Below, piece by piece: positions 1 through 64,000 of a DNA stretch of 64,000 nt; within the stretch, counting starts at the first letter, position 1, and the number at the start of each line of letters is the position of its first letter. Source of the stretch: Acidobacteria bacterium 28-9. GTDB taxonomy: Bacteria; Acidobacteriota; Blastocatellia; Pyrinomonadales; Pyrinomonadaceae. The stretch covers positions 1-64,000 of the forward strand of contig MWYY01000052.1 of NCBI GenBank assembly GCA_002050355.1, written 5' to 3'. Position numbers and translations under genes: made by a program. The notes beneath the pieces are model-generated. The model did not search any database, had not been told where the DNA came from, and saw only the letters and a list, made by a program, of their open reading frames with translations.

Positions 1-425
1 CGGTCTAATTTATTAATAAAACAAATTCTCGGAACGCCGTATTTATCGGCTTGACGCCAGACGGTTTCAGATTGCGGTTCAACACCAGCAACTCCGTCGA
101 AAACACAAACCGCGCCGTCGAGAACGCGAAGCGAGCGCTCGACTTCCATCGTAAAGTCAACGTGACCGGGCGTATCAATAATGTTAATGCGGTACTCAAT
201 GTTATTGCGCGTCCAGAAACAGGTAGTTGCAGCGGATGTAATCGTAATTCCGCGCTCCTGTTCCTGTTCCATCCAATCCATCGTCGCCGTTCCTTCGTGA
301 ACTTCACCGATTTTGTGCGAAACGCCGGTATAATACAGCACGCGCTCGGTCGTCGTGGTTTTACCCGCGTCGATGTGCGCCATAATGCCGATGTTTCTAA
401 ATTTGTCTAAACTAATGTTTGCCAT
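1..425 (-). CDS. fusA: Elongation factor G, N-terminal part (cut by window edge)
   Basis: EF-G is the cytosolic GTPase that moves tRNA and mRNA through the ribosome after each peptide bond. Reading leftwards from an ATG at 425 gives 141 residues with no stop before the window edge; the full protein is usually about 700 residues. Visible motifs are the G1 P-loop [13 protein letters not shown] (residues 16-28), RGITI of switch I (58-62), DTPGH (84-88) and the NKLD guanine-binding motif at 138-141. It is the third gene of a str-type operon after rpsL and rpsG. The 81 bases separating it from rpsG are filled with heptamer repeat. Confidence 0.97.
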
Positions 426-426
426 T

Positions 427-503
427 CGAGTTAATGGTGAATGCTGAATGATAAATGGTGAATGTTTTTCATTAGTCATTCACCATTTATCATTCAGCAT
501 TAC
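427..503. repeat. Heptamer tandem repeat in two opposing arms (rpsG-fusA gap)
   Basis: The gap is built of seven-base words. One arm reads ggtgaat, gctgaat, gataaat, ggtgaat; after a short spacer the other arm reads cattcac, catttat, cattcag, cattaca. The arms are largely complementary, so the transcript could fold into a long hairpin inside the str operon mRNA. Similar words recur at many other gaps in this window. No ORF or terminator T-run is apparent. Confidence 0.85.
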
Positions 504-506
504 AAA

Positions 507-977
507 TTAAAATCTATAATGCGCGAAAGCCTTGTTTGCGTCTGCCATACGGTGAACTTCGTCTTTTTTCTTGACCGAGCCGCCGCGATTGTTCATCGCG
601 TCGAGCAGTTCGCCGACGAGTTTGTCGGTCATCGTCTTTTCGTTACGCGAACGCGCGTAAGAGACAATCCAGCGAATTGCCAGAGTATTGCGGCGGTCGC
701 GCGAAACTTCGAGCGGCACCTGATAAGTTGCCCCGCCGATGCGACGCGATTTGACTTCAAGCGCAGGCGCGACGTTTTCAATCGCTTTTCTAAAAGCCTT
801 TAGGGGTTCGTCGCCGGCTTTTTCAGCGAGCCTTTCCATCGCACTGTAGAAAATCTGCTCGGCAACTGCTTTTTTTCCTTGCCACATCACGCCGTTTATA
901 AATTTGGTAACCATTACGCTGTTATAAATCGGGTCGGGCAAAACTTCTCTTCTCGTTGCAACTCTTCTTCTCGGCAT
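507..977 (-). CDS. rpsG: 30S ribosomal protein S7
   Basis: S7 binds the 3' major domain of 16S rRNA and organises the head of the small subunit near the tRNA exit site. From [11 protein letters not shown] the product is 156 residues, the usual bacterial length, and the whole chain follows the family (for example [22 protein letters not shown], and a C-terminus ending FAHYRF). An in-frame ATG 18 bases upstream (995) would add MLNVKI, encoded by repeat DNA, so 977 was preferred as the start. It lies between rpsL and fusA in the str operon. Confidence 0.97.
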
Positions 978-980
978 AAT

Positions 981-1054
981 TTTTACATTTAGCATTTATC
1001 ATTTGCCATTTACCATTTTCGCTTTTGTTCTAATGATAAATGTTCAATGATAAC
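981..1054. repeat. Heptamer tandem repeat (rpsL-rpsG gap)
   Basis: Seven-base words acattta, gcattta, tcatttg, ccattta, ccatttt are followed by a spacer and opposing words aatgata, aatgttc, aatgata. It is the same repeat type as at 427-503 and again sits between two ribosomal protein genes of one operon. Confidence 0.8.
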
Positions 1055-1057
1055 TGT

Positions 1058-1456
1058 TTATTTCTTCCCTTTTGTCGGTGCCGCGCCTTTCGGACGTTTT
1101 GCGCCGTATTTCGAGCGGGCTTGATTTCGGTTAGCGACGCCGCTTGAATCGAGCGTTCCGCGAATAACGTGATAACGCACGCCCGGCAAATCTTTGACGC
1201 GACCGCCGCGAATCAACACAATTGAGTGTTCCTGCAAATTATGTCCGATACCGGGAATGTAAGTCGTAACTTCGATTCCGTTTGTCAGACGAACACGCGC
1301 GACTTTGCGCAGAGCGGAGTTCGGTTTCTTCGGCGTTTGCGTATAAACGCGCGTGCAGACGCCGCGTTTTTGTGGGCTTGACTGCAACGCCGGACTCGCC
1401 GTTTTGTATTTGACCGCCTGGCGACCTTTACGAACTAATTGATTTATTGTCGGCAT
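1058..1456 (-). CDS. rpsL: 30S ribosomal protein S12
   Basis: S12 sits at the decoding centre and tunes translational accuracy. The 132-residue product begins [12 protein letters not shown] and carries the conserved loop [11 protein letters not shown] (residues 41-51) and [16 protein letters not shown], the regions where streptomycin-resistance changes occur. The lysines there are unchanged, so the sequence looks wild type. It is the first gene of the leftward operon, and its start lies about 415 bases downstream of the promoter found at 1878-1906. Confidence 0.97.
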
Positions 1457-1877
1457 TTTTCTCTAAATTCCTATAATCCGTCAGCCAAAAATTTCGCTGA
1501 ATAAAAACGAAAACAACTCCTAACCTGCCTCTTACCGAAACCAAATCCGGCAGTCAGCGCAAGCGGTTACCTTGCAAAATATAAAATTTGTTAAATCTTT
1601 AACGAGAAATTTTTATTGACAAAGCGCGTAACTCTTCGACGACTTCTCTCTCTAACTTTTCTGTGGCGTGGCTTTCTTTAAGTTCGGTTAGCAAAACAAT
1701 TCATATTTTGAATGATTTGCCATAAACGCTGGAGCGTTTTTCTTTCTGAAAAAACCGCGACGTTTATTTTTACGCCACAATAAATGTTTTCGCATTTAAT
1801 AAAATGCGTTACGCTTTCAAGCAAATCAGTAAATTTTACTTCACTGTCTGCTTCAGACGAAAAGTCCGAAACTTCAG

Positions 1878-1906
1878 ACTATACGAACCCACACAGGCTT
1901 TGTCAA
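1878..1906 (-). promoter_or_regulatory. Sigma-70-type promoter of the str operon
   Basis: On the minus strand TTGACA (plus 1901-1906) is followed by a 17-base spacer and TATAGT (plus 1878-1883), a near-consensus promoter pointing at rpsL. Predicted transcription start is near 1871, leaving a leader of about 415 bases. The leader (1457-1871) holds no convincing ORF; it has several A/T-rich stretches and short inverted repeats but no riboswitch that I recognise. Long leaders on ribosomal protein operons often serve autoregulation; that role is inference here. Confidence 0.8.
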
Positions 1907-1976
1907 GTGAACCTTTGCACAACGTGAATTTTACTTGTAGAATTTTCCTTTTTTAATACATAGGAATTTCAGACAG

Positions 1977-1982
1977 TATAAT
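1977..1982 (+). promoter_or_regulatory. Possible -10 box for the ferredoxin-domain gene
   Basis: A perfect TATAAT lies 22 bases before the ATG at 2005. No good -35 hexamer stands at 17 bases spacing, so this is only a tentative promoter. It would make the 1457-2004 region a divergent promoter region with the str operon. Confidence 0.4.
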
Positions 1983-2004
1983 CAACTAAAATTTTAAGGC
2001 TTTT

Positions 2005-3048
2005 ATGAATAATAATTTTACCGAATTTCTAAATAACTTTAGCGAAGACGATTGGCTAAAAACTTTGGAAAATCTTCTTTCCGACATTCACGCTGTTGAC
2101 CGCAATGCAACGCAAATCTGGTTTCGCTTTTATCCTCTCGAACTTGCACGCGTGCTGCAAACGGCAGAAAATAAACCGGAACTCGTTCAAAAATTCATTA
2201 TGCAGGGAGATTATGAATTAAAAGACAAAATTGATTCATCGCATAAATTTCTTTACGGACATCGCTTCTGGAATGAAGTGAAAACAGCAATCGAAACGCG
2301 CAACGAGAATTTCTCGAGTGAAAAAACGGATTTAGCAAATGAGATAAAACAAATCTCCCAAACTGTTTCGGAAAAAACAAAAGCGGAGAAATCTTTGCTC
2401 ATCGGAATTGTCGCTGTCGGTTTAATGACTTTAACGCAAGTCGGTTTCGAAGCATTTAAAAACGCTAAAGGCGAAACGAAAAAACCGCAGGGTTTAATGA
2501 ACAATTCGCCGGAAAAAATTGTCAAACAACGCGCTAAAGACGATTCGCAAGGCATTTTCGGTTTTCTAAAAACCGTGGATAAAAAATGGACTGTACATTA
2601 CGAAGACAGTCATAATCGCGTGGGCGATTTCAAATTGATGAATGACGAGGAAATCGCGTCGGGCGCGCAGCGCGACCAATCGAGAGATTGGCGCGTGGCG
2701 GATGAACGCTGCGGCGAAGGCGTCATTCCCGTCGAATGTCGTTCGGCGGCGTGCGGAACTTGCTGGATTGGAATTTTAGAAGGCGCAGAGAAGTTGTCCG
2801 ACGTTTCTCCGCGAGAGAGAAGGCAGATGAAAGTTTTCGGTTACCGGCAAGGCGACGATGCGAAACCAATTTTGCGGCTGGCGTGTCAGGCGCGCGCTTA
2901 CGGCGCGGTTTCGATTGTCATTCCGCCCTGGAACGGCGTGTTCGGCAAGAAAATTTACGGCAATGTCGAAGACGTAGAACTCGAACCGGCGACGACTTCC
3001 GCTAAAAAACTGCGCGAAACAATTGCAACGGCGACGGAAAATGATTAA
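2005..3048 (+). CDS. Membrane-anchored protein with C-terminal 2Fe-2S ferredoxin domain
   Basis: The last third is a plant-type [2Fe-2S] ferredoxin fold: cysteines 245, 250 and 253 in the C-x4-C-x2-C pattern CRSAACGTC, with the fourth ligand at Cys294 (LACQ). It should carry electrons to or from an unknown partner. Residues 1-120 are a soluble region of unknown family, followed by one hydrophobic segment (about 131-146), so the cluster domain is probably tethered to the membrane. No reductase or oxygenase partner lies beside it; the next gene, an EamA transporter, begins 11 bases later. An extra cysteine (236) lies close to the cluster. The ferredoxin part is secure, the role is not. Confidence 0.75.
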   Translation: MNNNFTEFLNNFSEDDWLKTLENLLSDIHAVDRNATQIWFRFYPLELARVLQTAENKPELVQKFIMQGDYELKDKIDSSHKFLYGHRFWNEVKTAIETRNENFSSEKTDLANEIKQISQTVSEKTKAEKSLLIGIVAVGLMTLTQVGFEAFKNAKGETKKPQGLMNNSPEKIVKQRAKDDSQGIFGFLKTVDKKWTVHYEDSHNRVGDFKLMNDEEIASGAQRDQSRDWRVADERCGEGVIPVECRSAACGTCWIGILEGAEKLSDVSPRERRQMKVFGYRQGDDAKPILRLACQARAYGAVSIVIPPWNGVFGKKIYGNVEDVELEPATTSAKKLRETIATATEND

Positions 3049-3059
3049 GAAGTATTTCA

Positions 3060-3956
3060 GTGAACGAGCAAAACAAAATTTCAAACTTCCCGCCAATCGC
3101 GTTCGTAGTGTTGGCGGTTTTGCTTTGGAGTACGGGCGGCGTTTTTATCAAACTCACTACGCTCGATGCTTTTTCGGTCAACGCCGGACGCTCGCTTTTA
3201 GCCGCGATTACGGTAGCGATTTTTACCTACAAAAAAGGTTTGTGGCTCGACCGGTTCACGCTGTTGAGCGCGTTTCTGTACGCCGGAACGCTTTCGTGTT
3301 TTGTTTATGCTAACAAAAATACAACTGCCGCCAACGCGATTTTTCTTCAATATACAGCGCCGATTTATATTTTGATTCTCGCGCCGTTTGTTCTTCGTGA
3401 AAAATTTCGTCTTTCGGATTTGATAACCGTTGCGGTTTGTTTAGCAGGAATGAGTTTGTTTTTTCTAGAACCGCAAAACGCTGCAAACACACTTGCGACA
3501 AACGTTTTTTGGGGAAACATCGCTGCGCTTGTTTCAGGTGTATTTTTCGGACTTTACATCCTGCTTCTTCGTCATCCAAAATCGTTGCGACTAAATCCTG
3601 CAGTGTCGGTTTTTTACGGCAATATTTTGATTGTTTTGCTAATGATTCCGCTTGTTTTCAGCAATTTGTCATCAACCGCGCAAATAAATCTAAAAGACGT
3701 TTTGGCGATTCTTTTTCTAGGCATTTTCCAAATTGGCGTCGCGTATATTTTGTTTACCGACGGAATTTCAAAAGGCGTTCGTTCTTTAGACGCGAGCATC
3801 GTCGGTTTTATCGAACCGCTGCTAAATCCGGTCTGGGTTTTTCTGTTCGTCGGCGAGCGTCCGAGCGTTTGGGCGATTTTGGGCGGCGCAATTATCATCG
3901 CGGCGGTCATTTTTCACATCGTAAAATCAAATGCGAAGAAAAATACTGCGGAGTAA
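3060..3956 (+). CDS. EamA/DMT-family transporter
   Basis: A 298-residue, strongly hydrophobic protein with about ten membrane segments arranged as two EamA halves: the first starts VLLWSTGGVFIKL near residue 18, the second near residue 150 (NIAALVSGVFFGLYILLL) and ends with the family's typical VGERPSVWAILGGAIIIAAVI. Drug/metabolite transporters of this kind export small metabolites; substrate cannot be told from sequence. The start is GTG at 3060, only 11 bases after the previous stop, suggesting co-transcription with the ferredoxin-domain gene. Confidence 0.85.
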   Translation: MNEQNKISNFPPIAFVVLAVLLWSTGGVFIKLTTLDAFSVNAGRSLLAAITVAIFTYKKGLWLDRFTLLSAFLYAGTLSCFVYANKNTTAANAIFLQYTAPIYILILAPFVLREKFRLSDLITVAVCLAGMSLFFLEPQNAANTLATNVFWGNIAALVSGVFFGLYILLLRHPKSLRLNPAVSVFYGNILIVLLMIPLVFSNLSSTAQINLKDVLAILFLGIFQIGVAYILFTDGISKGVRSLDASIVGFIEPLLNPVWVFLFVGERPSVWAILGGAIIIAAVIFHIVKSNAKKNTAE

Positions 3957-4126
3957 ATCGTCGAATAAAAAATTTCAAAGCGAGAAATTGATGTTTTTAG
4001 TTTTACACTATTTTAACGTCTGTAAATTTTTTCTTCTTGTGTTAAAATAGCAATATTCAATCGAAAAACGCGGCTCGAAGGCTCGCTTGTTAAAAATCAT
4101 TTAATAAATTTATTGGAGAAATTTGT

Positions 4127-6088
4127 ATGGCTGAATTAAACACTCCAGCGAATGTCAAAAACACTGAACTGATTAGCTGGGTAACGGAAATGGTCGAGCT
4201 TTGCAAACCGGATGCGGTGCATTGGTGCGACGGCTCGCAGGCGGAATACGACCGTCTGTGCGAAGAAATGGTCGAGACCGGAACATTCATTCGCTTGAAT
4301 CAGGAAAAGCGTCCCAACTCATTTCTCGCTCGCTCGCATCCGTCAGATGTCGCCCGCGTCGAAGACCGAACTTACATTTGCAGTTTGAGCAAAACCGACG
4401 CGGGACCGACAAACAATTGGATGAATCCGAAGGAAATGAAAGCGACACTGTCACCGCGCTTTGACGGTTCGATGCGCGGTCGCACGATGTATGTTATTCC
4501 CTTTTGTATGGGTCCAATCGGTTCGCCGATTTCGCAATTTGGCGTGCAGTTAACTGATTCGCCTTATGTCGTTGTCAATATGAAATTGATGACGCGAATG
4601 GGCAATCAAGCACTCGACGCGCTCAGCGACGGCGAATTCGTTCACTGTTTGCATTCGGTCGGAATGCCTCTCGAAGAAAATCAAAAAGATGTCGCGTGGG
4701 CTTGTTCGCCCGATCCTAAAGATAAATACATTGTTCATTTCCCCGAAGAACGCCTTATTTGGAGTTACGGTTCGGGTTACGGCGGCAACGCACTTCTCGG
4801 TAAAAAATGTCTTGCTTTGCGAATCGCTTCAACACTCGGACGCGAGCAAGGTTGGCTTGCCGAACATATGCTTATCGTCGGCGTGAAATCGCCTGACGGT
4901 CAAAAAGATTACGTCTGCGCCGCATTTCCGTCGGCTTGCGGAAAAACGAATTTCGCAATGCTGATTCCTCCGAAACCTTTTCAGGAAGAAGGCTGGGAAG
5001 TTACGACAGTCGGCGATGACATCGCCTGGATTAAACCGGACGAAACCGGACAGCTTTACGCCATCAACCCAGAAGCCGGATTTTTTGGCGTCGCGCCCGG
5101 CACAAATTTCAAAACAAACCCAAACGCGATGGAAACGATTCGTGAAAACACGATTTTCACGAATGTCGCTTTGACCGACGACGGTGATGTTTGGTGGGAA
5201 GGAATGGACGGCGACGCGCCCGCGCATGCCATTGATTGGCAAGGCAACGATTGGACGCCGGAGTCGGACAAAAAAGCCGCGCATCCTAACTCGCGCTTTA
5301 CCGCGCCAAGCACGCAGTGTCCGGTGATTGACGAAAATTTCGACAATCCGAAAGGCGTTCCGATTTCGGCATTTATATTCGGCGGCAGAAGAAATTCAGT
5401 TGTGCCTTTGATTCAACAATCCTTTAACTGGGCTTTTGGGGTTTATATGGCGGCAACGATGGGGTCGGAGATGACCGCCGCCGCATTCGGCAACATCGGC
5501 GAAGTTCGCCGCGACCCATTCGCAATGCTTCCCTTCTGCGGCTATCACATGGGCGATTATTTCGCGCACTGGCTCGATTTTGGTCGTCAAATCCCCGAAC
5601 CGCCGCGCATTTTCTCCGTTAACTGGTTTAGAAAAGGTGAAGACGGCAAATTCCTCTGGGCAGGTTTCGGCGAAAATATGCGCGTCCTGAAATGGGTTGT
5701 CGAACGCTCGCGCGGAAAATCAATCGGCGTCGAAACGCCTCTGGGCTGGATGCCGCGTTTTGAGGATATGGACTGGCGCGGAATGGAAGATTTCACGCGC
5801 GAAGATTTTGAAAGGGTAATGAGCCTGGACCGCGATCTGTGGATAAAAGAAATCGCCTCGCACGACGATTTGTTTTTCAAACTCTACGACCGTCTGCCAA
5901 AAGAAATGGCATTCATCCGCGAACTGCTTGTTTCAAACCTCTGGCGTTCACCAGAATTTGGCTTGGCATCGCCGCGCCCAGAAGCGGCTGACAAAACTTT
6001 CGAGGAAACGAGAATAAAAGATGCCTTTCGCGCCGTGCCGGACAAAACGGAAAACGAAACGGTGAAAGCCGCGTCGAAAGCGGAATAG
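4127..6088 (+). CDS. pckG: Phosphoenolpyruvate carboxykinase (GTP)
   Basis: Converts oxaloacetate plus GTP to phosphoenolpyruvate, CO2 and GDP, the entry step of gluconeogenesis; cytosolic. The 653-residue length and sequence fit the GTP-dependent class, not the shorter ATP class. The kinase-1a loop [15 protein letters not shown] (about 265-279) includes the reactive Cys271 characteristic of the GTP enzyme. Other family blocks are [28 protein letters not shown] and [32 protein letters not shown] ribosome-binding site lies nine bases before the ATG. It appears to be a single-gene unit ending in the hairpin at 6117-6146. Confidence 0.95.
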
Positions 6089-6116
6089 TTATAAATATTT
6101 TATTTTTCAAAAGTAT

Positions 6117-6146
6117 AGGGCGATTCAAATTGGGTCGCCTTATTAC
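6117..6146 (+). terminator. Hairpin terminator after pckG
   Basis: GGCGA (6119-6123) pairs with TCGCC (6135-6139) around a loop containing TTCAAATTGGG, followed by TTATTACTTT. The loop resembles that of the terminator at 7253-7287, so the two may share an origin. Confidence 0.6.
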
Positions 6147-6366
6147 TTTCAGAATTAGAGTATGAATGCACAAGAATTAATAATTTCTGTCTACTTAAAT
6201 CAATGAATTGTTTTCGAACTTATTTCGATGTTGCAAGATGGAGTGAAAATTTTAATAATCGAAGACCGCAGGCGAGTTTATAAAAGGTTGAAGCGAAGAT
6301 AAATCAAAAAATTTTGCTTCACTAAACTTAGCTACTTGCATAAAGTTTTAGCAGTCAAATAAAGGC

Positions 6367-6873
6367 ATGAATAAACACAAAATTAAAGCCAAACGAAAAC
6401 TTTTGCAGAAAATTGATAAAAGATACATCGGTTTTCATGTTTATCGCTCGGTGAATGAAAATCTGCCTTTCATGTTTTGGGAAAGGTTGACGGATGAGCC
6501 AATTCATGACGGGAATTTCAATGACCAAGCCGACGAAATCGGTCAGCGATATTATTACAAGCTCACACAGGTTGACGCCAACGGTAGTGAAAGCGCACCG
6601 ATTACGCCGAAAAGCACTTTTACAGATCATGTCGGAAATACTTTCGCGCAAAATCCGCTGGTTGATTTTGCCGGTTATAATATTTACCGCTCCGCCGACA
6701 AAGACGTGCCGCTCGACCAATGGGAACGGCGCAACAAAGAACCGCTGCCGACTACGGAATTTAAGGATGAAGGCGTTGAATCAGGGGAGATTTATTTTTA
6801 TTATGTGCGCGCCGTTGATTCTAAAGGAACAGAAAGTGCGCCTGCTGAAGTTGTTCGGGTCATTAGAAAATAA
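6367..6873 (+). CDS. Small protein with two fibronectin-III-like repeats
   Basis: The 168 residues contain two copies of one unit: GFHVYRS...WERL...YYYKLTQVDANGSESAP (about 21-78) and GYNIYRS...WERR...YFYYVRAVDSKGTESAP (about 105-158). The pattern, with a conserved Tyr-Arg near the start and a D-x-x-G-x-E-S-A-P end, is that of fibronectin type III-like modules. There is no signal peptide; the first 20 residues are very lysine-rich. Its partner and function are unknown. Upstream, 6147-6366 holds nothing I can identify. Confidence 0.65.
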   Translation: MNKHKIKAKRKLLQKIDKRYIGFHVYRSVNENLPFMFWERLTDEPIHDGNFNDQADEIGQRYYYKLTQVDANGSESAPITPKSTFTDHVGNTFAQNPLVDFAGYNIYRSADKDVPLDQWERRNKEPLPTTEFKDEGVESGEIYFYYVRAVDSKGTESAPAEVVRVIRK

Positions 6874-6984
6874 ACGTAATTTTTCCGCACAACAATTTTT
6901 TGCAGATTCATCTCGTTAGTTTCGAATCAACATTTATAAAATGCCATTCGCCAAAGATAATTTTTCAATCGATGAACAAAAAGT

Positions 6985-7014
6985 TTGACAACCACGTTTG
7001 CTTTCGCGTAATCT
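6985..7014 (+). promoter_or_regulatory. Promoter of the putative structured RNA
   Basis: TTGACA (6985-6990), an 18-base spacer and TAATCT (7009-7014) predict transcription starting near 7021. The next terminator is at 7253-7287 and no gene lies between, so this promoter appears to drive a free-standing RNA. Confidence 0.6.
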
Positions 7015-7036
7015 AAAACTCGGAGGTGATAGATAT

Positions 7037-7084
7037 ATGATAAAAAATTCAATCGAAACACCACCGGACTTTAGTAATCGGTAA
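7037..7084 (+). CDS. Possible 15-codon leader peptide
   Basis: ATG at 7037, preceded by an unusually strong GGAGGTGAT ribosome-binding site seven bases away, opens a 15-codon frame (MIKNSIETPPDFSNR) ending TAA. It lies at the very 5' end of the putative RNA at 7021-7287. It might be a translated leader, or the purine-rich motif may simply be part of the RNA fold. Neither can be settled here. Confidence 0.25.
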   Translation: MIKNSIETPPDFSNR

Positions 7085-7252
7085 GCCCGAAAAGGCGAGC
7101 CGGAAAAGACCGGAAGGTTATAAAAAATCCAGTTGCGGTTGGCAGCGAGGCGTTGATGACAAGGAAAGTGTTGGTGGCGAAAAGTAGTGATACTCTAATC
7201 AGCGTTTTCAGTTTCTCCGGCTAAGTTGTCAAAACCGAACTGATCGAATAAC

Positions 7253-7287
7253 AAGGACGATTCAAATTTGAGTCGTCTTTGTTTTTT
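7253..7287 (+). terminator. Terminator of the putative structured RNA
   Basis: GACGA and TCGTC arms enclose a TTCAAATTTGAG core, and the hairpin is followed by TTTGTTTTTTT. This is a good intrinsic terminator and defines the 3' end of the 7021 transcript. Confidence 0.8.
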
Positions 7288-7379
7288 TGCGCAAAAACTT
7301 TTCGGCAAAACTTTGCCCTCTTAAATTTGATTGGTTATAGTATTGTATACCTCTAAAATTATATCTGAGGAGTTTACCG

Positions 7380-7796
7380 ATGGAACGATATTTGGGAAGG
7401 TTTGAACCATATGCTTACGCTATTTTTAGAATTATTGCCGGGTTTTTATTTATGTGGCACGGAACGCAAAAGCTGTTTGGTTTTCCGCCGAGCAATCAGC
7501 CTGCGCAACCTTTAAATACAATGATGGCGACAGCCGGAACAATCGAGTTTGTTTGCGGGTTATTAATTTTGCTCGGACTTTTCGCCGGTTTTGCCGCTTT
7601 TCTGGCAAGCGGTTTGATGGCGGTCGCTTATTTTATGGCGCACGCTTCGGGCGGTCTTCTGCCGCTCGTCAATCGCGGCGAGCTGGCGGTGCTTTTCTGT
7701 TTCGCTTTTCTTTATATCGCCTCGCGCGGTTCGGGTTTGTTAAGTCTTGATTCGCTCATCTTCGGCGGCAGAAATTCCACCCGTGCCGCTAGGTAA
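7380..7796 (+). CDS. DoxX-family membrane protein
   Basis: 138 residues with four membrane segments. The N-terminal FRIIAGFLFMWHGTQKLFGFP and the mid-protein GTIEFVCGLLILLGLFAGFAAFLASGLMAVAY are typical of DoxX/SURF4-like proteins, a family linked in some bacteria to oxidative-stress or thiosulfate-oxidising complexes. The TGAGGAG ribosome-binding site stands seven bases before ATG. The BI-1 gene follows 94 bases downstream in the same direction. The precise role is unknown. Confidence 0.85.
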   Translation: MERYLGRFEPYAYAIFRIIAGFLFMWHGTQKLFGFPPSNQPAQPLNTMMATAGTIEFVCGLLILLGLFAGFAAFLASGLMAVAYFMAHASGGLLPLVNRGELAVLFCFAFLYIASRGSGLLSLDSLIFGGRNSTRAAR

Positions 7797-7890
7797 AGGA
7801 TATAAAACGAAATACAAATATTTTGCATCTAAAACTGCAAAACGGAAATTCTACCGTCAGCAGTATTAATGAATTTTTTGAGGTAAAGAT

Positions 7891-8607
7891 ATGAACACAA
7901 CTTACGACGATTTCAGAAACGGCTCTTCGGTAGCTGAAGCTTTGCCTGAAGAGCGCGCTGGTTTCATACGCAAAACTTACGCTCACTTAGCTGGAGCGGT
8001 TTTGCTGTTTGTTTTAATGGAAACGTATTTGGTTGCGTCCGGCGCAGGTCTTTGGATTGCGCGCACGATGCTCGGTGGGAGCTTTTCGTGGTTTATCGTG
8101 TTGGCAGCATTTATGGGCGTCTCATTTCTGGCTCAGTGGTGGGCTAATTCGCAGACTTCAAAGCCGCTGCAATATATGGGTTTGCTGCTTTTCACGGTTG
8201 CTGAAGCGATAATTTTTCTGCCGCTTCTGTTTATGGCAAGCAGCCGAAGTAATAGCTCGCAGATTTTCGGGCAAGCCGGAATTATCACGCTCGGACTTTT
8301 TGTCGGACTGACGGCGGTTGTTTTCTTTACGCGCAAGGATTTTTCGTTTCTGGCGCCTATTTTGACAATCGGCGGTTTCGTCGCACTCGGCTTTATTGCC
8401 GCTAGTCTGTTGTTCGGGTTCACTTTAGGCAATTTGTTTGCATTTGTGATGGTTGCGTTTGCAGGCGGCGCGATTTTGTATGATACGTCAAACGTTCTGC
8501 ACCGTTATCGCACCGACCAGCATGTTGCGGCTTCGCTTTCGCTCTTTGCCAGCGTCGCTCTGCTTTTCTGGTATGTCTTAAGAATTGTTATGGGTTCGAG
8601 AAACTAA
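7891..8607 (+). CDS. Bax inhibitor-1 / YccA-family membrane protein
   Basis: 238 residues; a soluble start (to RAGFIRKTYAHL) followed by seven hydrophobic segments, with the family hallmarks AGGAILYDTSNVLHRYRTDQHVAAS near the end. Bacterial BI-1/YccA proteins are inner-membrane proteins, some of which act as proton-sensitive calcium leak channels or bind the FtsH protease. No FtsH gene is nearby. The AGGTAAAGAT start region is weakly Shine-Dalgarno-like. Confidence 0.88.
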   Translation: MNTTYDDFRNGSSVAEALPEERAGFIRKTYAHLAGAVLLFVLMETYLVASGAGLWIARTMLGGSFSWFIVLAAFMGVSFLAQWWANSQTSKPLQYMGLLLFTVAEAIIFLPLLFMASSRSNSSQIFGQAGIITLGLFVGLTAVVFFTRKDFSFLAPILTIGGFVALGFIAASLLFGFTLGNLFAFVMVAFAGGAILYDTSNVLHRYRTDQHVAASLSLFASVALLFWYVLRIVMGSRN

Positions 8608-8930
8608 ACGAATTTAATTATATTTTCTATTTGCGGGGTGAATATTTAAAAAGATGTTCATTCCGCATTTCTTTTGCCGAATATTAATTTTATCCTTTCG
8701 AAAGTTGGAAAAATAAACCACTCACCGGTTTTGGATTCTTTAAGTATTTTCATACACGCAATTTCTCTACTTTGTTCTCAATCGAAATGTGATATTATTC
8801 AATCTGTAAAAATCGCGTACGAATAAACGAATTCGAGTGCAAGGCTCTTTTCTAAAGCGTTCTTTGGTTCTTCTCAAGTTTTTACTACGCAAAATTGAAT
8901 CTTAAACTCTACGCTTTGTGACGAAACTGT

Positions 8931-9013
8931 GTGTTATCCGCAAAGATGAATCGGATAATTCAACACCCCTAACAAAGTCCAAAATACTTTGGCAGCGTTC
9001 GAGCAATGGGGTG
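8931..9013 (+). promoter_or_regulatory. Possible structured leader of the radical-SAM gene
   Basis: The 434-base gap 8608-9041 has no ORF. Its last part can form three interlocking stems: TTATCCG/CGGATAA (8934-8958), CAAAGT/ACTTTG (8973-8991) and CACCCC/GGGGTG (8964-9013), the last enclosing the second. The right side GGGGTGAT looks like a ribosome-binding site but lies 28 bases before the ATG, and no better site is closer. A regulatory fold is possible; cobalamin and SAM riboswitch consensus elements were looked for and not seen. Confidence 0.35.
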
Positions 9014-9041
9014 ATAATCTTTTTTACACATCGAAAAATTT

Positions 9042-10604
9042 ATGAAAATTTTACTTTATAATCCCGACAACGGTATTACGCGCAATTTTATGCCGCATTT
9101 GTGGATGTTTCTCCTGCAAGCTCTGACACCGAAAGAACACGAAGTAATTTTGATTGACGGCAACGCCAAAGCGATGACACGCGAAGAACTTGTCCAATTC
9201 TGCAAAGATGAAAACATCGGACTGGTTGGCATCGGCTCGATGACCAGAATGGTTGCGCGCGCCTATCACGTGGCGGACGCTTTGCGAGAAGCAGGAATAA
9301 AAGTGGTGATGGGCGGACCGCACGTTACCGAATGTCCCGACGAAGCGCTCGGAAGAGACGGAGGTAAAAGGCACGCCGATGCGATTGCTTTAGGCGAAGC
9401 CGACGAAACTTGGGCTTTAATGGTCGAAGACGCTGCAAGAGGTCAATTAAAAGACATTTATCAACCCGAAATTGACCCGAAAGGCAACGACAAAAAACCG
9501 AATCTTCAGCCGTATCCTCATATTCCCTGGGAAACTCTTGATTTAGACCAATTCAGTCTTGTTCCTTCGTTTTTGAAACCACATTTGGCAAAAATGGGCG
9601 AAGGCTGGGGAAGTTTTCACGTCGTTCCGATTGAAACCGGACGCGGCTGTCCATATGGCTGCGAGTTCTGCACAGTTACCGGATTTTTCGGCGATTCGAT
9701 TCGTTTTCGCACAAACGAAAGCGTCATCGAAGAATTGCTCAGATTAAAAGCACGCGCCAAACGCGAACGCGGTCAAATCGCCGTTTTCTTTATTGACGAC
9801 AATCTCGCCATCAACAAAAAGCGCGTTAAATCTTTATTGAGAGATATGATTGCGGCTGGCGCGCAAATTCCGTGGGTTGCGCAAATCAGCGCAAATCTAC
9901 TCGGCGATGAAGAACTCGTTGACCTGATTGCCGAATCAGGCGGTAAATGGGTTTTTATCGGAATGGAATCGATCGACCCGCAGAATATGGCGTCAGTCAA
10001 CAAAAATTTCTCGAAGCCTGCGGATTACAAGGAAGTTCTGGATCGCCTTGCAAAAAGAAATATTTACGCAATTACATCGTTCATTTTCGGAATGGACAAC
10101 GATACCGAAGGCGTCGCCGCGCGCACGGTCGATGAAATAGAAAGCTGGTCGCCCGGTCTTCCCGTTTTCGGACAGTTAACGCCGTTTCCGGCGACGCCGC
10201 TTTACTCGCGTCTTGAAAAGGAAGGCAGATTGTCACGTCCGAAACACTGGCTGGAATTCGCGCCGTTCGTAATGGCGCACACGCCATTGAAAATGACTAT
10301 TGATAGAGCGAGCGAAGAAACAAGATATGCCTGGTCGCGCTCTTACAGCCCGGAAAGAAACGCGCAGGCGCTCGAAATGATAAAGGATTCGCCGCTGCAA
10401 TATCGCCTCAGCCACTTGGTTTCGCGCCTGTTCTTTCGCGGCATTTATTTTCCGCAAATGCGCCGCCGCGATTGGGCAAAAATGATTCTACAAAACCGCA
10501 AACCGATTTACGGTCTAGTAAAAGAAGGTTTTTCGAGTTACCGAAACGCAAAGCGAAACAAAAAAACTCAGGTTGTTGCGCCATCTTCGTTTCAAGCGGA
10601 ATAG
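9042..10604 (+). CDS. B12-binding-domain radical SAM protein
   Basis: 520 residues. The first about 140 form a Rossmann-like cobalamin-binding domain (MKILLYNPDN..., GLVGIGSMTRM, KVVMGGPHVTECPDEAL). The radical SAM core follows with the cluster motif CPYGCEFC (Cys203, 207, 210), a later FFIDDNLAINKKRVKSLL block and the TSFIFGMDNDTEGVAARTV segment. Such enzymes use SAM and a [4Fe-4S] cluster, often with methylcobalamin, for methyl transfer or rearrangement on lipids, hopanoids, pigments or peptides. The neighbours give no clue to the substrate. Ribosome-binding site is poor (see 8931-9013). Confidence 0.85.
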   Translation: MKILLYNPDNGITRNFMPHLWMFLLQALTPKEHEVILIDGNAKAMTREELVQFCKDENIGLVGIGSMTRMVARAYHVADALREAGIKVVMGGPHVTECPDEALGRDGGKRHADAIALGEADETWALMVEDAARGQLKDIYQPEIDPKGNDKKPNLQPYPHIPWETLDLDQFSLVPSFLKPHLAKMGEGWGSFHVVPIETGRGCPYGCEFCTVTGFFGDSIRFRTNESVIEELLRLKARAKRERGQIAVFFIDDNLAINKKRVKSLLRDMIAAGAQIPWVAQISANLLGDEELVDLIAESGGKWVFIGMESIDPQNMASVNKNFSKPADYKEVLDRLAKRNIYAITSFIFGMDNDTEGVAARTVDEIESWSPGLPVFGQLTPFPATPLYSRLEKEGRLSRPKHWLEFAPFVMAHTPLKMTIDRASEETRYAWSRSYSPERNAQALEMIKDSPLQYRLSHLVSRLFFRGIYFPQMRRRDWAKMILQNRKPIYGLVKEGFSSYRNAKRNKKTQVVAPSSFQAE

Positions 10605-10606
10605 TA

Positions 10607-10677
10607 AAAAACTAGTAATAAAAAACCAAAAGTGATAAATAATTAACAATTATTTATCACTTTTAATTTTCACTAGA
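10607..10677. repeat. Heptamer-type repeat with perfect hairpin between convergent genes
   Basis: A 17-base perfect inverted repeat (10628-10644 with 10648-10664) separates the convergent radical-SAM and xseB genes. It may act as a terminator in both directions, since both arms end in A- or T-runs. Words aattatt, tatcact, tttaatt, ttcacta continue the seven-base register seen elsewhere. Confidence 0.65.
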
Positions 10678-10978
10678 AAGGTGATTCGTCGTCTGTATCG
10701 AAAGCAATGCGGCGTTTGATTTTCGGTTCGGTTTGTTCACTTCGTAAATCTTCCGTTTTGATAACTTCCAGCATCGGATTGCCGTCTGTGTCTTTCATCA
10801 AAATCTCGATTCTCCGCTCGGCTTGGTTTAATCTTTCCTGACACTGGCGAGAAATTTTCACGCCGTCTTCAAACAGTTTAAGGCTTTCTTCCAAAGACAA
10901 ATCACCGTTTTCCAGATTGCGGACTATTCGTTCGAGTTCCTGCAAACTTGCTTCAAATGTTTTCTGTTTTTCAGCCAT
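10673..10978 (-). CDS. xseB: Exodeoxyribonuclease VII small subunit
   Basis: 101 residues; [44 protein letters not shown] is the helical XseB signature (residues 7-51). XseB binds XseA to form exonuclease VII, which degrades single-stranded DNA to oligonucleotides. The C-terminal 35 residues are a polar tail beyond the usual core. It is the last gene of a leftward group with xseA, separated from it by a membrane protein gene whose stop is three bases upstream. Confidence 0.93.
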
Positions 10979-10981
10979 AAA

Positions 10982-11770
10982 TTATTTGAAAACTTCATCG
11001 AGTTGTTTTAGTACTTCACCCAAATTCTGCACGCCAAACTGTTCGCCTGCCTTTTGAATTCCGCCTTTATTTGCAACGGTGATAATCTGCTGCCCGACTT
11101 TTTCCGCAATTTGCCTTGCTAATTCTTCATCTTTGACGCCGACAACCTGCCATTTATCGCCGCTACTGCGTTTCAATGTCAGATTCAGTTGGCGTTCCTG
11201 TAATTTGCTATTGATAAATGCTTTATCGTTCTCGGAAGTGATGTCCACATATCTGTCCGCGCCGAGCGCAATAGCCCAAAACGGAACTTTATCAAATTTC
11301 TGCGTTTTTTCACGAATAAGATTGGGAATTTCCTGTCGCGCACGAAGTTTGACTGTGGACATAAGGGGCGCGGCGACTCGCTCGATTTTAGCAAGAGTTG
11401 CGGGCGGCAAACCTCTGCCGTAAAGCTCTACGGCTTTGCCGGTAATCTGCGGCATAAAATCGTCAACTACCGCATTAGTATCAACCAATTCTTCAACCGT
11501 TTTTCGGTCGTCTCGCCGCGCCGCGTCAACCAGCAGAGCGAGTGAATACTGTGGAGTTTTTTTCAAATTTTGCCAGTAAAAATAACCGCCGACTGCGCCG
11601 ACAAGCAAAATCAAAACAAGCACCATTGCCAAAATGCCGAGAACTTTAGTGAAAACACTGCGCTTTTTCGGTTTTTGATAACCTGAAAATTCGGGCGCGC
11701 TCGCCATTTTCGGCACGTCTGTTTCTATAACTTTTTGTGATTCTTTCAAATCAATTGCAAATTTCGACAT
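10982..11770 (-). CDS. Single-pass membrane protein of unknown function
   Basis: 262 residues: a cytosolic basic N-terminus, one membrane segment (about 43-67, VLGILAMVLVLILLVGAVGGYFYW) and an outside domain of about 190 residues containing ARRDDRKTVEELVDTNAVVDDFMPQI. No named family is recognised by eye; the domain resembles DUF2939-like extracytoplasmic domains in general layout only. It lies between xseA and xseB, an odd place for a membrane protein, and is probably co-transcribed with them. Confidence 0.6.
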   Translation of the reverse strand: MSKFAIDLKESQKVIETDVPKMASAPEFSGYQKPKKRSVFTKVLGILAMVLVLILLVGAVGGYFYWQNLKKTPQYSLALLVDAARRDDRKTVEELVDTNAVVDDFMPQITGKAVELYGRGLPPATLAKIERVAAPLMSTVKLRARQEIPNLIREKTQKFDKVPFWAIALGADRYVDITSENDKAFINSKLQERQLNLTLKRSSGDKWQVVGVKDEELARQIAEKVGQQIITVANKGGIQKAGEQFGVQNLGEVLKQLDEVFK

Positions 11771-11847
11771 CTCTTTATAGCGAGCGTTAAGGAAACGAGC
11801 AGAAAATTCCGAAGTTCCGATGTTTAAACTGAACGTTGAGCCTTAAA

Positions 11848-11886
11848 ATTTTGCAATTGCTCGCCGCTCATTGCTCGTTGTTCACT
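11848..11886. repeat. Heptamer repeat at the 3' end of xseA
   Basis: Words caattgc, tcgccgc, tcattgc, tcgttgt, tcacttc run across the xseA stop. The last residues of XseA (NNEQ) are therefore written in repeat DNA. Confidence 0.6.
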
Positions 11887-13262
11887 TCCGAAACCTTCGC
11901 TTTTAGTTTGCCACACGCGAGAAGGATTTTCACACTGTCGTTTACTTTTACCTTTTCAGCATCGCGCAAAATCTCGCCCGCATCCGTTTGAACAATTGAG
12001 AAACCGCGTTTCAAAACCGAAAGCGGCGACAGCGCGTCGAGCGATGCCATTTTAATTTTCAGCTTTTCTTCTTTCTCGTCAATCGCGTCCTTGATTGCCG
12101 ACCTTTGTTTTTGCCGCAACAGCGCAAGGCGTGTTTTCTTTTCATTCAGCTTTGAAGCTAGTTTCAACGGTGAGATTCGATTGGTCAAAGTTACCAGACG
12201 TTGCTCTTTATTTTTGATTTCTTCGCTCACGGCATCGCGCATTTGCACCTGAAAATCTTCAATTTCATAACGCCAATCTTTGATGCGCTGCGGAAACTCG
12301 GTGAAAACTGAAGACAAGGCGAAAGCCTGCAAGTCCGAGCGCGATTGCAGCATTTTGTAATCAATCAACTGCAATAAATCCTGCGTTTTCTGAAAGATAA
12401 ACGCTTCGATTTGGTCTTCCGATTCGGCGACGATTTCGGCGGCGGCAGAAGGTGTCGGCGCGCGTCGGTCGGCGACAAAATCGGCAATTGTAAAATCAAT
12501 TTCGTGTCCGACGGCGGAAATTACCGGAATCAATGAGGCGCGAATAGCGCGCGCAACAGTTTCTTCGTTAAATGCCCACAAATCTTCAGCAGAGCCGCCG
12601 CCGCGCCCGACAATTAAAACATCGAATCTCTCAGTTGTTTTCGCTGTTCGGTTAAATTGATTGGCAAGTTTTATCGCGTTCGTTATTTCGTCTCCGGCGG
12701 TTTCGCCCTGCACGCGAGTCGGGATTAAAGTAATGTGAACCGACCGTGTGCGGCGCGAAAGAACATTCAAAACATCATGAAATGCCGCGCCGTTCGGCGA
12801 TGTTACAACGCCGACGCGATGCGGGAAAAACGGCAGATCGCGCTTTAACTCTTCGTCAAATAAACCTTCTTTGAAAAGTTTCGCTTTGATTTGCTCGAAA
12901 GCAACCTTCAGCGCGCCTTCGCCGACCGGCTGCAGCGATTCAACCAAAATCTGATATTCGCCTTTCGGTTGATAAACGCTGAGCTTTCCGCGCACGCGAA
13001 CCTGAAGCCCGTCAAACGGCTGAAAACGAATTCGTGAATTACTGCGAACGTAACAAGCAGCTTTCAACTGCGAAGAACCGTCGTGCAGCGTGAAATACCA
13101 ATGTCCGGAATTTGCCGCGACAAAATTGACAATCTCTGCTTCAATCCAAACAGACGCGAAATTTTTCTCAAGCGCGCCTTTGACCTGCTCGTTCAGTTCG
13201 GAAACCGAAAGCGGTCGGCGCTCTTCTTCATCGAAAAGAGAATTTAGAAGCGAAGGTTTCAT
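11868..13262 (-). CDS. xseA: Exodeoxyribonuclease VII large subunit
   Basis: Catalytic subunit of exonuclease VII, which removes single-stranded DNA from both ends. The 464 residues show the N-terminal OB-fold (FASVWIEAEIVNFVAANSGHWYFTLHD, about 35-61), the catalytic domain with RVGVVTSPNGAAFHDVLNVL and the signature GRGGGSAEDLWAFNEE near residues 218-233, and SAVGHEIDFTIADFVADRRAPTPSAAAE. A coiled-coil region and a C-terminal LKRGFSIV motif follow. Length is usual for the family. The final residues fall in heptamer repeat DNA. Confidence 0.95.
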   Translation of the reverse strand: MKPSLLNSLFDEEERRPLSVSELNEQVKGALEKNFASVWIEAEIVNFVAANSGHWYFTLHDGSSQLKAACYVRSNSRIRFQPFDGLQVRVRGKLSVYQPKGEYQILVESLQPVGEGALKVAFEQIKAKLFKEGLFDEELKRDLPFFPHRVGVVTSPNGAAFHDVLNVLSRRTRSVHITLIPTRVQGETAGDEITNAIKLANQFNRTAKTTERFDVLIVGRGGGSAEDLWAFNEETVARAIRASLIPVISAVGHEIDFTIADFVADRRAPTPSAAAEIVAESEDQIEAFIFQKTQDLLQLIDYKMLQSRSDLQAFALSSVFTEFPQRIKDWRYEIEDFQVQMRDAVSEEIKNKEQRLVTLTNRISPLKLASKLNEKKTRLALLRQKQRSAIKDAIDEKEEKLKIKMASLDALSPLSVLKRGFSIVQTDAGEILRDAEKVKVNDSVKILLACGKLKAKVSEVNNEQ

Positions 13263-13325
13263 TTTACCTATTTACTAAATACAAAATTAAATTCCAGCCT
13301 GTGTGCATACGTATCTATTTTGGTT

Positions 13326-16300
13326 TTATTTTTCTTTTGCTGTTTCTGCGTGTTCCACGATTATTGTGAATTTATTTTCGCGTGCTTCCTGAAAGAGTTT
13401 CTTTATTAAATTTATCTGCGAAATGTTCAACGAATTTGTTTGAAAAAACTTTTCCGCATTTTCTTCGCTTGCATCGGAATTGACCGATCCGGTGAGTTTG
13501 CTTGATGTCAGACGCAAAACGGCTTTTTCTTCGACAGCTATTTTGCCGACGCGGACGTTTTTCAAATTTGTATAAATTATCATTTTTAGAAGTCCGTCCT
13601 TGATGTCGTTTTCGCTCGGCAAAATGGTGCGTTGGCTGTGTTTACCTTCAATTAGAAAAAGCGTTTTGCTTTGCAGAAGTGTTTCGTCGCAGGTGAAATA
13701 GTATTTTCCGCCCGCAATATTTGTAATCGTTACGCCACTTTTCGTGTCGCTCGAAAGCGCTTCTTTCGGTTGAATTGATTGAAGTTCGCGGTTTTGTCCG
13801 CGCTGCGATTTGCCCCGAGAAAATTCGGCAAAAGCATTTGGATTTTCCAGGAGTTTTATCAGTTCAATCAAAGCGGTTTCGTCGTGCAAATAAGTTTTTG
13901 TGCTTTTGGAAATTTCGCGGTAGGCATTTCTAGCATTTTCAAACACGGTTTTTAATTGTCTAGATTCCTTTTCGTTCCACTCGCGAGGCGTTCCTTTGAA
14001 AGCAAAAATTTCGTTTAACTTTGCGGAAACGTAATCGGCATCGAGTTTCTGCTCGGTTATCTGGTCGGCTCTTTTCAAATTTTTCGTTGCGTCTTTGTAA
14101 TAAGCAGGAACGACGAAAACGTTCAAAAGGCTCATCAAGGATATTGTATCCCATTGCAAAAAATCGCGTTCGCCGCCTAAACCTTCGTCTTTTAACACGG
14201 GAATTACCGTAACTCTTTTTGGATATGCGAGCGTGTCGTAAACCCGTTCATACGGATAAGACCTGGTTCTTTTCGGCGAAATCCAGCGACTGACGGCGAT
14301 TTTCTCTTTTTCATTTGAAAGCACAAACGCTCCGGTCGAAATGTTTATATCGAAATTCTCGAATTTATGTTCGCGCAATTTGTCGCCCGCAAATTGCTTG
14401 TAATTTATTTTCTCAACTTCGCCGAAAATTTGGTTGACTTGTCCGTATGAAGTTTTTTGGAAGGAAATTTCTCGCAAGGGATTTTGTAAGAAATTTGAAT
14501 GGTTTGGAAACAATACCGCCAAAGACTCTGTATAATCGACCTTTTGAAAATCTTTGCCTTTTATTTGAGCGCTTGACGTGCTTTGCGGTAAATTATTCGG
14601 CTTTGATTCGGATATTTCTTTTGGTGCAACTTCAATGACCGAGCCGAGTTTGACGAAAGTATTTTCGCGGCTAACTCGAACTTTCAGACGCGGCGAAGCG
14701 CGGTTCGCTCTAGTTTCCGCTAAATTTGAACGAAAAGTTACGGTGTAAGCCGTTCGAAGCTGGACGACAATATCTTCGTAAGCCTTTTGTATCTGGCTCA
14801 ATTGAGTGATTGGGTAGTAAATGCCGCCGGAAATTTGCGCTAATTTTTCACCTTCGCCATCTGCTTTGGAAGTCAAAGCCATATATTTTGAGCGCAGTGG
14901 GTCGAGCGTAGAATTTGCGTTATTGGTTGCCGACGCCGCAATCAAACCGGAAGGAACATAGAGCGGATAAACGAGCGCGCCGCTTTCCTGTATCGAGCCT
15001 AAAAGCGAGTCGAACGGTAGAAACGAGCGGTTGTCATCGCCGTCTGTCAGGGCAACAATCGCCGTCCTTTCGCCTCTTAAAGGTCGCAGAGTTTCTGTCA
15101 AAGTGTAGCCGATTGCGTCGTAAAAGGCAGTTCCGCCGCCGGCATCGAAAGTATCGAGGCTGGTCGAAAGGTTTCCTTTATTTATGGTAAAAGTCGAGAG
15201 AGTTTTGACATCTTCGTTAAAAATTATAATAGCGATTCGGTCGTTTGGGTTAGCGGTTACGACAAACTGGCGCGCGGCTTTGCGTATAAAATCGACATAG
15301 TTGTCAACGCTTCCCGAAACATCCAGAAGCAAAACTAAATTGAACGGCGCGGTCGTCGGCTCGACCGATAAAATCTCACGCCGCTCGCCGTTTTCAGTAA
15401 CCTCGAAATCTTTGGCGCGCAAATCAGAAACTGCGCGGTTGTTCAAATCCGTAACGCGCGCGAGAACCCGTTTTACTTTCGCGTTCGGCGACGCGGGCGC
15501 GTTTTCCTTTTGCTGCAAAGTAGGTTCACGTTTGAGCGGCGGCAAAGTTTTCGCGTAATCGCCGAAGTATTTCGGGCTAGCGCGTCGAATCGCTTCGGTT
15601 AAAATTCCGTCGCCGCTGCGAATAACTGCTTTTGCCGCTTCGGTCAAAGGTCTTTCGCGCAAATCGGGCGACACTTCGTTGAGCGGAACGTTGAGAAGAA
15701 TTATTCCGCGAGCGGTCGTGAAGTTTAGTGATACCGATTTAGATTTTTGGTCTTCGGACTTCGATTTTTGCTTTTTGGTTTTTGGTTTTTTATCACCTTT
15801 CGTTTGTTTAATGTCAGTCGTTTCGGATTGAGTTTCATCTAAAGTTTGTTCGCTTTCTTCCCTTCCGGCATTATCTTCTTCTTCGCCGATAATTTTTCCG
15901 CTCACGACAAACTTTCCGCCCGCTTTTTCCCGAACTTTTTGCAGTTCGACATCGCTTAAAAAACGCGGACGCGATTCAGTCCAAACAAAATCGTATTTTA
16001 GATTTTCGAGCGGGACGTTGGTTGAAATCGTGCCGGTTTGAGATTTTACACTGGCGGAAGCTATATCGCCCGAAAGACGAACTTCGCCTTCATTGGTTTC
16101 GACGCGAACACGCATTCGCGCGGGAATTTTTAAAGTTAAATCAACTCTGGATTTTGTATCAGTCGGGTTTGCGGTAATTAAAAGATGATTATTTTCCGAA
16201 ATGATTTTTAAATCAGTTTCTGTGGCATTTTCCGCTGTCAGAAGCGCCTTTCCGCTTTCTTTCACTTCGCTGTTTTCGTCGCTTTTTTCCGGTTCGTCAG

Positions 16301-16436
16301 CCGAAATTTCGACGCGTCCGTAAAGATTTACGATTTCAATCGAACCGTTTTCAGAAAGGACAAATTCACGCTGAAAGGTTTGTGCCTGAACTCCTAATGC
16401 AAAGAAAATTACTAAAAAAAGACTGTAGATTTTCAT
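13326..16436 (-). CDS. VWFA-related (acidobacterial-type) secreted protein
   Basis: 1036 residues with an N-terminal signal peptide (IYSLFLVIFFALGVQAQ). Residues about 20-130 resemble a beta-rich DUF4097-like region (adhesin-type strands), and a basic low-complexity stretch lies at about 215-235. A von Willebrand A domain begins near residue 365 with the metal site DVSGS, followed by RQFVVTANPNDRIAIIIFNEDV and TAIVALTDGDDN. This matches the VWFA-related domain common in Acidobacteria. The C-terminal half is not recognised. The protein probably acts outside the inner membrane in adhesion or envelope interactions. Its gene contains heptamer repeat DNA (15735-15797). Confidence 0.8.
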   Translation of the reverse strand: MKIYSLFLVIFFALGVQAQTFQREFVLSENGSIEIVNLYGRVEISADEPEKSDENSEVKESGKALLTAENATETDLKIISENNHLLITANPTDTKSRVDLTLKIPARMRVRVETNEGEVRLSGDIASASVKSQTGTISTNVPLENLKYDFVWTESRPRFLSDVELQKVREKAGGKFVVSGKIIGEEEDNAGREESEQTLDETQSETTDIKQTKGDKKPKTKKQKSKSEDQKSKSVSLNFTTARGIILLNVPLNEVSPDLRERPLTEAAKAVIRSGDGILTEAIRRASPKYFGDYAKTLPPLKREPTLQQKENAPASPNAKVKRVLARVTDLNNRAVSDLRAKDFEVTENGERREILSVEPTTAPFNLVLLLDVSGSVDNYVDFIRKAARQFVVTANPNDRIAIIIFNEDVKTLSTFTINKGNLSTSLDTFDAGGGTAFYDAIGYTLTETLRPLRGERTAIVALTDGDDNRSFLPFDSLLGSIQESGALVYPLYVPSGLIAASATNNANSTLDPLRSKYMALTSKADGEGEKLAQISGGIYYPITQLSQIQKAYEDIVVQLRTAYTVTFRSNLAETRANRASPRLKVRVSRENTFVKLGSVIEVAPKEISESKPNNLPQSTSSAQIKGKDFQKVDYTESLAVLFPNHSNFLQNPLREISFQKTSYGQVNQIFGEVEKINYKQFAGDKLREHKFENFDINISTGAFVLSNEKEKIAVSRWISPKRTRSYPYERVYDTLAYPKRVTVIPVLKDEGLGGERDFLQWDTISLMSLLNVFVVPAYYKDATKNLKRADQITEQKLDADYVSAKLNEIFAFKGTPREWNEKESRQLKTVFENARNAYREISKSTKTYLHDETALIELIKLLENPNAFAEFSRGKSQRGQNRELQSIQPKEALSSDTKSGVTITNIAGGKYYFTCDETLLQSKTLFLIEGKHSQRTILPSENDIKDGLLKMIIYTNLKNVRVGKIAVEEKAVLRLTSSKLTGSVNSDASEENAEKFFQTNSLNISQINLIKKLFQEARENKFTIIVEHAETAKEK
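15735..15797. repeat. Heptamer repeat inside the VWFA coding sequence
   Basis: On the plus strand words gattttt, ggtcttc, ggacttc, gattttt, gcttttt, ggttttt, ggttttt follow each other. In the gene they encode a lysine/serine-rich run (PKTKKQKSKSEDQKSKS). The seven-base period in DNA gives a seven-residue pattern in protein. Confidence 0.7.
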
Positions 16437-16437
16437 A

Positions 16438-16548
16438 ATTTCGTGAATGGTAAATCTTATTGGTAAATCGTAAATTGTTAATAGGATTTTGTCCGATACA
16501 AAATTCCATTTTTACATTTTACTATCAATGATTCACGATTTGCTTGTA
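16438..16548. repeat. Heptamer repeat between kinase and VWFA genes
   Basis: Words gtgaatg, gtaaatc, gtaaatc, gtaaatt, gttaata on one side and acatttt, actatca, atgattc, acgattt on the other form weak opposing arms. The second arm covers the kinase stop codon, so the kinase C-terminus is encoded in it. Confidence 0.6.
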
Positions 16549-18764
16549 AGTTTGCCAGATTGTTCGATGCGCCGGCGGATACGTTTTTGCCAATTAGTGC
16601 GCGGGCGGGCGGTTTCTTCAAATTGCGCGAGCAAATCCTGCATTGATTCGCCGCCGACAAGACGCGTTTTTATATAAAGCAGAGCGATGATTATTGAGGT
16701 CAGCGATGAGACTAGGATTAAAAACGGCAATGTTAAGATTTCCGCCACAGTTTTCTGAATCAAGCCATTTATACCGCCGAGTTGTGGTTTTTCATCTGAA
16801 TTTTCGTTTATTTTTACAATATTTTCGTTTCCGATTGTTACCTGTATTCCCTTTTTGGCTTCATCTGTCTGTTCGACGTTTTCCGTTTTGCCGGCTTGCT
16901 CGATATCCTGACGGACAGTAGTTATTTTTTCTTTCGTATCAGAAAAGGATTTGACGGTCGTTGCGGCGAAAAGACCGATTAAACTACTAACGATCATAGG
17001 AACTAAAAGCATTATAGACATTGCCGCGACGGTGGTGCCGAGCGAGCGCATCACGAGCGTTTTCGAGCGTTTCAAAGCGGCTCGCCCGCGCAGATTTTCC
17101 ATCATCAAAACCGGCGAGACCAGAGCAAACAAAACGTAAAGAATCGGAAAGCCGATGAAACAAGGCAACAAGCCAAGAAAAACAAGAATCGTGCTTAACA
17201 AACCCGTTCCGGCAAAAGTTTTCCATTTTTTCCGCGCCGCCTGCAAAGCCGGACGCAATTTGACCGGACGCAGCGGCATAGCCAGAATCTGAGTTACAAT
17301 CCAGGTCGTCGTTCCAATGATGAAATGCCCGCAAAGAACGCTGACAAAAAATGTCCCTAACGTCAAAATACCGTTCAGCCACGAACTCGTACTACGGCTA
17401 ATCGCTTCGCCCGCATACAAAGAAGTAACCGCTACTTTCAGAAACGTAAAAATTATAAGCGGCACATATAGCAAAATCGCCAAACCTAAAAATTTCGGTA
17501 GATGCTGGCTGTAAATCACCAAAGCGCGCTGCAGCAGAACGCCGATGCCTTCGGATTGTGCGCGCAGTTCGGAGGCAAATGCTTCTGCTGTCTGCGGTCG
17601 CTCTTCGGAATTTTTCGCCAAAGACGTATGAATGATTTGTTTGACTTTTTTAGGAATCTTTTTCGCGTCGAGAGCCGGAGGCGCGCTTTCCTTATGATCA
17701 TTCATCACTTTGGTAAAATCGCCCGCAAACGGCGTTTTCCCTGAGAGCATTTGATAAGCAATAACGGCAAGACTGTAAATATCCGAGCGCTGCGATAGTC
17801 GTTCACCGCGACATTGTTCGGGTGACATATAAAGCGGTGTTCCCAAAACCGCGCCGACGCGCGTCAGTTCGCTTGTCTTCGAGTTTTCATCGTCCGATTT
17901 ATCTGTTATGTTAACGCTGGATTTTTCGGTTTCAAACGGCGCGGACATCAATTTTGTGCCGACGTTTTCATCCGCGGCGGCTGTTCGGTTTTCGGTTACC
18001 GGCAAAATCGCTGTTCCGCCTTCGAGATTGATTTCATTCGGTTGAATCAAAGTTCCCGCTTCGGCAAGCAAAGTTTTCGGCTCGTTTGTAATTGCCATTG
18101 TCGCCGATTCGGAAAAGACGGTCGAGTTTCGTTTATCGGCAATTGTGTTCGGCTCTGCTTTCTCGGCGACGGTTTCGCGGCTGCTTAAATTTTGCGCTGC
18201 GCTGGCAGAATACTCCAAAAGCGGTATTTCGGTATCAATTGCAATGTGTTCTTCGAGTTTGGCGATGCCGAAATCCAGAACTTTTACAGTGTAGCCGCCG
18301 CGCTGATTCGGCTCTAACCAGATATTGTCCGGCTTTAAGTCGCGGTGAATTATTCCCTGTCGGTGCGCTTCGTGAATCGCCGACGAAACCTGCTCTAAAA
18401 TATCTATTGACCACGCGAGCGGCAGTTTTTTCTCTTCTTCCAAAATCTCGCCGAGCGTGCAGCCGTCCAAATATTCCATCACCAGATAAGCGACGCGACC
18501 GAGTTTCGTTTCGGACAAACCGAAATCCGTCACGTTAACGACGTTCGGATGTCTTAATCTTCCGGCGGCGCGCGCTTCGCGCCGGAAACGCTCGACAAAT
18601 TCCTGGCGCTCCATAAATTGCGGCGCGATAACTTTAACCGCGACTGGTCGCTCGGTGCCGACGTGCGTGGCAAGATAAACTGTTCCCATACCGCCGCGAC
18701 CGAGTTCGCGTTCGATTTTATATTTATTATCCAGCGTCTGTCCGACCAGATGTTCCAATTCCAT
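16533..18764 (-). CDS. Membrane Ser/Thr protein kinase with enlarged activation segment
   Basis: A Hanks-type kinase of 743 residues that should phosphorylate Ser/Thr on unknown targets. Seen: glycine loop GRGGMG (22-27), catalytic Lys44 (VAVKV), HRDLKPDN (140-147), DFG (164-166), and GTPLYMSPEQ (308-317). Normally the DFG and APE-like motifs lie about 25-30 residues apart; here about 140 residues separate them, with a polar, low-complexity insert at roughly 172-303. After the kinase domain come six or so hydrophobic segments (about 420-640) in a DUF975-like layout and a final one near 690. It precedes the VWFA gene in the same direction with 96 bases between. Confidence 0.88.
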   Translation of the reverse strand: MELEHLVGQTLDNKYKIERELGRGGMGTVYLATHVGTERPVAVKVIAPQFMERQEFVERFRREARAAGRLRHPNVVNVTDFGLSETKLGRVAYLVMEYLDGCTLGEILEEEKKLPLAWSIDILEQVSSAIHEAHRQGIIHRDLKPDNIWLEPNQRGGYTVKVLDFGIAKLEEHIAIDTEIPLLEYSASAAQNLSSRETVAEKAEPNTIADKRNSTVFSESATMAITNEPKTLLAEAGTLIQPNEINLEGGTAILPVTENRTAAADENVGTKLMSAPFETEKSSVNITDKSDDENSKTSELTRVGAVLGTPLYMSPEQCRGERLSQRSDIYSLAVIAYQMLSGKTPFAGDFTKVMNDHKESAPPALDAKKIPKKVKQIIHTSLAKNSEERPQTAEAFASELRAQSEGIGVLLQRALVIYSQHLPKFLGLAILLYVPLIIFTFLKVAVTSLYAGEAISRSTSSWLNGILTLGTFFVSVLCGHFIIGTTTWIVTQILAMPLRPVKLRPALQAARKKWKTFAGTGLLSTILVFLGLLPCFIGFPILYVLFALVSPVLMMENLRGRAALKRSKTLVMRSLGTTVAAMSIMLLVPMIVSSLIGLFAATTVKSFSDTKEKITTVRQDIEQAGKTENVEQTDEAKKGIQVTIGNENIVKINENSDEKPQLGGINGLIQKTVAEILTLPFLILVSSLTSIIIALLYIKTRLVGGESMQDLLAQFEETARPRTNWQKRIRRRIEQSGKLTSKS

Positions 18765-19076
18765 ATTGCTTTTTGTAAAGTTTATTTGCTTTCCAAAGTT
18801 TTAGTGCAAAGTTTTACGGCTTAGACGAGCGAATTGTTTTACAAATATGATTTTAACAAAAAAACCTGGCAATTTTCGTCAGGATTTATATTATTACGCG
18901 ATAAATTTTTCCTATATTTTAGGGCAAAAATTTTACTGTTTTTTTATCTGAATCGCGCTGCTGTAAGTCGTTAGATTCAGTATTGCTGTGCCGCTTCGAA
19001 TTTGTGCAAAGAAATTTTGTGCTTTGCCGACGTGGATTTTATAACGAATCTTTTAAATTAAATTTTATACCGCAGA
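18765..19076. other. Intergenic region without recognised gene
   Basis: 312 A/T-rich bases between the DUF58 and kinase genes, both leftward. A small hairpin GCAAAG/CTTTGC near 19000-19022 could end the DUF58 message. Several TAAAAT-like hexamers occur but none with a convincing -35, so no promoter is called. Confidence 0.4.
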
Positions 19077-20519
19077 TTAAAACCTGATTAAATTTAATTC
19101 TTCAGTCAATTCACTCGAAATATCGTCTTCGCTCAAGGTCGAAATCAAAAAATTGTGGCTGTTGTTTCTTTCATTGAGAATTTCGGCAAGTTTTTCTCTA
19201 AATTTTCCTGTTTGGAGTTCTTCGACAAAATTTGGTTCAATCGTCGCCAGGCGTTTCAAGCAATCGTGCAGATGTTCTCTGCCGATGCCAAACTCGCCCT
19301 GTTTATCATTGATTATCAAACAAATCTCGGCTTGTTCCTCAGTGAAAAAAGCGAGAAGCGAAGCGACTTTGCTCACGCCAGTTTCAAAACGCGCGGAAAC
19401 CGGCGCAACTTTTTTGCCTTTCTGCTCTTCTTCGATGCGCTCGCGTAAAGTTTTTTTCCTTTCATTCAATTCGGGTAAAAGTCTCGTATCAAAAATTATG
19501 CAAACTCGCTTGTCGTCTTCGGCTGAAAATTCGCGGACAATCAAACGGTTAGCACGCGCCGTCGCTTTCCAGTCAACGCGGCGCAAATCGTCCATCGGTT
19601 GATAATCGCGCAGGGCGAACAAATCCTGCCCAAGCCCGCGTTTATTGGCGACCAGTTTTCCGACCTCGAGCGGCAAATCTTTCAAATCTTCTTCAACTGA
19701 TGCAATGCGCGGAAAAATCACGATTTCAGTTTCCCGCGCGGCAAGCCTTCGGCGATGACGAAAAAAGCCGAACGGAAAGCGCGTCGAAAGTTCAAAATCC
19801 TTGACGATAAAACGCCCGCGAAAGGGGAAAATGTGTTCGGTTCGAGTTTCGACCGAATCTCGCCGGGGAACGTAGACGAAATAATCCAGAGTATGTTTGA
19901 TAATCGGTGGTCGGGCTATTTTTTTCGCCAGTCTTTCAGGTAGAATTTTTTTAATTTCGTCAATCAGAGCCGAATTTTCACGTTCTTTTCCGCGCACTTC
20001 CGCAACGACGGAAAAAGTCGGGAAAAACCGTTTGCGGTTTTGCAGGCTGACAAGAATCGGTGTCGGTTCTTCGGCAAAAATCGTTTCGGGAAAACGCATT
20101 TTCACGTCGAGTTTTTTCAAGCCGTAATTTCCGACAAAAAAACCGACGACGAGCGATGAAACCAGAAAAGAAAGAATCAAAAACAGCAAATTGTTGCCCG
20201 TATTCCAAGCCGAAAACCCGACAACAGCAATAAGACCCAAAACCATCGCGCCGCCGACGGTAAATTCAAAAGGCAAATTTATCTGCGAGGCTTCGGTACT
20301 GGCTGAACGCGCAAGCGGCGGGACAATAAAAATCAATAGCAACAGAACGAAAACAATCGAAATACCGGCGGCAATTCCGGCAGTTCGCACGTCTCCGATA
20401 TGATTTGCCCACAACGTAACTGCCGCCAAACTCAAGCCGCCGCCAACAACAAAAATGCCGAGCAGTAAATTTCGCAAATCGCGCAGCCTGAAAAGTTGAC
20501 GAAGCTCTTTAATGTTCAT
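19077..20519 (-). CDS. DUF58 domain membrane protein
   Basis: 480 residues. Two N-terminal membrane segments (about 18-70) and two more near 90-130 precede a cytosolic domain with the DUF58 signature DYQPMDDLRRVDWKATARANRLIVREF (about 300-326) and a following VWA-like strand (KRVCIIFDTRLLPE). DUF58 proteins regularly pair with MoxR ATPases, as here, and are thought to work in envelope or enzyme-maturation complexes. The moxR gene lies upstream with 67 bases of repeat DNA between. Confidence 0.9.
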   Translation of the reverse strand: MNIKELRQLFRLRDLRNLLLGIFVVGGGLSLAAVTLWANHIGDVRTAGIAAGISIVFVLLLLIFIVPPLARSASTEASQINLPFEFTVGGAMVLGLIAVVGFSAWNTGNNLLFLILSFLVSSLVVGFFVGNYGLKKLDVKMRFPETIFAEEPTPILVSLQNRKRFFPTFSVVAEVRGKERENSALIDEIKKILPERLAKKIARPPIIKHTLDYFVYVPRRDSVETRTEHIFPFRGRFIVKDFELSTRFPFGFFRHRRRLAARETEIVIFPRIASVEEDLKDLPLEVGKLVANKRGLGQDLFALRDYQPMDDLRRVDWKATARANRLIVREFSAEDDKRVCIIFDTRLLPELNERKKTLRERIEEEQKGKKVAPVSARFETGVSKVASLLAFFTEEQAEICLIINDKQGEFGIGREHLHDCLKRLATIEPNFVEELQTGKFREKLAEILNERNNSHNFLISTLSEDDISSELTEELNLIRF

Positions 20520-20584
20520 CTAGCATTTAACATTTAGCATTTAACATTTATTTTTGTTCAATGATAAATGTTAAATGCTAAATG
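20520..20584. repeat. Heptamer repeat hairpin (moxR-DUF58 gap)
   Basis: Words catttaa, catttag, catttaa, catttat, a short loop, then aatgata, aatgtta, aatgcta, aatgaat. The arms are nearly perfectly complementary and fill the whole gap between the two genes of this operon. Confidence 0.85.
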
Positions 20585-20586
20585 AA

Positions 20587-21585
20587 TTAGATTGGGACAT
20601 TTGTTCTCTGCAAAATATCCTGCAAAATTTGTTCGGCTTCAAAACTGCGGCGTTTTGGGTTTGTGTTGCGCGTGTTTACCATAAGGCGATGAGCAAAAAC
20701 CGGTAGAACAAGGCGTTTGATGTCGTCGGCGATGCAGTAATCGCGTCCTTCAATCAGCGCAAAGGCTTGTGCGGAGCGAAAAAGCGTAAGCGTTCCACGC
20801 GGACTGATACCGAGTTCGAGAGCGTCCGATTCGCGCGTCTGTGCGACAATGTTCAGCAAATAATCAACCAGAGCGTCATCAACTCGAACTTTTGTTGATA
20901 ATCGCTGCAATTTCAGAATTTCCGTTTCACCCATTACCGGTTGCACAAACGACAAGGGATTTTCCCGCTCGCGGTCGCGCAAAATGTTTCGTTCGTCCGC
21001 TTTATTTGGATAACCGATGTGCAGGCGCAGCATAAACCGGTCGAGCTGCGATTCGGGCAGAGGATACGTGCCGTGATGTTCCGCCGGATTTTGCGTGGCG
21101 ACGACCATAAACGGCAGAGGCAGCGGGTGCGAAACACCTTCAATCGTGATTTGTTCTTCTGACATCGCTTCTAAAAGCGCGGATTGAGTTTTCGGCGTGG
21201 CGCGGTTAATCTCGTCGGCTAAAACGATATTGGCAAAAATCGGTCCCGGTTTCCATTCAAAATCGCTTCGCTGCTGGTTGAATATCGAAAGTCCGATAAC
21301 ATCCGATGGCAAAAGGTCTGACGTAAACTGTATACGCTGAAACGACAAATCAAGCGCACGCGCCAGAGCATTGGCGAGCGTCGTCTTGCCGATACCGGGA
21401 ACGTCTTCGATAAGCAAATGTCCGCGGGCGAGCAATGCGACGAGCGCAAATTTGACAGTTTCGGATTTACCTTTGATAACCGTTTCAATCGCCGCTTGCA
21501 GACGGCTGATTGTTTCGTTCGGGTTGAATCTGCGCGCCTCGCTTTGCGTTGTCGTCTCGGTTTCGTTGATTGTCCAATCTCGCAT
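20587..21585 (-). CDS. MoxR-type AAA+ ATPase
   Basis: 332 residues. Walker A EDVPGIGKTTLANALA (about 59-74), Walker B NIVLADEINRATPKTQSALLEAMSE (about 119-143), sensor and arginine-finger region ATQNPAEHHGTYPLPESQLDRFMLR, and the lid domain ending in a long helix. MoxR ATPases act as chaperones that assemble or insert cofactors into partner complexes, often with DUF58 and VWA proteins. Here DUF58 is directly downstream and a VWA-domain protein is in the same leftward set of genes. Confidence 0.93.
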   Translation of the reverse strand: MRDWTINETETTTQSEARRFNPNETISRLQAAIETVIKGKSETVKFALVALLARGHLLIEDVPGIGKTTLANALARALDLSFQRIQFTSDLLPSDVIGLSIFNQQRSDFEWKPGPIFANIVLADEINRATPKTQSALLEAMSEEQITIEGVSHPLPLPFMVVATQNPAEHHGTYPLPESQLDRFMLRLHIGYPNKADERNILRDRERENPLSFVQPVMGETEILKLQRLSTKVRVDDALVDYLLNIVAQTRESDALELGISPRGTLTLFRSAQAFALIEGRDYCIADDIKRLVLPVFAHRLMVNTRNTNPKRRSFEAEQILQDILQRTNVPI

Positions 21586-21808
21586 TTTTTTACTCGGAAG
21601 CCAAAGGTTAAATCTATTCTACAAAATTTATTCGATAATCTGCACAGTAAAATTGAAAAACCGCTTGGATGTATAAGATGTTAAAATAAGCTGAAAGTTC
21701 CAAAAGTATCGTCAGCGTTTGCAAAGTCGTGTTATAAACGAATAAAATTTTGAAACTTCCTTTTTGTATTTTCGTGAAAGAAAAGCGAAGGAGACACTTA
21801 TAAACTTT

Positions 21809-22276
21809 ATGAAAAACTTACGTCAGAGATTTGAGAACCAGCAAGGATTTAACTTGATCGAGTTGATGATTGTGATTGCGATTATCGCGCTGCTTATCGG
21901 CATCGGTATTCCGGCTTACCGCGCGATGGTCAACAGCGGAAATGAAACTTCCGCCATTCAATCCCTACAAAACATAAAATCCCTGCAGGCAAGTTACGCC
22001 TCAAAACATCAGGGGAAATTTGCGCCGACTTTTGACGAATTAATCAAATCCGTGCAATTGGACGAAAGATTTGCCGGTGAAAGTCCGGTTATCAACGGTT
22101 ACACTTTCAAAATGACCGCTCAGGAATCTTCCGGCTCAAAACCTGCTTTCTATTCGATTCTTGCCGACCCGCAATCCGGTGCCGGAACGCGGCATTTCTA
22201 TTTCGATTCGACACTCGGCACAACGAAATCAACCGAAGAAGAGCGTCCGGCAACTGCCGCCGATCCGTCGATTTAA
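21809..22276 (+). CDS. Type IV pilin-like / prepilin-type protein
   Basis: 155 residues. The class III leader ends QQG|FNLIELM, with the required Gly before the cut and Glu at position 5 of the mature chain, followed by a hydrophobic helix (IVIAIIALLIGIGIPAYRAMV). It should be processed by a prepilin peptidase and enter a pilus or type II secretion pseudopilus. The rest is a small globular domain with KSLQASYASKHQGKFAPTFDEL, common in acidobacterial and deltaproteobacterial pilin-like proteins. ATG at 21809 was chosen because an upstream TTG start would give a long charged extension. No other pilus gene is nearby. Confidence 0.85.
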   Translation: MKNLRQRFENQQGFNLIELMIVIAIIALLIGIGIPAYRAMVNSGNETSAIQSLQNIKSLQASYASKHQGKFAPTFDELIKSVQLDERFAGESPVINGYTFKMTAQESSGSKPAFYSILADPQSGAGTRHFYFDSTLGTTKSTEEERPATAADPSI

Positions 22277-22443
22277 GGTTTTACACAATGTAAAATAAAA
22301 ACTATTTTTTAAAAAAATAAAGAAATGGAGAATATAAAGCTGTGAGCGTAAAAACTTGCGGCTTTTTCCTTTTTGTTTTGGGGCTTTGCACACTTATTAC
22401 CGGAAACAGTCATTCTGGCGAGTGTGTAGTGTAAAAATAGCTT

Positions 22444-23601
22444 ATGATAACGTCTAAGATTGGACAAGGTTTCTTTATGAGTGTTGAGCAGAACGGACAA
22501 ATGGATAAAAGAGACATCATTACCCCCGTCGAGCGGAGGAACGTTTGGATATGGGCGTTAACGCTAGCAGTCCTCTTTGCCGCCGCTGCGGTCGTCATCG
22601 CCGGATCCTTGTATAAGAATAAAACCGCTGCTGCCGAGCGACACAGTGACAGAATGAATCCTGAAGTAGGTGAGGGCGGGACAGAGCCTCCACCAACGAC
22701 CCTGCCCGCAGGAGCAAATCCCGTCAGAGCCGGCATTTATGTGGATCGCATCATCGATCTCTCCGTCAAAGATGCCAGCTGGACAGTCGACTTCTACCTT
22801 TGGTTCCGCTGGAATGGTACGGGAGTTAACCCGGGCGAGAACTTCCAAATCGTGGACGCGACGATCGAGTCAAAGGAGAAGGTGGACGAGTACACCAACG
22901 GCGACGAGCGTTATGTGCTCTACAAAGTCGTCGCCAAAATTACTAAATTCTTCGACGTGTCGCGATTCCCGCGTGACGACCACATACTGACGATTAACAT
23001 CGAAAGCCCTGCCTCAGAGCGCCGCGAACTCTTGTTCATCGCAGACAAGGAAAGCTCCGGCGTCAGTTCGCGCGTCCAAATTCCGGGGTATTCAATTTAT
23101 CAACAAGGCGTACTCGAAAAGACGCACGCCTACGGCAGCACACACGGCGACCCTCGCTTAACTGTCGGCATAGAGAAGGTTCAATCACAACTCAGGATGG
23201 GTGTTTGGATTCACCGCCAAGACTGGGGATTCTACTTGAAAATGTTCGTGGCACTGTTCGCCGCGGTCGGGGTTGCCATGCTCACCTTCTTCATCAAGCC
23301 GACGGACGTTGACCCGCGCTTCGGGCTTGGAGTCGGCGCCCTTGGCGCAGTCATAGTAAACACCTATGTCACGTCATCACTTGTGCCGGACACGGGGGTG
23401 ATGACTCTGGCAGATATAGTTAACAATGTGGGCATCGTGACAATCTTTCTCTCCTTATTGCAGTCTGCAATCTCCCTGTACTTGTATGAAAGGAAAGGCA
23501 AAAAGAATCTTTCACGCCTTTTCGACCGGGTTTCGTTCGTCATCTTTCTCGCAGGGTATGCGATAATCAACCTAGCCCTTCCTTTGGCGGCGACGTTGTG
23601 A
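22444..23601 (+). CDS. Pentameric ligand-gated ion channel-like membrane protein
   Basis: 385 residues: an N-terminal membrane segment (about 35-57), an extracytoplasmic beta domain (about 85-250) with VRAGIYVDRIIDLSVKDASWTVDFYLWFRWNG and FPRDDHILTINIES (which resembles the Cys-loop FPFD region without cysteines), then four hydrophobic segments with charged links. This layout fits prokaryotic relatives of Cys-loop channels. Codon use is unlike its neighbours, with many more C- and G-ending codons, which suggests transfer. A second ATG (22477) would shorten it by 11 residues. Ion and ligand are unknown, and whether it forms a pore is inference. Confidence 0.65.
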   Translation: MITSKIGQGFFMSVEQNGQMDKRDIITPVERRNVWIWALTLAVLFAAAAVVIAGSLYKNKTAAAERHSDRMNPEVGEGGTEPPPTTLPAGANPVRAGIYVDRIIDLSVKDASWTVDFYLWFRWNGTGVNPGENFQIVDATIESKEKVDEYTNGDERYVLYKVVAKITKFFDVSRFPRDDHILTINIESPASERRELLFIADKESSGVSSRVQIPGYSIYQQGVLEKTHAYGSTHGDPRLTVGIEKVQSQLRMGVWIHRQDWGFYLKMFVALFAAVGVAMLTFFIKPTDVDPRFGLGVGALGAVIVNTYVTSSLVPDTGVMTLADIVNNVGIVTIFLSLLQSAISLYLYERKGKKNLSRLFDRVSFVIFLAGYAIINLALPLAATL

Positions 23602-23742
23602 GATATTTAACTCACCACATTTGTCAATTCCGTCAGTTGTATCACGGCAACTTAAATCGGAAATCCCGGCTAATTAGCTATCTTTTGAAAATAATTGAAA
23701 AGCACAGAAATAATTAGATTTTCGTTTTACAGTTGTGATGTC

Positions 23743-23767
23743 AGAAGTTCAAATCTTCTAGTCGGCA
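23743..23767 (+). other. tRNA 3'-end fragment (T arm plus acceptor strand)
   Basis: AGAAG-TTCAAAT-CTTCT forms a five-pair T stem with a loop fitting the TTCRANY rule, followed by seven acceptor bases AGTCGGC and A. No matching 5' acceptor strand or anticodon arm lies upstream. It looks like the 3' piece of a tRNA gene, the usual core of an integration site, lying 142 bases after the foreign-looking channel gene. Confidence 0.45.
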
Positions 23768-23777
23768 TGCAAAACGG

Positions 23778-23814
23778 AAAAAGGCGACTCTAAAATTTTA
23801 GAGTCGCCTTTTTT
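23778..23814. terminator. Bidirectional hairpin terminator
   Basis: A perfect 26-base palindrome (23783-23808; arms of 13 starting GGCGACTC) is flanked by A-runs on the left and T-runs on the right. It lies between the rightward channel gene and the leftward small secreted protein gene and can end both transcripts. Confidence 0.9.
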
Positions 23815-23830
23815 ATAAAAATCTAAAAAC

Positions 23831-24070
23831 CTACACAAAACTCATTTCATTTTCATTTTTCGCCCTAAAGAGAAATGCCTGCGGTTTTTTTACTCGTTTG
23901 TCGTCATTAGGTTTATCTTCTTTGGGTTTTGGTTTTTCTTTGACGACGACGACCGGCGGTTTTCCGTCTTTCGGCGGCGTCTTTTTGCCTTCATTGGTTT
24001 GCGCCGACGCGGACATTGAAACACAAAACACAAAAGCAAGAGTGAGTAATAATTTTTTCAAGATTTTCAT
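23831..24070 (-). CDS. Small secreted lysine/proline-rich protein
   Basis: 79 residues. A clear signal peptide (MKILKKLLLTLAFVFCVSMSASA) is followed by a short charged region rich in Lys, Pro and Asp, with VVVVKEKPKPKEDKPNDDKRVKK. Three ATG codons follow a GAGGAGG ribosome-binding site; the third (24070) has the best spacing. No family is recognised. The mature part is probably disordered. Confidence 0.6.
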   Translation of the reverse strand: MKILKKLLLTLAFVFCVSMSASAQTNEGKKTPPKDGKPPVVVVKEKPKPKEDKPNDDKRVKKPQAFLFRAKNENEMSFV

Positions 24071-24324
24071 CATCATTTCCTCCTCAACCTTCACAAATCT
24101 TTTAGCATTAGGGAAAGGTTAAAGGTATGCCGCTCTTGTCACAAGCAATAGTAATGCCATAAACTTTTTCTCAAAAATTTTATCATAAAAACAACGGCTC
24201 ACTTGCTTTGATTCACCTTCAGCTATTTACGTTTTCCGACAACTTCATACTAAATCGTCAATAAATTCAACTATTTGCGCAGAAGCTCGATATCTTCAGC
24301 GCAAAAAGATTATAATCGTTACCA

Positions 24325-25101
24325 ATGACCAACAAAATAAATTTAACATCAACCGAACGCCTTAGACAATTTCTGGTCATTATCGCTACGTTTCTGGTTG
24401 TTTTTGTAAATTATTTGGCTGCAACCGGTTACATCAACAACAAAACGCCTGCGGATATTGCAGACCGTTATCCGTCGCTTATCACGCCTGCCGGTTACGC
24501 TTTTGCGATTTGGAGCCTGATTTACGCGGGTTTGATAATTTTCAGCATTTACCAGGCGCTGCCGTCGCAGACGTTTAACGCGCGCTTTCGCCGGATACGC
24601 ACGCTTTACATTGTAAATTGCGCGGCAAATTGCGCCTGGATTTTGCTGTGGCACCGTGAAATGATTTGGGCGTCTCTGGTGATGATTTTCGTTTTGCTCG
24701 GCACGCTTGTTTTTATCAATGCTAATTTGCGAAACGCAGAAACGGCGGCGGTAACCGAAACCTGGATTGCGCGTGTTCCTTTTGGTCTTTATTTCGGATG
24801 GGTTACAGTTGCGACAATTTTGAATTTCACGCTTGCGCTTGTTTCTTCGGGCGTTAAAACCTCGGATTCGATGACTACATTTTTGGCGTCAATTTTAGTT
24901 ATTGCGGCAACAATTTTAGGCATCGTCATTCGTCTGAAACTTTCGAGCGCAGCCTACGCTCTGGCAATGGCGTGGGCTTTAACGGCAATCGCTGTTAAAC
25001 ACGGCGGCGAAACGCTTCTTGTAACTTTTACTGCCTTTGGAGTTATCGCGCTGCTGATTGCCGCGATTTTTCCATTATCTCAAACGAAAAAATTATCTTG
25101 A
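24325..25101 (+). CDS. TspO/tryptophan-rich-sensor-like membrane protein
   Basis: 258 residues with about eight membrane segments. LITPAGYAFAIWSLIYAGLIIFSIYQ (about 51-76) and ANCAWILLWH (about 98-107) are the kind of Trp-bearing motifs seen in proteins annotated as tryptophan-rich sensory / TspO-related. Those bind porphyrins or similar ligands in some members; the role here is not known. The stop codon overlaps the start of aroDE (TGATG), so the two genes are probably translated in a coupled way. Confidence 0.65.
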   Translation: MTNKINLTSTERLRQFLVIIATFLVVFVNYLAATGYINNKTPADIADRYPSLITPAGYAFAIWSLIYAGLIIFSIYQALPSQTFNARFRRIRTLYIVNCAANCAWILLWHREMIWASLVMIFVLLGTLVFINANLRNAETAAVTETWIARVPFGLYFGWVTVATILNFTLALVSSGVKTSDSMTTFLASILVIAATILGIVIRLKLSSAAYALAMAWALTAIAVKHGGETLLVTFTAFGVIALLIAAIFPLSQTKKLS

Positions 25102-26630
25102 TGAATAATGGAAAAATCTGTGTTTCGGTCTGCGCCGAAACAGCTAGTGAATTTATCGAAAACATCAAACGCGCGGAAGAGTTTGCCGACATTATCGAAC
25201 TTCGTTTTGATTGTTTAAGGGAAAATGAATTGTATTCGGCTGTGCAGGAAATTTTGTCTTTAAGTTGTGAAAAAACTTTTCTCATTACGTTTCGACCGAA
25301 ACAGCAAGGCGGCAGACGTGAACTGAGTTTGCGCGAGCGAATCAAATTCTGGGAGTTTTTATTTTTCAACAATAAACGTAAAAATTTATACGCCGATTTT
25401 GAGTTCGATTTGCAATCGGTTCTCAATCTCAAATCAACCAAAGCGGTTTTCTCATTTCATGATTTTGCGGGTGTTCCCGAAAATTTAGAAATGACCTGCG
25501 ACTTTTATCAAAAGTTAACGAACGCTGACATTTTAAAAATTGCCGTTCAAGCCGATGATGTTACAGATTCGCTTGCCGTTTGGAAACTTCTCGAAAAAGC
25601 AAAAAAAGATAACAAACAACTTGTTCCAATTGCAATGGGCGAAGCCGGAAAGTGGACGCGGATTTTGGGTCTGGCACACGGCGCGCCGATAACTTACGCC
25701 TCGCTCGAAGCCGGCAAAGAAACTGCCGCCGGACAAATTACGGCACGGGAAATGATTGACGTTTACAGAGTTAAAGAGTTAAACGAAGAAAGCGAAATTT
25801 ACGGCATCATCGGAAAGCCCGTTTCACATTCGCTGTCGCCTTTTATGCACAACGCGGCGTTTAAGTTTTATGATTTGAACGCAGTTTATATTCCGTTTGC
25901 GGTTAAAAATTTGGATGAATTCATCAAACGGATTGTGCGAGCAGAGACGCGCGAAATTGATTGGAATCTGAAAGGTTTTTCCGTTACGATTCCGCACAAG
26001 CAAGCTATTTTTAAACACTTAGACGAAATTGACGAAACCGCAAAGAAAATCGGCGCGGTAAATACAGTTAAAATCGAAAGCGGCAAACTCTACGGTTTTA
26101 ACACTGACGCACAAGGTTTTATAGAACCTCTGAAAACTGCTTTCGGTAATTTACAGAACGCTAAAGTTGCAATCTTAGGAAACGGAGGCGCGGCGCGCGC
26201 GGCAATTTACGCGCTGAAAAACGAAGGCGCGATCATCACAGTTTTCGCGCGAAATTTGCAAAAAGCGCAGAGTTTAGTGAATGAATTCCAAGTTGAACTA
26301 AAGGAATTTACCAACGACAACTCACAGCTCAACACTTTCCGAGATTTTGATATTTTGGTAAACGCTACGCTGCTGGGCTCAAAAGGAGAATTCGAAAACG
26401 AAACGCCCGCGTATGCAGCGCAAGTCGAAAACGTCAAACTCGTTTATGATTTAATTTATAATCCGTTTGAAACAAAATTTATAAAAGAAGCCAGGAAGGC
26501 GAATGTTCCGACGATGGGCGGACTTGCAATGCTCATCGCGCAAGGCTCGAAACAATTCGAGATTTGGACGGCAAAAGACGCGCCCATGAGGGAAATGAGC
26601 GCAGCAGCACTTCGGAAAATTGAAAATTGA
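25101..26630 (+). CDS. Bifunctional 3-dehydroquinate dehydratase / shikimate dehydrogenase
   Basis: Catalyses two successive steps of the shikimate pathway. Residues 1-220 are a type I dehydroquinate dehydratase: ELRFDCL near 35, TFRPKQQGG near 69 and the Schiff-base lysine region ILKIAVQADDV; GEAGKWTRILG follows. Residues about 235-509 are shikimate dehydrogenase, with YGIIGKPVSHSLSPFMHNAAF, the substrate-site Lys in TIPHKQAI, and the NADP-binding AILGNGGAARAA. ATG at 25101 (not the preceding TTG) was chosen. The AroD-AroE fusion is known in plants, chlamydiae and some other bacteria. The last codons run into heptamer repeat DNA. Confidence 0.93.
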   Translation: MNNGKICVSVCAETASEFIENIKRAEEFADIIELRFDCLRENELYSAVQEILSLSCEKTFLITFRPKQQGGRRELSLRERIKFWEFLFFNNKRKNLYADFEFDLQSVLNLKSTKAVFSFHDFAGVPENLEMTCDFYQKLTNADILKIAVQADDVTDSLAVWKLLEKAKKDNKQLVPIAMGEAGKWTRILGLAHGAPITYASLEAGKETAAGQITAREMIDVYRVKELNEESEIYGIIGKPVSHSLSPFMHNAAFKFYDLNAVYIPFAVKNLDEFIKRIVRAETREIDWNLKGFSVTIPHKQAIFKHLDEIDETAKKIGAVNTVKIESGKLYGFNTDAQGFIEPLKTAFGNLQNAKVAILGNGGAARAAIYALKNEGAIITVFARNLQKAQSLVNEFQVELKEFTNDNSQLNTFRDFDILVNATLLGSKGEFENETPAYAAQVENVKLVYDLIYNPFETKFIKEARKANVPTMGGLAMLIAQGSKQFEIWTAKDAPMREMSAAALRKIEN

Positions 26631-26698
26631 AAATATAAAATGCAAAATTTTAACTGGAAATATATTTTGAATTTCTAATTTTTAATTCTGAATTTTAT
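26618..26698. repeat. Heptamer repeat between aroDE and the ThiF-like gene
   Basis: Words gaaaatt, gaaaatt, gaaaata, taaaatg, caaaatt, then attttga, atttcta, attttta, attctga, attttat. The arms are roughly complementary. The first words encode the end of aroDE and the last run into the next ATG. Confidence 0.75.
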
Positions 26699-27716
26699 GA
26701 ACGAGCGTTACAGCCGACAAATTTTATTTCGTGATATTGGTGCGCAAGGACAAGCAAAACTTCTTAATTCGCGAGTTTTGCTGGTCGGCTGCGGCGCGCT
26801 TGGCGCGTCGCACGCAGAAATGCTGGTGCGCGCCGGCGTCGGTAAAATTCGTCTTGTTGACCGCGATTTCGTCGAGTTTACAAATCTTCAAAGACAAACT
26901 TTATTCAGCGAAACGGACGCAAAAGAACGTTTGCCTAAAGCTATTGCCGCGCAAAAACGTCTGACTGAAATTAATTCGGATATTCAAATCGAAGCTGTCG
27001 TTGCTGACGTAAATCGCTCAAACATTGAAGATTTAATCAAAAATTGCGATTTAATTTTAGACGGTACTGACAATTTTCAGACTCGTTATTTAGTCAACGA
27101 TGCTTGCATAAAACACTCGAAAACATGGATTTACGGCGCGGCGGTGTCGGGCTACGGCGCAACGATGACTGTTGTTCCAAACAAAACGCCGTGTCTGCGT
27201 TGTATTTTTGACGAAATGCCGAATGCCGGAAGCGCGCCGACGTGCGATACGGCGGGCGTGATTATGCCTATTATCTCGACCATTTCCGCCGTCCAAGTCG
27301 TGGAAGCGTTAAAAATTTTGACCGGAAACTTCGATAAATTGCATCGCAGTTTAATACAGTTCGACATTTGGGAAAACGATTGGCGTAAAATAAAACTCGG
27401 ACTTCCGAATTCTGACTGCCAAACCTGCGGGGAAAGAAATTTTATCTTTCTCGACGGCGAAGAGCAAGAATCTTTTACAACTCTCTGCGGGCGCGATGCC
27501 GTGCAGATTCTACCGTCGTCGCCGACGCTAATTGATTTGGCGGAACTTGCAGAAAAATTAAAAAATATCACTGACGTAAAGCAAAACGAATACTTAATTC
27601 GGTTGAATATCGACGATTATGAATTAACTGTGTTCAGCGATGCGCGGGCAATCATTCGCGGAACGGACAATGCTGCAATTGCCCGTTCGATTTACGCAAA
27701 ATACATCGGAAGTTAA
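26697..27716 (+). CDS. ThiF/MoeB/HesA-type adenylyltransferase
   Basis: 339 residues of the E1-like family that adenylates the C-terminal glycine of a sulfur-carrier protein (ThiS or MoaD) for thiamine or molybdopterin synthesis. Seen: NERYSRQILFRDIGAQGQAKL (start), VLLVGCGALGASHAEMLVRAG nucleotide loop, DRDFVEFTNLQRQTLF, and zinc cysteines CLRC (about 165-168) with CQTC (about 241-244). Compared with plain ThiF/MoeB (about 250) it has a C-terminal extension of about 90 residues in which no rhodanese motif is evident. Carrier protein genes are not in the window, so ThiF versus MoeB is undecided. Confidence 0.85.
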   Translation: MNERYSRQILFRDIGAQGQAKLLNSRVLLVGCGALGASHAEMLVRAGVGKIRLVDRDFVEFTNLQRQTLFSETDAKERLPKAIAAQKRLTEINSDIQIEAVVADVNRSNIEDLIKNCDLILDGTDNFQTRYLVNDACIKHSKTWIYGAAVSGYGATMTVVPNKTPCLRCIFDEMPNAGSAPTCDTAGVIMPIISTISAVQVVEALKILTGNFDKLHRSLIQFDIWENDWRKIKLGLPNSDCQTCGERNFIFLDGEEQESFTTLCGRDAVQILPSSPTLIDLAELAEKLKNITDVKQNEYLIRLNIDDYELTVFSDARAIIRGTDNAAIARSIYAKYIGS

Positions 27717-27783
27717 AATTTTATAAATCAAAAACCGCACCAAAATCATAGTTTAGAGCAGATTAAGAAACGTAAACAAAAAT

Positions 27784-29229
27784 CTAATTCTTAGTTTCAA
27801 AAACTTTTGGTTCGACAAGAATTGTCTTAAAACTCGACAAGCTGACAAGTCCCGGACTTGCGCCTTTCGGTTTGTTCACAAATTTTTTTTGCGTATAATG
27901 AACGGCGACTTTTGATTGTGTTTTGGCTTGGCTGAAAAAGGCGGCAATCTGCGCGGCTTCGAGCAAAGTTTTTTGCGGAATTTCCTGCCGGTTCGGGTTT
28001 CTGACAACAACATGCGAGCCAGGATAATCCGCCGCGTGAAGCCATAAATCAAGCGATTTTGCCACACGAAATGTCAGAAAATCATTGTCTTTCGAGCCTT
28101 TTCCGACCAAAATCTCAAAATCGTCGGAAGATTTATACCGCCGCGCGCCGGTGAAGTTTTCCGCATGTCTTTCTTTCAATTTTACGGCGAGTTTTTCAGA
28201 CTTTTCATTCAGAAATTCCGTTAAAACAACTTCGTCTTTTTCTTCGATAGCTTGGTCAAGACGCGCTTTTTGCAGGTTTAGATTTAAAAGCTCGGACTTG
28301 GAAATTGTCAGGCGTTTGGAAATTTCTACAAGCGCGTTTCTGGCTTTGGTGTAGCGTTTGAAAAATTTTTCAGCCGCTTGCGAGAGCGAAAGATTTTCTT
28401 CGACTTCGATTTCAACCGTCGGCGTGTTTTCGTCGTAAAAATCCGTCACAAAAACTTTTACGCCTTCGCGTCTTGCATTCGCCAAATTTGCCAGAAGCAA
28501 ATCGCCCAAACGTTTCCAACTCTGCGCGTCGCCGTGATTTGCGAGGTCTGATTCGAGTTTTTTTATTAGTTTTGAACGCTTCGAAATTTCCTGTTTTAGC
28601 TTGCTCTGCGCTGTATGCGTTTTTGCAAGAAAAACACTTTCAACTTCCCTTTCCACAAAATGCGCGTCCAAACTTTCCGACAAGGTTTTGTATTCGCCTC
28701 GCGGAAAAATTTCTCTTTCTTTGCTTATTCTTTTCTCTGCGCCTGAATTAGGCGGCGTATATTTACCGGCTATTTCCTGTCCGCTGCCGAAGGTTTCGCG
28801 CGCGGCATCAAGGATGAAATCGTTTTCGTCGAGCAGAAAAAGATTTGCCGAGCGACCCGTCAGCTGCGCGACAAGAGTGTAATTTTTTATTTCCCCGAGT
28901 TCGCTTTCCGCCAGAAAATAAAAGCGCAAAATGCGCTCGTTGGTAATTTTTTCGACACTTTCCAAAACGGCATTAGCCAATCTTTTCCGCAGAAAAAGTA
29001 CAAAAGGTGTCGTGTTGATTGATTGTTTTTCCAAATCGCGCAGACGGCGTGTTATCAGGTAAATTCGCGGTTCGGAAGGTTCTATGCTGATGAAAAGATA
29101 ATTTGAATCGGGCAGGCGAAAATCAATTGCGAAACGAAAACGCGCCAGCGTAAAAATTTTGCCGAACTTTTGACCCGTCAAAACGGACGCAAGTTCGGCG
29201 CGGATTTTTTCTAAAGTTTTTTCGTTCAC
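27784..29229 (-). CDS. NFACT-family protein RqcH/Rqc2-like
   Basis: 481 residues. RqcH proteins bind the 50S subunit carrying stalled nascent chains and recruit tRNA-Ala to add alanine tails. The N-terminal NFACT-N region has PSEPRIYLITRR, a middle helical part (about 195-310) resembles a coiled coil, and the NFACT-R domain lies near 360-450 with LDLWLHAADYPGSHVVVRNP and KVAVHYTQKKFVNKPKGASPGLV. It is shorter than Bacillus RqcH (about 570), mostly in the middle and C-terminus. The neighbouring RDD gene is upstream across a repeat gap. Confidence 0.85.
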   Translation of the reverse strand: MNEKTLEKIRAELASVLTGQKFGKIFTLARFRFAIDFRLPDSNYLFISIEPSEPRIYLITRRLRDLEKQSINTTPFVLFLRKRLANAVLESVEKITNERILRFYFLAESELGEIKNYTLVAQLTGRSANLFLLDENDFILDAARETFGSGQEIAGKYTPPNSGAEKRISKEREIFPRGEYKTLSESLDAHFVEREVESVFLAKTHTAQSKLKQEISKRSKLIKKLESDLANHGDAQSWKRLGDLLLANLANARREGVKVFVTDFYDENTPTVEIEVEENLSLSQAAEKFFKRYTKARNALVEISKRLTISKSELLNLNLQKARLDQAIEEKDEVVLTEFLNEKSEKLAVKLKERHAENFTGARRYKSSDDFEILVGKGSKDNDFLTFRVAKSLDLWLHAADYPGSHVVVRNPNRQEIPQKTLLEAAQIAAFFSQAKTQSKVAVHYTQKKFVNKPKGASPGLVSLSSFKTILVEPKVFETKN

Positions 29230-29312
29230 CTTTCAGTTCAAAGTTCAAAGTTGAAAGTTCAAAAGTCTAATACCGTTTTCGACATTGAACAATGAACTTT
29301 GAACTTTCAACC
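29228..29312. repeat. Heptamer repeat hairpin (RDD-RqcH gap)
   Basis: Words gttcaaa, gttcaaa, gttgaaa, gttcaaa, a spacer, then gaacaat, gaacttt, gaacttt. The arms are complementary. The same words occur inside leuS at 39058-39176. Confidence 0.8.
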
Positions 29313-29314
29313 GG

Positions 29315-30682
29315 TTAAGTCTCTTTAACGACCACCGTCCCTGAAATTAAATCGTGAGCGGCGCGTCTTTCTCCATTAAAAAGCAATGTTAAAAATCCGA
29401 CACCGCCGAAAGCGAGCGTCAGAAGATACACGGCAGAACTGACCGCCGCTTGATGCAGCGTCGGGTAATGTTCACCTTCGATGTCGATAACTTCCAGCGA
29501 AAAAAGACGCATTCCAAATGTTCTGCCATAATAACCAATGGTTGATGTCAGATAAATAAACATTACTATTGAACAGGTTGCCAGAAAAGCGAGAACACCG
29601 GTGAACGTCAACCAGCTTCCGCCCATCAGCATAAAAGGCGCGAGCAGAAACAAACTCAGAAACCCGCCGATTATTAAATCGAAAAGTCCGGCGTTAAAAC
29701 GCATCGCCAACGGCGCGCTGTCTTCAAATTCTTCGTAATTTTCTTCCGGCGCCAAGATTTCTTCGTTTGCAATCGGTTTTATTTCGATTTCATTTTTCTC
29801 TTCTATTTTAGCTTCAACCTTTTCAGCAACAACTTTCGGTGTTTTCGTTACAATTTTCGGCGTGGTTTCAACGGTTCTGGCAAAACTCGTAGAAATATTT
29901 GCCGGTTTCGAGGCAAGCGACGGAAGTTTGTTCGTACCCAAATCTCCGCTTTCGATTCGGAGCGAAGCAGCGAGTTTCGGTTCGGCAATCTCAACGGACG
30001 TTTTCGTTTTTACATTAGCGGGCGCGACTTCAGCTTGTTTTGAGGCGATATAAAATGGAAAATTTTTATTTGCCGGACGAGCAGAAACAACTGGCTCGAT
30101 AGGCGCTTGTTCTTCTTCTTCGACTAGAAATTTTTGACGGGATTTTTCAATGCGCTCAAGCGCACTATTTAAGGTTGGATTTTTTTGACGCGCAGGTTTT
30201 TTTTCTTCGGCTATTTCGACCTTCAGCGCATTTGCGCCGCTGGTTACAAATTTGGTTTTGTTCGGCGCGGCAACCGGCAAATCTAATTTTTCAGTTGGCG
30301 GATTTTCGCGGTCTTTGCGTTTTCGAATGGCATTTTGCAATTGCAGCCGCCATTCGGGAACGGGCGAATTTTTGCTGTGAAATTCCACTAAAGTCGGGCT
30401 TGTCGGTTTTGCGGCAAGTTCCGAAGTGGTCTGTTTCGGAGCGACAGGATTTGGCAGCGCGGCAGATTTTGTCTGATGATACGGTTCGTTATCGACAACC
30501 GTCTTTTGTATGGTTAATTTACCCGATAACGAAGAACTTTCTTTCATTTCAATTTTCAAAGAATTTGAAATAGAAACTTTCGGAAGGACTTCTACACGGA
30601 CGGAATCATTCATCATTGCGCCGCAGCTTGGACAAATCGACAAGTTAAAAGCGTTATTTCTATTGCAAACAGGACAATTCAT
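29315..30682 (-). CDS. RDD-family membrane protein with N-terminal zinc ribbon
   Basis: 455 residues. The start is a CxxC-x10-CxxC zinc ribbon (Cys3, 6, 17, 20). Residues about 30-310 are a long, charged, probably disordered region rich in Lys, Glu, Pro and Ala. The C-terminal 130 residues form an RDD domain with three membrane segments (LFDLIIGGFLSLFLL; ATCSIVMFIYLTSTIGYYGRTFGMRL). RDD proteins are membrane proteins of mostly unknown function, some linked to ion exchange or stress. Cytosolic zinc ribbon plus linker suggests a regulatory or tethering arm. Confidence 0.8.
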   Translation of the reverse strand: MNCPVCNRNNAFNLSICPSCGAMMNDSVRVEVLPKVSISNSLKIEMKESSSLSGKLTIQKTVVDNEPYHQTKSAALPNPVAPKQTTSELAAKPTSPTLVEFHSKNSPVPEWRLQLQNAIRKRKDRENPPTEKLDLPVAAPNKTKFVTSGANALKVEIAEEKKPARQKNPTLNSALERIEKSRQKFLVEEEEQAPIEPVVSARPANKNFPFYIASKQAEVAPANVKTKTSVEIAEPKLAASLRIESGDLGTNKLPSLASKPANISTSFARTVETTPKIVTKTPKVVAEKVEAKIEEKNEIEIKPIANEEILAPEENYEEFEDSAPLAMRFNAGLFDLIIGGFLSLFLLAPFMLMGGSWLTFTGVLAFLATCSIVMFIYLTSTIGYYGRTFGMRLFSLEVIDIEGEHYPTLHQAAVSSAVYLLTLAFGGVGFLTLLFNGERRAAHDLISGTVVVKET

Positions 30683-30923
30683 AGTTTTGAAAGATGCTAA
30701 AATCGAAAAAGTTTTCTGTAGGAATTAAAGGAAAAAACCGAACTGTTTAAAACTGACGAGATATTATCAGAGTTTACTTTAACTCGTCAATAGTAAATTG
30801 AAGAGAAATAAGAGAGTTTTGATTTGTATTTCAGATTTTGGATTTTCGATTGAAATTTGGTCGAAATAGTGAATAACGACTCGACAATTTCTAAATAGCC
30901 TTTATCGTCTCGCTAATTAAAAA

Positions 30924-31301
30924 TCAAAGCCGTTCTCTTCCGGCAAAACCTGTCTCTAAATCGTGCCACCACTGAATTTCATCGCCTTCACCCAATTGCC
31001 AGCAGAGCAATACAATGCGCCCGTTCATCAAACATGGAAAATCTATCAAACCGCGCGTGTAATCTTTTAGTTGGATTCCCGACTGGTGTATTTCAGTGGT
31101 TATTCTGCCGACTTCGTAGAGCGATTTGACATAAGCCGAGCCGTTTTCCATACCGCCGCCGCCAAACTGCGCCGCGCCTGCCGCCGCTTTTACCGTTTCC
31201 CGAAAAGACGCTAAAATTTTATAATGCGCTTTGATTTGTTCGAGCTTCGGGCGAATCATAGGTAACAATTCGTTGGCTTCTCTGATGGTAAAAAGTTTCA
31301 T
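30924..31301 (-). CDS. DUF2203 domain protein
   Basis: 125 residues: FTIREANELLPMIRPKLEQI at the start and IQLKDYTRGLIDFPCLMNGRIVLLCWQLGEGDEIQWWHDLETGFAGR at the end match the DUF2203 family of small soluble proteins, whose function is unknown. Its ATG overlaps the stop of the NYN-domain gene by four bases (ATGA), so they form one operon. Confidence 0.85.
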   Translation of the reverse strand: MKLFTIREANELLPMIRPKLEQIKAHYKILASFRETVKAAAGAAQFGGGGMENGSAYVKSLYEVGRITTEIHQSGIQLKDYTRGLIDFPCLMNGRIVLLCWQLGEGDEIQWWHDLETGFAGRERL

Positions 31302-32017
31302 CTCTCGTCCCTAACGCGAACCAAATCCGAAAAATTTTCTTCCGCTTCGTCATCCGAATAATTTGGCTCAAAGCGAATTTTATTGGGGATTTGAGAAAAA
31401 TTTCCGTCCTCGTTTTGATTTAGAATACTCTGCGGCGGCAATTCTCCGGGCGGGACAAATGACGGAACATCATAGCTTTCGCCCTGCGAAATATCTTTGC
31501 GGACAAGTTCGGCGATATCGCCCAAATCTATAAAAAAATCGGCAACGTCAATCAAGCGCGGCGCCGTGTTCGAGCGAAAACCGGCAACTTCGACGCGGCA
31601 GCCTTTGTAGGCGACGGCATTCAAAGCATAGACGAAATCTTCGTCGCCGGAAACTAAAACCGCCGTGTCGTATCTGCCCGCCAGACTCAACATATCAACC
31701 GCGATTTCCACATCGAGATTCGCTTTGCGCGTTCCGTCGTAAAAAGTTTTCAGCTCTTTTTGCACGACGCGAAAACCGTTGCGCCGCATCCAGAGCAGAA
31801 AACCCTGCTGGCGTTCCGCGCCCGCGTCAACTCCGGTGTAGAAAAAAGCGCGAAGAAGTCTGCCGTCGCCCAAAAGCAGACGCAGAAGTTTGTTGTAATC
31901 AACGTCGATGTTGTGAAAACGCGCGGCGTGAAAAAGATTATTTCCGTCAATAAAAACCGCTACGCGACCGCGATGTCCAAACTGCCAAGATGGGTTTGTC
32001 GCCATATCAAACTGCAT
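31298..32017 (-). CDS. NYN/PIN-like (LabA/DUF88) domain protein
   Basis: 239 residues. GRVAVFIDGNNLFHAARFHNIDVDYNKLL (about 17-45), FYTGVDA, and the acidic VLVSGDEDFVYALNAVAYKGCRVEVAGF give the three Asp clusters of a PIN-fold nuclease (NYN family), so it may cleave RNA. Residues 175-239 are an acidic, disordered-looking tail. The start may be ATG at 32017 or the one at 32005. Co-transcribed with the DUF2203 gene. Confidence 0.85.
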   Translation of the reverse strand: MQFDMATNPSWQFGHRGRVAVFIDGNNLFHAARFHNIDVDYNKLLRLLLGDGRLLRAFFYTGVDAGAERQQGFLLWMRRNGFRVVQKELKTFYDGTRKANLDVEIAVDMLSLAGRYDTAVLVSGDEDFVYALNAVAYKGCRVEVAGFRSNTAPRLIDVADFFIDLGDIAELVRKDISQGESYDVPSFVPPGELPPQSILNQNEDGNFSQIPNKIRFEPNYSDDEAEENFSDLVRVRDER

Positions 32018-32374
32018 TTCGTTAAACCTTCTATATAAAAAAATTTGAGATAGATAGCACCGCAGTTGTCCTTGGCGAAAAGACGGAATTAGAAATTTGT
32101 TTTCTCAGACGCTCGATATTTTGAAAGTTCTACTGCAAATCAATGTATAATTTCCAATCAATAAAGGGTTTAAAGTTGTCGAATTTTAATAATCTGAGAA
32201 AAATTTGATAAAAAATCGGTTAAAATTATTTCCGTTTTCCTAAAAACAACTGCCGTTAATAATAATTAAAAGTAATTTATAAAGTGCCTTTTCGCTTGCA
32301 AATCGGTCAAGCGAAACCTCTATAAAGATAACCGTTTTCCGTCGTATAATCAAAAACGACGAAGAAATAATCGT
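32018..32374. other. Divergent intergenic region upstream of rlmB
   Basis: 357 A/T-rich bases between the leftward NYN gene and rightward rlmB. It contains a perfect eight-pair hairpin TTCGCTTG/CAAGCGAA (32291-32315) and TATAAT boxes at 32149 and 32345-32350, the second 24 bases before the rlmB ATG, neither with a strong -35. No ORF is apparent. Confidence 0.45.
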
Positions 32375-33262
32375 ATGAAAAAAACAAAAGCCGGAAGGAA
32401 AGTAGTAAGTAGTCAGTGGTTAGATGTTAGAAAATCAAACAATGAAAATCAAAGTCCGAAGCTCGAACTCCAAAGCACGAACTCCGAACACAGAAAAATA
32501 AAGTCACCACCGAATGCTCAAAAATCACCGCTTATTTTCGGTATTTTGCCGGTTTTAGAAGCGTTGCGAGCAACGAATCGCCGCATTGAAAAAATTTTGA
32601 TTGCTGACGGCGCGCACGAGAAACGTCTGCGCGAGATTTTTGATTTAGCGAATCAAAGTGGCGTTCCGTTTCAAAAAGTTCCGCGTGCGAATTTATCAAA
32701 ATTTGTCGAAGAAAATGTTAATCATCAAGGCATTATTGCCTTTGTCTCGGCGGCGGAATATGCGGACGCAGGCAAACTGCTCGATGAAATTACGAGCAAA
32801 GAAAATTCCTTGAGCGTGATTCTTGACGGCGTCGAAGACCCGCGAAATCTAGGCGCGATTTTGCGAACGGTCGAATGCGCAAAAGCAGATGGCGTTTTTT
32901 TACCCGAACGCCGCGCCGTCGGTTTAACCGAAACGGTTTCCAAATCTTCGGCAGGCGCAACTGAATATGTTAAAGTGGCGAAAGTTACGAACTTGAACCG
33001 CTTGATTGAAGAGCTGAAAAAAAATAACGTCTGGGTTATCGGCACGAGTGCCGAAGCCGAAATTGTTTATACGGATTGGGATTGGACGCGCGCTTCGGCG
33101 CTTGTTCTGGGCAGTGAGGGAAAAGGTTTGCACCGCCTAACAGCGGAAAAGTGCGACGCACTGGTGAAAATTCCGCTGCTCGGCAAAATCGAATCTTTGA
33201 ATGTTTCGGTCGCCTGCGGCGTAATACTTTTTGAAGCCGTCAGACAAAGGAGAAAAGAATGA
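32375..33262 (+). CDS. rlmB: SpoU-family RNA 2'-O-methyltransferase, RlmB type
   Basis: 295 residues. From about residue 50 (IFGILPVLEALRATNRRIEKILIAD) it follows the RlmB family, which methylates the ribose of G2251 in 23S rRNA. Seen: the substrate-binding domain, then the knotted SpoU domain with VILDGVEDPRNLGAILRTVECAKADGVFLPERRAVGLTETVSKSSAGATEYV, LVLGSEGKGLHRL and IPLLGKIESLNVSVACGVILFE. Residues 8-45 are an N-terminal extension written in heptamer repeat DNA (32399-32508). A later start would have to be internal, because no ATG follows until the domain itself. Confidence 0.87.
   Translation: MKKTKAGRKVVSSQWLDVRKSNNENQSPKLELQSTNSEHRKIKSPPNAQKSPLIFGILPVLEALRATNRRIEKILIADGAHEKRLREIFDLANQSGVPFQKVPRANLSKFVEENVNHQGIIAFVSAAEYADAGKLLDEITSKENSLSVILDGVEDPRNLGAILRTVECAKADGVFLPERRAVGLTETVSKSSAGATEYVKVAKVTNLNRLIEELKKNNVWVIGTSAEAEIVYTDWDWTRASALVLGSEGKGLHRLTAEKCDALVKIPLLGKIESLNVSVACGVILFEAVRQRRKE
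32399..32508. repeat. Heptamer repeat inside the rlmB 5' coding region
   Basis: In register: gtagtaa, gtagtca, gtggtta, gatgtta, gaaaatc, aaacaat, gaaaatc, aaagtcc, gaagctc, gaactcc, aaagcac, gaactcc, gaacaca, gaaaaat. Fourteen consecutive words encode residues about 9-41, a polar run outside the family core. Confidence 0.8.
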
Positions 33263-33263
33263 T

Positions 33264-33327
33264 GTGTGGTCAATGATGAATGTAAAACACTTCTTTCATT
33301 AACCATTAAGCATTCACCGTTAAAATA
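33264..33327. repeat. Heptamer repeat hairpin (rlmB to zinc-ribbon gene)
   Basis: Words gtgtggt, caatgat, gaatgta on the left; ccattaa, gcattca, ccgttaa on the right. The loop is nearly identical to that of the repeat at 45045-45122 (gtaaaac-a-y-ttctttcat). Confidence 0.75.
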
Positions 33328-33328
33328 T

Positions 33329-33943
33329 ATGTTTTGCCAAAAATGCGGAACTGAAAATCCAGAGAACGGAAAATTTTGCCGCGCTTGCGGAACAGATTTG
33401 GGTAATAATTTAGGTGTCGCTGCAAGCAGAAGTTTTCAGCCGCAGGGCTTGAATTTGCCAACGGCAGATTTTTATATTGACCGCAGAGGTAGAGTGCGTT
33501 CAAACAATCCAGACGACCTTTGGAGTGCGGGCATCAGAAATATTATTTTGGGCATCGGCTTTTTTACGGTGGCAATCGCTTTGCTTTTAACGGGCGTGGC
33601 AAACGGACACAGTTGGTGGTGGGCGATGCTTTTCCCGGCTTTTTCATTAACGGCGAGCGGAATCGGTATTGTCTCAAAAGCAAAAAGATTGGAAAAGAAA
33701 AAATTTCAAACAGTAGAAACACAGTCGCAGCCGACATTTTTCGCATTGCCGCAAGACAACAATAATTTACCGCCTGCACACACCGATTATGTTAAACCGC
33801 AAAAATCAATTTATGACACGGGTGAACTTATCGCGCCGCCGAGTGTAACCGAATGGACAACCAGACATTTAGAGATTAACAACGAAGGCGAAACGATGAC
33901 TTTGCCCGATGATGGAAAATGGAAAACGGAAAGCAGAAAATAA
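33329..33943 (+). CDS. Zinc-ribbon membrane protein
   Basis: 204 residues starting MFCQKCGTENPENGKFCRACGTDLG, a CxxC/CxxC zinc ribbon, followed by a short PspC-like or DUF-type pair of membrane segments (about 68-108: NIILGIGFFTVAIALLLTGVANGHSWWWAMLFPAFSLTASGIGIV) and a polar tail. ATG at 33329 was chosen; the frame is open back to 33266 but that part is repeat DNA. Role unknown; such proteins are common in Acidobacteria. Confidence 0.7.
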   Translation: MFCQKCGTENPENGKFCRACGTDLGNNLGVAASRSFQPQGLNLPTADFYIDRRGRVRSNNPDDLWSAGIRNIILGIGFFTVAIALLLTGVANGHSWWWAMLFPAFSLTASGIGIVSKAKRLEKKKFQTVETQSQPTFFALPQDNNNLPPAHTDYVKPQKSIYDTGELIAPPSVTEWTTRHLEINNEGETMTLPDDGKWKTESRK

Positions 33944-34047
33944 AGTAGATTGAACTTAATTAAAATTTTTGAGAAAAACTGCTTTTTGATATAAATTTCA
34001 CAATTTTTTATTTTTCTGTTTTTCGTTTGACTGCTTTTTCAAAAAAA

Positions 34048-36213
34048 TTATTTTCCTGCCTTAACTCTCGCGCTTCCGACATTTCCGTTTACGTCAAAGA
34101 CACGCAAAGTAATCGTGTATTCGCCCGCCGCTCTGAGCGGTATTTCAATTGTGTAACGTTCTTTCGAGCTGTCGGAAATTCCGTCGTCGGCAAAAACTTC
34201 CTGCCAATCGCCGCCGTTGACGCTGTACTCGGCGCGAGTTAGAAAACTCGCCGCATCGTTTGCTTCAAAAGAAATGCGCGTACGGTCGCCGGTAGTTTGC
34301 GGCGCGCGAAGTGCGGAAACCGTCGGCGGCGTGTTGTCAATATCAAACGGTTCACTCAATTTGTCGCCCGAAAGACTTAAACCGACCGGATTTGAAGGCG
34401 TATCTTTCGCCACGATACGGAAAATATAACGTCCGTCGGACAAAGTCGACCCGTCAATTGTGAAAAAATTATCGCGCTGATTTTCGCGCAGTAATTCAAA
34501 GTTTGTCTCATTTACTTCGCGGTAATAAACGTCGTATTCGAGGCGGTCGCCGTTGCGGTCTTCGGCTGTCCATTGCAGTGCGCGCGCACCGCGTTGGTAA
34601 ACTCTGCGCGCCGGAATCGCCGTATTCGGAAAACCGAAAAGGCTCGGGTCGAGTCCTGAATTTTCGATGTTTGGGTCAATCTGAATCGGCGGACTCGACA
34701 GTAAACCGACGCCTATCGGCAAAATTTGAATCGATAGAACTTCGGGCGCGAGATTTTGCGCCAAATACGAAACGTTTACTTCATTTAACATCGACGCGCC
34801 TGTTTGACTTTTTAAGACGGCGCGCCATTGCAGATATTTAGCCTTCGGACTGGAAATTTGAGCGCCTTTTTGGTCTGTATAACCGTTGCTCCAATCGCTC
34901 CAGGTTTCGTTCGGCTTTTCAGTGTTTCCGCTTCGGGTTTGCAATGCAACGTTTCCGCTTGAGCGCCACCAGATTCTGCCCCAAGTAGCACTAGCCTTTG
35001 CATTCAGAACAGTTGATTCGTAAGTTCCTTCCGATTCGGTTTCTGCGCCGAAGCGGTAAAGTTTGCCTTGGTTACTCGAAGTCGCAAGCACTCGATTTCC
35101 CTGATTTAGAAGTGTCGAAATTTGTCCTTCATTTGATTGCAAAAGCAAAATTTCACGACCGTCGTTGCCGACCGAATAAACTCTGCCTTTGTCGGATGTG
35201 CCGAGAAAGACGCCGTTGCCGTTCGGGTTTGCGGCGATTGAAAACGCCGTAACATTTGCAGAATTCCAAATTATATTGTTTCCGCCGTCGGGTAAAATCC
35301 GATAAACCACAGATTTTGAACCGGACAAATCGTAGCGGCTTTTTTGCGGCGGTTCTGCCGAAGGTGTTTCAGCAGAAGCTGCAGCCGCCGCAGCAGCCGT
35401 CGAAGCGTCAGCGCTTGCTCCGACTGCAGTTGAAGTTGTTTTTGATGCAGAAGCCGAATCGCTCAGTGCCAAAACATAGACAGAGCCGTCCGCGCCGACT
35501 GCAACGCCGTGGATTTCTCTCAAACTCGAATCGAGTAGAGCAAAAGGTTTTCCGTCGGATGCAAATCGCAGAACCAAGCCGTTTGCATCCGTTCCGGCGT
35601 AAAGATTGCCGCGATTGTCGGCGGCAAGTGAAATTATATGCGTTTCGCTCGTATCGAAAAACAGGGACGCTTCAGGTTTTGCGTTTGCGGTTCTGACTTT
35701 GTAAATTCTGCCGTTTTCGCCCGTTCCGATTGCCAGACTTCCGTCGCTTAAAACCACCAGCGACCAAATGTATTTTTCTTTCGGCTCGAAGAAAATTTCG
35801 GCATTGCCGTTCGGTGAAATTCTATAAACTTTTCCGTCCGGCGAAGTTCCGGCGTATAGTTCGCCCGATTTTCCAATCGCCAGCGCCGAAACGTTCAACT
35901 CGTTCGTATCGGTGAAAAGCGCACCATTGCCGCCCGCGTCAACTTTGAAAATCTTACCGTCGCCGCCCGTTCCCAGATAAACATTTCTTGCCGAATCGAA
36001 TGCGCTTGACCAAACGTAAGATTGCTCGGTGTTAAAAATTTGCGACAAGCGAGGAGCAAGCATTATCGCGCCGGTTTCAGTAACTGAAACGCCTTTCGCT
36101 TCGCCTTTCAAGACTTCGGCGCGCGTGTCAATCGACCAAATTGCGGGCGCTGTGGCGGCATCGGCGGCGAAGGAAAAGGTTAACATCAAAAAAAAGAGGA
36201 ATGTTTTTTTCAT
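34048..36213 (-). CDS. Secreted beta-propeller-like protein
   Basis: 721 residues with a signal peptide (MKKTFLFFLMLTFSFAADA). Residues about 60-400 repeat a pattern like SALAIGKSGELYAGTSPDGKVYRISPNG, one blade per about 45 residues, as in NHL/SMP-30-like propellers. A low-complexity Ala/Ser linker interrupts it at about 262-295. The C-terminal part (about 410-721) has fibronectin-III-like strands (LQWTAEDRNGDRLEYDVYYR; YTITLRVFDVNGNVGSARV). Probably periplasmic or surface-exposed; ligand unknown. Confidence 0.7.
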   Translation of the reverse strand: MKKTFLFFLMLTFSFAADAATAPAIWSIDTRAEVLKGEAKGVSVTETGAIMLAPRLSQIFNTEQSYVWSSAFDSARNVYLGTGGDGKIFKVDAGGNGALFTDTNELNVSALAIGKSGELYAGTSPDGKVYRISPNGNAEIFFEPKEKYIWSLVVLSDGSLAIGTGENGRIYKVRTANAKPEASLFFDTSETHIISLAADNRGNLYAGTDANGLVLRFASDGKPFALLDSSLREIHGVAVGADGSVYVLALSDSASASKTTSTAVGASADASTAAAAAAASAETPSAEPPQKSRYDLSGSKSVVYRILPDGGNNIIWNSANVTAFSIAANPNGNGVFLGTSDKGRVYSVGNDGREILLLQSNEGQISTLLNQGNRVLATSSNQGKLYRFGAETESEGTYESTVLNAKASATWGRIWWRSSGNVALQTRSGNTEKPNETWSDWSNGYTDQKGAQISSPKAKYLQWRAVLKSQTGASMLNEVNVSYLAQNLAPEVLSIQILPIGVGLLSSPPIQIDPNIENSGLDPSLFGFPNTAIPARRVYQRGARALQWTAEDRNGDRLEYDVYYREVNETNFELLRENQRDNFFTIDGSTLSDGRYIFRIVAKDTPSNPVGLSLSGDKLSEPFDIDNTPPTVSALRAPQTTGDRTRISFEANDAASFLTRAEYSVNGGDWQEVFADDGISDSSKERYTIEIPLRAAGEYTITLRVFDVNGNVGSARVKAGK

Positions 36214-36230
36214 TAAATCTTTAGATGCAA

Positions 36231-36270
36231 AAATAAAACACAGACATTTACTTTTATCTGTGTTTTATTT
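36231..36270. terminator. Hairpin between TlpA-like and propeller genes
   Basis: A perfect 14-base inverted repeat (36231-36244 with 36257-36270, containing AAAACACAGA) lies between two leftward genes. Its A/T-rich outer arms make it a plausible terminator of the TlpA-like gene, though there is no separate T-run. Confidence 0.55.
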
Positions 36271-36351
36271 ATACGCTAATCGAACGTAATTGTTTTAATC
36301 GATTTTTCAAACGGCTTTCAGCGAGTCAAAAAATTTTGGGAGATAAAATTA

Positions 36352-36966
36352 TTATTCATTAACAGTTTTTTCCACCGTTTCTTTTATTTGATTTATGACG
36401 CGAGAACCGCCACCGGCGAAAACGCCCGTCATTCTCCCATCTCTGTCAATCAAGAGACTTTGAGGAACTGCCGCCAACTTGCTGAGTTTTACGAAATGGC
36501 TGAATAAATCATTGTCGGCATAAGCAAGTTGGTAATTGAGGCTTTTCTCTTCAGCAAAAGATTTTATGTTTTCGGCGGGTTCGACATCGCCATCCTTGTC
36601 GCCAATGTTTAACCCGACAATCTCAAAGTCTTTATCTTTATACTTTTCCTGTAAAGCAATAAGGTCCGGCATTTCCTTTATGCACGGTCCGCACCAAATT
36701 CCCCACAAATTAACCAGAACGACTTTTCCCTTTTTATCTTCGAGCTTAAAAGTGTTTCCGTCGAGGTCTTTGATTTCAGCCTGCATAATTGCGCTCGGCG
36801 CAGGCGGAAAATTATTGTTTTTCGGCGGTGCGGAACTTATATCTGAACCGGCAGTACCGCTGACCGAATCGTTCGGCACGTTTGTCGTTTTGGTGCAGGC
36901 GACGAAACCTGACAAAACCACGCTCATAACAATAAAAACGGCGATACTCTTAAAAATATTTTTCAT
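36352..36966 (-). CDS. TlpA-like thioredoxin-fold lipoprotein
   Basis: 204 residues. A signal peptide ends FVAC at about residue 24, a plausible lipobox, so the protein is probably anchored outside the inner membrane. The redoxin domain carries WGIWCGPCIKEMPDL (CxxC) and a cis-Pro region AVPQSLLIDRDG. TlpA/ResA proteins reduce or isomerise disulfides of exported proteins, often cytochromes. ATG at 36966 was chosen; the frame stays open 75 bases upstream but that would hide the signal peptide. Confidence 0.88.
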   Translation of the reverse strand: MKNIFKSIAVFIVMSVVLSGFVACTKTTNVPNDSVSGTAGSDISSAPPKNNNFPPAPSAIMQAEIKDLDGNTFKLEDKKGKVVLVNLWGIWCGPCIKEMPDLIALQEKYKDKDFEIVGLNIGDKDGDVEPAENIKSFAEEKSLNYQLAYADNDLFSHFVKLSKLAAVPQSLLIDRDGRMTGVFAGGGSRVINQIKETVEKTVNE

Positions 36967-37101
36967 TCGATACCTCTTAAACAATCTATTACCGCGCAAA
37001 ACCGGAAGAGCAGTAAAATTTGATACGTAGAATTTTAACATTAAAAATACCCAAGTTTAAAATCTCAAATCGGAATGCAAACGACTACGCACACTTGGTT
37101 T

Positions 37102-39873
37102 TTATTTGATAACGATATTCACCAGTCGGTTCGGCACGACGATGATTTTCACAATTTGCTTTTCGGCGATGTATTCATTGACTTTAGCGTCAGCCAAAGC
37201 CATCGCTTCGAGTTCTTCTTTGGAAGTTTCGGGTGAAGCCGCGAGACGCGAACGCAGTTTGCCGTTAATTTGCACCGGAATCTCGATTTCGTCGGCTTGT
37301 ACCAAACTTTCGTCAGCAACCGGAAATTTAGCGCCCGACTGCAGAATTCCTTCAGCACTTCCCGTCAAAACTTCCCACAACTCTTCGGAAATGTGAGGCG
37401 CGTATGGCGCGAGCATCAGCAGCAAACTTTTTACGGCTTCCCCGACTGCAAACAGTTCGTCGGCATTTGCCGCGCTCGGTTCGACTTTGAAATCGCCTAG
37501 AGCATTTGAAAGTTCCATCAAAGCCGCAACGGGCGTATTGAATTGATAGGTTTCAAAATTTTCCGTGATGCGTCTTATTGTCTGATGCGTTTTCTGCTGC
37601 AACTTTCGCGCGTCCCGAGTTATTTCTCCGTTTGGCGATTGCAACTGACTGCTGTTCACTAATGCTTCGTGCCAGCGATAAACAAAACGATAAACGCGCT
37701 GCAAAAATCTCACCGCGCCGTCTATTCCGGTTTCCTGCCAAACCAATTCGTTTTCGGCAGGCGCGGCGAACAGCGCGAAAATCCGCACGGCGTCTGCACC
37801 GTAAATCGAAACCATATCGTCCGGGTCAACGCCGTTGTATTTGGATTTCGACATTTTCTCGACAGCAACTCGAACTAGCGAATCATCATCTTTGAGCTTT
37901 GCGCTCAAAACTTTTCCGCGCTCGTCGCGCTCGATTTCAACCTCGTCCGGCGAAACGTAACTTTCCTTCAATTTGCTGTAATAGGATTCGCCGACGACCA
38001 TACCCTGCGTCAAAAGATTTTTTACCGGTTCGTCAAAATTTACTAAGCCGATGTCGCGCATTACTTTCGTCCAAAATCTGGTGTACAGCAAATGCATAAC
38101 GGCGTGGTCAACGCCGCCGATATATTGGTCAACCGGCAGCCAATATGCCGCAACTTGCGGGTCGAAAGGCATTTTCGGGTTGTGCGGATCGGTGTAGCGA
38201 AAATAATACCAGGTCGAATCGACAAACGTATCCATCGTATCGGTTTCGCGCTTTGCAGATTCCTTGCATTTTGGACAAACCGTGTTGACGAATTCGGGAA
38301 CTTTCGCCAGTGGCGATTCACCAACGCCAGTAAATGGCGCGCTTTCCGGCAATTGAACGGGTAAATCTTCAAACGGAACAGGCACGGTTCCGCACTTTTC
38401 GCAGTATATAATTGGAATTGGCGCGCCCCAAAATCTTTGCCGCGAAATTCCCCAATCACGCAGACGATACGTCGTCGCCGCTCTACCAAAACTTTTTTCT
38501 TCGGCAAACTGAGTCATTTCACGTTTGGCATCTTCCGAGGTTTTTCCATTCCATTCACCGGAATTTATTAAGATTCCATAATCGATAAATGCCATTTCGA
38601 TTTGCGATTTGCGATCTGCGATTTGCGATTGCTCTTCATTCTGACTGCTGACGACTGACGACTGACCACTTTTTTGCGAACTTTCGACTACTTCCCGAAT
38701 CGGTAAACCGAACTTTTCCGCAAACTCAAAATCGCGCTCGTCGTGCGCAGGAACGCTCATCACCGCGCCCGTACCGTATTCCATCATCACGTAATTGCCG
38801 ACCCAAACGGACAGTTCTTCGCCGCTAAACGGATTGACGGCTTTCAATCCGGTGTCAACGCCGTCTTTCTCGACTTCTTCTCCGTAATCGGTCGGTTTGG
38901 CTTTTTCGATTTTAATTTCTTCGATTTTCGCTTGAACTTCGTCAGAGAAATTATGGAAATTTGTTTCAATAATCGGGTGTTCACCCGCGACGACGATTGC
39001 GTTTGCGCCAAAAATTGTATCAATCCGCGTTGTAAAAATTCGCACGGATTCAAAAGTCAATGTTCCGGTTCTCAGGTTCAAAGTTGCCGATTCCAGATCA
39101 GAGAATTTAGCTGCAAGATTTTTTTCTTGTTGCGTATCTTCAACTTTGAACTTTGAACTTTGAACTTTGAAATCCACAAACGCACCTTCACTCTTGCCAA
39201 TCCAGTTACGCTGCATCGTCAAAACGCGCTCCGCCCAACCCGCTTCAATTTCCGACATTCCTTCCAAGAGTTCTTCGGCATAAGCGGTAATTCGCAGAAA
39301 CCACTGCGCAATGTTTCTCTTCTCAACGTGCGTGCCGCAACGCCAGCAAACGCCGCCACTCGCCTGTTCATTCGACAAAGTAGTCTGGTCTTTCGGACAC
39401 CAATTGACCTGTGTCATCTTTTTATAAGCCAATCCACGTTCGAGCATTTTCAGGAAAAACCACTGGTCAAATTTATAAAATTCCGGTCGGTGCGCCGCAA
39501 TTTCCCTGCTCCAATCGTAGCTGATGCCAAGACGCTGCAATTGTTCGCGCATTTGATTGATATTGTCTTCAGTCCAATCGCGCGGGTTGACGCCTTTTTT
39601 TATCGCTGCCTGCTCCGCCGGTTGACCGAAACTATCCCAGCCAATCGGATGCAAAACATTGAAACCCTGCAGGCGTTTATACCAGGCAAGCGCGTCGCCG
39701 ATTGAATAGTTGCGGACGTGTCCCATATGCAGTCTGCCTGACGGATACGGCAACATCTCCAGCGCGTAAAACTTTTCTTTCCGGTCATCAATATGCGTTT
39801 CAAACGTTTTGTTTTCTGCCCAACGCCGCTGCCATTTCTGTTCTATCTTTTGTGCGAAATATTTCTCATCCAT
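37102..39873 (-). CDS. leuS: Leucyl-tRNA synthetase
   Basis: Attaches leucine to tRNA-Leu and edits mischarged products. 923 residues against about 860 in E. coli. HMGH (49-52) and KMSKS (near 673) are the class I signatures; GTGAVMSVPAHDERDFEFAEKFGLPI marks the editing site, and a C-terminal domain is present. The excess length falls in two inserts written in heptamer repeat DNA: about residues 233-272 (KVQSSKFKVEDTQQEK...), just after WIGKSEGAFVDF, and about 402-427 (SGQSSVVSSQNEEQSQIA...), after GLPIREV. Both are in the editing-domain region, outside the recognisable catalytic motifs. Confidence 0.95.
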   Translation of the reverse strand: MDEKYFAQKIEQKWQRRWAENKTFETHIDDRKEKFYALEMLPYPSGRLHMGHVRNYSIGDALAWYKRLQGFNVLHPIGWDSFGQPAEQAAIKKGVNPRDWTEDNINQMREQLQRLGISYDWSREIAAHRPEFYKFDQWFFLKMLERGLAYKKMTQVNWCPKDQTTLSNEQASGGVCWRCGTHVEKRNIAQWFLRITAYAEELLEGMSEIEAGWAERVLTMQRNWIGKSEGAFVDFKVQSSKFKVEDTQQEKNLAAKFSDLESATLNLRTGTLTFESVRIFTTRIDTIFGANAIVVAGEHPIIETNFHNFSDEVQAKIEEIKIEKAKPTDYGEEVEKDGVDTGLKAVNPFSGEELSVWVGNYVMMEYGTGAVMSVPAHDERDFEFAEKFGLPIREVVESSQKSGQSSVVSSQNEEQSQIADRKSQIEMAFIDYGILINSGEWNGKTSEDAKREMTQFAEEKSFGRAATTYRLRDWGISRQRFWGAPIPIIYCEKCGTVPVPFEDLPVQLPESAPFTGVGESPLAKVPEFVNTVCPKCKESAKRETDTMDTFVDSTWYYFRYTDPHNPKMPFDPQVAAYWLPVDQYIGGVDHAVMHLLYTRFWTKVMRDIGLVNFDEPVKNLLTQGMVVGESYYSKLKESYVSPDEVEIERDERGKVLSAKLKDDDSLVRVAVEKMSKSKYNGVDPDDMVSIYGADAVRIFALFAAPAENELVWQETGIDGAVRFLQRVYRFVYRWHEALVNSSQLQSPNGEITRDARKLQQKTHQTIRRITENFETYQFNTPVAALMELSNALGDFKVEPSAANADELFAVGEAVKSLLLMLAPYAPHISEELWEVLTGSAEGILQSGAKFPVADESLVQADEIEIPVQINGKLRSRLAASPETSKEELEAMALADAKVNEYIAEKQIVKIIVVPNRLVNIVIK
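38594..38672. repeat. Heptamer repeat inside leuS (second insert)
   Basis: Plus-strand words gcgattt, gcgatct, gcgattt, gcgattg and further gctgacg-, actgacg-, actgacc-type words. It encodes a Ser/Gln-rich segment absent from typical LeuRS. Confidence 0.85.
39058..39176. repeat. Heptamer repeat inside leuS (first insert)
   Basis: The right half carries four ctttgaa words in a row and the left half has gttctca, ggttcaaagtt-type words that partly complement them. It encodes a Lys/Gln/Glu-rich segment starting KVQSSKFKVE. The same words make up the intergenic repeat at 29228-29312. Confidence 0.85.
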
Positions 39874-39886
39874 AAAAATAAGTTCA

Positions 39887-39999
39887 AAGTTTCGAGTTCA
39901 ATGTTTAAAGTCTTTTAAGCATTGACAAAAAAAGCTAAGTTTAGCGAATAGACATTAATCTAGCCGCTAATGTCTCGTAATCCGTAATTTTTAATTCGT
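39887..39999. repeat. Heptamer words and hairpin upstream of leuS
   Basis: Words gttcaaa, gtttcga, gttcaat, gtttaaa, gtctttt lie just before the leuS start, and cgtaatc, cgtaatt, tttaatt, cgtaatt near 39979-39999. Between them is a perfect hairpin AGACATTA/TAATGTCT (39950-39975). The rest of the 440-base gap 39874-40313 has a short CCAC/GTGG hairpin near 40020-40047 but no recognised gene. Confidence 0.55.
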
Positions 40000-40244
40000 A
40001 ATTGATTGCAGGTTGCGCCACACGCGCCGAAAGTTTCGTGCGAGTGGCTATCTAAGAAGGAGTTTGGTCAGGCTGCGATATGAAATCATAAACGAATTTT
40101 ATTTACATTTTCCAAAATTGTCCAGTCTGAAAATTTTTATTATTGCCCAAAATTCCTACTTTGTGATATTTTTAAATTTGCGATTATAAAAAATCGCAGG
40201 AGATTTAACGGCACGAAAGCTTTAATGATGAGAAAACTAAATTT

Positions 40245-40291
40245 GCAGACAGTCGAAACCTGAAATTAGAGTTTGCGGTTTGACTGTCTGC
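40245..40291 (+). promoter_or_regulatory. Long hairpin upstream of the 80-residue gene
   Basis: GCAGACAGTC (40245-40254) pairs with GACTGTCTGC (40282-40291); after one bulged G the stem goes on with AAACC/GGTTT, giving 15 pairs around a 16-base loop. It ends 22 bases before the ATG at 40314, close to the AAGGAGAAACGGAG ribosome-binding site. It could be a translational regulator or an operator. Confidence 0.5.
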
Positions 40292-40313
40292 CCGAAAATA
40301 AGGAGAAACGGAG

Positions 40314-40556
40314 ATGACAGTCAAACAAACAAACAAAACTATTGCCGGCGAAATCAATAAACTTAACGATAACGAAACTTTCGCCGTTTTAAATTACATT
40401 TCCCAACTTCTCACCGCGCGAATTTCCAAACAAAGAGAAAATCCGTCAAGCGATGATTTAATCGTTTCACTTTCTGATGCTTACGAGAATAAACGCGCGC
40501 GTCAAGTCGTCGAGTGGGAAAAAGTTCGGCGACAAAACGTGCAGCGCGCGGTGTAA
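40314..40556 (+). CDS. Small helical protein of unknown function
   Basis: 80 residues, soluble and probably helical (AGEINKLNDNETFAVLNYISQLLTARI). The layout, a predicted helical start and a polar C-terminus with RARQVVEWEKVRRQNV, recalls small antitoxin-like or DUF2281-type proteins, but I recognise no family and no toxin follows. A good ribosome-binding site and a long hairpin precede it. Confidence 0.55.
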   Translation: MTVKQTNKTIAGEINKLNDNETFAVLNYISQLLTARISKQRENPSSDDLIVSLSDAYENKRARQVVEWEKVRRQNVQRAV

Positions 40557-40557
40557 G

Positions 40558-40600
40558 TTAATGTTAATTACGAACTACGAATTACGAATTATGAATCCGA
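40558..40600. repeat. Heptamer repeat before the HEAT gene
   Basis: Words cgaacta, cgaatta, cgaatta, tgaatcc after gttaatgttaatta. It fills the gap to the HEAT-repeat gene and covers its start codon. Confidence 0.6.
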
Positions 40601-41502
40601 AAACGTATCTTCGGGTTTTCGTTTTCCTCTGTGCGTTTTGCACTTTTACGGGAAACGCTTTTGCACAGGATTTCGTCGTGACTCAAACACAAACTGATTG
40701 GATTGCCAGAGAAGATTTTTTTAAGCGAACGATTCAGTCTGGAAACGTCGAGCAAAAACGCGACGCGCTTTTTCAAATTAGAAATCTTGAACGCGAAGAA
40801 GCCTCGCGCCTTGCTATTCCCTCTCTAAAGGACAAATCCGAAATCGTCCGCTCAACCGCGGCTTTTTCTGTTATTTTTCTGCCTAAAGACGAAGCATTAA
40901 GCGTTCTGCTTCCGCTTCTCGCGGATAAAAAAGAACTGGTTCGCCGCGAAGCCGCATACGCGCTCGGCAAAGTTGGAAATCCGAATGCGATAAATTTTCT
41001 GATTCAAGTTTTGCAGCGTGATAAAATTTTAGACGTTCGAGCCGCATCCGCCATTGCGCTCGGCGAAATCGGCGACGTTTCCGCCATAGAAGCCTTAACA
41101 AAAATCTTACAAAACAAATTAAAAACCGAAGAAGAATTCATTCGTCGCAGCGCAGCGCGCTCCATCGGTCAAATTGCGCAGATTATTCAAACAAACAAAC
41201 GCGCGGTTCAAACGCCGGAAAGTTTTCTGCCGGACAAATACATTTTCGTCTCAAAACCGAAATACTCGAATTTAATCGAAGTTTTCCCGACGTTTCGCCA
41301 GGCAAACGATGTTTTGATTCAAACTCTGCAAAATCCGAAAGAAGCCGACGATGTAAAACGCGAAACTGCTTTCGCACTCGGCGCAATCGGCGACGCTTCG
41401 GCAATTCCTATTTTGCAAATGAGTTTGGTTGCCAAAGATTATTACTTGGGGCGAATCAGCGCCGAAGCACTGATTAAAATACTGATAAACGGTCAACGGT
41501 GA
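40591..41502 (+). CDS. Exported HEAT-repeat protein
   Basis: 303 residues. The signal peptide MNPKTYLRVFVFLCAFCTFTGNAFAQ supports ATG at 40591; the frame remains open upstream through repeat DNA. HEAT/PBS-lyase-like units follow, such as VRREAAYALGKVGNPNAINFLIQVLQ and VRAASAIALGEIGDVSAIEALTKIL, then a second block near the end (VKRETAFALGAIGDASAIPILQMSL). Such solenoids bind other proteins; partner unknown. The exported location is inferred from the signal peptide. Confidence 0.8.
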   Translation: MNPKTYLRVFVFLCAFCTFTGNAFAQDFVVTQTQTDWIAREDFFKRTIQSGNVEQKRDALFQIRNLEREEASRLAIPSLKDKSEIVRSTAAFSVIFLPKDEALSVLLPLLADKKELVRREAAYALGKVGNPNAINFLIQVLQRDKILDVRAASAIALGEIGDVSAIEALTKILQNKLKTEEEFIRRSAARSIGQIAQIIQTNKRAVQTPESFLPDKYIFVSKPKYSNLIEVFPTFRQANDVLIQTLQNPKEADDVKRETAFALGAIGDASAIPILQMSLVAKDYYLGRISAEALIKILINGQR

Positions 41503-41610
41503 AAAAACTTTTTCACTACATTTTTAATTTAAGTTTCGCCATTATTTTTTCGTGCTTTTGATTGGTAAAAAGCCTTCGCCTTTTTGTCCTTTTTTTGTTC
41601 TAATAAAACT

Positions 41611-42795
41611 ATGCAAGCAACACACACGCAAAAACTCGCCGCTTCGGAACTCGAAAGTTTTTATTCGTCTGTCCGTGATTATACCGAGCGGATTTGCGCG
41701 CCGCTTGAAGCGGAAGATTACGTGCCGCAGCCAATCGCCGACGTTTCTCCGGCGAAATGGAATATCGCACACACGACCTGGTTTTTCGAGGAAATGATTT
41801 TGAAACGGTTTGCATTGGATTACCGGGAATTTAACCCACAATTCGGCTTTCTTTTCAACAGTTATTACAATTCTGTCGGCACGCGCACTTTGCGCCACAA
41901 ACGCGGCGATTTGGCGCGCCCGACCGTAAGCGAAGTTTTTGCTTACCGTAAATATGTCGATGGAAAAATGCGCGAATTTCTGGAACAAAAATTGTCCGAC
42001 CAACAGCGCGAACTTGTTGTTTTGGGCTTAAATCACGAGCAGCAACATCAGGAGCTTCTTCTCACCGATTTAAAATATACGTTCAGCTGCAACCCGACGT
42101 TTCCTGTCTATAACGCAGAAAATATTTTGGAAGAAATTGGTGAAATCGAACCTGAAGGCTGGGCGCAAATCGCGGGCGGAATTCACGAAATCGGTTTTCA
42201 AGGCGACGGTTTTCATTTCGACAACGAACTCGGACGACACAAAGTTTTTCTAAACGATTTTGCGATTAGTAAAAGTCTCATAACGAACAATGATTTTATC
42301 GAATTTATCCGAGACGGCGGTTACGGAAACCATCTCTTGTGGCACGCCGAAGGTTTCGATTGGGTCAATCAAAACGAAATAAACGCGCCGCTTTACTGGC
42401 ACGAATGCGACGGTGAATGGTTAAATTTTACGCTCGGCGGTTTGCGTCCCGTCAAATTAGACGCGGCGGTTTGCCACGTTTCGTTTTACGAAGCTGCGGC
42501 GTTTGCCGAGTGGAGAAAAATGCGTCTGCCGACCGAGTTTGAATGGGAAGCGGCGTCGGACAAATTCAATTGGGGCTTGCGTTGGGAATGGACAAACTCT
42601 GCATATCTGCCGTATCCGAATTTTACGAAACCTGCGGGCGCGGTCGGCGAATACAACGGCAAATTTATGATAAATCAGATGGTTCTGCGCGGGGCGAGCG
42701 TCGCAACACCGCCCGACCACAGCCGCAAAACATACCGCAACTTTTTCCATCCGCATTTGCGGTGGCAGTTTACGGGAATTCGTCTGGCGAAATAA
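41611..42795 (+). CDS. egtB: Ergothioneine biosynthesis protein EgtB
   Basis: Iron enzyme that joins trimethylhistidine (hercynine) to a thiol using O2, making the sulfoxide precursor of ergothioneine. 394 residues: a DinB-like N-terminal domain with the metal ligands in NHEQQHQELL (HxxxHxE) and an FGE-sulfatase-like C-terminal domain ending VLRGASVATPPDHSRKTYRNFFHPHLRWQFTGIRLAK. ATG at 41611 begins the family core; nine earlier in-frame codons look like non-coding DNA. egtD follows after 47 bases. Whether the thiol is cysteine or gamma-glutamylcysteine cannot be read off. Confidence 0.92.
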   Translation: MQATHTQKLAASELESFYSSVRDYTERICAPLEAEDYVPQPIADVSPAKWNIAHTTWFFEEMILKRFALDYREFNPQFGFLFNSYYNSVGTRTLRHKRGDLARPTVSEVFAYRKYVDGKMREFLEQKLSDQQRELVVLGLNHEQQHQELLLTDLKYTFSCNPTFPVYNAENILEEIGEIEPEGWAQIAGGIHEIGFQGDGFHFDNELGRHKVFLNDFAISKSLITNNDFIEFIRDGGYGNHLLWHAEGFDWVNQNEINAPLYWHECDGEWLNFTLGGLRPVKLDAAVCHVSFYEAAAFAEWRKMRLPTEFEWEAASDKFNWGLRWEWTNSAYLPYPNFTKPAGAVGEYNGKFMINQMVLRGASVATPPDHSRKTYRNFFHPHLRWQFTGIRLAK

Positions 42796-42842
42796 ATTTA
42801 ATGACGGGCATGAGATTTTTCACCTTTATCAATTAATCAAAA

Positions 42843-43814
42843 ATGCAAAGTTCAAGCCAAATTCAGCCGAGCGGTTTTGCTGCCGACGTTCTTACAGGTT
42901 TATCCGCCGAACCGAAATTTCTTTCGTCGAAATATTTTTATGACGACGAAGGTTCGCGGCTCTTCCAACAAATAATGGAACTGCCGGAATATTATCTGAC
43001 ACGCGCAGAATTTGAAATTTTTCAGACGCAAACAAAAGAAATTTTCGCCGCGTTTGGGGAGACAAACAAAAGTTTCGATTTGATTGAACTCGGCGCGGGC
43101 GACGGCACGAAAACGGCGGTATTGATTGATTATTTTTTGCAGCAAACAACTGATTTTACATACACGCCGATTGATATTTCGCAGGAAGCGATAGATTCTT
43201 TGACGGCAAAATTCAAAGCCGAATTTCCGCGACTTTTAATGACGCCGAAAACGGGCGATTATTTTCGTATTCTCCAAACGCTTAAAACCGCAACCGGAAA
43301 GCGAAAAATTATTTTGTTTTTAGGCTCAAACGTCGGCAATTTCAACCGCGAGCAAGCCGTCGCTTTTTTCCGAAATTTGCGCGGAGTGATGAACGACCGG
43401 GATTTGCTTTTCGTCGGTTTTGATTTGCAGAAAGACCCGCACGTTATTTTGAATGCTTACGACGATGCGCAGGGCGTTACGGCTCAGTTTAATCTCAACC
43501 TTCTTGCGCGCATCAACCGCGAACTCAGCGCTGATTTTGATTTGCAAAAATTTTCTCACTACGCCGTTTATCGCCCGACCGAATGCGCGGCGCGCTCGTT
43601 TCTCATCAGCCTCGAGAGGCAGACGGTTCACATCAAAACGCTTGACAAAAGTTTTGATTTCAAAGCGTGGGAGCCGATTTTTATGGAAATCTCGCAAAAA
43701 TACAATCTGGAAATGATAGAAGATTTAGCGCAAGCGAGCGGTTTTCAAACAGCAAAAAACTTTTTCGACTCTCAAAATTATTTTGCCGATTCGCTTTGGA
43801 AAGTTTCTTTATAA
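42843..43814 (+). CDS. egtD: L-histidine N(alpha)-methyltransferase EgtD
   Basis: Adds three methyl groups from SAM to histidine to give hercynine, the substrate of EgtB. 323 residues with LSAEPKFLSSKYFYDDEGSRLFQQIMELPEYYLTRAE (about 20-56), the SAM motif LIELGAGDGTKT (about 81-92) and IILFLGSNVGNFNREQA. Next to egtB, which strongly supports both calls. No egtA, egtC or egtE candidate is in the window. Confidence 0.95.
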   Translation: MQSSSQIQPSGFAADVLTGLSAEPKFLSSKYFYDDEGSRLFQQIMELPEYYLTRAEFEIFQTQTKEIFAAFGETNKSFDLIELGAGDGTKTAVLIDYFLQQTTDFTYTPIDISQEAIDSLTAKFKAEFPRLLMTPKTGDYFRILQTLKTATGKRKIILFLGSNVGNFNREQAVAFFRNLRGVMNDRDLLFVGFDLQKDPHVILNAYDDAQGVTAQFNLNLLARINRELSADFDLQKFSHYAVYRPTECAARSFLISLERQTVHIKTLDKSFDFKAWEPIFMEISQKYNLEMIEDLAQASGFQTAKNFFDSQNYFADSLWKVSL

Positions 43815-43864
43815 AACATAAATAAGACGTGAATTCACATTTATTCGTGTTTTATTTCTCAAAA

Positions 43865-44623
43865 ATGAATTTCACGATTTTGCATTTTGATTCGCTCGCG
43901 TCAACGAACACCGAAGCTGTAAATCAAGCGAAACGCGGCGCAAGCGAAGGCTTGTGCGTCGTAGCCCGACAGCAAACAAAAGGACGCGGACGATTCGGAC
44001 GAGAATGGATTTCGCAGAAAGATGCGGGAGTTTATTTCAGCATCGTTTTGCGCCCGAAAATAGCGGTTAAATATCTTTCGCTTCTGACTTTTGCGTGCGC
44101 GGTTGCCGTTTTTGAAACTCTTAGTAAATTTGGATTAAACCCCGATATAAAATGGGCAAACGACATTCACGTCGGGGACAAAAAGATTTGCGGAATTCTG
44201 GCGGAAACTTGCGAGACAAATGCGGGTTTGGCAGTTGTCGTCGGTATCGGTATCAATTTAAAATCCGCAAATTTCCCGCCGAAATTAAAAGAAATCGCCA
44301 CTTCATTCGAACAGGAAACAGGAAAAACACCGGATGCGGAGATTTTGCTGCAAACTTTAACCGGTTTTTTGTCCGTCTATTGCGAGATATTATACGGTGA
44401 AAACGGCGCGGAAAAGATTAGTCAAGAATGGACGCGGCGTTCGACTTACGCTTGTGGTAAATCAGTGCGGGTTCGTTTGCGGAATGAAACGATTTCGGGA
44501 AAAACCTGTGGTATTGAAGCGGACGGCGCTTTGCGCGTCCAAACCGAAAGCGGCGAAGTAAAAACTGTTCGCGCCGGTGATGTCGAAAAACTGCGAACCG
44601 AAAAACAGCATATTTCAATTTAA
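43865..44623 (+). CDS. birA: Biotin--[acetyl-CoA-carboxylase] ligase
   Basis: Activates biotin with ATP and attaches it to the carboxyl carrier protein. 252 residues; QTKGRGRFGREWIS is the biotinyl-AMP site, KWANDIHVGDKKICGILAE the catalytic block, and a C-terminal SH3-like domain ends TVRAGDVEKLR. No N-terminal winged helix is present, so it is the monofunctional (group I) type without repressor activity. ATG at 43865 fits the family; the 12 upstream codons were left out. Confidence 0.92.
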   Translation: MNFTILHFDSLASTNTEAVNQAKRGASEGLCVVARQQTKGRGRFGREWISQKDAGVYFSIVLRPKIAVKYLSLLTFACAVAVFETLSKFGLNPDIKWANDIHVGDKKICGILAETCETNAGLAVVVGIGINLKSANFPPKLKEIATSFEQETGKTPDAEILLQTLTGFLSVYCEILYGENGAEKISQEWTRRSTYACGKSVRVRLRNETISGKTCGIEADGALRVQTESGEVKTVRAGDVEKLRTEKQHISI

Positions 44624-44698
44624 CCTGCGCGGGCTGTGAATTGAACTTTCAAACACAACCGTGTAGTTTGTAAATATAAAGGATTTTCTAATAATTTT

Positions 44699-45040
44699 AT
44701 GAAAGATGAATTTGGTTTTGACATCGAAGATGAAAATTTTGAAGATTTTGAACCGGAATTTTCAGAAGAAGACTTCGAGGATTTTGATGATGATGACGAA
44801 CTGAGCGACGTAATGACACGAACCGCCATTTTGTCGAAAAATAATATGGTTGCGTTGCTGTGTGTAAAAACGGCGACCGAAGGCGGCGCCATCTGCCGTG
44901 TTGACCCGCGCGAATCACGCCCGTCGGTGCAGCTTTACGACGACCCGGAAAAAGCTCTCGAATGGTTCAATAAAAGTTTGCGGACAAGCCGACAAAACGG
45001 CTGGCTGGTAGTTTACGACGGCTTGCCGCTGCAAGGATAA
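44699..45040 (+). CDS. Acidic small protein of unknown function
   Basis: 113 residues. The first 38 are extremely acidic (DEFGFDIEDENFEDFEPEFSEEDFEDFDDDDE in outline, almost all Asp, Glu and Phe) and probably disordered; the rest is a small alpha/beta-looking domain (MVALLCVKTATEGGAICRVDPRES...ALEWFNKSLRTSRQNGWLVVYDGLPLQG). No family is recognised. It lies between birA and coaX, two cofactor genes, and may be co-expressed with them. Confidence 0.55.
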   Translation: MKDEFGFDIEDENFEDFEPEFSEEDFEDFDDDDELSDVMTRTAILSKNNMVALLCVKTATEGGAICRVDPRESRPSVQLYDDPEKALEWFNKSLRTSRQNGWLVVYDGLPLQG

Positions 45041-45044
45041 TTTT

Positions 45045-45122
45045 AATGATAAATGGTCAACGGTGAATGATAAATGTAAAACATTTCTTTCATAAACCAT
45101 TCACCATTCACCATTCACCATT
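45045..45122. repeat. Heptamer repeat hairpin upstream of coaX
   Basis: Left words gataaat, ggtcaac, ggtgaat, gataaat; loop gtaaaacatttctttcat; right words aaaccattcaccattcaccattcacc in seven-base register. The arms pair. Loop is shared with 33264-33327. It ends at the coaX ATG. Confidence 0.85.
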
Positions 45123-45941
45123 ATGTTATTGGTCGTTGACATCGGCAACACGAACACATCGCTCGGCGTTTATAAAGAAGAAAATTTAATCGCGCATTGG
45201 CGAATGGCAACAGTTCGCTACCGGACGACCGATGAATACGGCGTTCTTGCGCGACAGATGTTTGCCGTCGCCGACATTGACTACAAAAAAATTTCCGCCG
45301 TTATCGTTGCCTCCGTCGTTCCGCCGCTGAATTTTACCTTTCAGAAAATGTCCGAAAGCTACTTTGGACAGGAAGCAATTTTCGTTGACAACCGATTGGA
45401 TTTGGGTTTACCGATAAAATACAATCCGCCGTCAGATGTCGGCGCGGACAGAATTGTTGACGCGCTTGCGGCGATTACTCGTTACGGGGCGCCGTGTATC
45501 GTCGTTGATTTCGGCACGGCGACGACCTTTGACGCAATTAATAAACAAGGCGAGTATATCGGCGGAGTTATCACGCCCGGCATCACAATTTCTTCGGATG
45601 CGCTTTTTGCGAGAGCGGCGAAACTTCCGCGCGTTGAAATTAAAAAGCCTGATAGAGTTATCGGTTCGTCAACCGTCGGCTCGATTCAATCGGGACTTTA
45701 TTACGGTTATGCCGGGCTGGTTGACGGTATTTTGCAAAGAATGATTGACGAACTAGGCAAGCAGACAAAAGTCGTCGCCACTGGTGGGCTTGCGCCTCTT
45801 ATTTCACAGGCGTCGAAACTAATTGAAACGATTGACGACACGCTGACGCTCGAAGGTTTGCGCTTGATTTACGAACGAATAAAACAAGAAAAAACAAAAC
45901 AAACAAAAAACGGAAAACAAAAAACGCAGAAAAAACAATGA
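45123..45941 (+). CDS. coaX: Type III pantothenate kinase
   Basis: First step of CoA synthesis, phosphorylating pantothenate. 272 residues; N-terminal DIGNTNTSLGVYKEENLIAHWRM, SDVGADRIVDALAA, DFGTATTFDAINKQGEYIGGVITPGI and VVATGGLAPLI are the ASKHA-fold motifs of CoaX. The C-terminus is a lysine-rich tail (KQEKTKQTKNGKQKTQKK) beyond the fold. Its stop overlaps the next ATG by four bases (ATGA). Confidence 0.95.
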   Translation: MLLVVDIGNTNTSLGVYKEENLIAHWRMATVRYRTTDEYGVLARQMFAVADIDYKKISAVIVASVVPPLNFTFQKMSESYFGQEAIFVDNRLDLGLPIKYNPPSDVGADRIVDALAAITRYGAPCIVVDFGTATTFDAINKQGEYIGGVITPGITISSDALFARAAKLPRVEIKKPDRVIGSSTVGSIQSGLYYGYAGLVDGILQRMIDELGKQTKVVATGGLAPLISQASKLIETIDDTLTLEGLRLIYERIKQEKTKQTKNGKQKTQKKQ

Positions 45942-48388
45942 AATTTGTATCATTTCGCCTTTCAAATCTTTTGCTCTTACTTCTTTTTGCTTCCAAAGCC
46001 TTTTACGCGCAAGGTTACAAACAGCCGCCGCAAAACGTGATGGACATTTTGAACGCGCCTTCAACGCCGACAACTTCCGTCAGTCCGGCGCACGATAAAA
46101 TTCTACTTGTCGAATCGCTTCGTAATCCGCCGATTTCCGAACTCGCACAACCGATGCTTCGGCTCGCCGGTTTGCGTATCAATCCGAACACAAACGGACA
46201 ACATCTCCAGACATATTTCGTCAAGCTAACTTTGAAAAATATTGCTGACGGACGTGAAACACCCGTCAATTTGCCGCAAGGCGCAAAGGTGATTTCTCCG
46301 AACTGGAGTGCAGACGGCAAATACATTGCTTTCGGCAATCAAACGCCTGCAGGAATTGAACTTTGGATTTTGGACACAGGAAGCGCAAAAGCGCGAATGT
46401 TGAAAAACGTCAAAGTCAACACGGCTTTCGGCAGATTCGACTGGATGCCCGACCAGAGAAGTTTGCTGGTTAATCTGGTTCCGGCGAAACGCGGTTTCGC
46501 GCCGACTGCTTCAGGCGTTCCGACCGAGCCGAACATTCAGGAAACAGCCGGAAAAACCGGTGCGGTTCAAACTTTTCAGGATTTACTAAAAAGTCCGACC
46601 GACGAAAAATTGTTCGATTATTACGCGACTTCGCAATTGGCGCTTGTTTCGCTCGACGGCAAAACGAAGGAAATCGGTCTGCCCGCAATTTTTGAGACGG
46701 CTAATATTTCGCCCGACGGACAACATATTTTAACCGCGCGCATTGAGCATCCGTATTCATATCTTTATCCGGCTTCACGCTTTCCGAAACAAGTCGAAGT
46801 TTGGGATTTGCAGGGCAAAATACTTTACAAACTCGCCAGTCTTCCGCTCCAGGACAATCTTCCCACGCAAGGTGTTCCCGTCGGCGCGCGCAGCTACGGC
46901 TGGATTTCAACCGAAGGGGCAACGCTCGTCTGGGCGGAAGCACTCGACAAAGGCGACCCGCGAAATAAAATTACGCCGCGCGATAAATTGATGAAAATTT
47001 CCGCACCGTTTGCAGCGCAGCCGACAGAAATCGTTCGCATCGAACAACGCTATCAAGGACGCGCTTTCGGCGAAAAAGACGGCTTGATGTTCTTCTACGA
47101 TTACAACCGCGACACACAAAGGCGTCGAATGTTTTCGATGAATTACAACAGTCCTTCAGAAAAACCAAAACTGATTTTCGATTTAAACACAGGCGACCGT
47201 TATAACGACATCGGAACGCCCGTTACAAAAACTCTGCCGAATGGTTTTAGTGTCGTTCAGCAAAACAACGACGATATTTTCCTGACCGGCGCGGGCGCGT
47301 CAAACGAAGGCGACCGACCGTTTTTGCGGCGAATGAATTTACAAACATTAAAAGCCAATGAAATATGGCGTTCGGGAAATACTGATTTTGAGAGTTTCGT
47401 TGCGTTAATGGATGAAGCAGGCTCAAGATTTCTAACGCGCAAAGAATCCCCGCTCGACCCGCCGAATATTTACTTGCGCTCCTCTTGTCCGCAAAACGCA
47501 AATTGTGAAACGTCCGCTCCACAAAAATTAACAAGTTTCACAGATCCGACACCACAACTACGCGGTATTACAAAACGGCTCGTCAAATACAAACGCGGCG
47601 ACGGTGTTGATTTATCTTTTACGCTCTATCTGCCGCCAAATTATAAAGAAGGCACGCGCCTGCCAACCGTCGTTTGGGCGTATCCGCTCGAATTTACAGA
47701 CGCTTCGACTGCCGGACAAGTTTCGGGTTCGACAAACCGCTACACGACAATCGGCGGATATTCTCATCTGTTCTTTTTGCTCGAAGGTTATGCAGTTCTT
47801 GACAATACGACGATGCCGGTTGTCGGCGACCCGTTAACAGTAAATGATACTTTTATCAAGCAAATCGTTGACAGCGCACGAGCCGCGATTGATAAAGCCG
47901 TCGAGTTGGGCGTAACCGATCGTGAACGAGTTGGCGTCGGCGGACATTCTTACGGTGCGTTTATGACGGCGAATCTGCTGGCGCATTCGGATTTGTTCCG
48001 CGCCGGAATTGCGCGTTCGGGCGCATATAATCGAACTTTGACGCCGTTCGGTTTTCAATCGGAAAGACGCAATTTCTGGGAAGCAAAAGAGATTTACGGA
48101 AATCTTTCGCCGTTCTTTTACGCCGACAAAATCAAAGAACCGATTCTGATGATTCACGGTGAAGCAGACAACAATCAGGGAACTTTCCCGATTCAATCAG
48201 AAAGACTGTATGCAGCAATTCAAGGCAACGGCGGCACGGCGCGTCTCGTAATGCTGCCGCTCGAATCGCACGGCTACGCGGCGAAAGAATCAACCGAACA
48301 CACGCTTTTTGAAATGATAAACTGGTTCAATAAATACGTGAAAAATGCCGCGCCACGCGGGAAAAATCAAACGGCTGGTAAAGAGTAA
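45938..48388 (+). CDS. Exported S9-family (prolyl oligopeptidase-type) peptidase
   Basis: 816 residues with a signal peptide (about 1-27, ending SKAFYAQG). Residues about 90-540 form a propeller-like region; the C-terminal 250 are an alpha/beta hydrolase with nucleophile GVGGHSYGAFM (Ser about 671), acid in IHGEADNNQG and His in PLESHGYAAKES. It resembles glutamyl endopeptidase-type S9D members common in Acidobacteria. Translationally coupled to coaX by a four-base overlap, although the functions seem unrelated. Confidence 0.88.
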   Translation: MKFVSFRLSNLLLLLLFASKAFYAQGYKQPPQNVMDILNAPSTPTTSVSPAHDKILLVESLRNPPISELAQPMLRLAGLRINPNTNGQHLQTYFVKLTLKNIADGRETPVNLPQGAKVISPNWSADGKYIAFGNQTPAGIELWILDTGSAKARMLKNVKVNTAFGRFDWMPDQRSLLVNLVPAKRGFAPTASGVPTEPNIQETAGKTGAVQTFQDLLKSPTDEKLFDYYATSQLALVSLDGKTKEIGLPAIFETANISPDGQHILTARIEHPYSYLYPASRFPKQVEVWDLQGKILYKLASLPLQDNLPTQGVPVGARSYGWISTEGATLVWAEALDKGDPRNKITPRDKLMKISAPFAAQPTEIVRIEQRYQGRAFGEKDGLMFFYDYNRDTQRRRMFSMNYNSPSEKPKLIFDLNTGDRYNDIGTPVTKTLPNGFSVVQQNNDDIFLTGAGASNEGDRPFLRRMNLQTLKANEIWRSGNTDFESFVALMDEAGSRFLTRKESPLDPPNIYLRSSCPQNANCETSAPQKLTSFTDPTPQLRGITKRLVKYKRGDGVDLSFTLYLPPNYKEGTRLPTVVWAYPLEFTDASTAGQVSGSTNRYTTIGGYSHLFFLLEGYAVLDNTTMPVVGDPLTVNDTFIKQIVDSARAAIDKAVELGVTDRERVGVGGHSYGAFMTANLLAHSDLFRAGIARSGAYNRTLTPFGFQSERRNFWEAKEIYGNLSPFFYADKIKEPILMIHGEADNNQGTFPIQSERLYAAIQGNGGTARLVMLPLESHGYAAKESTEHTLFEMINWFNKYVKNAAPRGKNQTAGKE

Positions 48389-48495
48389 AATCCTGCTGAT
48401 GATTTTCTCGTTATAGTGACAACGTAGCTTCCAAAAATCACATCGGAAGTTGTATAGCAGCAAAGCTATGAATTTCTAAATTTTAGGAGGAAGTT

Positions 48496-48891
48496 ATGAA
48501 AACACTGAAAAAATTCGGTTTAATCTTTTCCGCCGTGGTTTTTTGTTTGAGTATTGCGGCAATGAGCGCATCGGCGCAGCCGGGACACGCCAGATACGAA
48601 GGCAACAACGGAAAACACAAAGGGTGGGAAAAGCAGCGACAGCGAGCGGAGAGACGCGACGACCGTTGGGACAGGCGCAACGCTCACTATCAAACACGCA
48701 ACAATCTCAACTACAATAACGGCAGACTTACCGCCGCAGAATATCACCGCTTGCAGCGAAAGAGCGCGCGTCTCGGCACGGTTGAAAATCGCTATTACCG
48801 CGACAGCAGAATAACCGAAAAAGAACAACGCAAACTCAGCAAAAAATACAGCAAATACAATCGAAAATACAACCGCGCGGCGCGTAACTAA
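48496..48891 (+). CDS. Small secreted basic protein
   Basis: 131 residues: a signal peptide (about 1-27, ending MSASA) then a highly basic, tyrosine-rich chain with RAERRDDRWDRRNAHYQTR and RLTAAEYHRLQRKSARLGTVENRYYRDSRIT. The LTAAEYHRLQ part recalls the short helix-loop repeats of small exported acidobacterial and proteobacterial proteins of unknown role. An AGGAGGAAG ribosome-binding site precedes the ATG. Two small hairpins lie in 48418-48466 upstream. Confidence 0.65.
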   Translation: MKTLKKFGLIFSAVVFCLSIAAMSASAQPGHARYEGNNGKHKGWEKQRQRAERRDDRWDRRNAHYQTRNNLNYNNGRLTAAEYHRLQRKSARLGTVENRYYRDSRITEKEQRKLSKKYSKYNRKYNRAARN

Positions 48892-49004
48892 CAGTTTTCT
48901 AAAACTCTCCTCAAAATTAATAAAAGGAACGAATTATTAAAATTCGTTCCTTTTATTTTGCGAGTTTTTTGCTGAATTAACTTTAAATTGGGCAAAGCCG
49001 ACTT

Positions 49005-50741
49005 TTAACGCAGATTCATCATTTCCTTTACATATTTCGCGGCAGGCGAGCCGAACGAAAGCATTTTGTCGTGCATCTGTTTTAAATCAACCGCGCCCTT
49101 ATGTTTCGATTCATACGCGCGGCGAATGTCGTTGACTTCGACCGAACCGACATAATATGTCGAAAGCTGAGTCGAAGAAAGCTGCGCGCGTTTCCATTTT
49201 CCCGCCGCTTCGCCTTCTTCTTGAAACCCTTCGTTCATCATAAAAGCAACCGCTTCTTTTTCGGTCATTCCTGTTGTGTGGATTTTCTGGTCAATGATTG
49301 AATTGATAATCACGCGCAGTTTCATTTTCAATTGCTGCATACGAGTCTCTGCGCCGCCGAAACCTTTCTCAGCCATAAGCTGCTCGGCGTAAACCGCCCA
49401 GCCTTCGATAAAAGAGCCGCTTGTAAAAACGGCGCGCAGCATCGTCGGAGCTTTGAATCGGTTGGCGTGCATCAATTGCAGATAATGTCCGGGCATCGCT
49501 TCGTGAATCGTTAAATCATTCAGCATATAATCGTTGTATTCGCGGAAAAATGATTGGCTTCTCTGCGGCGTCCAATCTTTCGGCGTCGGCGAAATAGCGT
49601 AAAAAGTCTCGTTTCGTTTCTCAAACGGTCCGGCGGAATCGCAGTAAGCGACGGACGCTCCGCGAGCAAATTCCGGCATCACAATAACTTTTACGGGTTC
49701 GTTCGGAACCGTAACGAGACGGTTGGTTTGGACGAAATCAGTTGTTGCCTTCAAGTTTTCGGTTGCTTTTCCGACGATGGTTTCATTAGTCGGGCGCGAT
49801 TCGGCGAGTTTGTTTAGAACCGATTTGATGACGAGTTTTTTATCATTTAATTTTGCCGCGTTTTTCTCGTTCGGAAAATACTGTTTGTAGAGCGGCAACG
49901 CAACCTGATGCATTACTATCTGCGTCGCTCGCAAATCGGCTTCGGCGCGCCTTAAAAGTTCTTCTTTCGATAAATCAGACTCTAAAGCGAATCGTAATTT
50001 CTGACGGTATTTAGCATCGCCAATCCGAAAATCGCCCTTTGAGCGTGGCAACAAATCTTTTTCTAACCATTTGCCGTAATCTTCGAGTGCTGCAATCGCT
50101 TTTGCCTGCGAGGGCGCGAGTTCAGCTTTCATTGACGGCTCTTTATCAACGAACATTTGCAACTCTTCCCGAATTAAACCGATAACGCCTTTGTTTTGGG
50201 CAATTGCCGTTCCTGTGTGAATGCGCGGCGGATTTTTCAGATTCGTTTTCGCGGCGGCGACAACATCGGAAATTGCTTCAAGACGTGCTTTGACGTTTCT
50301 CAATCTGGTCAGAAGCGGCGCAAAATCGCGCGCAATCAAATTATTTATTGCCGTGCCGACGTTGTAAAAAATCGGATTCCATTCGTATTCGCGCAAAACG
50401 TCCGTCTGAAAAATGTTGTATTCGAGATTGTCGCGCATAATTCGCGCGTCGATGTTGTTAACTTTGCTCAAACGGGCAAGCGGAATTCGTTTGAGCTGCA
50501 CCAAATACGACGCGGTAAAATCGCGCGCACGTTTAATTCCAGCCAAACTGTAATCATTTAGGCGATTGTCATAGCGATGTTCGCCGAGGTTGGTCGCCCA
50601 TTCGGGATTCATCTCTAAAAGTTCGGTGATATAACGGTTTGCCAACCGTTCAAATTGCTTGTCAGCCGCGCTTGAAAAAGCCGCCGTGGTTTGCGTGAAA
50701 AATAAAAAGCTAAAAATTAAAATCAAAATTTTGCCGGTCAT
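49005..50741 (-). CDS. DUF885 family (putative metallopeptidase-like) exported protein
   Basis: 578 residues with a signal peptide (about 1-22). DUF885 proteins are helical; here TIHEAMPGHYLQLMHAN (HExxxGH, near residues 408-420) and later GFGGAETRMQQLKMKLRVIINSIIDQKIHTTGMTEKEAVAFM are the family hallmarks, consistent with a zinc peptidase. Periplasmic or surface location. It starts divergently from the amidase gene, 179 bases apart. Confidence 0.88.
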   Translation of the reverse strand: MTGKILILIFSFLFFTQTTAAFSSAADKQFERLANRYITELLEMNPEWATNLGEHRYDNRLNDYSLAGIKRARDFTASYLVQLKRIPLARLSKVNNIDARIMRDNLEYNIFQTDVLREYEWNPIFYNVGTAINNLIARDFAPLLTRLRNVKARLEAISDVVAAAKTNLKNPPRIHTGTAIAQNKGVIGLIREELQMFVDKEPSMKAELAPSQAKAIAALEDYGKWLEKDLLPRSKGDFRIGDAKYRQKLRFALESDLSKEELLRRAEADLRATQIVMHQVALPLYKQYFPNEKNAAKLNDKKLVIKSVLNKLAESRPTNETIVGKATENLKATTDFVQTNRLVTVPNEPVKVIVMPEFARGASVAYCDSAGPFEKRNETFYAISPTPKDWTPQRSQSFFREYNDYMLNDLTIHEAMPGHYLQLMHANRFKAPTMLRAVFTSGSFIEGWAVYAEQLMAEKGFGGAETRMQQLKMKLRVIINSIIDQKIHTTGMTEKEAVAFMMNEGFQEEGEAAGKWKRAQLSSTQLSTYYVGSVEVNDIRRAYESKHKGAVDLKQMHDKMLSFGSPAAKYVKEMMNLR

Positions 50742-50920
50742 TTGTGGATTTTTCCTTTAATGTTTGTTGTGACAAACTCTATTATGAATCGAATCGGCGG
50801 CAGTGTCCAACAAATTTTAAAAATCGAATTTGTTTGTTTCAAGCCATTTGCGAAACCGTACAGCTTTGCGCTATAAGCTAAATAAAGCATTAAATTTTTT
50901 CTAACTTTCGTCAAACAGAT

Positions 50921-52534
50921 ATGAAAACCGAGAACCAAAATCGTCGAGAATTTCTGCAACTCAGCGGCGCAGCAGCAACAGGCGTTGTCGCCGCTTTAAG
51001 CGTTATGAAAAACGTAGATGCGAAAGAAGGCGCTCTAACCTTGAGCGACACGAACGAAGAATTGATTGAAACAACCGTCGGCGAACTGCAAGCAAGAATG
51101 CAGTCTGGAAATCTTTCCGCCAAAAAGCTCGTCGAAAAATATCTCGAACGAATAAAAGACATCGACCCGAAACTAAATTCGGTTATCGAAATTAACCCGG
51201 ACGCCGAGCGCATTGCCGAAGAACTCGACAGAGAGCGCAAAAACGGTCGCACGCGCGGTGCGCTGCACGGCATTCCGATTCTTATCAAAGACAATATAGA
51301 CACCGCCGACCGAATGAAAACAACTGCTGGAAGTCTTGCTTTGCTCAACGCACCGACCCCGAAACAAGACGCTTTTATCGTTCAGCAATTACGCAAATCC
51401 GGCGCTGTAATCTTGGGCAAAACGAATTTGAGCGAATGGGCAAATTTCCGCTCGACAAAATCTTCGAGCGGCTGGTCGGCGCGCGGCGGACAAACGCGCA
51501 ATCCGTATGTTTTAGACCGCAATCCGTGCGGCTCAAGTTCCGGTTCAGGTTCAGCAATCGCGGCAAATCTCGCTGCAATCGGCATTGGCACGGAAACAGA
51601 CGGCTCAATTGTTTGTCCGGCGGCAACGTGCGGAATCGTCGGCATCAAACCGACTTTGGGTTTGATTTCCCGCAGCGGCATTATTCCGATTGCGCACAGC
51701 CAGGACACAGCAGGACCGATGACACGCACGGTTGCGGACGCGGCGATTTTGCTCGGCATTCTTGTCGGAAACGACCGAAACGACCCGATAACCGCGCAAA
51801 GTGCAAAAGGCGCGAAAGATTATACAAAGTTTTTGCAAAAAGATGGTTTGCGCGGAATGCGAATCGGCGTCGGGAGACAATATTTTGGTAGAAATGCAAA
51901 AATTGATGGTGTAATCGAGCCGCATCTTCAAATTTTGAAAAACGGCGGCGCAACATTAATGGACGTAAAATTTCCAACTTTGCAGCAGTTTGGCGATGCC
52001 GAATACGAGGTTTTGCTTTACGAATTCAAAACGGATTTGAATAAATATTTAGCCGAACGCAATTCGCCGTATAAAACGCTTGCCGATTTAATCAAATTCA
52101 ACGAAGACAACCGCGACCGCGAGATGCCGTTTTTCGGTCAGGAGATATTTTTGCAAGCCGAAAAAAAAGGCAATTTAAGCGAACGCGCATATCGTCTCGC
52201 GCTGCAAAAATCCAAAAACTTATCGCAGGCGCAAGGCATCGACGCGATAATGACGACGAATAAACTCGATGCGATTGTTGCGCCGTCGGGCGGCGTGGCG
52301 TGGATGACCGATCTGATCAACGGCGATTGCGGAGTTTTTGAAAGCTCTTCATTATCAGCAGTTTCCGGTTATCCGAACATTACAGTTCCAGCCGGTTACG
52401 TGCAGGGCTTGCCCGCCGGAATTTCATTTTTCGGACGCGCATTCAGCGAACCGACACTGATAAAAATCGCCTACGCTTTCGAGCAGGCGACAAAGGCACG
52501 AAGAACGCCAAAGTTTTTGCCGTCTTACATATAA
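50921..52534 (+). CDS. Tat-exported amidase (amidase signature family)
   Basis: 537 residues. NRREFLQLSG at 6-15 is a twin-arginine type signal, so the enzyme probably leaves the cytosol folded. The amidase signature domain shows Lys in GIPILIKDNIDTAD, and the Ser-cisSer-Lys region with RNPYVLDRNPCGSSSGSGSAIAANLAAIGIGTETDGSIVCPAATCGIVGIKPT (about 190-245), then GPMTRTVADAAILL. It hydrolyses an amide bond; substrate unknown. It ends in a perfect hairpin shared with the convergent reductase gene. Confidence 0.88.
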   Translation: MKTENQNRREFLQLSGAAATGVVAALSVMKNVDAKEGALTLSDTNEELIETTVGELQARMQSGNLSAKKLVEKYLERIKDIDPKLNSVIEINPDAERIAEELDRERKNGRTRGALHGIPILIKDNIDTADRMKTTAGSLALLNAPTPKQDAFIVQQLRKSGAVILGKTNLSEWANFRSTKSSSGWSARGGQTRNPYVLDRNPCGSSSGSGSAIAANLAAIGIGTETDGSIVCPAATCGIVGIKPTLGLISRSGIIPIAHSQDTAGPMTRTVADAAILLGILVGNDRNDPITAQSAKGAKDYTKFLQKDGLRGMRIGVGRQYFGRNAKIDGVIEPHLQILKNGGATLMDVKFPTLQQFGDAEYEVLLYEFKTDLNKYLAERNSPYKTLADLIKFNEDNRDREMPFFGQEIFLQAEKKGNLSERAYRLALQKSKNLSQAQGIDAIMTTNKLDAIVAPSGGVAWMTDLINGDCGVFESSSLSAVSGYPNITVPAGYVQGLPAGISFFGRAFSEPTLIKIAYAFEQATKARRTPKFLPSYI

Positions 52535-52590
52535 AAATCACCGCAGAGACGCAGACCAACTTTGTGTCATCTGCGTCTCTGCGGTGATTT
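52535..52590. terminator. 21-base inverted repeat between convergent genes
   Basis: Arms 52535-52555 and 52570-52590 (core CACCGCAGAGACGCAG and its complement) are perfect, around a 14-base loop. A/T-rich outer ends give a terminator in both directions between the amidase and SDR genes. Confidence 0.85.
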
Positions 52591-52593
52591 ATT

Positions 52594-53640
52594 TTATTTG
52601 AAAACCCCATCGCCCAAAAAATTTTCGCGCAAAAATTTAATCGTATCGTTGAGTGTTTCCTGTGGGTCGCGTGTCGTAAAGTTTAACTCTTCCGCCGCTT
52701 TGGACGAGTCGAAATACCAAAAATGCTCGCCCATCTCGACTTCGGATGCTTCAAACGGCGCGGTTTTATTGAAATTTTTATAAATCGAGTCGACAAAATT
52801 TGCGCCAATGACGGCGATGCTTTTCGGCATTTTCAGCATCGGCGCAGATACGCCTGATAATCTTTCAAGCCGTCCGAAAAATTGCGCAAAAGTCCAATTT
52901 GCCGCGCCAAGCAAGTATCTTTCCGTGTGTCTGCCTTTGTCCAAAGCATTTACAAATGCGTTTGCGGCGTCGCGCACGTCAACAAAATTCAAGCCGCCCG
53001 AAGGCATCGTCGGCAATTTTTTCGCCATAAAATCAAGCACGACTTTTGTCGAGCTAAGGCGCTCGTCGCCCGCTCCCAAAAGCAGCGACGGATTTAAGAT
53101 AACGAGCCGTTCGCCTTTGTCCCGGAAAGCGCCAAGGGCAGTTTTTTCCTGATAATATTTTGAAGCGTAATAAGCCCATTTCGTCAAAATTTTGACCGGC
53201 TGCGGGTAATTTTCATCCAAAATTTCTGGCGTCTCGGAGATTGCGCTCGTCCCGGAAGATGAGGCGAGAATGAAATTTTTCACGCCGTTCTCTTTTGCCG
53301 CTTCGCATAAAAGCCGCGTGCCTTCGACGTGAATTTTGTTCATCTGCGCCGCGCCTTCGTAGACAAACGAAACTTTTCCTGCCAGATGATAAACGGCTTC
53401 GACGTTTTTTGTCGCGCCGCTCACGTCTTCCCTTTTCGTTACCGAACCGGCAAACGCTTCGACGCCGCTGTCAGTCATCCATTCAGGAACGCTAGACGCC
53501 ATCACGCGCAAATTCTTCGCACCGGCGTCTAAGAATTGCCGAACAATATGTATGCCAAGAAAGCCTGTGCCGCCGGTAATTAAAATTTTACGCTCGGTTT
53601 TTATTAAAGCCTTCGATTTACTTTTCGTTTTTGTTGCCAT
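52594..53640 (-). CDS. SDR-family NAD-dependent epimerase/reductase
   Basis: 348 residues of the extended short-chain dehydrogenase type (3-beta-HSD/epimerase-like): TGGTGFLGIHIVRQFL at 19-34, HLAGKVSFVYEGA, and YYASKYYQEKTA with the active Tyr-x3-Lys near 156-160. The N-terminus is an unusual lysine-rich stretch (MATKTKSKSKALIKTERK). The gene is two bases downstream of the large acyl-processing enzyme and in the same direction, so it likely reduces or modifies the product of that enzyme. Confidence 0.8.
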   Translation of the reverse strand: MATKTKSKSKALIKTERKILITGGTGFLGIHIVRQFLDAGAKNLRVMASSVPEWMTDSGVEAFAGSVTKREDVSGATKNVEAVYHLAGKVSFVYEGAAQMNKIHVEGTRLLCEAAKENGVKNFILASSSGTSAISETPEILDENYPQPVKILTKWAYYASKYYQEKTALGAFRDKGERLVILNPSLLLGAGDERLSSTKVVLDFMAKKLPTMPSGGLNFVDVRDAANAFVNALDKGRHTERYLLGAANWTFAQFFGRLERLSGVSAPMLKMPKSIAVIGANFVDSIYKNFNKTAPFEASEVEMGEHFWYFDSSKAAEELNFTTRDPQETLNDTIKFLRENFLGDGVFK

Positions 53641-53642
53641 TT

Positions 53643-56600
53643 TTAGTCGTCGATGACCGCTTCTCTCTTGCGAGTTTTACGCCGTTCGGCGCGCCACTGT
53701 TTTCTTATACCAGCGACATGGAATTTGTCTTTTTTGCCGTTGCTGCCGTTATCGTCGCGCATATTTTCAATTTCAAACTGGACGCGCGCGGCAATCAAAC
53801 GATAGGCTTCGGTTTTCGGGACGCCTTTTGTCATCTCGAAAAGTTCGTCGTATTCAAGAAATCGCCCGACTTTTGCGCCGATGCTGGCACCGATGCTGCT
53901 CGCTTTCGGAATCGTCGCACCTTTCGGAAAGGCTTCGTATGTTCCCCAAATATAAACGGGCAGAATGCCGGTTTTGTTGTTTAGCGCGAGGTAACCGATG
54001 ATTGGTTTGAATTCGTTTATCTCGCCCGTCTGCGAACGCCCGCCTTCGGGGAAAATCAGTGTGTTGTAGCCTTCATTTAGAATCTGCGTTACGTGGCGCA
54101 GCGATTGGCGCAAACTTCCCGTTCTTTCAATCGGGACGAGCGTCGTGAAATTATTCATATACGCGCGTTTGTATTTCGTATCGAACCAGTAATCGGCAGC
54201 GGCGACGGCGACGGTTTGCTCCGCCACATCGTCGCCAAGCGCGTATTTTACGAGTCCCATATCGAGGTGCGAAGCGTGGTTTGCCGCGACGATAAAATTC
54301 GTGTGCGGCGGAACGTTTCCGACGCCTTCGATGTTGGTCTTCAGAATGTCGTTGTAAAGCGTGTTTTGCGCGAGGCTGACAACCTGATTTCCGACGCGGC
54401 GGACAATCGACGGAATAAAAAGCTCTTCGTCTTTTTTCTCTTCGGTTTTCGGCTCGTCAACAATCTTTTTCGATTTATCGACGCGCTGTGCGGCGGTCAT
54501 TAATTCTCGAATGGTTTCGACTTCGTTCAAAGTATCGGGCGAGACAACGCGCCCGCCCGCGTCTTCGACTGCCGCTTGCAATTCAACAAACATTAAACTG
54601 TCAAAACCCAAATCCGCGAGTTTCGTTTCCAGAGCGACATCGGAAAGCGGGCGATTCGTTACGTTTGCGACAATTTTTCTGAGCCAAATTACGTTGTCGT
54701 CGTTTTTTGCGTTTGAATCTATGCGCGTTTTCTTTTTTGATTTATCTTCCAAATTTCGCAGCATTTCGACAACTTCGGGACGTTTTACCTTGCGCGTTGC
54801 TGTGCGCGGCAACTCAAACGGCGTAAAATGCACGACTTTGACGCGCTTGAAAAATGGCAGAGCGGATGAAACTTCACGGAAATGCGCTTCGACTTTGCGA
54901 TTTGTATCCGCACGAGAAAGCGCAATGTCGTATTCGTAATCCGGCACAACCAGCACGGCAATTTTTTCGCCGCCTTCGGCATCGGGCAAACCGGTTACCG
55001 ACATTTCTTTGACAAAAGGCGATTTACCGTATAAATCTTCAATCTCGTCGGGGTAAATATTTTTGCCGTTGCTGTCAATTATTACGTCTTTCGAGCGCCC
55101 GACAATATACAAATTTCCGTCCTCGTCGAGTCTGCCAAGATCGCCCGTTTTCAACCAGCGGTCTTGCAAAACTTCGGCGGTCGCCTCCTCGTTATTAAAA
55201 TAACCGAGCATCACATTTTGACCGCGCGCTATAACTTCGCCGACGCCGTTTTCGTCCGGCTCGTTGATTTTGACTTCGACGCCCGAAAGCGGTTTGCCGA
55301 CACTGCCGCGGAGCAATTTGTTGCCCGGACGCGCGACAGTCAAAACCGGCGCCGATTCGGTTAGCCCATAGCCTTCGAGAACGGTAAAACCAAGCCCGTG
55401 TAAATCCTTCTGTACTTTTTCGCTCAATGCGGAACCGCCTGAAATCAAATAGCGCATCCGTCCGCCCAAGCCTTGATGTATCGGGAAGAACACAATCGGT
55501 CCAAAATTGAACGGCGTGTTGTCGCGCAGCCACGCGTTAAAATCAATTATGTTGTCGGCAAGGTCGGCAAACCAATCACCGCGCTCGCGCAGACGAGTTT
55601 TTATTCGCCGGTGCAGCATTTCCCACAGAGCGGGAACGCCGACCATTCCGGTAACGTGACCGTTTTCGATGGCGTATGAAAGCTCCTCGCTGCTCAATTC
55701 TTCCAAATAAGTAATTTGCGTCCCATTAGCAAACGGCGTCAAAAATCCGGCGGAAAATTCAAACGTATGATGAAGCGGCAAAACCGACAAAACGCCGTCG
55801 CTAATGCTCATATCGAGAACCGAGCCCAGCATCGAAACCATATTGACGAAATTTTTGTGCGAGAGCATCACGGCTTTCGGTGTACCGGTCGTCCCGCTCG
55901 TAAAAATTAAAGAAGCGACGTTGTTTGCCAGAACTTTTGGCGGAAGCAACGCAAGTCGTTCAGCTTCTTCGCTTTCGGTCGGCATTTCAAAAACATTTGT
56001 GAAATCGTAAATTGGAATTTTTAGATTATGTTTTTCAAGTTCGCTGGCTAAGTCTGGAGTTTCATCTTCGAGCTTCGGGCTAATCAAAATCATTGACGCT
56101 TCGCTCGCCTTCGCAAATTTAGCGATATCTTCCGCGCTCGAACTCGGGTCGAGCGGCACGGCAACCGCGCCGGTTTTCAAAATGCCGAAATATGCCAAGC
56201 CCCATTCGGGCATATTGTGTGAAAAAAGTATGACTTTCTGTGTCGGCGTAAGTCCCTTTTCCGCCAAAAATCCGGCAGCGCGTAAAGTTAATTCTCTGAC
56301 ATCTTCATAAGTATATTGCTCTTTTTTGCCGCCCCGCTCAATTCGCATCGCCACGCGCGTCGGAAAACGTTTTGTCGCCGTGTCGAACAAATCAATCAAA
56401 TCCTTATAAGTGTGCGAGCGTTTTTCCTGCAATTTAAGGTCTTCTTCCAATTGCGGCAAAACCCATTTTCTGAGTCCCGGAAAATGCACGTTCAGCCAGT
56501 AATCATACCAATCCAGTTTTTCGGGATACCACGGCAGCAGATTTTTCTCGTTATCCTTAATCAATGAATGCAAAGCCCGCGTATTGTCGGCGCGGTAATT

Positions 56601-58076
56601 GTATTCGTTGTCAACTATGAACGGTTTGAACATATCAAACGCCATTTTCGTTTCTTCCGTAGTGCGCTCGAAATTTTCAAACGATTTCTGCACATCCGAA
56701 ACAATATCGCCGATGCGCCCGCCGCCCCAATTCGGTTTGGCTTTATCCAATAAATTAGTCGCGCCTTTTGCCAATTTATTGAGCATCGGCGCGCTGGTTA
56801 ACTCATAAGTTTTCTGCGAAACAGGTATCGCTTCAATCATTCCCGCGACGCGATTGACAAGTTTGTTGCCTGTTTCCTTGTCTTTATAATGCTGCCGCTT
56901 ATAAAGCCCGACAAGACCGACCATTCGTTTCATATCGTTCGGATTCGTGTCGCCCGAACAGACCTGGAAAACGAGCGGGGGCTTGTCGTCAACTAGAGCA
57001 TTCATCGCCGCTTGCAGCATCGCGCCCGCCACCAAATCAACCGGAATAATGTCTAAAACCAACTTCTCGTTTACCGGAAAAATCGGCTGACCGCGCAAGG
57101 CAATCAAAATCAGCGGCGCGGTTGTCGTAAAACCTTCGTTCCAGCCCGGAAACGGATAATTAACCGCCGATTCGACAACCGACGGACGCAGCAGAATTTT
57201 TATAACATCGTCTTGCTGGGCGACGATTTGTTCGGCGAGCGATTTTGAATAAGTATAAATATTTGTCCAACCCCAGAATGCGGCGCGCTTTTCGCCAAGT
57301 TCAGTGGTGCGTTCACGAATCCAGACTTTTCGCTCGCGCAGCATCGCCAAACTCAAAGCGTCTTCGTCGTCCGCGTCGCGTCCCTCGTCCAACAAACGCT
57401 CGCGCGCGGCTTCGCGGAACTTCGCAATCTGCATCGCGTCCTTCGCTTCTTCACGCGCCTGCTCGCTCAATCTAGCGCAATCGGCAATCTCCTGATTGAC
57501 ATCAAATTTCGTCCCAATCAACTCATCTTTACGCGGGAAATAACCGACAACCGGCTCATTTTCCCAAACCGTGCCGTTCTTCTTTCCGACAACAAAACAA
57601 GTCGAAACGTGAACGAGAGCCGGACGCTTCATCATCCGCGCCAATTTCAAAACATTATTTGTGCCGACGACATTAGTCCTCAACGCGCTTTCAAGCGGTG
57701 GATTAAACGTAACATTGCCCGCCGAATTGATAACGATGTCGCAATCATTCATTATTTCCCGCGCTTCCGTTTCCGCTAATCCGAGAAATTCATTGCCGAC
57801 ATCACCATTGACGGGAACGACTTTTTCACGAATAAATTTCTCAAACTCGTCACCGTATTTCTCGCGCAACGGGTCAAACGTAGGCGAAGTTACAACGCTC
57901 GTCCAAAAACGAATCTCCGATTCGCGCGCGTCTCTCGCCCGCACGGTCGCATAAACTCGCCCGACATCAGGAAAATTATGCAGCAGCATCGAAAGCGTAA
58001 CCTTGCCGACAAAGCCCGTGCCGCCGATAAAGAAAATCTTTTTATTTTTGAAAATTTCGGTTGGTGATAATTTCAT
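53643..58076 (-). CDS. Acyl reductase / AMP-dependent ligase / carrier / acyltransferase fusion
   Basis: 1477 residues with four parts. (1) About 10-500: fatty acyl reductase-type (NAD_binding_4/male-sterility) domain, GGTGFVGK (18-25) and YSKSLAE near 274. (2) About 560-1110: acyl-adenylating enzyme, SLIFTSGTTGTPKAVMLSHKN near 725, GYGLTESAP and KTGDLGRLDEDGNLYIVGR. (3) About 1130-1200: carrier domain with the phosphopantetheine Ser in LGFDSLMFVEL (about 1159). (4) About 1230-1440: PlsC-type acyltransferase, NHASHLDMG near 1262 and FPEGGRSQTGEINEFKP near 1345. It may activate a fatty acid, hold it on the carrier, reduce it and transfer it. From memory this recalls the multifunctional ElbD enzyme of bacterial ether-lipid synthesis; the functional link is inference. 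Confidence 0.85.
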   Translation of the reverse strand: MKLSPTEIFKNKKIFFIGGTGFVGKVTLSMLLHNFPDVGRVYATVRARDARESEIRFWTSVVTSPTFDPLREKYGDEFEKFIREKVVPVNGDVGNEFLGLAETEAREIMNDCDIVINSAGNVTFNPPLESALRTNVVGTNNVLKLARMMKRPALVHVSTCFVVGKKNGTVWENEPVVGYFPRKDELIGTKFDVNQEIADCARLSEQAREEAKDAMQIAKFREAARERLLDEGRDADDEDALSLAMLRERKVWIRERTTELGEKRAAFWGWTNIYTYSKSLAEQIVAQQDDVIKILLRPSVVESAVNYPFPGWNEGFTTTAPLILIALRGQPIFPVNEKLVLDIIPVDLVAGAMLQAAMNALVDDKPPLVFQVCSGDTNPNDMKRMVGLVGLYKRQHYKDKETGNKLVNRVAGMIEAIPVSQKTYELTSAPMLNKLAKGATNLLDKAKPNWGGGRIGDIVSDVQKSFENFERTTEETKMAFDMFKPFIVDNEYNYRADNTRALHSLIKDNEKNLLPWYPEKLDWYDYWLNVHFPGLRKWVLPQLEEDLKLQEKRSHTYKDLIDLFDTATKRFPTRVAMRIERGGKKEQYTYEDVRELTLRAAGFLAEKGLTPTQKVILFSHNMPEWGLAYFGILKTGAVAVPLDPSSSAEDIAKFAKASEASMILISPKLEDETPDLASELEKHNLKIPIYDFTNVFEMPTESEEAERLALLPPKVLANNVASLIFTSGTTGTPKAVMLSHKNFVNMVSMLGSVLDMSISDGVLSVLPLHHTFEFSAGFLTPFANGTQITYLEELSSEELSYAIENGHVTGMVGVPALWEMLHRRIKTRLRERGDWFADLADNIIDFNAWLRDNTPFNFGPIVFFPIHQGLGGRMRYLISGGSALSEKVQKDLHGLGFTVLEGYGLTESAPVLTVARPGNKLLRGSVGKPLSGVEVKINEPDENGVGEVIARGQNVMLGYFNNEEATAEVLQDRWLKTGDLGRLDEDGNLYIVGRSKDVIIDSNGKNIYPDEIEDLYGKSPFVKEMSVTGLPDAEGGEKIAVLVVPDYEYDIALSRADTNRKVEAHFREVSSALPFFKRVKVVHFTPFELPRTATRKVKRPEVVEMLRNLEDKSKKKTRIDSNAKNDDNVIWLRKIVANVTNRPLSDVALETKLADLGFDSLMFVELQAAVEDAGGRVVSPDTLNEVETIRELMTAAQRVDKSKKIVDEPKTEEKKDEELFIPSIVRRVGNQVVSLAQNTLYNDILKTNIEGVGNVPPHTNFIVAANHASHLDMGLVKYALGDDVAEQTVAVAAADYWFDTKYKRAYMNNFTTLVPIERTGSLRQSLRHVTQILNEGYNTLIFPEGGRSQTGEINEFKPIIGYLALNNKTGILPVYIWGTYEAFPKGATIPKASSIGASIGAKVGRFLEYDELFEMTKGVPKTEAYRLIAARVQFEIENMRDDNGSNGKKDKFHVAGIRKQWRAERRKTRKREAVIDD

Positions 58077-58088
58077 TTTCGTAAAAAA

Positions 58089-58533
58089 CTATGTAATTTC
58101 TTCGATTATTGGTTGATGGCAGGTTGCAATATCAATAATGTTGTTCAAACAAACAATTCCAAAATGCTTAATTTTATTTTCTTGAGTATGTTCAATGATA
58201 AAACTATCAACTGCAACCGAAACATAATCTAAAAATTCTCGATTTTGAGTAAACACGCAATAAATTTCCTGTAAAATTTTCATAGTCTTCCCAAACTGTA
58301 AAAGATTCATTTCTGACTGAATATGAAATATATTCATCAAAAATAATCTTGTATTTTTTACAAGGTTTTTTAGGTGTGATTATTTCGGAATTTATCTCGT
58401 TATTTTCGTTTCGACCGTCAGAACATCCAGAACTTGCCTCACTTACCCGCAAGACAAGTTCGAGGTCATTTCCCTCAATCAATTTATCTAAATATAGATA
58501 ATCGTGATTACTTATTTGGTCGAACAAATTCAT
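58089..58533 (-). pseudogene. Frameshifted small protein gene of unknown function
   Basis: Two overlapping frames read as one protein if a single base is moved. The first (from MNLFDQISNHDYLYLD at 58533) runs to RVYSKSR, and the second frame continues EFLDYVSVAVDSF...KHFGIVCLNNIIDIATCHQPIIEE to a stop at 58089. The shift falls near 58225-58245, close to a run of five A's on the plus strand. Either the gene is broken or the sequence has an indel. Family unknown. It lies between the fusion enzyme and the first toxin gene. Confidence 0.65.
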
Positions 58534-58535
58534 AT

Positions 58536-58880
58536 TTACAAACTCAAAACCAATCGCAAACCTTCTTCAATCTTTTCCATTTTTTTATTCGGCATGGTCG
58601 CAACAAATTCCGTCAGCAAACTTTTATCAATCGTAATCACCTGCGAAACATTCACGACCGAATCAACCGGTAAACGACTTGCTCGCGCCGTAATCGAAAC
58701 ATTTCCCGGCGCTTTGGCTAATTCCAGATTTTTCGTAATAACGGCGACAACGACGGTTTGAATTTTGCTTTGGTTAAATGAATCCGATTGCACAACCAAA
58801 ACCGGACGACGAAAGCCCGGACTTGAGCCGACAGGTTCTGGCAAATCCGCCCACCAAATTTCGCCGCGCCCGATTACCAT
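58536..58880 (-). CDS. MazF/PemK-type endoribonuclease toxin (first copy)
   Basis: 114 residues. GRGEIWWADLPEPVGSSPGFRRPVLVVQSDSFN (4-36) is the MazF start with the GxxRPVxVV core and the following VITKNLELAKAPGNV loop. MazF toxins cut RNA at short sequence motifs. Its ATG lies within the antitoxin gene, overlapping it by seven bases, the usual operon form. A second, different MazF is 337 bases away. Confidence 0.9.
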   Translation of the reverse strand: MVIGRGEIWWADLPEPVGSSPGFRRPVLVVQSDSFNQSKIQTVVVAVITKNLELAKAPGNVSITARASRLPVDSVVNVSQVITIDKSLLTEFVATMPNKKMEKIEEGLRLVLSL

Positions 58881-59110
58881 TTTTCTTTCAACAAACTCGT
58901 TGCTTGCGCTTTCAGCAAATCATTATCCAGATTTGAAGCCGCGTTTTCATAAACTTCATTGAGCTTCGCCGTTACGTCTTCGACGTGATTTTCCTTGAGA
59001 TAAATTTTTACCGCTTCGGTGAAAAGTTCACTGCGTGAAATTTTTAATTTACGCGCCAAACCCTCCGCTTGCTCAAAGACATTGTTCGGAATTGAAATTG
59101 CCGTTTTCAT
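58874..59110 (-). CDS. Ribbon-helix-helix antitoxin (first copy)
   Basis: 78 residues; MKTAISIPNNVFEQAEGLARKLKISRSELFTEAVKIYLKE is a classic RHH DNA-binding domain, and the C-terminal part should bind MazF. ATG at 59110 was preferred to upstream in-frame starts because the predicted promoter (-35 at 59141-59146, -10 at 59118-59123) places the transcript start almost at this ATG. Autoregulation through the palindrome at 59118-59135 is likely. Confidence 0.88.
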   Translation of the reverse strand: MKTAISIPNNVFEQAEGLARKLKISRSELFTEAVKIYLKENHVEDVTAKLNEVYENAASNLDNDLLKAQATSLLKEKW

Positions 59111-59117
59111 ACTTTGA

Positions 59118-59146
59118 GTATAACCGAAGTTATACCGCTTTGTTAA
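59118..59146 (-). promoter_or_regulatory. Promoter and operator of the first MazF operon
   Basis: On the minus strand TTAACA (59141-59146), 17 bases, TTATAC (59118-59123). A perfect palindrome GTATAAC-CGAA-GTTATAC (59118-59135) covers the -10, fitting an antitoxin-bound operator. The -10 is seven bases from the antitoxin ATG, so the mRNA is probably leaderless. The -35 overlaps the stop of the larA remnant at 59143. Confidence 0.7.
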
Positions 59147-59212
59147 TCCGTTACACTGCAAAACTCGATAATGGGCTGATGCAGCATCGTAATCTCCGCA
59201 TTTCTACCTATA
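59143..59212 (-). pseudogene. Remnant of the 3' end of a larA-like gene
   Basis: Translated leftwards it reads [21 protein letters not shown] then TAA, against [21 protein letters not shown] at the end of the intact gene at 60409-62010. The two DNA stretches align without gaps over about 67 bases with about 10 differences, most of them silent. Only this 3' end exists; the MazF stop is four bases before it begins. Confidence 0.85.
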
Positions 59213-59216
59213 AATT

Positions 59217-59537
59217 TTATAAATCAAGTTGTGTTTTTACTGCTTTCTCAATCTTCTCGACATCTGCTTTCGATAAATGTCCGGCTTTATTCAGCAATCG
59301 CAACTTGCTCACGGTCGTCAGTTGGTCGGCGAGAGCTTTGGCTTGTTTTCCGCCGAATGAGACGTAAGCCTCGCTCGGATAGAGTTTGTCGATTTTACTG
59401 GAAAGCGGCACGACTTGGACGCGGTTGAGATGTTTGTTTGAAGCGTCGTTGCTCAGAACGACGGCGGGACGTTGTTTTGTGATTTCACCTCCGACGGACG
59501 GCTCGAAGTTCACCCACCAAACTTCACCACGTTTCAT
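59217..59537 (-). CDS. MazF/PemK-type endoribonuclease toxin (second copy)
   Basis: 106 residues: MKRGEVWWVNFEPSVGGEITKQRPAVVLSNDASN, with QRPAVVLSND in place, and VVPLSSKIDKLYPSEAYV. It differs strongly from the first MazF, so the two are not a recent duplication. ATG lies 14 bases inside the antitoxin gene. Four bases after its stop begins the larA 3' remnant. Confidence 0.9.
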   Translation of the reverse strand: MKRGEVWWVNFEPSVGGEITKQRPAVVLSNDASNKHLNRVQVVPLSSKIDKLYPSEAYVSFGGKQAKALADQLTTVSKLRLLNKAGHLSKADVEKIEKAVKTQLDL

Positions 59538-59754
59538 TATTCACGTCTCCGATTGTCGCGTCCGACCATTCCAGTGCTTCTGCCTCCCGCGCTTCGTCCT
59601 GCGCCATTTCTTTATAAGCCGATTCTAAATCTTCATTCAAAACGTGCGGGCGCACCAGAACTTCAATAAACTGGCTGATTTTCCCGCGCCCGACTGCCCT
59701 TTGCAGACCTTCATAAACGCGCTCGTCAATCGTTATTGTTAATTTCTTTTGCAT
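59524..59754 (-). CDS. MazE-type antitoxin (second copy)
   Basis: 76 residues; KKLTITIDERVYEGLQRAVGRGKISQFIEVLVRPHV is a short DNA-binding start like those of ribbon-helix-helix antitoxins paired with MazF, and the acidic C-terminus (KEMAQDEAREAEALEWSDATIGDV) should wrap the toxin. The gene overlaps mazF2 by 14 bases. The promoter at 59763-59791 makes its message near-leaderless. Confidence 0.88.
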   Translation of the reverse strand: MQKKLTITIDERVYEGLQRAVGRGKISQFIEVLVRPHVLNEDLESAYKEMAQDEAREAEALEWSDATIGDVNNETW

Positions 59755-59762
59755 AGCGATTT

Positions 59763-59791
59763 ATTATACGTATTCTGCACGTATAATCCAA
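59763..59791 (-). promoter_or_regulatory. Promoter and operator of the second MazF operon
   Basis: Minus strand TTGGAT (59786-59791), 17 bases, TATAAT (59763-59768). A perfect nine-base palindrome ATTATACGT-ATTCTGC-ACGTATAAT (59763-59787) overlaps both boxes. The -10 lies eight bases from the antitoxin ATG at 59754, again predicting a leaderless or nearly leaderless mRNA. Confidence 0.75.
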
Positions 59792-59793
59792 TC

Positions 59794-60372
59794 TCACTTC
59801 GATTTTCCTTTCTTCTCTTCAACAAATCCAATTTTGCGTTTCAAAAATTTCGGGTCGCGTTTAATTTCTCCCAACAGTTGAAAAACTACGCGAAAGTCTT
59901 GATTATACTTGTAGGCAACTTTTTCCAGTTGTTCAATGCGGTCTGCCAAATCTTGATGCAATGCCAAAATTGAGCGCATTTTCACAAAGGCTCTGACAAC
60001 TTTAATGCTTGCTTCTATCGCCGTTGCGCTGTTTAAGACACTTGCCAACATTACCGCGCCGTGTTCGGTAAAAACGAATGGAGCATATTTGCTGTATTTA
60101 CCGCGTTTTGATTTTCCGGTGTCTAAGGTCACAATCTGTGACCTTAGAGATTCGATGTGCCGTGTTTCTTCAAGCGACAGTTCAAACATAAAATCTAACG
60201 GAAAGCGATGCAAATTGCGCCGAACAGCTTGTTTTAGAACTCTAGTTTCGACTTGATAAACTTCCGCCAAATCACTGTCGAGCATTACTTTTTGACCGCG
60301 AATAAGATAAATCTTTTCTTCGATTCCTTCGATAACTGTCAAATTCGCTTCCTGATTTTCTTTATTCGCCAT
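59794..60372 (-). CDS. ORF6N domain protein
   Basis: 192 residues. KIYLIRGQKVMLDSDLAEVYQVETRVLKQAVRRNLHRFPLDFMFEL (about 20-65) is the ORF6N (KilA-N-like) domain, seen in phage and mobile-element proteins and in chromosomal islands; it may bind DNA. FVFTEHGAVMLASVLNSATAIEASIKVVRAFVKM follows, and a lysine-rich tail ends it. It lies between larA and the second MazF pair, inside the stretch bounded by the two larA 3' ends. Confidence 0.85.
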   Translation of the reverse strand: MANKENQEANLTVIEGIEEKIYLIRGQKVMLDSDLAEVYQVETRVLKQAVRRNLHRFPLDFMFELSLEETRHIESLRSQIVTLDTGKSKRGKYSKYAPFVFTEHGAVMLASVLNSATAIEASIKVVRAFVKMRSILALHQDLADRIEQLEKVAYKYNQDFRVVFQLLGEIKRDPKFLKRKIGFVEEKKGKSK

Positions 60373-60408
60373 AATTTCTTATGAGGTGCCAGATTGTGAT
60401 TTCAAAAA

Positions 60409-62010
60409 CTAATCCGTCACATTACACAAACCGATAATCGGCTGATGCAGCATCGTAATCTCCGCGTTTCTGCCCATATACGAACGCGCTTGGGCAATCG
60501 CTTCGGTCATATTGTCGGCGCGTTCCCAGCCGAGCATTTCGGGGACGTGGGCATTTTCCGCACCGGCGACGATGACTTTGCCGACGTGCTGGCGACCGTT
60601 TTCGCCCCAATACCACATAAAAAACGGGTGCGCTCCGTGATAGGCGTTGCCGCGCCGATACATTTCGATATAGTTCGGATTCGTCGCAAATTCGCGCTCA
60701 TATTTTTCGCGCAGGTAGAAAGCGTCGCGCGATTCGGACAAAAGACGGTGGAAAAATTCGATATATGGCGCGTGATGATTATGGTCAAACTCGTCAAAAC
60801 ACGGATGAGAAACAATCATCACGCCGCCTTTCCGAATGAGCGGTTTATTGCGATACATATTGAAGTGATAGCCGAGAGCCATCACTTGAACGAGCAAAGG
60901 ATTGAGCGATGAATAGACGTTATACGGCGAAATGTCGGGAATGCCGGTAATCAAAATATCGCACTGACCTTTGACGGGAATTTCAAACTGCTGATAATTC
61001 TTTTCCAGAATTTTTTCGTGGACCGGCTCGGTTGCGCCCGCGTAACAGGCAATTAATTCGTATTGCGCGGGAATTTGATGCAAAAGTTTACGACGCGCAG
61101 CACGAGGTAGATTGCCGAAAGTCCGCTTCATCGCTTCCCATTTCATTCTGTCCATAAACGAAAATTCGTCTTCGTTGCGCGTCAGAATGTCGTAGCCGTC
61201 GCTAAACATTCGGCTGTTGAGCGCGGTTTCGATGTGAAAGACGTTGCAGTGTTCGTCAACTAATTTGCCGAGGCGATTGATTTTGTGATTGAGTTCCGAC
61301 GAAGACGGGTCCATATAAGAATCCGAATCGCGTATGGTCTGCGGTTCGTGATGCGCCCGCAGAGATTCGTAATCGCACAGCCCGACGGCGACCGATTTGT
61401 GTCCGCCGTTCATCGGAACGAAATTGATGTTGGCGTAAATCAGCAAATCGCTTTCGATGGCGCGTTTGTTGATGCGAAGCGGTTCGTCGTGGCGCGTGTG
61501 TCCGATGGTGACGAGATTTTCGTCGTCTTCGGCGTCGTGGTTGTAATATCTGTCCGGGTAAAATTCGTCAAAAATTTTCTTGCCGACCATTCGCTCCATT
61601 TCCCACGGCGTCATCCGGCGGTGCAATGAAATAGCGATTATCAAATGAATATCGTCCACGCCGTTTGCCGCGCACTGTTCCAAAATGACTTCGAGCATCG
61701 TCTGGCGCACGTCCGGCGTCTGCATAGGCGGCAGCGGCATCGAAATATCGTCAATCGCAATCGTCACGCGCATTCCCGGCTCAAGCTGCGCGTAAAGCGG
61801 TTTCGCGTCAATCGGATGATTAACCGCGTAACGAATCGCCGCTTCCCGATTCGGCAAGCCTTTTATCGGCGGATTCGGATAAATCACGCGCGTCCCCGTC
61901 GGCAAATCTTCGAGAATAAAATCCTCGCCAAACGGTATAATGCGCGGCGCGCTGTCGCGGTCAATGTAAACAATTGATTCGTGTGTTTTTCTGCGTAATT
62001 GCAAAGCCAT
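60409..62010 (-). CDS. LarA-like (DUF2088) racemase/epimerase family protein
   Basis: 533 residues related to the nickel-pincer lactate racemase Lar[23 protein letters not shown] (about 109-130) corresponds to the LarA DDxTRPxP block, [19 protein letters not shown] to the HR-x-T-x-x-E block, and [14 protein letters not shown] plus [23 protein letters not shown] to the ligand-binding residues. No larB, larC or larE homologue lies beside it, so the cofactor would have to be made elsewhere. Substrate unknown. Its 3' end exists a second time at 59143-59212. Confidence 0.82.
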
Positions 62011-62017
62011 ATTTGTT

Positions 62018-62212
62018 TTAATCTTTTGTGTATTTTTCGATTATTGCTTCAATGTTTTCTCGGCTAAGAAACACCTTTTCTAAAATAAGCACTAATTTTG
62101 TTTTATCCTGTTCTTCGATGGATTTATCAAAATCATCTAACAAGCCAGCGTGAAATAGTCTGTCATTAACAGTCATTCCTAAATATTTATTTTGTGGAAA
62201 CTGTTTTTCCAT
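62018..62212 (-). CDS. Small protein of unknown function
   Basis: 64 residues, soluble and charged: [64 protein letters not shown] in outline. It is seven bases upstream of larA in the same direction. [19 protein letters not shown] is typical of a family of small conserved hypothetical proteins in island regions, but I cannot name it. Confidence 0.55.
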
Positions 62213-62242
62213 AAACAGCTAATTTTCTTTGAACAAAGAAAT

Positions 62243-62647
62243 CTATTTGCCGTAAGCACTCAAAAGAAGTTTGCCTTCGTAATCAATCAAACCGAATTTC
62301 ACGCGGTCTAAAAAACCTTGTCTGCCGAGAACATTGCGCGTGAACGATTCTTCTTTGGCAAAGAAAACTCTCGAAACGGTTTCGATTTCCAAAACTGATA
62401 AAACGATTTCGTGAGCGTAAGCGTCGAAATTTCCCGCCGCCGTATTAAAGCGTATAAATTCGCCGCCTTCGACATCTATGCCGAGCCTTTCCGCGTGTTT
62501 GCGCTCGAAGACGCAATCGGTCGCGCCGGTGTCGATTTTCGCTTCCAAATCAATCTGCCGTCCGCCGAAATGAAGGACGACTAAAACGGTGATGCCCGTT
62601 TTCAGCGTGTCGTATTCAAATACTTTGTCGAAGGAAACGGTTTCCAC
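62243..62647 (-). CDS. Retropepsin-like aspartic protease family protein
   Basis: 134 residues; LEAKIDTGATDCVFERKHAERLGIDV contains the catalytic Asp in DTGA (about residue 39), and NVLGRQGFLDRVKFGLIDYEGKLLLS matches the later hydrophobic strand. Single-domain proteins of this kind dimerise. Function here is unknown. The gene four bases upstream (DUF5678-like) forms an operon with it. Its 3' end is duplicated at 63009-63061. Confidence 0.8.
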   Translation of the reverse strand: METVSFDKVFEYDTLKTGITVLVVLHFGGRQIDLEAKIDTGATDCVFERKHAERLGIDVEGGEFIRFNTAAGNFDAYAHEIVLSVLEIETVSRVFFAKEESFTRNVLGRQGFLDRVKFGLIDYEGKLLLSAYGK

Positions 62648-62650
62648 CTT

Positions 62651-62998
62651 TTACCAACCTCCAACGTAATGTTTCGGTTCTTCGACGATATGATGAACGA
62701 AAGGCGATTTGATTCCCTGTTCGATTGCTTTGTAGTGAACTTCCAGCGCGTCTGTTCCGTGTGCGATGAGTTCGCCGCCTTCCAGACAAACCCATTGATT
62801 CATATATTCCGCGCTGTGTTCGTCGAGCCATTTTCGCGCTTTTTTGTATCGCTCAATCTGATATTTTTTCAGTTTTTCTTTATCTTCGTCTTTCGACTTT
62901 TTGCGTTTTTCCGCTTCATACCATTCGTCGAATTTTTCAAATTCTTCGGTCGGCAGTTGTAAAACAACTTGTTTAGCTTGTTCTAAATTCACTTGCAT
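62651..62998 (-). CDS. DUF5678-like small protein
   Basis: 115 residues. The C-terminal WLDEHSAEYMNQWVCLEGGELIAHGTDALEVHYKAIEQGIKSPFVHHIVEEPKHYVGGW fits DUF5678, a small domain often beside aspartic-protease-like genes; the N-terminal half is a charged helix. ATG at 62998 follows an AGGAGAGT ribosome-binding site. Coupled to the protease gene by a four-base gap. Confidence 0.75.
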   Translation of the reverse strand: MQVNLEQAKQVVLQLPTEEFEKFDEWYEAEKRKKSKDEDKEKLKKYQIERYKKARKWLDEHSAEYMNQWVCLEGGELIAHGTDALEVHYKAIEQGIKSPFVHHIVEEPKHYVGGW

Positions 62999-63008
62999 AA
63001 AGACTCTC

Positions 63009-63061
63009 CTATTCTCCGTCAGCACTCAAAAGCAGTTTGCCTTCGTAATTAATCAACCCAA
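63009..63061 (-). pseudogene. Remnant of the 3' end of an aspartic-protease gene
   Basis: Leftward translation gives GLINYEGKLLLSADGE then TAG, against GLIDYEGKLLLSAYGK at the end of the gene at 62243-62647. Only these last codons are present; upstream the sequence belongs to VapC. VapC's last residues and stop (63049) are read from this remnant in another frame. Confidence 0.8.
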
Positions 63062-63468
63062 GGATTTAAAACCCTAACTTGCGAATGCTGAAAGTTTTTG
63101 ACGTTTCGCGTAACGAAAATCATATCGTGTTCCAAAGCCGTCGCTTCTAAAAGCGAATTGAACGCCGGACGCACAATGCCTTTTCGTTCAAATTCGCCAT
63201 ACACTTTTCCCCAAACAGGAAATGTCTTTTCGGATAAGGGCAAGATTCGGCGGGAAAAACGCGCTTGTAATTGCTCCAGCCATTTTTCGAGTTCCGCTCT
63301 CTTTCTGCTTGATTCAAGTCTTGTGATTCCTTTCTTAATTTCGCCAAGGGTTAAAACGTTCAAATAAAGTTTCGATTCGTCCTGCGCGTCGAGCCATTCG
63401 AGAACTTTTTCGCTTGGTCTTTTTTGTTTCGGTTCGGAGATAATGCAGGTGTCGAGCAGAAAATTCAT
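63049..63468 (-). CDS. VapC-type PIN-domain toxin
   Basis: 139 residues: MNFLLDTCIISEPKQKRPSEKVLEWLDAQ (first Asp at 6), LGEIKKGITRLESSRKR (Glu about 43), then SLLEATALEHDMIFVTRNVKNFQHSQVRVLNPWVD (last Asp pocket). PIN toxins cleave RNA, often tRNA or rRNA. The start overlaps the antitoxin stop by four bases. The final VD and stop come from the protease remnant, so the native end was probably replaced. Confidence 0.92.
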   Translation of the reverse strand: MNFLLDTCIISEPKQKRPSEKVLEWLDAQDESKLYLNVLTLGEIKKGITRLESSRKRAELEKWLEQLQARFSRRILPLSEKTFPVWGKVYGEFERKGIVRPAFNSLLEATALEHDMIFVTRNVKNFQHSQVRVLNPWVD

Positions 63469-63712
63469 TCAAATGAGACCTCGCGCGGCAAATTGTTCGC
63501 TCGGTCAAGAGAAGGAATTATTTCGTCGAGCGGACTTTTTTGCAAAAACTCAACCAGACTTTCTTTTTTGCCGTTTATCTTTCGCCATTCGTCAATCGAG
63601 ACGACGACGACAACTTCCGTATCGTGGCGCCGAATCACCTGCGGCTCGTCCTTTTCTGCTAGACGAATCAATACGCTCAGATTATTTTTGCCTCTTTTAC
63701 CGTGTGCGACAT
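63465..63712 (-). pseudogene. Phd/VapB-type antitoxin gene, frameshifted near its start
   Basis: The body (IRLAEKDEPQVIRRHDTEVVVVVSIDEWRKI...) is a Phd/YefM-like antitoxin. A start ATG at 63712 with GAGG upstream reads MSHTVKEAK and then goes out of frame; with one more A in the A5 run (plus T's 63685-63689) it would read MSHTVKEAKNNLSVLIRLAEKDEP, as in the family. Without that base only a TTG start at 63671 remains, lacking the DNA-binding start. It may be a real mutation or an indel error. Confidence 0.65.
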
Positions 63713-63734
63713 TTTTCCAACCTCATAAAAAGCA

Positions 63735-63769
63735 ATTTATAGCATTTTAGCTACGTAGCCATTATAAAT
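63735..63769 (-). promoter_or_regulatory. Palindromic region upstream of the VapC operon
   Basis: ATTTATA (63735-63741) and TATAAAT (63763-63769) are inverted around a perfect palindrome GCTACGTAGC (63750-63759). TATAAT-like boxes lie in both arms. A suitable operator for the antitoxin; the promoter itself is not sharply defined. Confidence 0.5.
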
Positions 63770-63828
63770 CGATTTTTCGTATCGCTCAAATTTTACAAGA
63801 GAAATTTGTGATCCATTTTCAAGCAATT

Positions 63829-64000
63829 TCATTTCAAATTTAAAATCGCCCAATCGTGCTGCAGCGCTATTTGTTTCAGCCTGAAATCCGGATTAACCGC
63901 CGCTGGATGACCGACAATCGAGAGCATCGGCAAATCGGAAATGCTGTCGGAATAGGCATAGGAATCCGAAAGATTTATGCCTTCGCGCTCGGCGTATTCG
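63829..64000 (-). CDS. HAD-IB family hydrolase, C-terminal end (cut by window edge)
   Basis: The last 56 residues of a leftward gene entering from the right edge: ...NLSDSYAYSDSISDLPMLSIVGHPAAVNPDFRLKQIALQHDWAILNLK, stop at 63829. YSDSxSDLPML with GHPxAVNPDxxL is the C-terminal acidic motif IV region of SerB-like HAD-IB phosphatases. Which substrate is hydrolysed cannot be told from this fragment. Confidence 0.85.
   Translation of the reverse strand, partial: EYAEREGINLSDSYAYSDSISDLPMLSIVGHPAAVNPDFRLKQIALQHDWAILNLK

Follow-up and report, generated by a model that had tools for sequence, protein, structure and literature searches.

Whether the structured RNA that lies in front of doxX in the soil bacterium Acidobacteria bacterium 28-9 acts on that gene or stands on its own, and to which class it belongs, is the question raised by positions 7021-7288 of the window (the whole analyzed stretch of 64,000 nucleotides), a compact transcription unit in which a promoter is followed by a structured RNA and then by a strong terminator. 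Sequence comparison supports a conserved, structured and coding element, hence a new family of RNAs, of either the translated-sRNA or the leader-peptide kind. The explanation that we favor, with about an even chance of being right, is a free-standing translated (dual-function) structured sRNA of Pyrinomonadaceae, where ribosomes on a short ORF would remodel the 5' fold. The features referred to below are the following.

6985-7014, + strand: promoter, with -35 box TTGACA (6985-6990), 18-nt spacer and -10 box TAATCT (7009-7014)
7022-7030, + strand: extended Shine-Dalgarno sequence GGAGGTGAT, agreeing with the complement of the 16S tail over 9 contiguous bases
7037-7084, + strand: 15-codon ORF, MIKNSIETPPDFSNR followed by TAA, of the same length in 12 of 12 copies
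7025-7062, + strand: helix P1, Shine-Dalgarno GGTG (7025-7028) with CACC of codons 8-9 (7059-7062)
7064-7113, + strand: helix P2, codons 10-12 CCGGACTTT (7064-7072) with AAAAGACCGG (7104-7113)
7078-7103, + strand: helix P3, TCGG (7078-7081) with CCGG (7100-7103), enclosing the stop codon, here with a GCC/GGC extension
7129-7241, + strand: rod-like 3' domain, identified by covariation, swap tests and the match to model R2
7136-7144 with 7227-7237, + strand: helix P4
7164-7174 with 7199-7209, + strand: helix P6
7183-7186 with 7191-7194, + strand: helix P7, part of the rod-like 3' domain
7250-7288, + strand: intrinsic terminator, a hairpin of 15 pairs (7250-7283) followed by T's

The promoter, the strong terminator and the structured character of the RNA, all read from the letters in the initial annotation, are borne out. 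The TTGACA box is found in 11 of the 12 homologous loci and the -10 box, as TANTCT, in 10 of them, the sequence being TAATTT in G031 and the arrangement different in G023 (alignment and inspection by eye); the TTGACA/TAATCT promoter was not among the hits of a promoter scanner that required at least 9 of 12 matches. A terminator-like hairpin occupies the corresponding position in all 11 aligned copies. The predicted folding energy of 7021-7300 is -84.6 kcal/mol, compared to -64.6 +/- 4.8 in 200 shuffled sequences, none of which was as stable (z -4.15, in part due to the terminator). Similar terminator hairpins (GGCGAYTC...GARTCGCC) are repeated at 6118-6150 and 7250-7283 of the window, at L003, L014, L025 and L033, and past the FN3-like gene of G003. 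Since they recur in these genomes, a terminator match alone does not identify a homologue of the RNA.

Full homologues were found in 12 of the 162 genomes searched in the class, all of them Pyrinomonadaceae. The covariance model of the 5' domain (R1) yields 12 strong hits among these 162 genomes (E 4e-15 or better), the rest having E 0.0029 or worse, and in the phylum-wide set of 396 genomes strong scores are confined to Pyrinomonadaceae. The model of the 3' domain (R2) finds the same 12 family genomes, G000 having two copies, and gives a doubtful match in G138 (E 7e-5), which was rejected, as the 5' part is absent and no Shine-Dalgarno sequence with a TPPD-encoding ORF is seen by eye. Such a combination was likewise not seen by eye at any of the 11 places with weak R1 matches (E 0.0029-0.083) or in G411 (E 7e-4). 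Four further weak places were given by R2 (E 0.010-0.086). The Shine-Dalgarno plus ORF pattern matches in 10 of the 162 class genomes and in 9 contigs of the species-wide GTDB set, titled Pyrinomonadaceae, Acidobacteria or Acidobacteriota; this pattern misses copies with Asp for Glu, and the window's own record is possibly outside the GTDB set. There is no sign of phage origin, phage records giving no match and viral contigs none to the strict pattern.

A DNA search revealed a 13th copy in the same assembly, which is 72% identical over 222 nt and is cut off by the end of contig C90. Beside this second RNA copy there is a second block of doxX, Bax1-I, xseB and xseA (G000:C90:1-7964, L055, compared with window 7380-13262), and because of this second set, C90 is possibly the sequence of a contaminating related species binned into the assembly.

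The scan for known families agrees with the earlier statement that the RNA could not be placed in any of them. At the gathering threshold, none of the Rfam 15 covariance models matches in the window, and at E up to 10 only chance-level matches appear, such as eukaryotic snoRNA and miRNA models, or one sRNA model with 9.9 bits against a cut-off of 533. Acido-1 (RF01686) and Acido-Lenti-1 (RF01687), whose comparison had been proposed at the outset, are described as candidate free-standing structured RNAs from Acidobacteria (PMC2864571) and are alike in this respect, but their models are absent among the matches to the RNA at 7021-7288 at E up to 10. The part of the literature looked through on structured and small RNAs of Acidobacteria and on small RNA of Pyrinomonadaceae contained nothing that describes this RNA, which does not prove its absence from print.

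Two features of the 5' part point to translation. The run of matches to the anti-Shine-Dalgarno sequence is 8-11 nt in all 12 full copies; it is at most 7 in the 38 window ORFs of at least 150 aa, and among 80 ORFs in other contexts a single one reaches 8 or more, although the best of several starts was used for these control ORFs, which favors them. The 16S tail behind this comparison is the one that we assume for the host, whose own sequence may differ. Each of the 12 full copies then has ATG, 14 codons and a stop codon, TAA (10 copies), TGA (1) or TAG (1), with the consensus M-x3-S-x-[ED]-T-P-P-D-x3-R-stop. Ser5, Thr8, Pro9, Pro10, Asp11 and Arg15 are invariant, position 7 is Glu or Asp, position 6 is Ile, Val or Asn, and codons 2-4 and 12-14 are variable.

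Substitutions and indels in the ORF follow a coding pattern. In the 12 copies, variable columns at the first, second and third codon positions number 5, 6 and 13 of 14 each (hypergeometric P 0.0009 for the third-position excess, with columns treated as independent), and there are no indels within the 45-nt ORF, against several in the flanks. The coding frame ranks first among six frames by the mean BLOSUM score of differing codons (1.48 versus 0.17 +/- 0.53; 4 of 300 column shuffles as high), followed by an antisense frame (27 of 300), in a test that covers only 45 nt with coding and pairing constraints on the same bases. Hence, the remark in the initial annotation that no ORF exceeds 15 codons is literally true and yet misleading, because a conserved peptide of 15 residues is very probably encoded by the RNA, the ORF at 7037-7084 being the key feature, kept in 12 of 12 copies. 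By these patterns the RNA appears to be translated.

The same codons take part in the 5' fold. P1 has a predicted pair probability of 0.51-1.0 in all 12 copies and is almost invariant; as it hardly varies, the hiding of the Shine-Dalgarno sequence by pairing to codons 8-9 is a prediction of the folding model. Codons 10-14 pair downstream, and their partners change together with them. Native P2 pairs average -6.85 kcal/mol, compared to -5.05 kcal/mol for swaps between species, and none of 5000 permutations was as good (kinship ignored). In G063 and G061, a synonymous CCG to CCA change is answered by C to T across P2, and the Arg codon change CGG to CGA is answered across P3, where 2 of the 8 aligned copies have A-U in place of G-C, with both strands changed. 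In alignment A2, used for the 5' structure count and comprising 8 of the 12 copies, the covariation score is positive (2 of 500 shuffles as high), and the number of doubly changed pairs is a modest two (108 of 500 shuffles as high).

Two other pairings were considered. That of codons 8-10 (CACCRCC) with a 3' GGYGGTGG was rejected as the main fold, its predicted probability being 0.173 in G061 and no higher than 0.013 in any of the remaining 11 copies. An alternative pairing between the 3' strands of P2 and P4 was matched by 40 of 5000 permutations, where three control pairings gave 2539, 545 and 1423 of 5000; it is weak in the copy at 7021-7288 and is treated as a lead only, because it was chosen post hoc.

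Covariation in homologues, suggested initially as a check on the RNA, is present in the 3' domain as well. The 13 copies have 27 doubly changed cells, compared to 12.4 +/- 2.6 in shuffled alignments (0 of 500 as high; kinship uncorrected), and 18 at best when the domain is slid by 1-3 columns. P4 and P6, like P2, are supported by swap tests (for each, none of 5000 permutations did as well, kinship ignored), and P5 more weakly (488 of 5000). RNAalifold on an unrefined MAFFT alignment of 11 copies recovered fewer of these helices; of its 31 pairs, 8 are doubly changed in at least one sequence, and about five of these 8 are in the terminator. The GTGA tetraloop reported earlier does exist at 7187-7190, in a stem AGTA/TACT, but it is not a conserved feature, since homologues carry other loops.

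A very short mRNA, with the 15-residue peptide as its product and the RNA structure only tuning translation and stability, is a possible, though doubtful, explanation of these data. It accounts for the coding signal and the extreme Shine-Dalgarno sequence, and the sequence conservation of the ORF region is above that of most of the 3' domain. However, some 165 nt of covarying structure past the stop codon is much for a 48-nt ORF, and inspection by eye shows no obvious signal or membrane segment in the peptide.

The free-standing translated sRNA, preferred here, has by sequence its own promoter and terminator and no link to one downstream gene, and computationally its ORF is conserved as a coding sequence, as in dual-function sRNAs. 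The very strong Shine-Dalgarno sequence would let the 30S subunit open P1, and a ribosome on the 15 codons would melt P2 and P3, freeing their 3' strands, so that translation would set the conformation and stability of the RNA. Provided that the predicted fold is correct, any ribosome on the ORF must open P1-P3, and thus translation and folding should be coupled. At the invariant Thr-Pro-Pro-Asp core the ribosome may be slowed, since PPD is a known EF-P-dependent pause motif, repeatedly found among such pauses in E. coli (PMC4140641). In the same source, significant pausing in an efp mutant was seen for only 2.8% of PPX motifs (PMC4140641), so PPD alone is no proof of a pause; the conserved tripeptide is a possible pause site. 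The RNA, the peptide, or both may then act in trans on targets, as no conserved gene lies directly downstream (see below).

A stand-alone ribosome-pausing sensor, rather unlikely in our estimate, would go further: a stall at TPPD at low EF-P activity, or equally under other conditions slowing proline incorporation, would keep P1-P3 open and leave the Shine-Dalgarno sequence and the 3' strands of P2 and P3 exposed. The RNA with its conformation so switched would act in trans, not on a gene in cis.

The genomic context bears on the relation to doxX. The element has on one side a gene for a 168-residue FN3-like protein (6367-6873; E 0.035 with Pfam fn3, under the cut-off) and on the other doxX (7380-7796; Pfam DoxX), and the syntenic order is PEPCK, FN3-like gene, element, various genes, Bax1-I, xseB, xseA. 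Of the 13 loci, 11 have Bax1-I downstream in the same orientation (the contig ends in G070, and the part of G068 that was read does not show it). The FN3-like gene likewise stays near the RNA in 11 loci, lying upstream in 9 (including G023) and downstream in G063 and G020; it was not seen at G061 or at the incomplete G000b. In G001, from the same genus, 233 nt without the element separate the FN3-like gene from Bax1-I, representing an empty site, and in G002, G003 and G006 the element is absent from the stretches read beside the FN3-like gene or Bax1-I. This syntenic placement, together with the absences, suggests inheritance of the unit at a fixed place, with some lineages lacking it.

A cis-acting leader-peptide attenuator or riboswitch for the gene past the terminator (here doxX) is unlikely on these grounds, even if ribosome-dependent attenuators usually consist of a short ORF, competing helices and a terminator and doxX is indeed the next gene in three loci (G000a, G004 and G000b). 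Unsystematic inspection showed no antiterminator. The first downstream gene is an FN3-like one in two loci and other genes elsewhere, with the terminator always between it and the RNA in the loci seen; thus, the conserved cis-regulated gene of an attenuator is lacking, and for a riboswitch there is neither a conserved gene directly downstream nor a match to a known aptamer model. The variable downstream gene and the same-genus empty site argue against a leader for doxX, so that, of the two options left by the initial annotation, the independent structured transcript is supported and the riboswitch-controlled leader is not. Moreover, the gap between the terminator and doxX contains TTGCCC-N17-TATAGT (7313-7341), and the TATAGT box, shared by G000a and G004, may belong to a separate promoter of doxX.

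Leader-peptide RNAs are known as cis switches. In mgtL, a proline-dependent regulatory leader, a very short ORF has prolines beside acidic residues near its start, as in the element, but mgtL precedes the gene that it regulates, and the element has no conserved gene directly downstream. Closest in kind is rnTrpL/peTrpL of Sinorhizobium meliloti, described as a small terminated RNA with a 14-residue ORF and trans roles for both RNA and peptide (PMC7298713). It shares with the element the small terminated RNA with a very short ORF, while rnTrpL is the attenuated trpE(G) leader with the ORF at the 5' end of the RNA (PMC7298713), and the element has no conserved directly downstream gene, an extreme Shine-Dalgarno sequence and no Trp codons. 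The peptide-encoding dual-function sRNAs described in PMC5521070 are likewise small RNA genes with a selected short ORF; the peptide considered here, with prolines beside acidic residues, looks soluble, unlike a membrane or type I toxin peptide, and the same bases serve both the ORF and the RNA helices. These 45 bases appear to combine a conserved peptide, predicted sequestration of their own ribosome-binding site and covarying helices. A leader-peptide-like RNA without a conserved gene directly downstream would help to show if short ORFs serve trans-acting RNAs, and this new family from a poorly studied phylum is small enough for complete testing, the roles of RNA and peptide being separable by simple mutants.

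A noncoding RNA with an accidental ORF, whose Shine-Dalgarno-like segment would be a decoy for ribosomes or an anti-SD-like partner, is quite unlikely. The Shine-Dalgarno match far above that of ordinary genes and the ORF codons doubling as helix strands would suit it, but not the 45 nt free of indels in 12 copies with several indels in the flanks, nor the third-position bias and the stop codon kept as TAA, TGA or TAG. A diverged 6S RNA or other known housekeeping RNA, suggested by the rod-like 3' domain, is almost certainly a wrong assignment and was rejected, given the lack of Rfam matches, including that of the 6S model RF00013 at 7021-7288, and the 6S candidate of the same genome on another contig (G000:C51:138039-138250, E 1e-7, slightly below the family cut-off).

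The 3' domain also contains a GTG-started 18-codon frame (GTG 7168 to TAA 7224), which was rejected as a second ORF. Frames of this type are shortened or startless in G030, G069, G026, G063 and G031 (by eye), and the frame is probably accidental, being kept in some close relatives, with similar frames in G004, G000b, G070 and G068.

What the first reader, a model, noticed from the sequence alone, without database searches (positions are those of the whole stretch)
53643..58076. Four-activity acyl enzyme with an adjacent reductase: candidate lipid-modifying system
Reductase, adenylating, carrier and PlsC domains in one chain would allow activation, loading, reduction and transfer of a fatty acyl group. 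Subdivision 4 Acidobacteria are known for iso-diabolic acid and ether-bound membrane lipids, and a multifunctional enzyme of similar make-up is involved in ether lipid formation in myxobacteria. The gene beside it (52594-53640) is an SDR that could act on the product. The order with the reductase first is notable.
Basis: partly seen in the sequence, partly recalled or inferred. Interest (0 to 1): 0.62.

Follow-up and report, generated by a model that had tools for sequence, protein, structure and literature searches.

The report
Acidobacterial ether-lipid operon (elbBCDE)
The four-domain enzyme is real and is almost certainly the acidobacterial version of ElbD, the known main ether-lipid enzyme of myxobacteria; it sits in an operon whose least understood gene, elbC, turns out to be related to nickel-dependent lactate racemase.

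Summary
Observation confirmed. One 1477-aa ORF (53643-58076, minus) carries reductase (FAR), adenylating (ACS), carrier (ACP) and PlsC acyltransferase (AT) domains, with catalytic motifs conserved in 51 orthologues. FAR-ACS-ACP-AT is the content of Myxococcus xanthus ElbD, and elb operon homologues in subdivision 4 acidobacteria were already reported (Sinninghe Damste 2018, cited in PMC10087280). 'Reductase first' is normal, and the neighbouring SDR is in the elbE position. HAD-unknown-ElbD-SDR is the M. xanthus elbB-C-D-E order; elbB and elbC lie upstream in 33 of 37 loci with enough flank. Added here: ElbC, 'unknown' in M. xanthus, is a single-histidine LarA-fold protein in these acidobacteria, present in all 21 sampled genomes with this ElbD. 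Three families carry elbB-elbC with a FAR not fused to the other domains. ElbC and its nickel-cofactor residues persist in four genomes lacking LarB, LarC and LarE, so its cofactor is open. Direct comparison with M. xanthus ElbD was not possible. Interest modest: a known system with one new testable question.

The parts
53643..58076 (-). elbD: 1477-aa FAR-ACS-ACP-AT protein
57018..58025 (-). fatty acyl reductase domain (NAD_binding_4; GGTGFVG, S158-T159, Y274xxxK278)
56457..56678 (-). Sterile/FAR_C domain, weak (33.7 bits, cut-off 35.4)
54789..56387 (-). AMP-binding plus AMP-binding_C (acyl adenylating) domains
54498..54686 (-). acyl carrier domain, attachment serine S1160 in LGFDS
53946..54335 (-). 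PlsC-type acyltransferase domain (NHASHLD, FPEGGRS)
52594..53640 (-). elbE position: extended SDR (Epimerase/3Beta_HSD, HpnA-like below cut-off), 2 bp after elbD
   Evidence: downstream on the same strand in 34 of 38 loci with room
60409..62010 (-). elbC position: 533-aa LarA-fold protein (LarAH14/15/16 family); H130, D88, K205, H221 kept, H174 equivalent is N196
63829..64000 (-). elbB position: C-terminal part of a 225-aa HAD hydrolase; the gene continues to contig position 64506, outside the window
58207..60372 (-). genes inserted between elbC and elbD: unknown ORF 58207-58533, PemK/MazF 58536-58880, PemK/MazF 59217-59537, ORF6N 59794-60372
62243..63468 (-). genes inserted between elbB and elbC: aspartyl-protease-like 62243-62647, DUF5678-like 62651-63025, PIN/VapC-like 63049-63468

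Best explanation
This is the elbB-elbC-elbD-elbE operon of a Pyrinomonadaceae (subdivision 4) acidobacterium; it makes alkyl glycerol ether lipids. Shown here: the domains and their intact catalytic motifs, the conserved operon, and the link with ElbC. Inferred: the ACS domain activates a fatty acid (iso-C15/iso-C17, perhaps iso-diabolic acid) and loads it onto the carrier serine, and the FAR domain reduces it with NAD(P)H to the alcohol that becomes the alkyl chain. The PlsC domain attaches an acyl chain to a glycerol phosphate. ElbE (SDR) reduces a ketone or aldehyde intermediate and ElbB (HAD) removes a phosphate. Which protein forms the ether bond is not known; no assigned domain covers that step, and ElbC is the leading unassigned candidate.
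For: Domain content matches M. xanthus ElbD, disruption of which strongly reduces alkyl and vinyl ether lipids (PMC9131029). Operon order HAD / unknown / ElbD / NAD epimerase matches elbB-C-D-E; elbB and elbC lie upstream in 33 of 37 loci and elbE downstream in 34 of 38. G267 has a compact version, elbB-elbC-elbD-elbE at L117 5795-13488. Catalytic motifs are kept in 51 clade A sequences. Phenotype: Pyrinomonas methylaliphatogenes has more than 40% ether analogues and membrane-spanning lipids (PMC4644332); genome G086 (3.8 Mb, G+C 0.594 at the locus), probably that species, has ElbD, ElbC and the SDR together. Three Chloracidobacterium genomes, recognised by their FMO protein, lack ElbC and ElbD. 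Subdivision 4 elb homologues were reported before. DUF2229, used as a marker for the anaerobic Ger route, is absent from this genome, and both FAD-oxidase_C proteins look GlcD-like rather than AGPS.
Against: No sequence of M. xanthus ElbB-E could be obtained, so orthology rests on domain type, order and literature. An ElbD homologue does not prove ether lipids: Pontiella has one and no ethers were detected (PMC11868695). Other Blastocatellia families mostly lack this ElbD, and from memory some of their cultures do make ethers. The host has no lipid data, and its genome is about 87% complete, so absences are weak. That Chloracidobacterium is the low-ether exception in subdivision 4 is from memory of Sinninghe Damste 2014, not read here.
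Confidence: 0.78

Rival explanations
1. The enzyme makes fatty alcohols for another product (wax-type or other neutral lipids) and the operon is not for membrane ether phospholipids.
For: FAR plus acyl-activating domains are enough for fatty alcohol production; a version with FAR as a separate protein exists; no product is known for this organism.
Against: The gene order matches elbB-C-D-E, of which ElbD is genetically shown to be needed for ether lipids; P. methylaliphatogenes, a subdivision 4 relative, is rich in glyceryl ethers.
Confidence: 0.12
2. This is a separate family with the same domains as ElbD but a different role; the second acidobacterial family (about 30% identical, clade B) or a myxobacterial one is the true ElbD.
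For: Clade B proteins have the same four domains in the same order; the FAR domains of the two clades are clearly apart in the tree; M. xanthus ElbD could not be placed.
Against: Only the window's clade shows the M. xanthus order with HAD and unknown gene upstream and SDR downstream; in the clade B loci read no elbE match was found beside the gene, the order differs, and the ACS P-loop consensus is degenerate.
Confidence: 0.1

Closest known systems
ElbD and the elbA-E operon of Myxococcus xanthus
   Same: FAR, ACS, ACP and AGPAT-like AT in one protein; HAD gene and gene of unknown function upstream, NAD epimerase downstream (PMC9131029).
   Different: Host phylum; no elbA equivalent looked for; toxin and other small genes inserted within the operon here; no CarF-like desaturase found in this genome, though that search had no positive control.
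elb homologues of subdivision 4 Acidobacteria (Sinninghe Damste 2018) and ElbD-like sponge-symbiont clusters (PMC9426513)
   Same: Same phylum and domain set; the reported subdivision 4 set very probably includes relatives of this locus.
   Different: This particular genome; the passages read here do not connect elbC with LarA.
LarA-like proteins with a single catalytic histidine (PDB 9q3k, 9q3j)
   Same: ElbC model matches at Z 38.4, rmsd 2.5 over 456 residues, 25% identity; catalytic His, cofactor Lys and Ni-ligand His kept, second His replaced by Asn.
   Different: The R75 equivalent is not kept (Lys in those structures, Leu/Met here); linked to lipid genes rather than carbohydrate genes; kept in genomes without LarB/C/E.
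AGPS/FAR1/GNPAT ether-lipid pathway of animals (and MXAN_1676)
   Same: Uses FAR-type reductase and PlsC-type acyltransferase chemistry.
   Different: No AGPS-like gene was recognised in this genome.

Membership tests
ElbD | FAR, ACS, ACP and AGPAT-like AT domains in one chain, FAR at the N terminus | tested here: met
   ElbD make-up from PMC9131029
ElbD | catalytic residues of all four domains present | tested here: met
ElbD | sequence orthology to M. xanthus ElbD | not tested
   no myxobacterial sequence could be reached: the single genome-contig scan found only acidobacteria and whole-genome searches were centred on the window's phylum
ElbD | needed for alkyl/vinyl ether lipids | not testable with these tools
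   requires deletion or expression with lipid analysis
elb operon | HAD hydrolase, unknown-function gene, ElbD, NAD epimerase in that order on one strand | tested here: met
   in the window the genes are separated by inserted genes
elb operon | the protein in the elbC position is homologous to M. xanthus ElbC | not tested
   M. xanthus ElbC sequence not available; described only as of unknown function
NPN-dependent LarA enzymes | LarA fold | tested here: met
   AlphaFold model pLDDT 85; best matches 9q3k and 9q3j, then classic LarA
NPN-dependent LarA enzymes | residues D72, K184, H200 and catalytic H108 of LarA | tested here: met
   D88, K205, H221, H130 in 54 of 54 (alignment to 5huq)
NPN-dependent LarA enzymes | R75 and second catalytic histidine H174 of LarA | tested here: not met
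   R75 position is Leu/Met/other; H174 position is Asn in 50 of 54
NPN-dependent LarA enzymes | host makes the NPN cofactor (LarB, LarC, LarE) | tested here: inconclusive
   present in the window's genome, not found in G141, G189, G227 and G283, which still have ElbC

The most novel reading that the evidence does not exclude
ElbC, a LarA-fold protein, is the missing ether-forming enzyme of the elb pathway and takes the place of AGPS, either by a hidden-redox step at glycerol C2 with a nickel-pincer-like cofactor or by cofactor-free chemistry in lineages that lost LarB/C/E.
Probability: 0.1. Interest if true: 0.75.

Novelty: new member of a known kind. Interest (0 to 1): 0.36.

Why it matters
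Bacterial alkyl ether lipids underlie branched GDGT climate proxies, and the reactions of the elb pathway are largely uncharacterised. The locus adds a well-conserved acidobacterial operon and points to two handles: the version in which the FAR is a separate protein, and ElbC, a LarA-like protein of unknown reaction tied to the FAR enzyme. If ElbC forms the ether bond, a standing question about aerobic bacterial ether lipids becomes directly testable. As it stands, the enzyme itself belongs to a known system.

Tried and rejected
Getting a myxobacterial or other non-acidobacterial ElbD: the genome-contig scan returned only acidobacteria; the plasmid search gave AMP-binding proteins without the FAR part from Ilyobacter, Rubrobacter and Fusobacterium, without elb neighbours in the two loci read, and no ElbC. 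AGPS in the window's genome: two FAD-oxidase_C proteins, both with EHGIG and no HHHG motif, so judged GlcD-like; the motif criterion is from memory. Ger by DUF2229: none, not an exhaustive test. CarF by PF10520: none, but no control genome rang either. The nickel hidden-redox idea for ElbC was my first favourite and was lowered after the cofactor genes proved absent from four ElbC-bearing genomes. Original papers (Lorenzen 2014, Sinninghe Damste 2014 and 2018, Sahonero-Canavesi 2022) were not read: three look-ups by identifier found nothing held. First alignment A1 contained a stray 3-base reference and was replaced by A2.

Full report
What is there. The ORF at 53643-58076 on the minus strand encodes 1477 aa. 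Pfam gives, from the N terminus, NAD_binding_4, a weak Sterile (FAR_C) domain, AMP-binding with its C-terminal domain, PP-binding and a PlsC-type acyltransferase. The SDR gene at 52594-53640 starts 2 bp after the stop codon on the same strand; it is an extended SDR, nearest HpnA in NCBIfam but well below that model's cut-off. The window lies in contig C106 of a 3.65-Mb, about 87% complete genome; the nearest relatives are Pyrinomonadaceae and other Blastocatellia, that is subdivision 4.

Are the catalytic sites intact. In an alignment of 51 distinct full-length sequences of its own group (clade A, window included), the FAR glycine motif, the S-T pair and YxxxK, the ACS P-loop, A5, A7, A8 and A10 motifs, the carrier serine and the PlsC NHxxxxD and FPEG motifs are kept.

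Comparison with ElbD. A review in the library describes M. xanthus ElbD as an N-terminal FAR1-like domain with ACS, ACP and AGPAT-like domains, in a five-gene operon elbA-E, with elbB a HAD phosphohydrolase, elbC unknown and elbE an NAD-dependent epimerase (PMC9131029). Disrupting elbD strongly reduced alkyl and vinyl ether lipids; disrupting elbE also lowered them. The reductase-first order is therefore the normal one. PMC10087280 states that several subdivision 4 genomes contain homologues of the entire elb operon, citing Sinninghe Damste 2018, and PMC11868695 that only some subdivision 4 genomes do. ElbD-like clusters are reported from acidobacterial sponge symbionts (PMC9426513).

The rest of the operon. 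Clustering the neighbours of the orthologues showed a recurring HAD protein of about 224 aa and a 533-aa protein upstream, and the SDR downstream, all on the same strand. With at least 8 kb of upstream sequence, elbC is present in 36 of 37 loci and elbB in 33; with 8 kb downstream, elbE is present in 34 of 38. G267 has all four genes packed head to tail (L117 5795-13488). In the window elbC lies at 60409-62010, and reading past the window end finds elbB at contig position 63829-64506, a HAD protein by Pfam. Between the elb genes sit PemK/MazF-like, ORF6N, PIN and aspartyl-protease-like genes.

ElbC is LarA-like. The window protein exceeds the NCBIfam cut-off for LarAH14/15/16 (803 against 740 bits). 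An AlphaFold model (pLDDT 85) matches the single-histidine LarA-like structures 9q3k and 9q3j at Z 38.4 and 35.6 and classic LarA (5huq) at Z 29.1. Aligned with LarA 5huq, the catalytic H108, D72, the cofactor lysine K184 and the nickel ligand H200 correspond to H130, D88, K205 and H221, invariant in 54 of 54 sequences; H174 is Asn in 50 of 54 and R75 is not kept. Published work notes that LarAH groups lacking H174 have unknown reactions (PMC12611868; PMC7583248), that a Frankia LarAH14 was inactive on the substrates tried, and that groups 12, 13 and 16 were set aside because their residues were not conserved.

Link with ElbD. In 297 acidobacterial genomes, all 21 with a clade A ElbD have ElbC at 66% identity or more; three others have it at 57-59%. 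Fisher's test gives p = 2.5e-29, but 19 of the 21 are one family, so this is not 21 independent events. Those three other genomes (G095, G131, G188) have elbB-elbC-FAR, without ACS, ACP or AT in the FAR protein; G095 and G188 also have elbE directly after it, while no elbE match was found beside the FAR gene in G131. Their FAR proteins group with clade A rather than clade B (100/99; the root is drawn at the midpoint). A lipid kinase of the DagK/YegS family lies near these operons and next to at least one clade B gene.

A second family. Twelve genomes of other acidobacterial families have full-length homologues at 31-33% (clade B). Their consensus ACS P-loop is degenerate, and their neighbourhoods differ.

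The cofactor puzzle. LarC is widespread in Blastocatellia, with or without ElbC, but was not found in G141, G189, G227 and G283 (97-98% complete, G283 in two contigs), and LarB and LarE above cut-off are missing from the same four. All four keep ElbC with the lysine and histidine positions unchanged. Either ElbC does not need the nickel-pincer cofactor, or these bacteria obtain it elsewhere. This lowers the hypothesis that ElbC works by nickel-pincer hydride chemistry.

Phenotype. P. methylaliphatogenes has more than 40% ether analogues and membrane-spanning lipids (PMC4644332). Three genomes with the FMO protein, hence Chloracidobacterium, lack ElbC and ElbD.

Verdict. The locus is an elb-type ether-lipid operon: a new member of a known kind. 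The order of reactions and the ether-forming step are inferred, not shown. What is added is the identity of ElbC as a LarA-fold protein in these acidobacteria, its strict association with ElbD, the operon with a separate FAR, and the cofactor puzzle. I did not see the ElbC-LarA link in the papers searched, but most subscription papers are not held.

Noticed in passing
58207-60372 and 62243-63468: PemK/MazF-like (two), ORF6N, PIN and aspartyl-protease-like genes are inserted between elb genes; across relatives the elbC-elbD gap varies from overlap to about 5 kb and the elbD-elbE gap to about 8.8 kb, as if the operon tolerates or attracts insertions.
   Followed up: partly
L118 4372-7110 (G000:C36): A paralogue without the reductase: AMP-binding, PP-binding and PlsC domains in a 912-aa protein.
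   Followed up: partly
L104-L115: A second full-length FAR-ACS-ACP-AT family in other acidobacterial families, about 30% identical to the window protein, with a degenerate ACS P-loop consensus; some have a DagK-like gene, a HAD gene, a zinc alcohol dehydrogenase or a LarA-like gene beside them.
   Followed up: partly
L151, L152, L153: elbB-elbC-FAR operons in which the FAR is a separate protein and a DagK/YegS-type lipid kinase lies nearby; elbE follows in L151 and L153.
   Followed up: partly
G141, G189, G227, G283, G338, G339: LarB, LarC and LarE are missing together from these Pyrinomonadaceae genomes, a joint loss of nickel-pincer cofactor synthesis.
   Followed up: partly
G000:C26:6627-7697 (L119): A stand-alone NAD_binding_4 reductase of 356 aa, far from ElbD in the FAR tree.
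   Followed up: no
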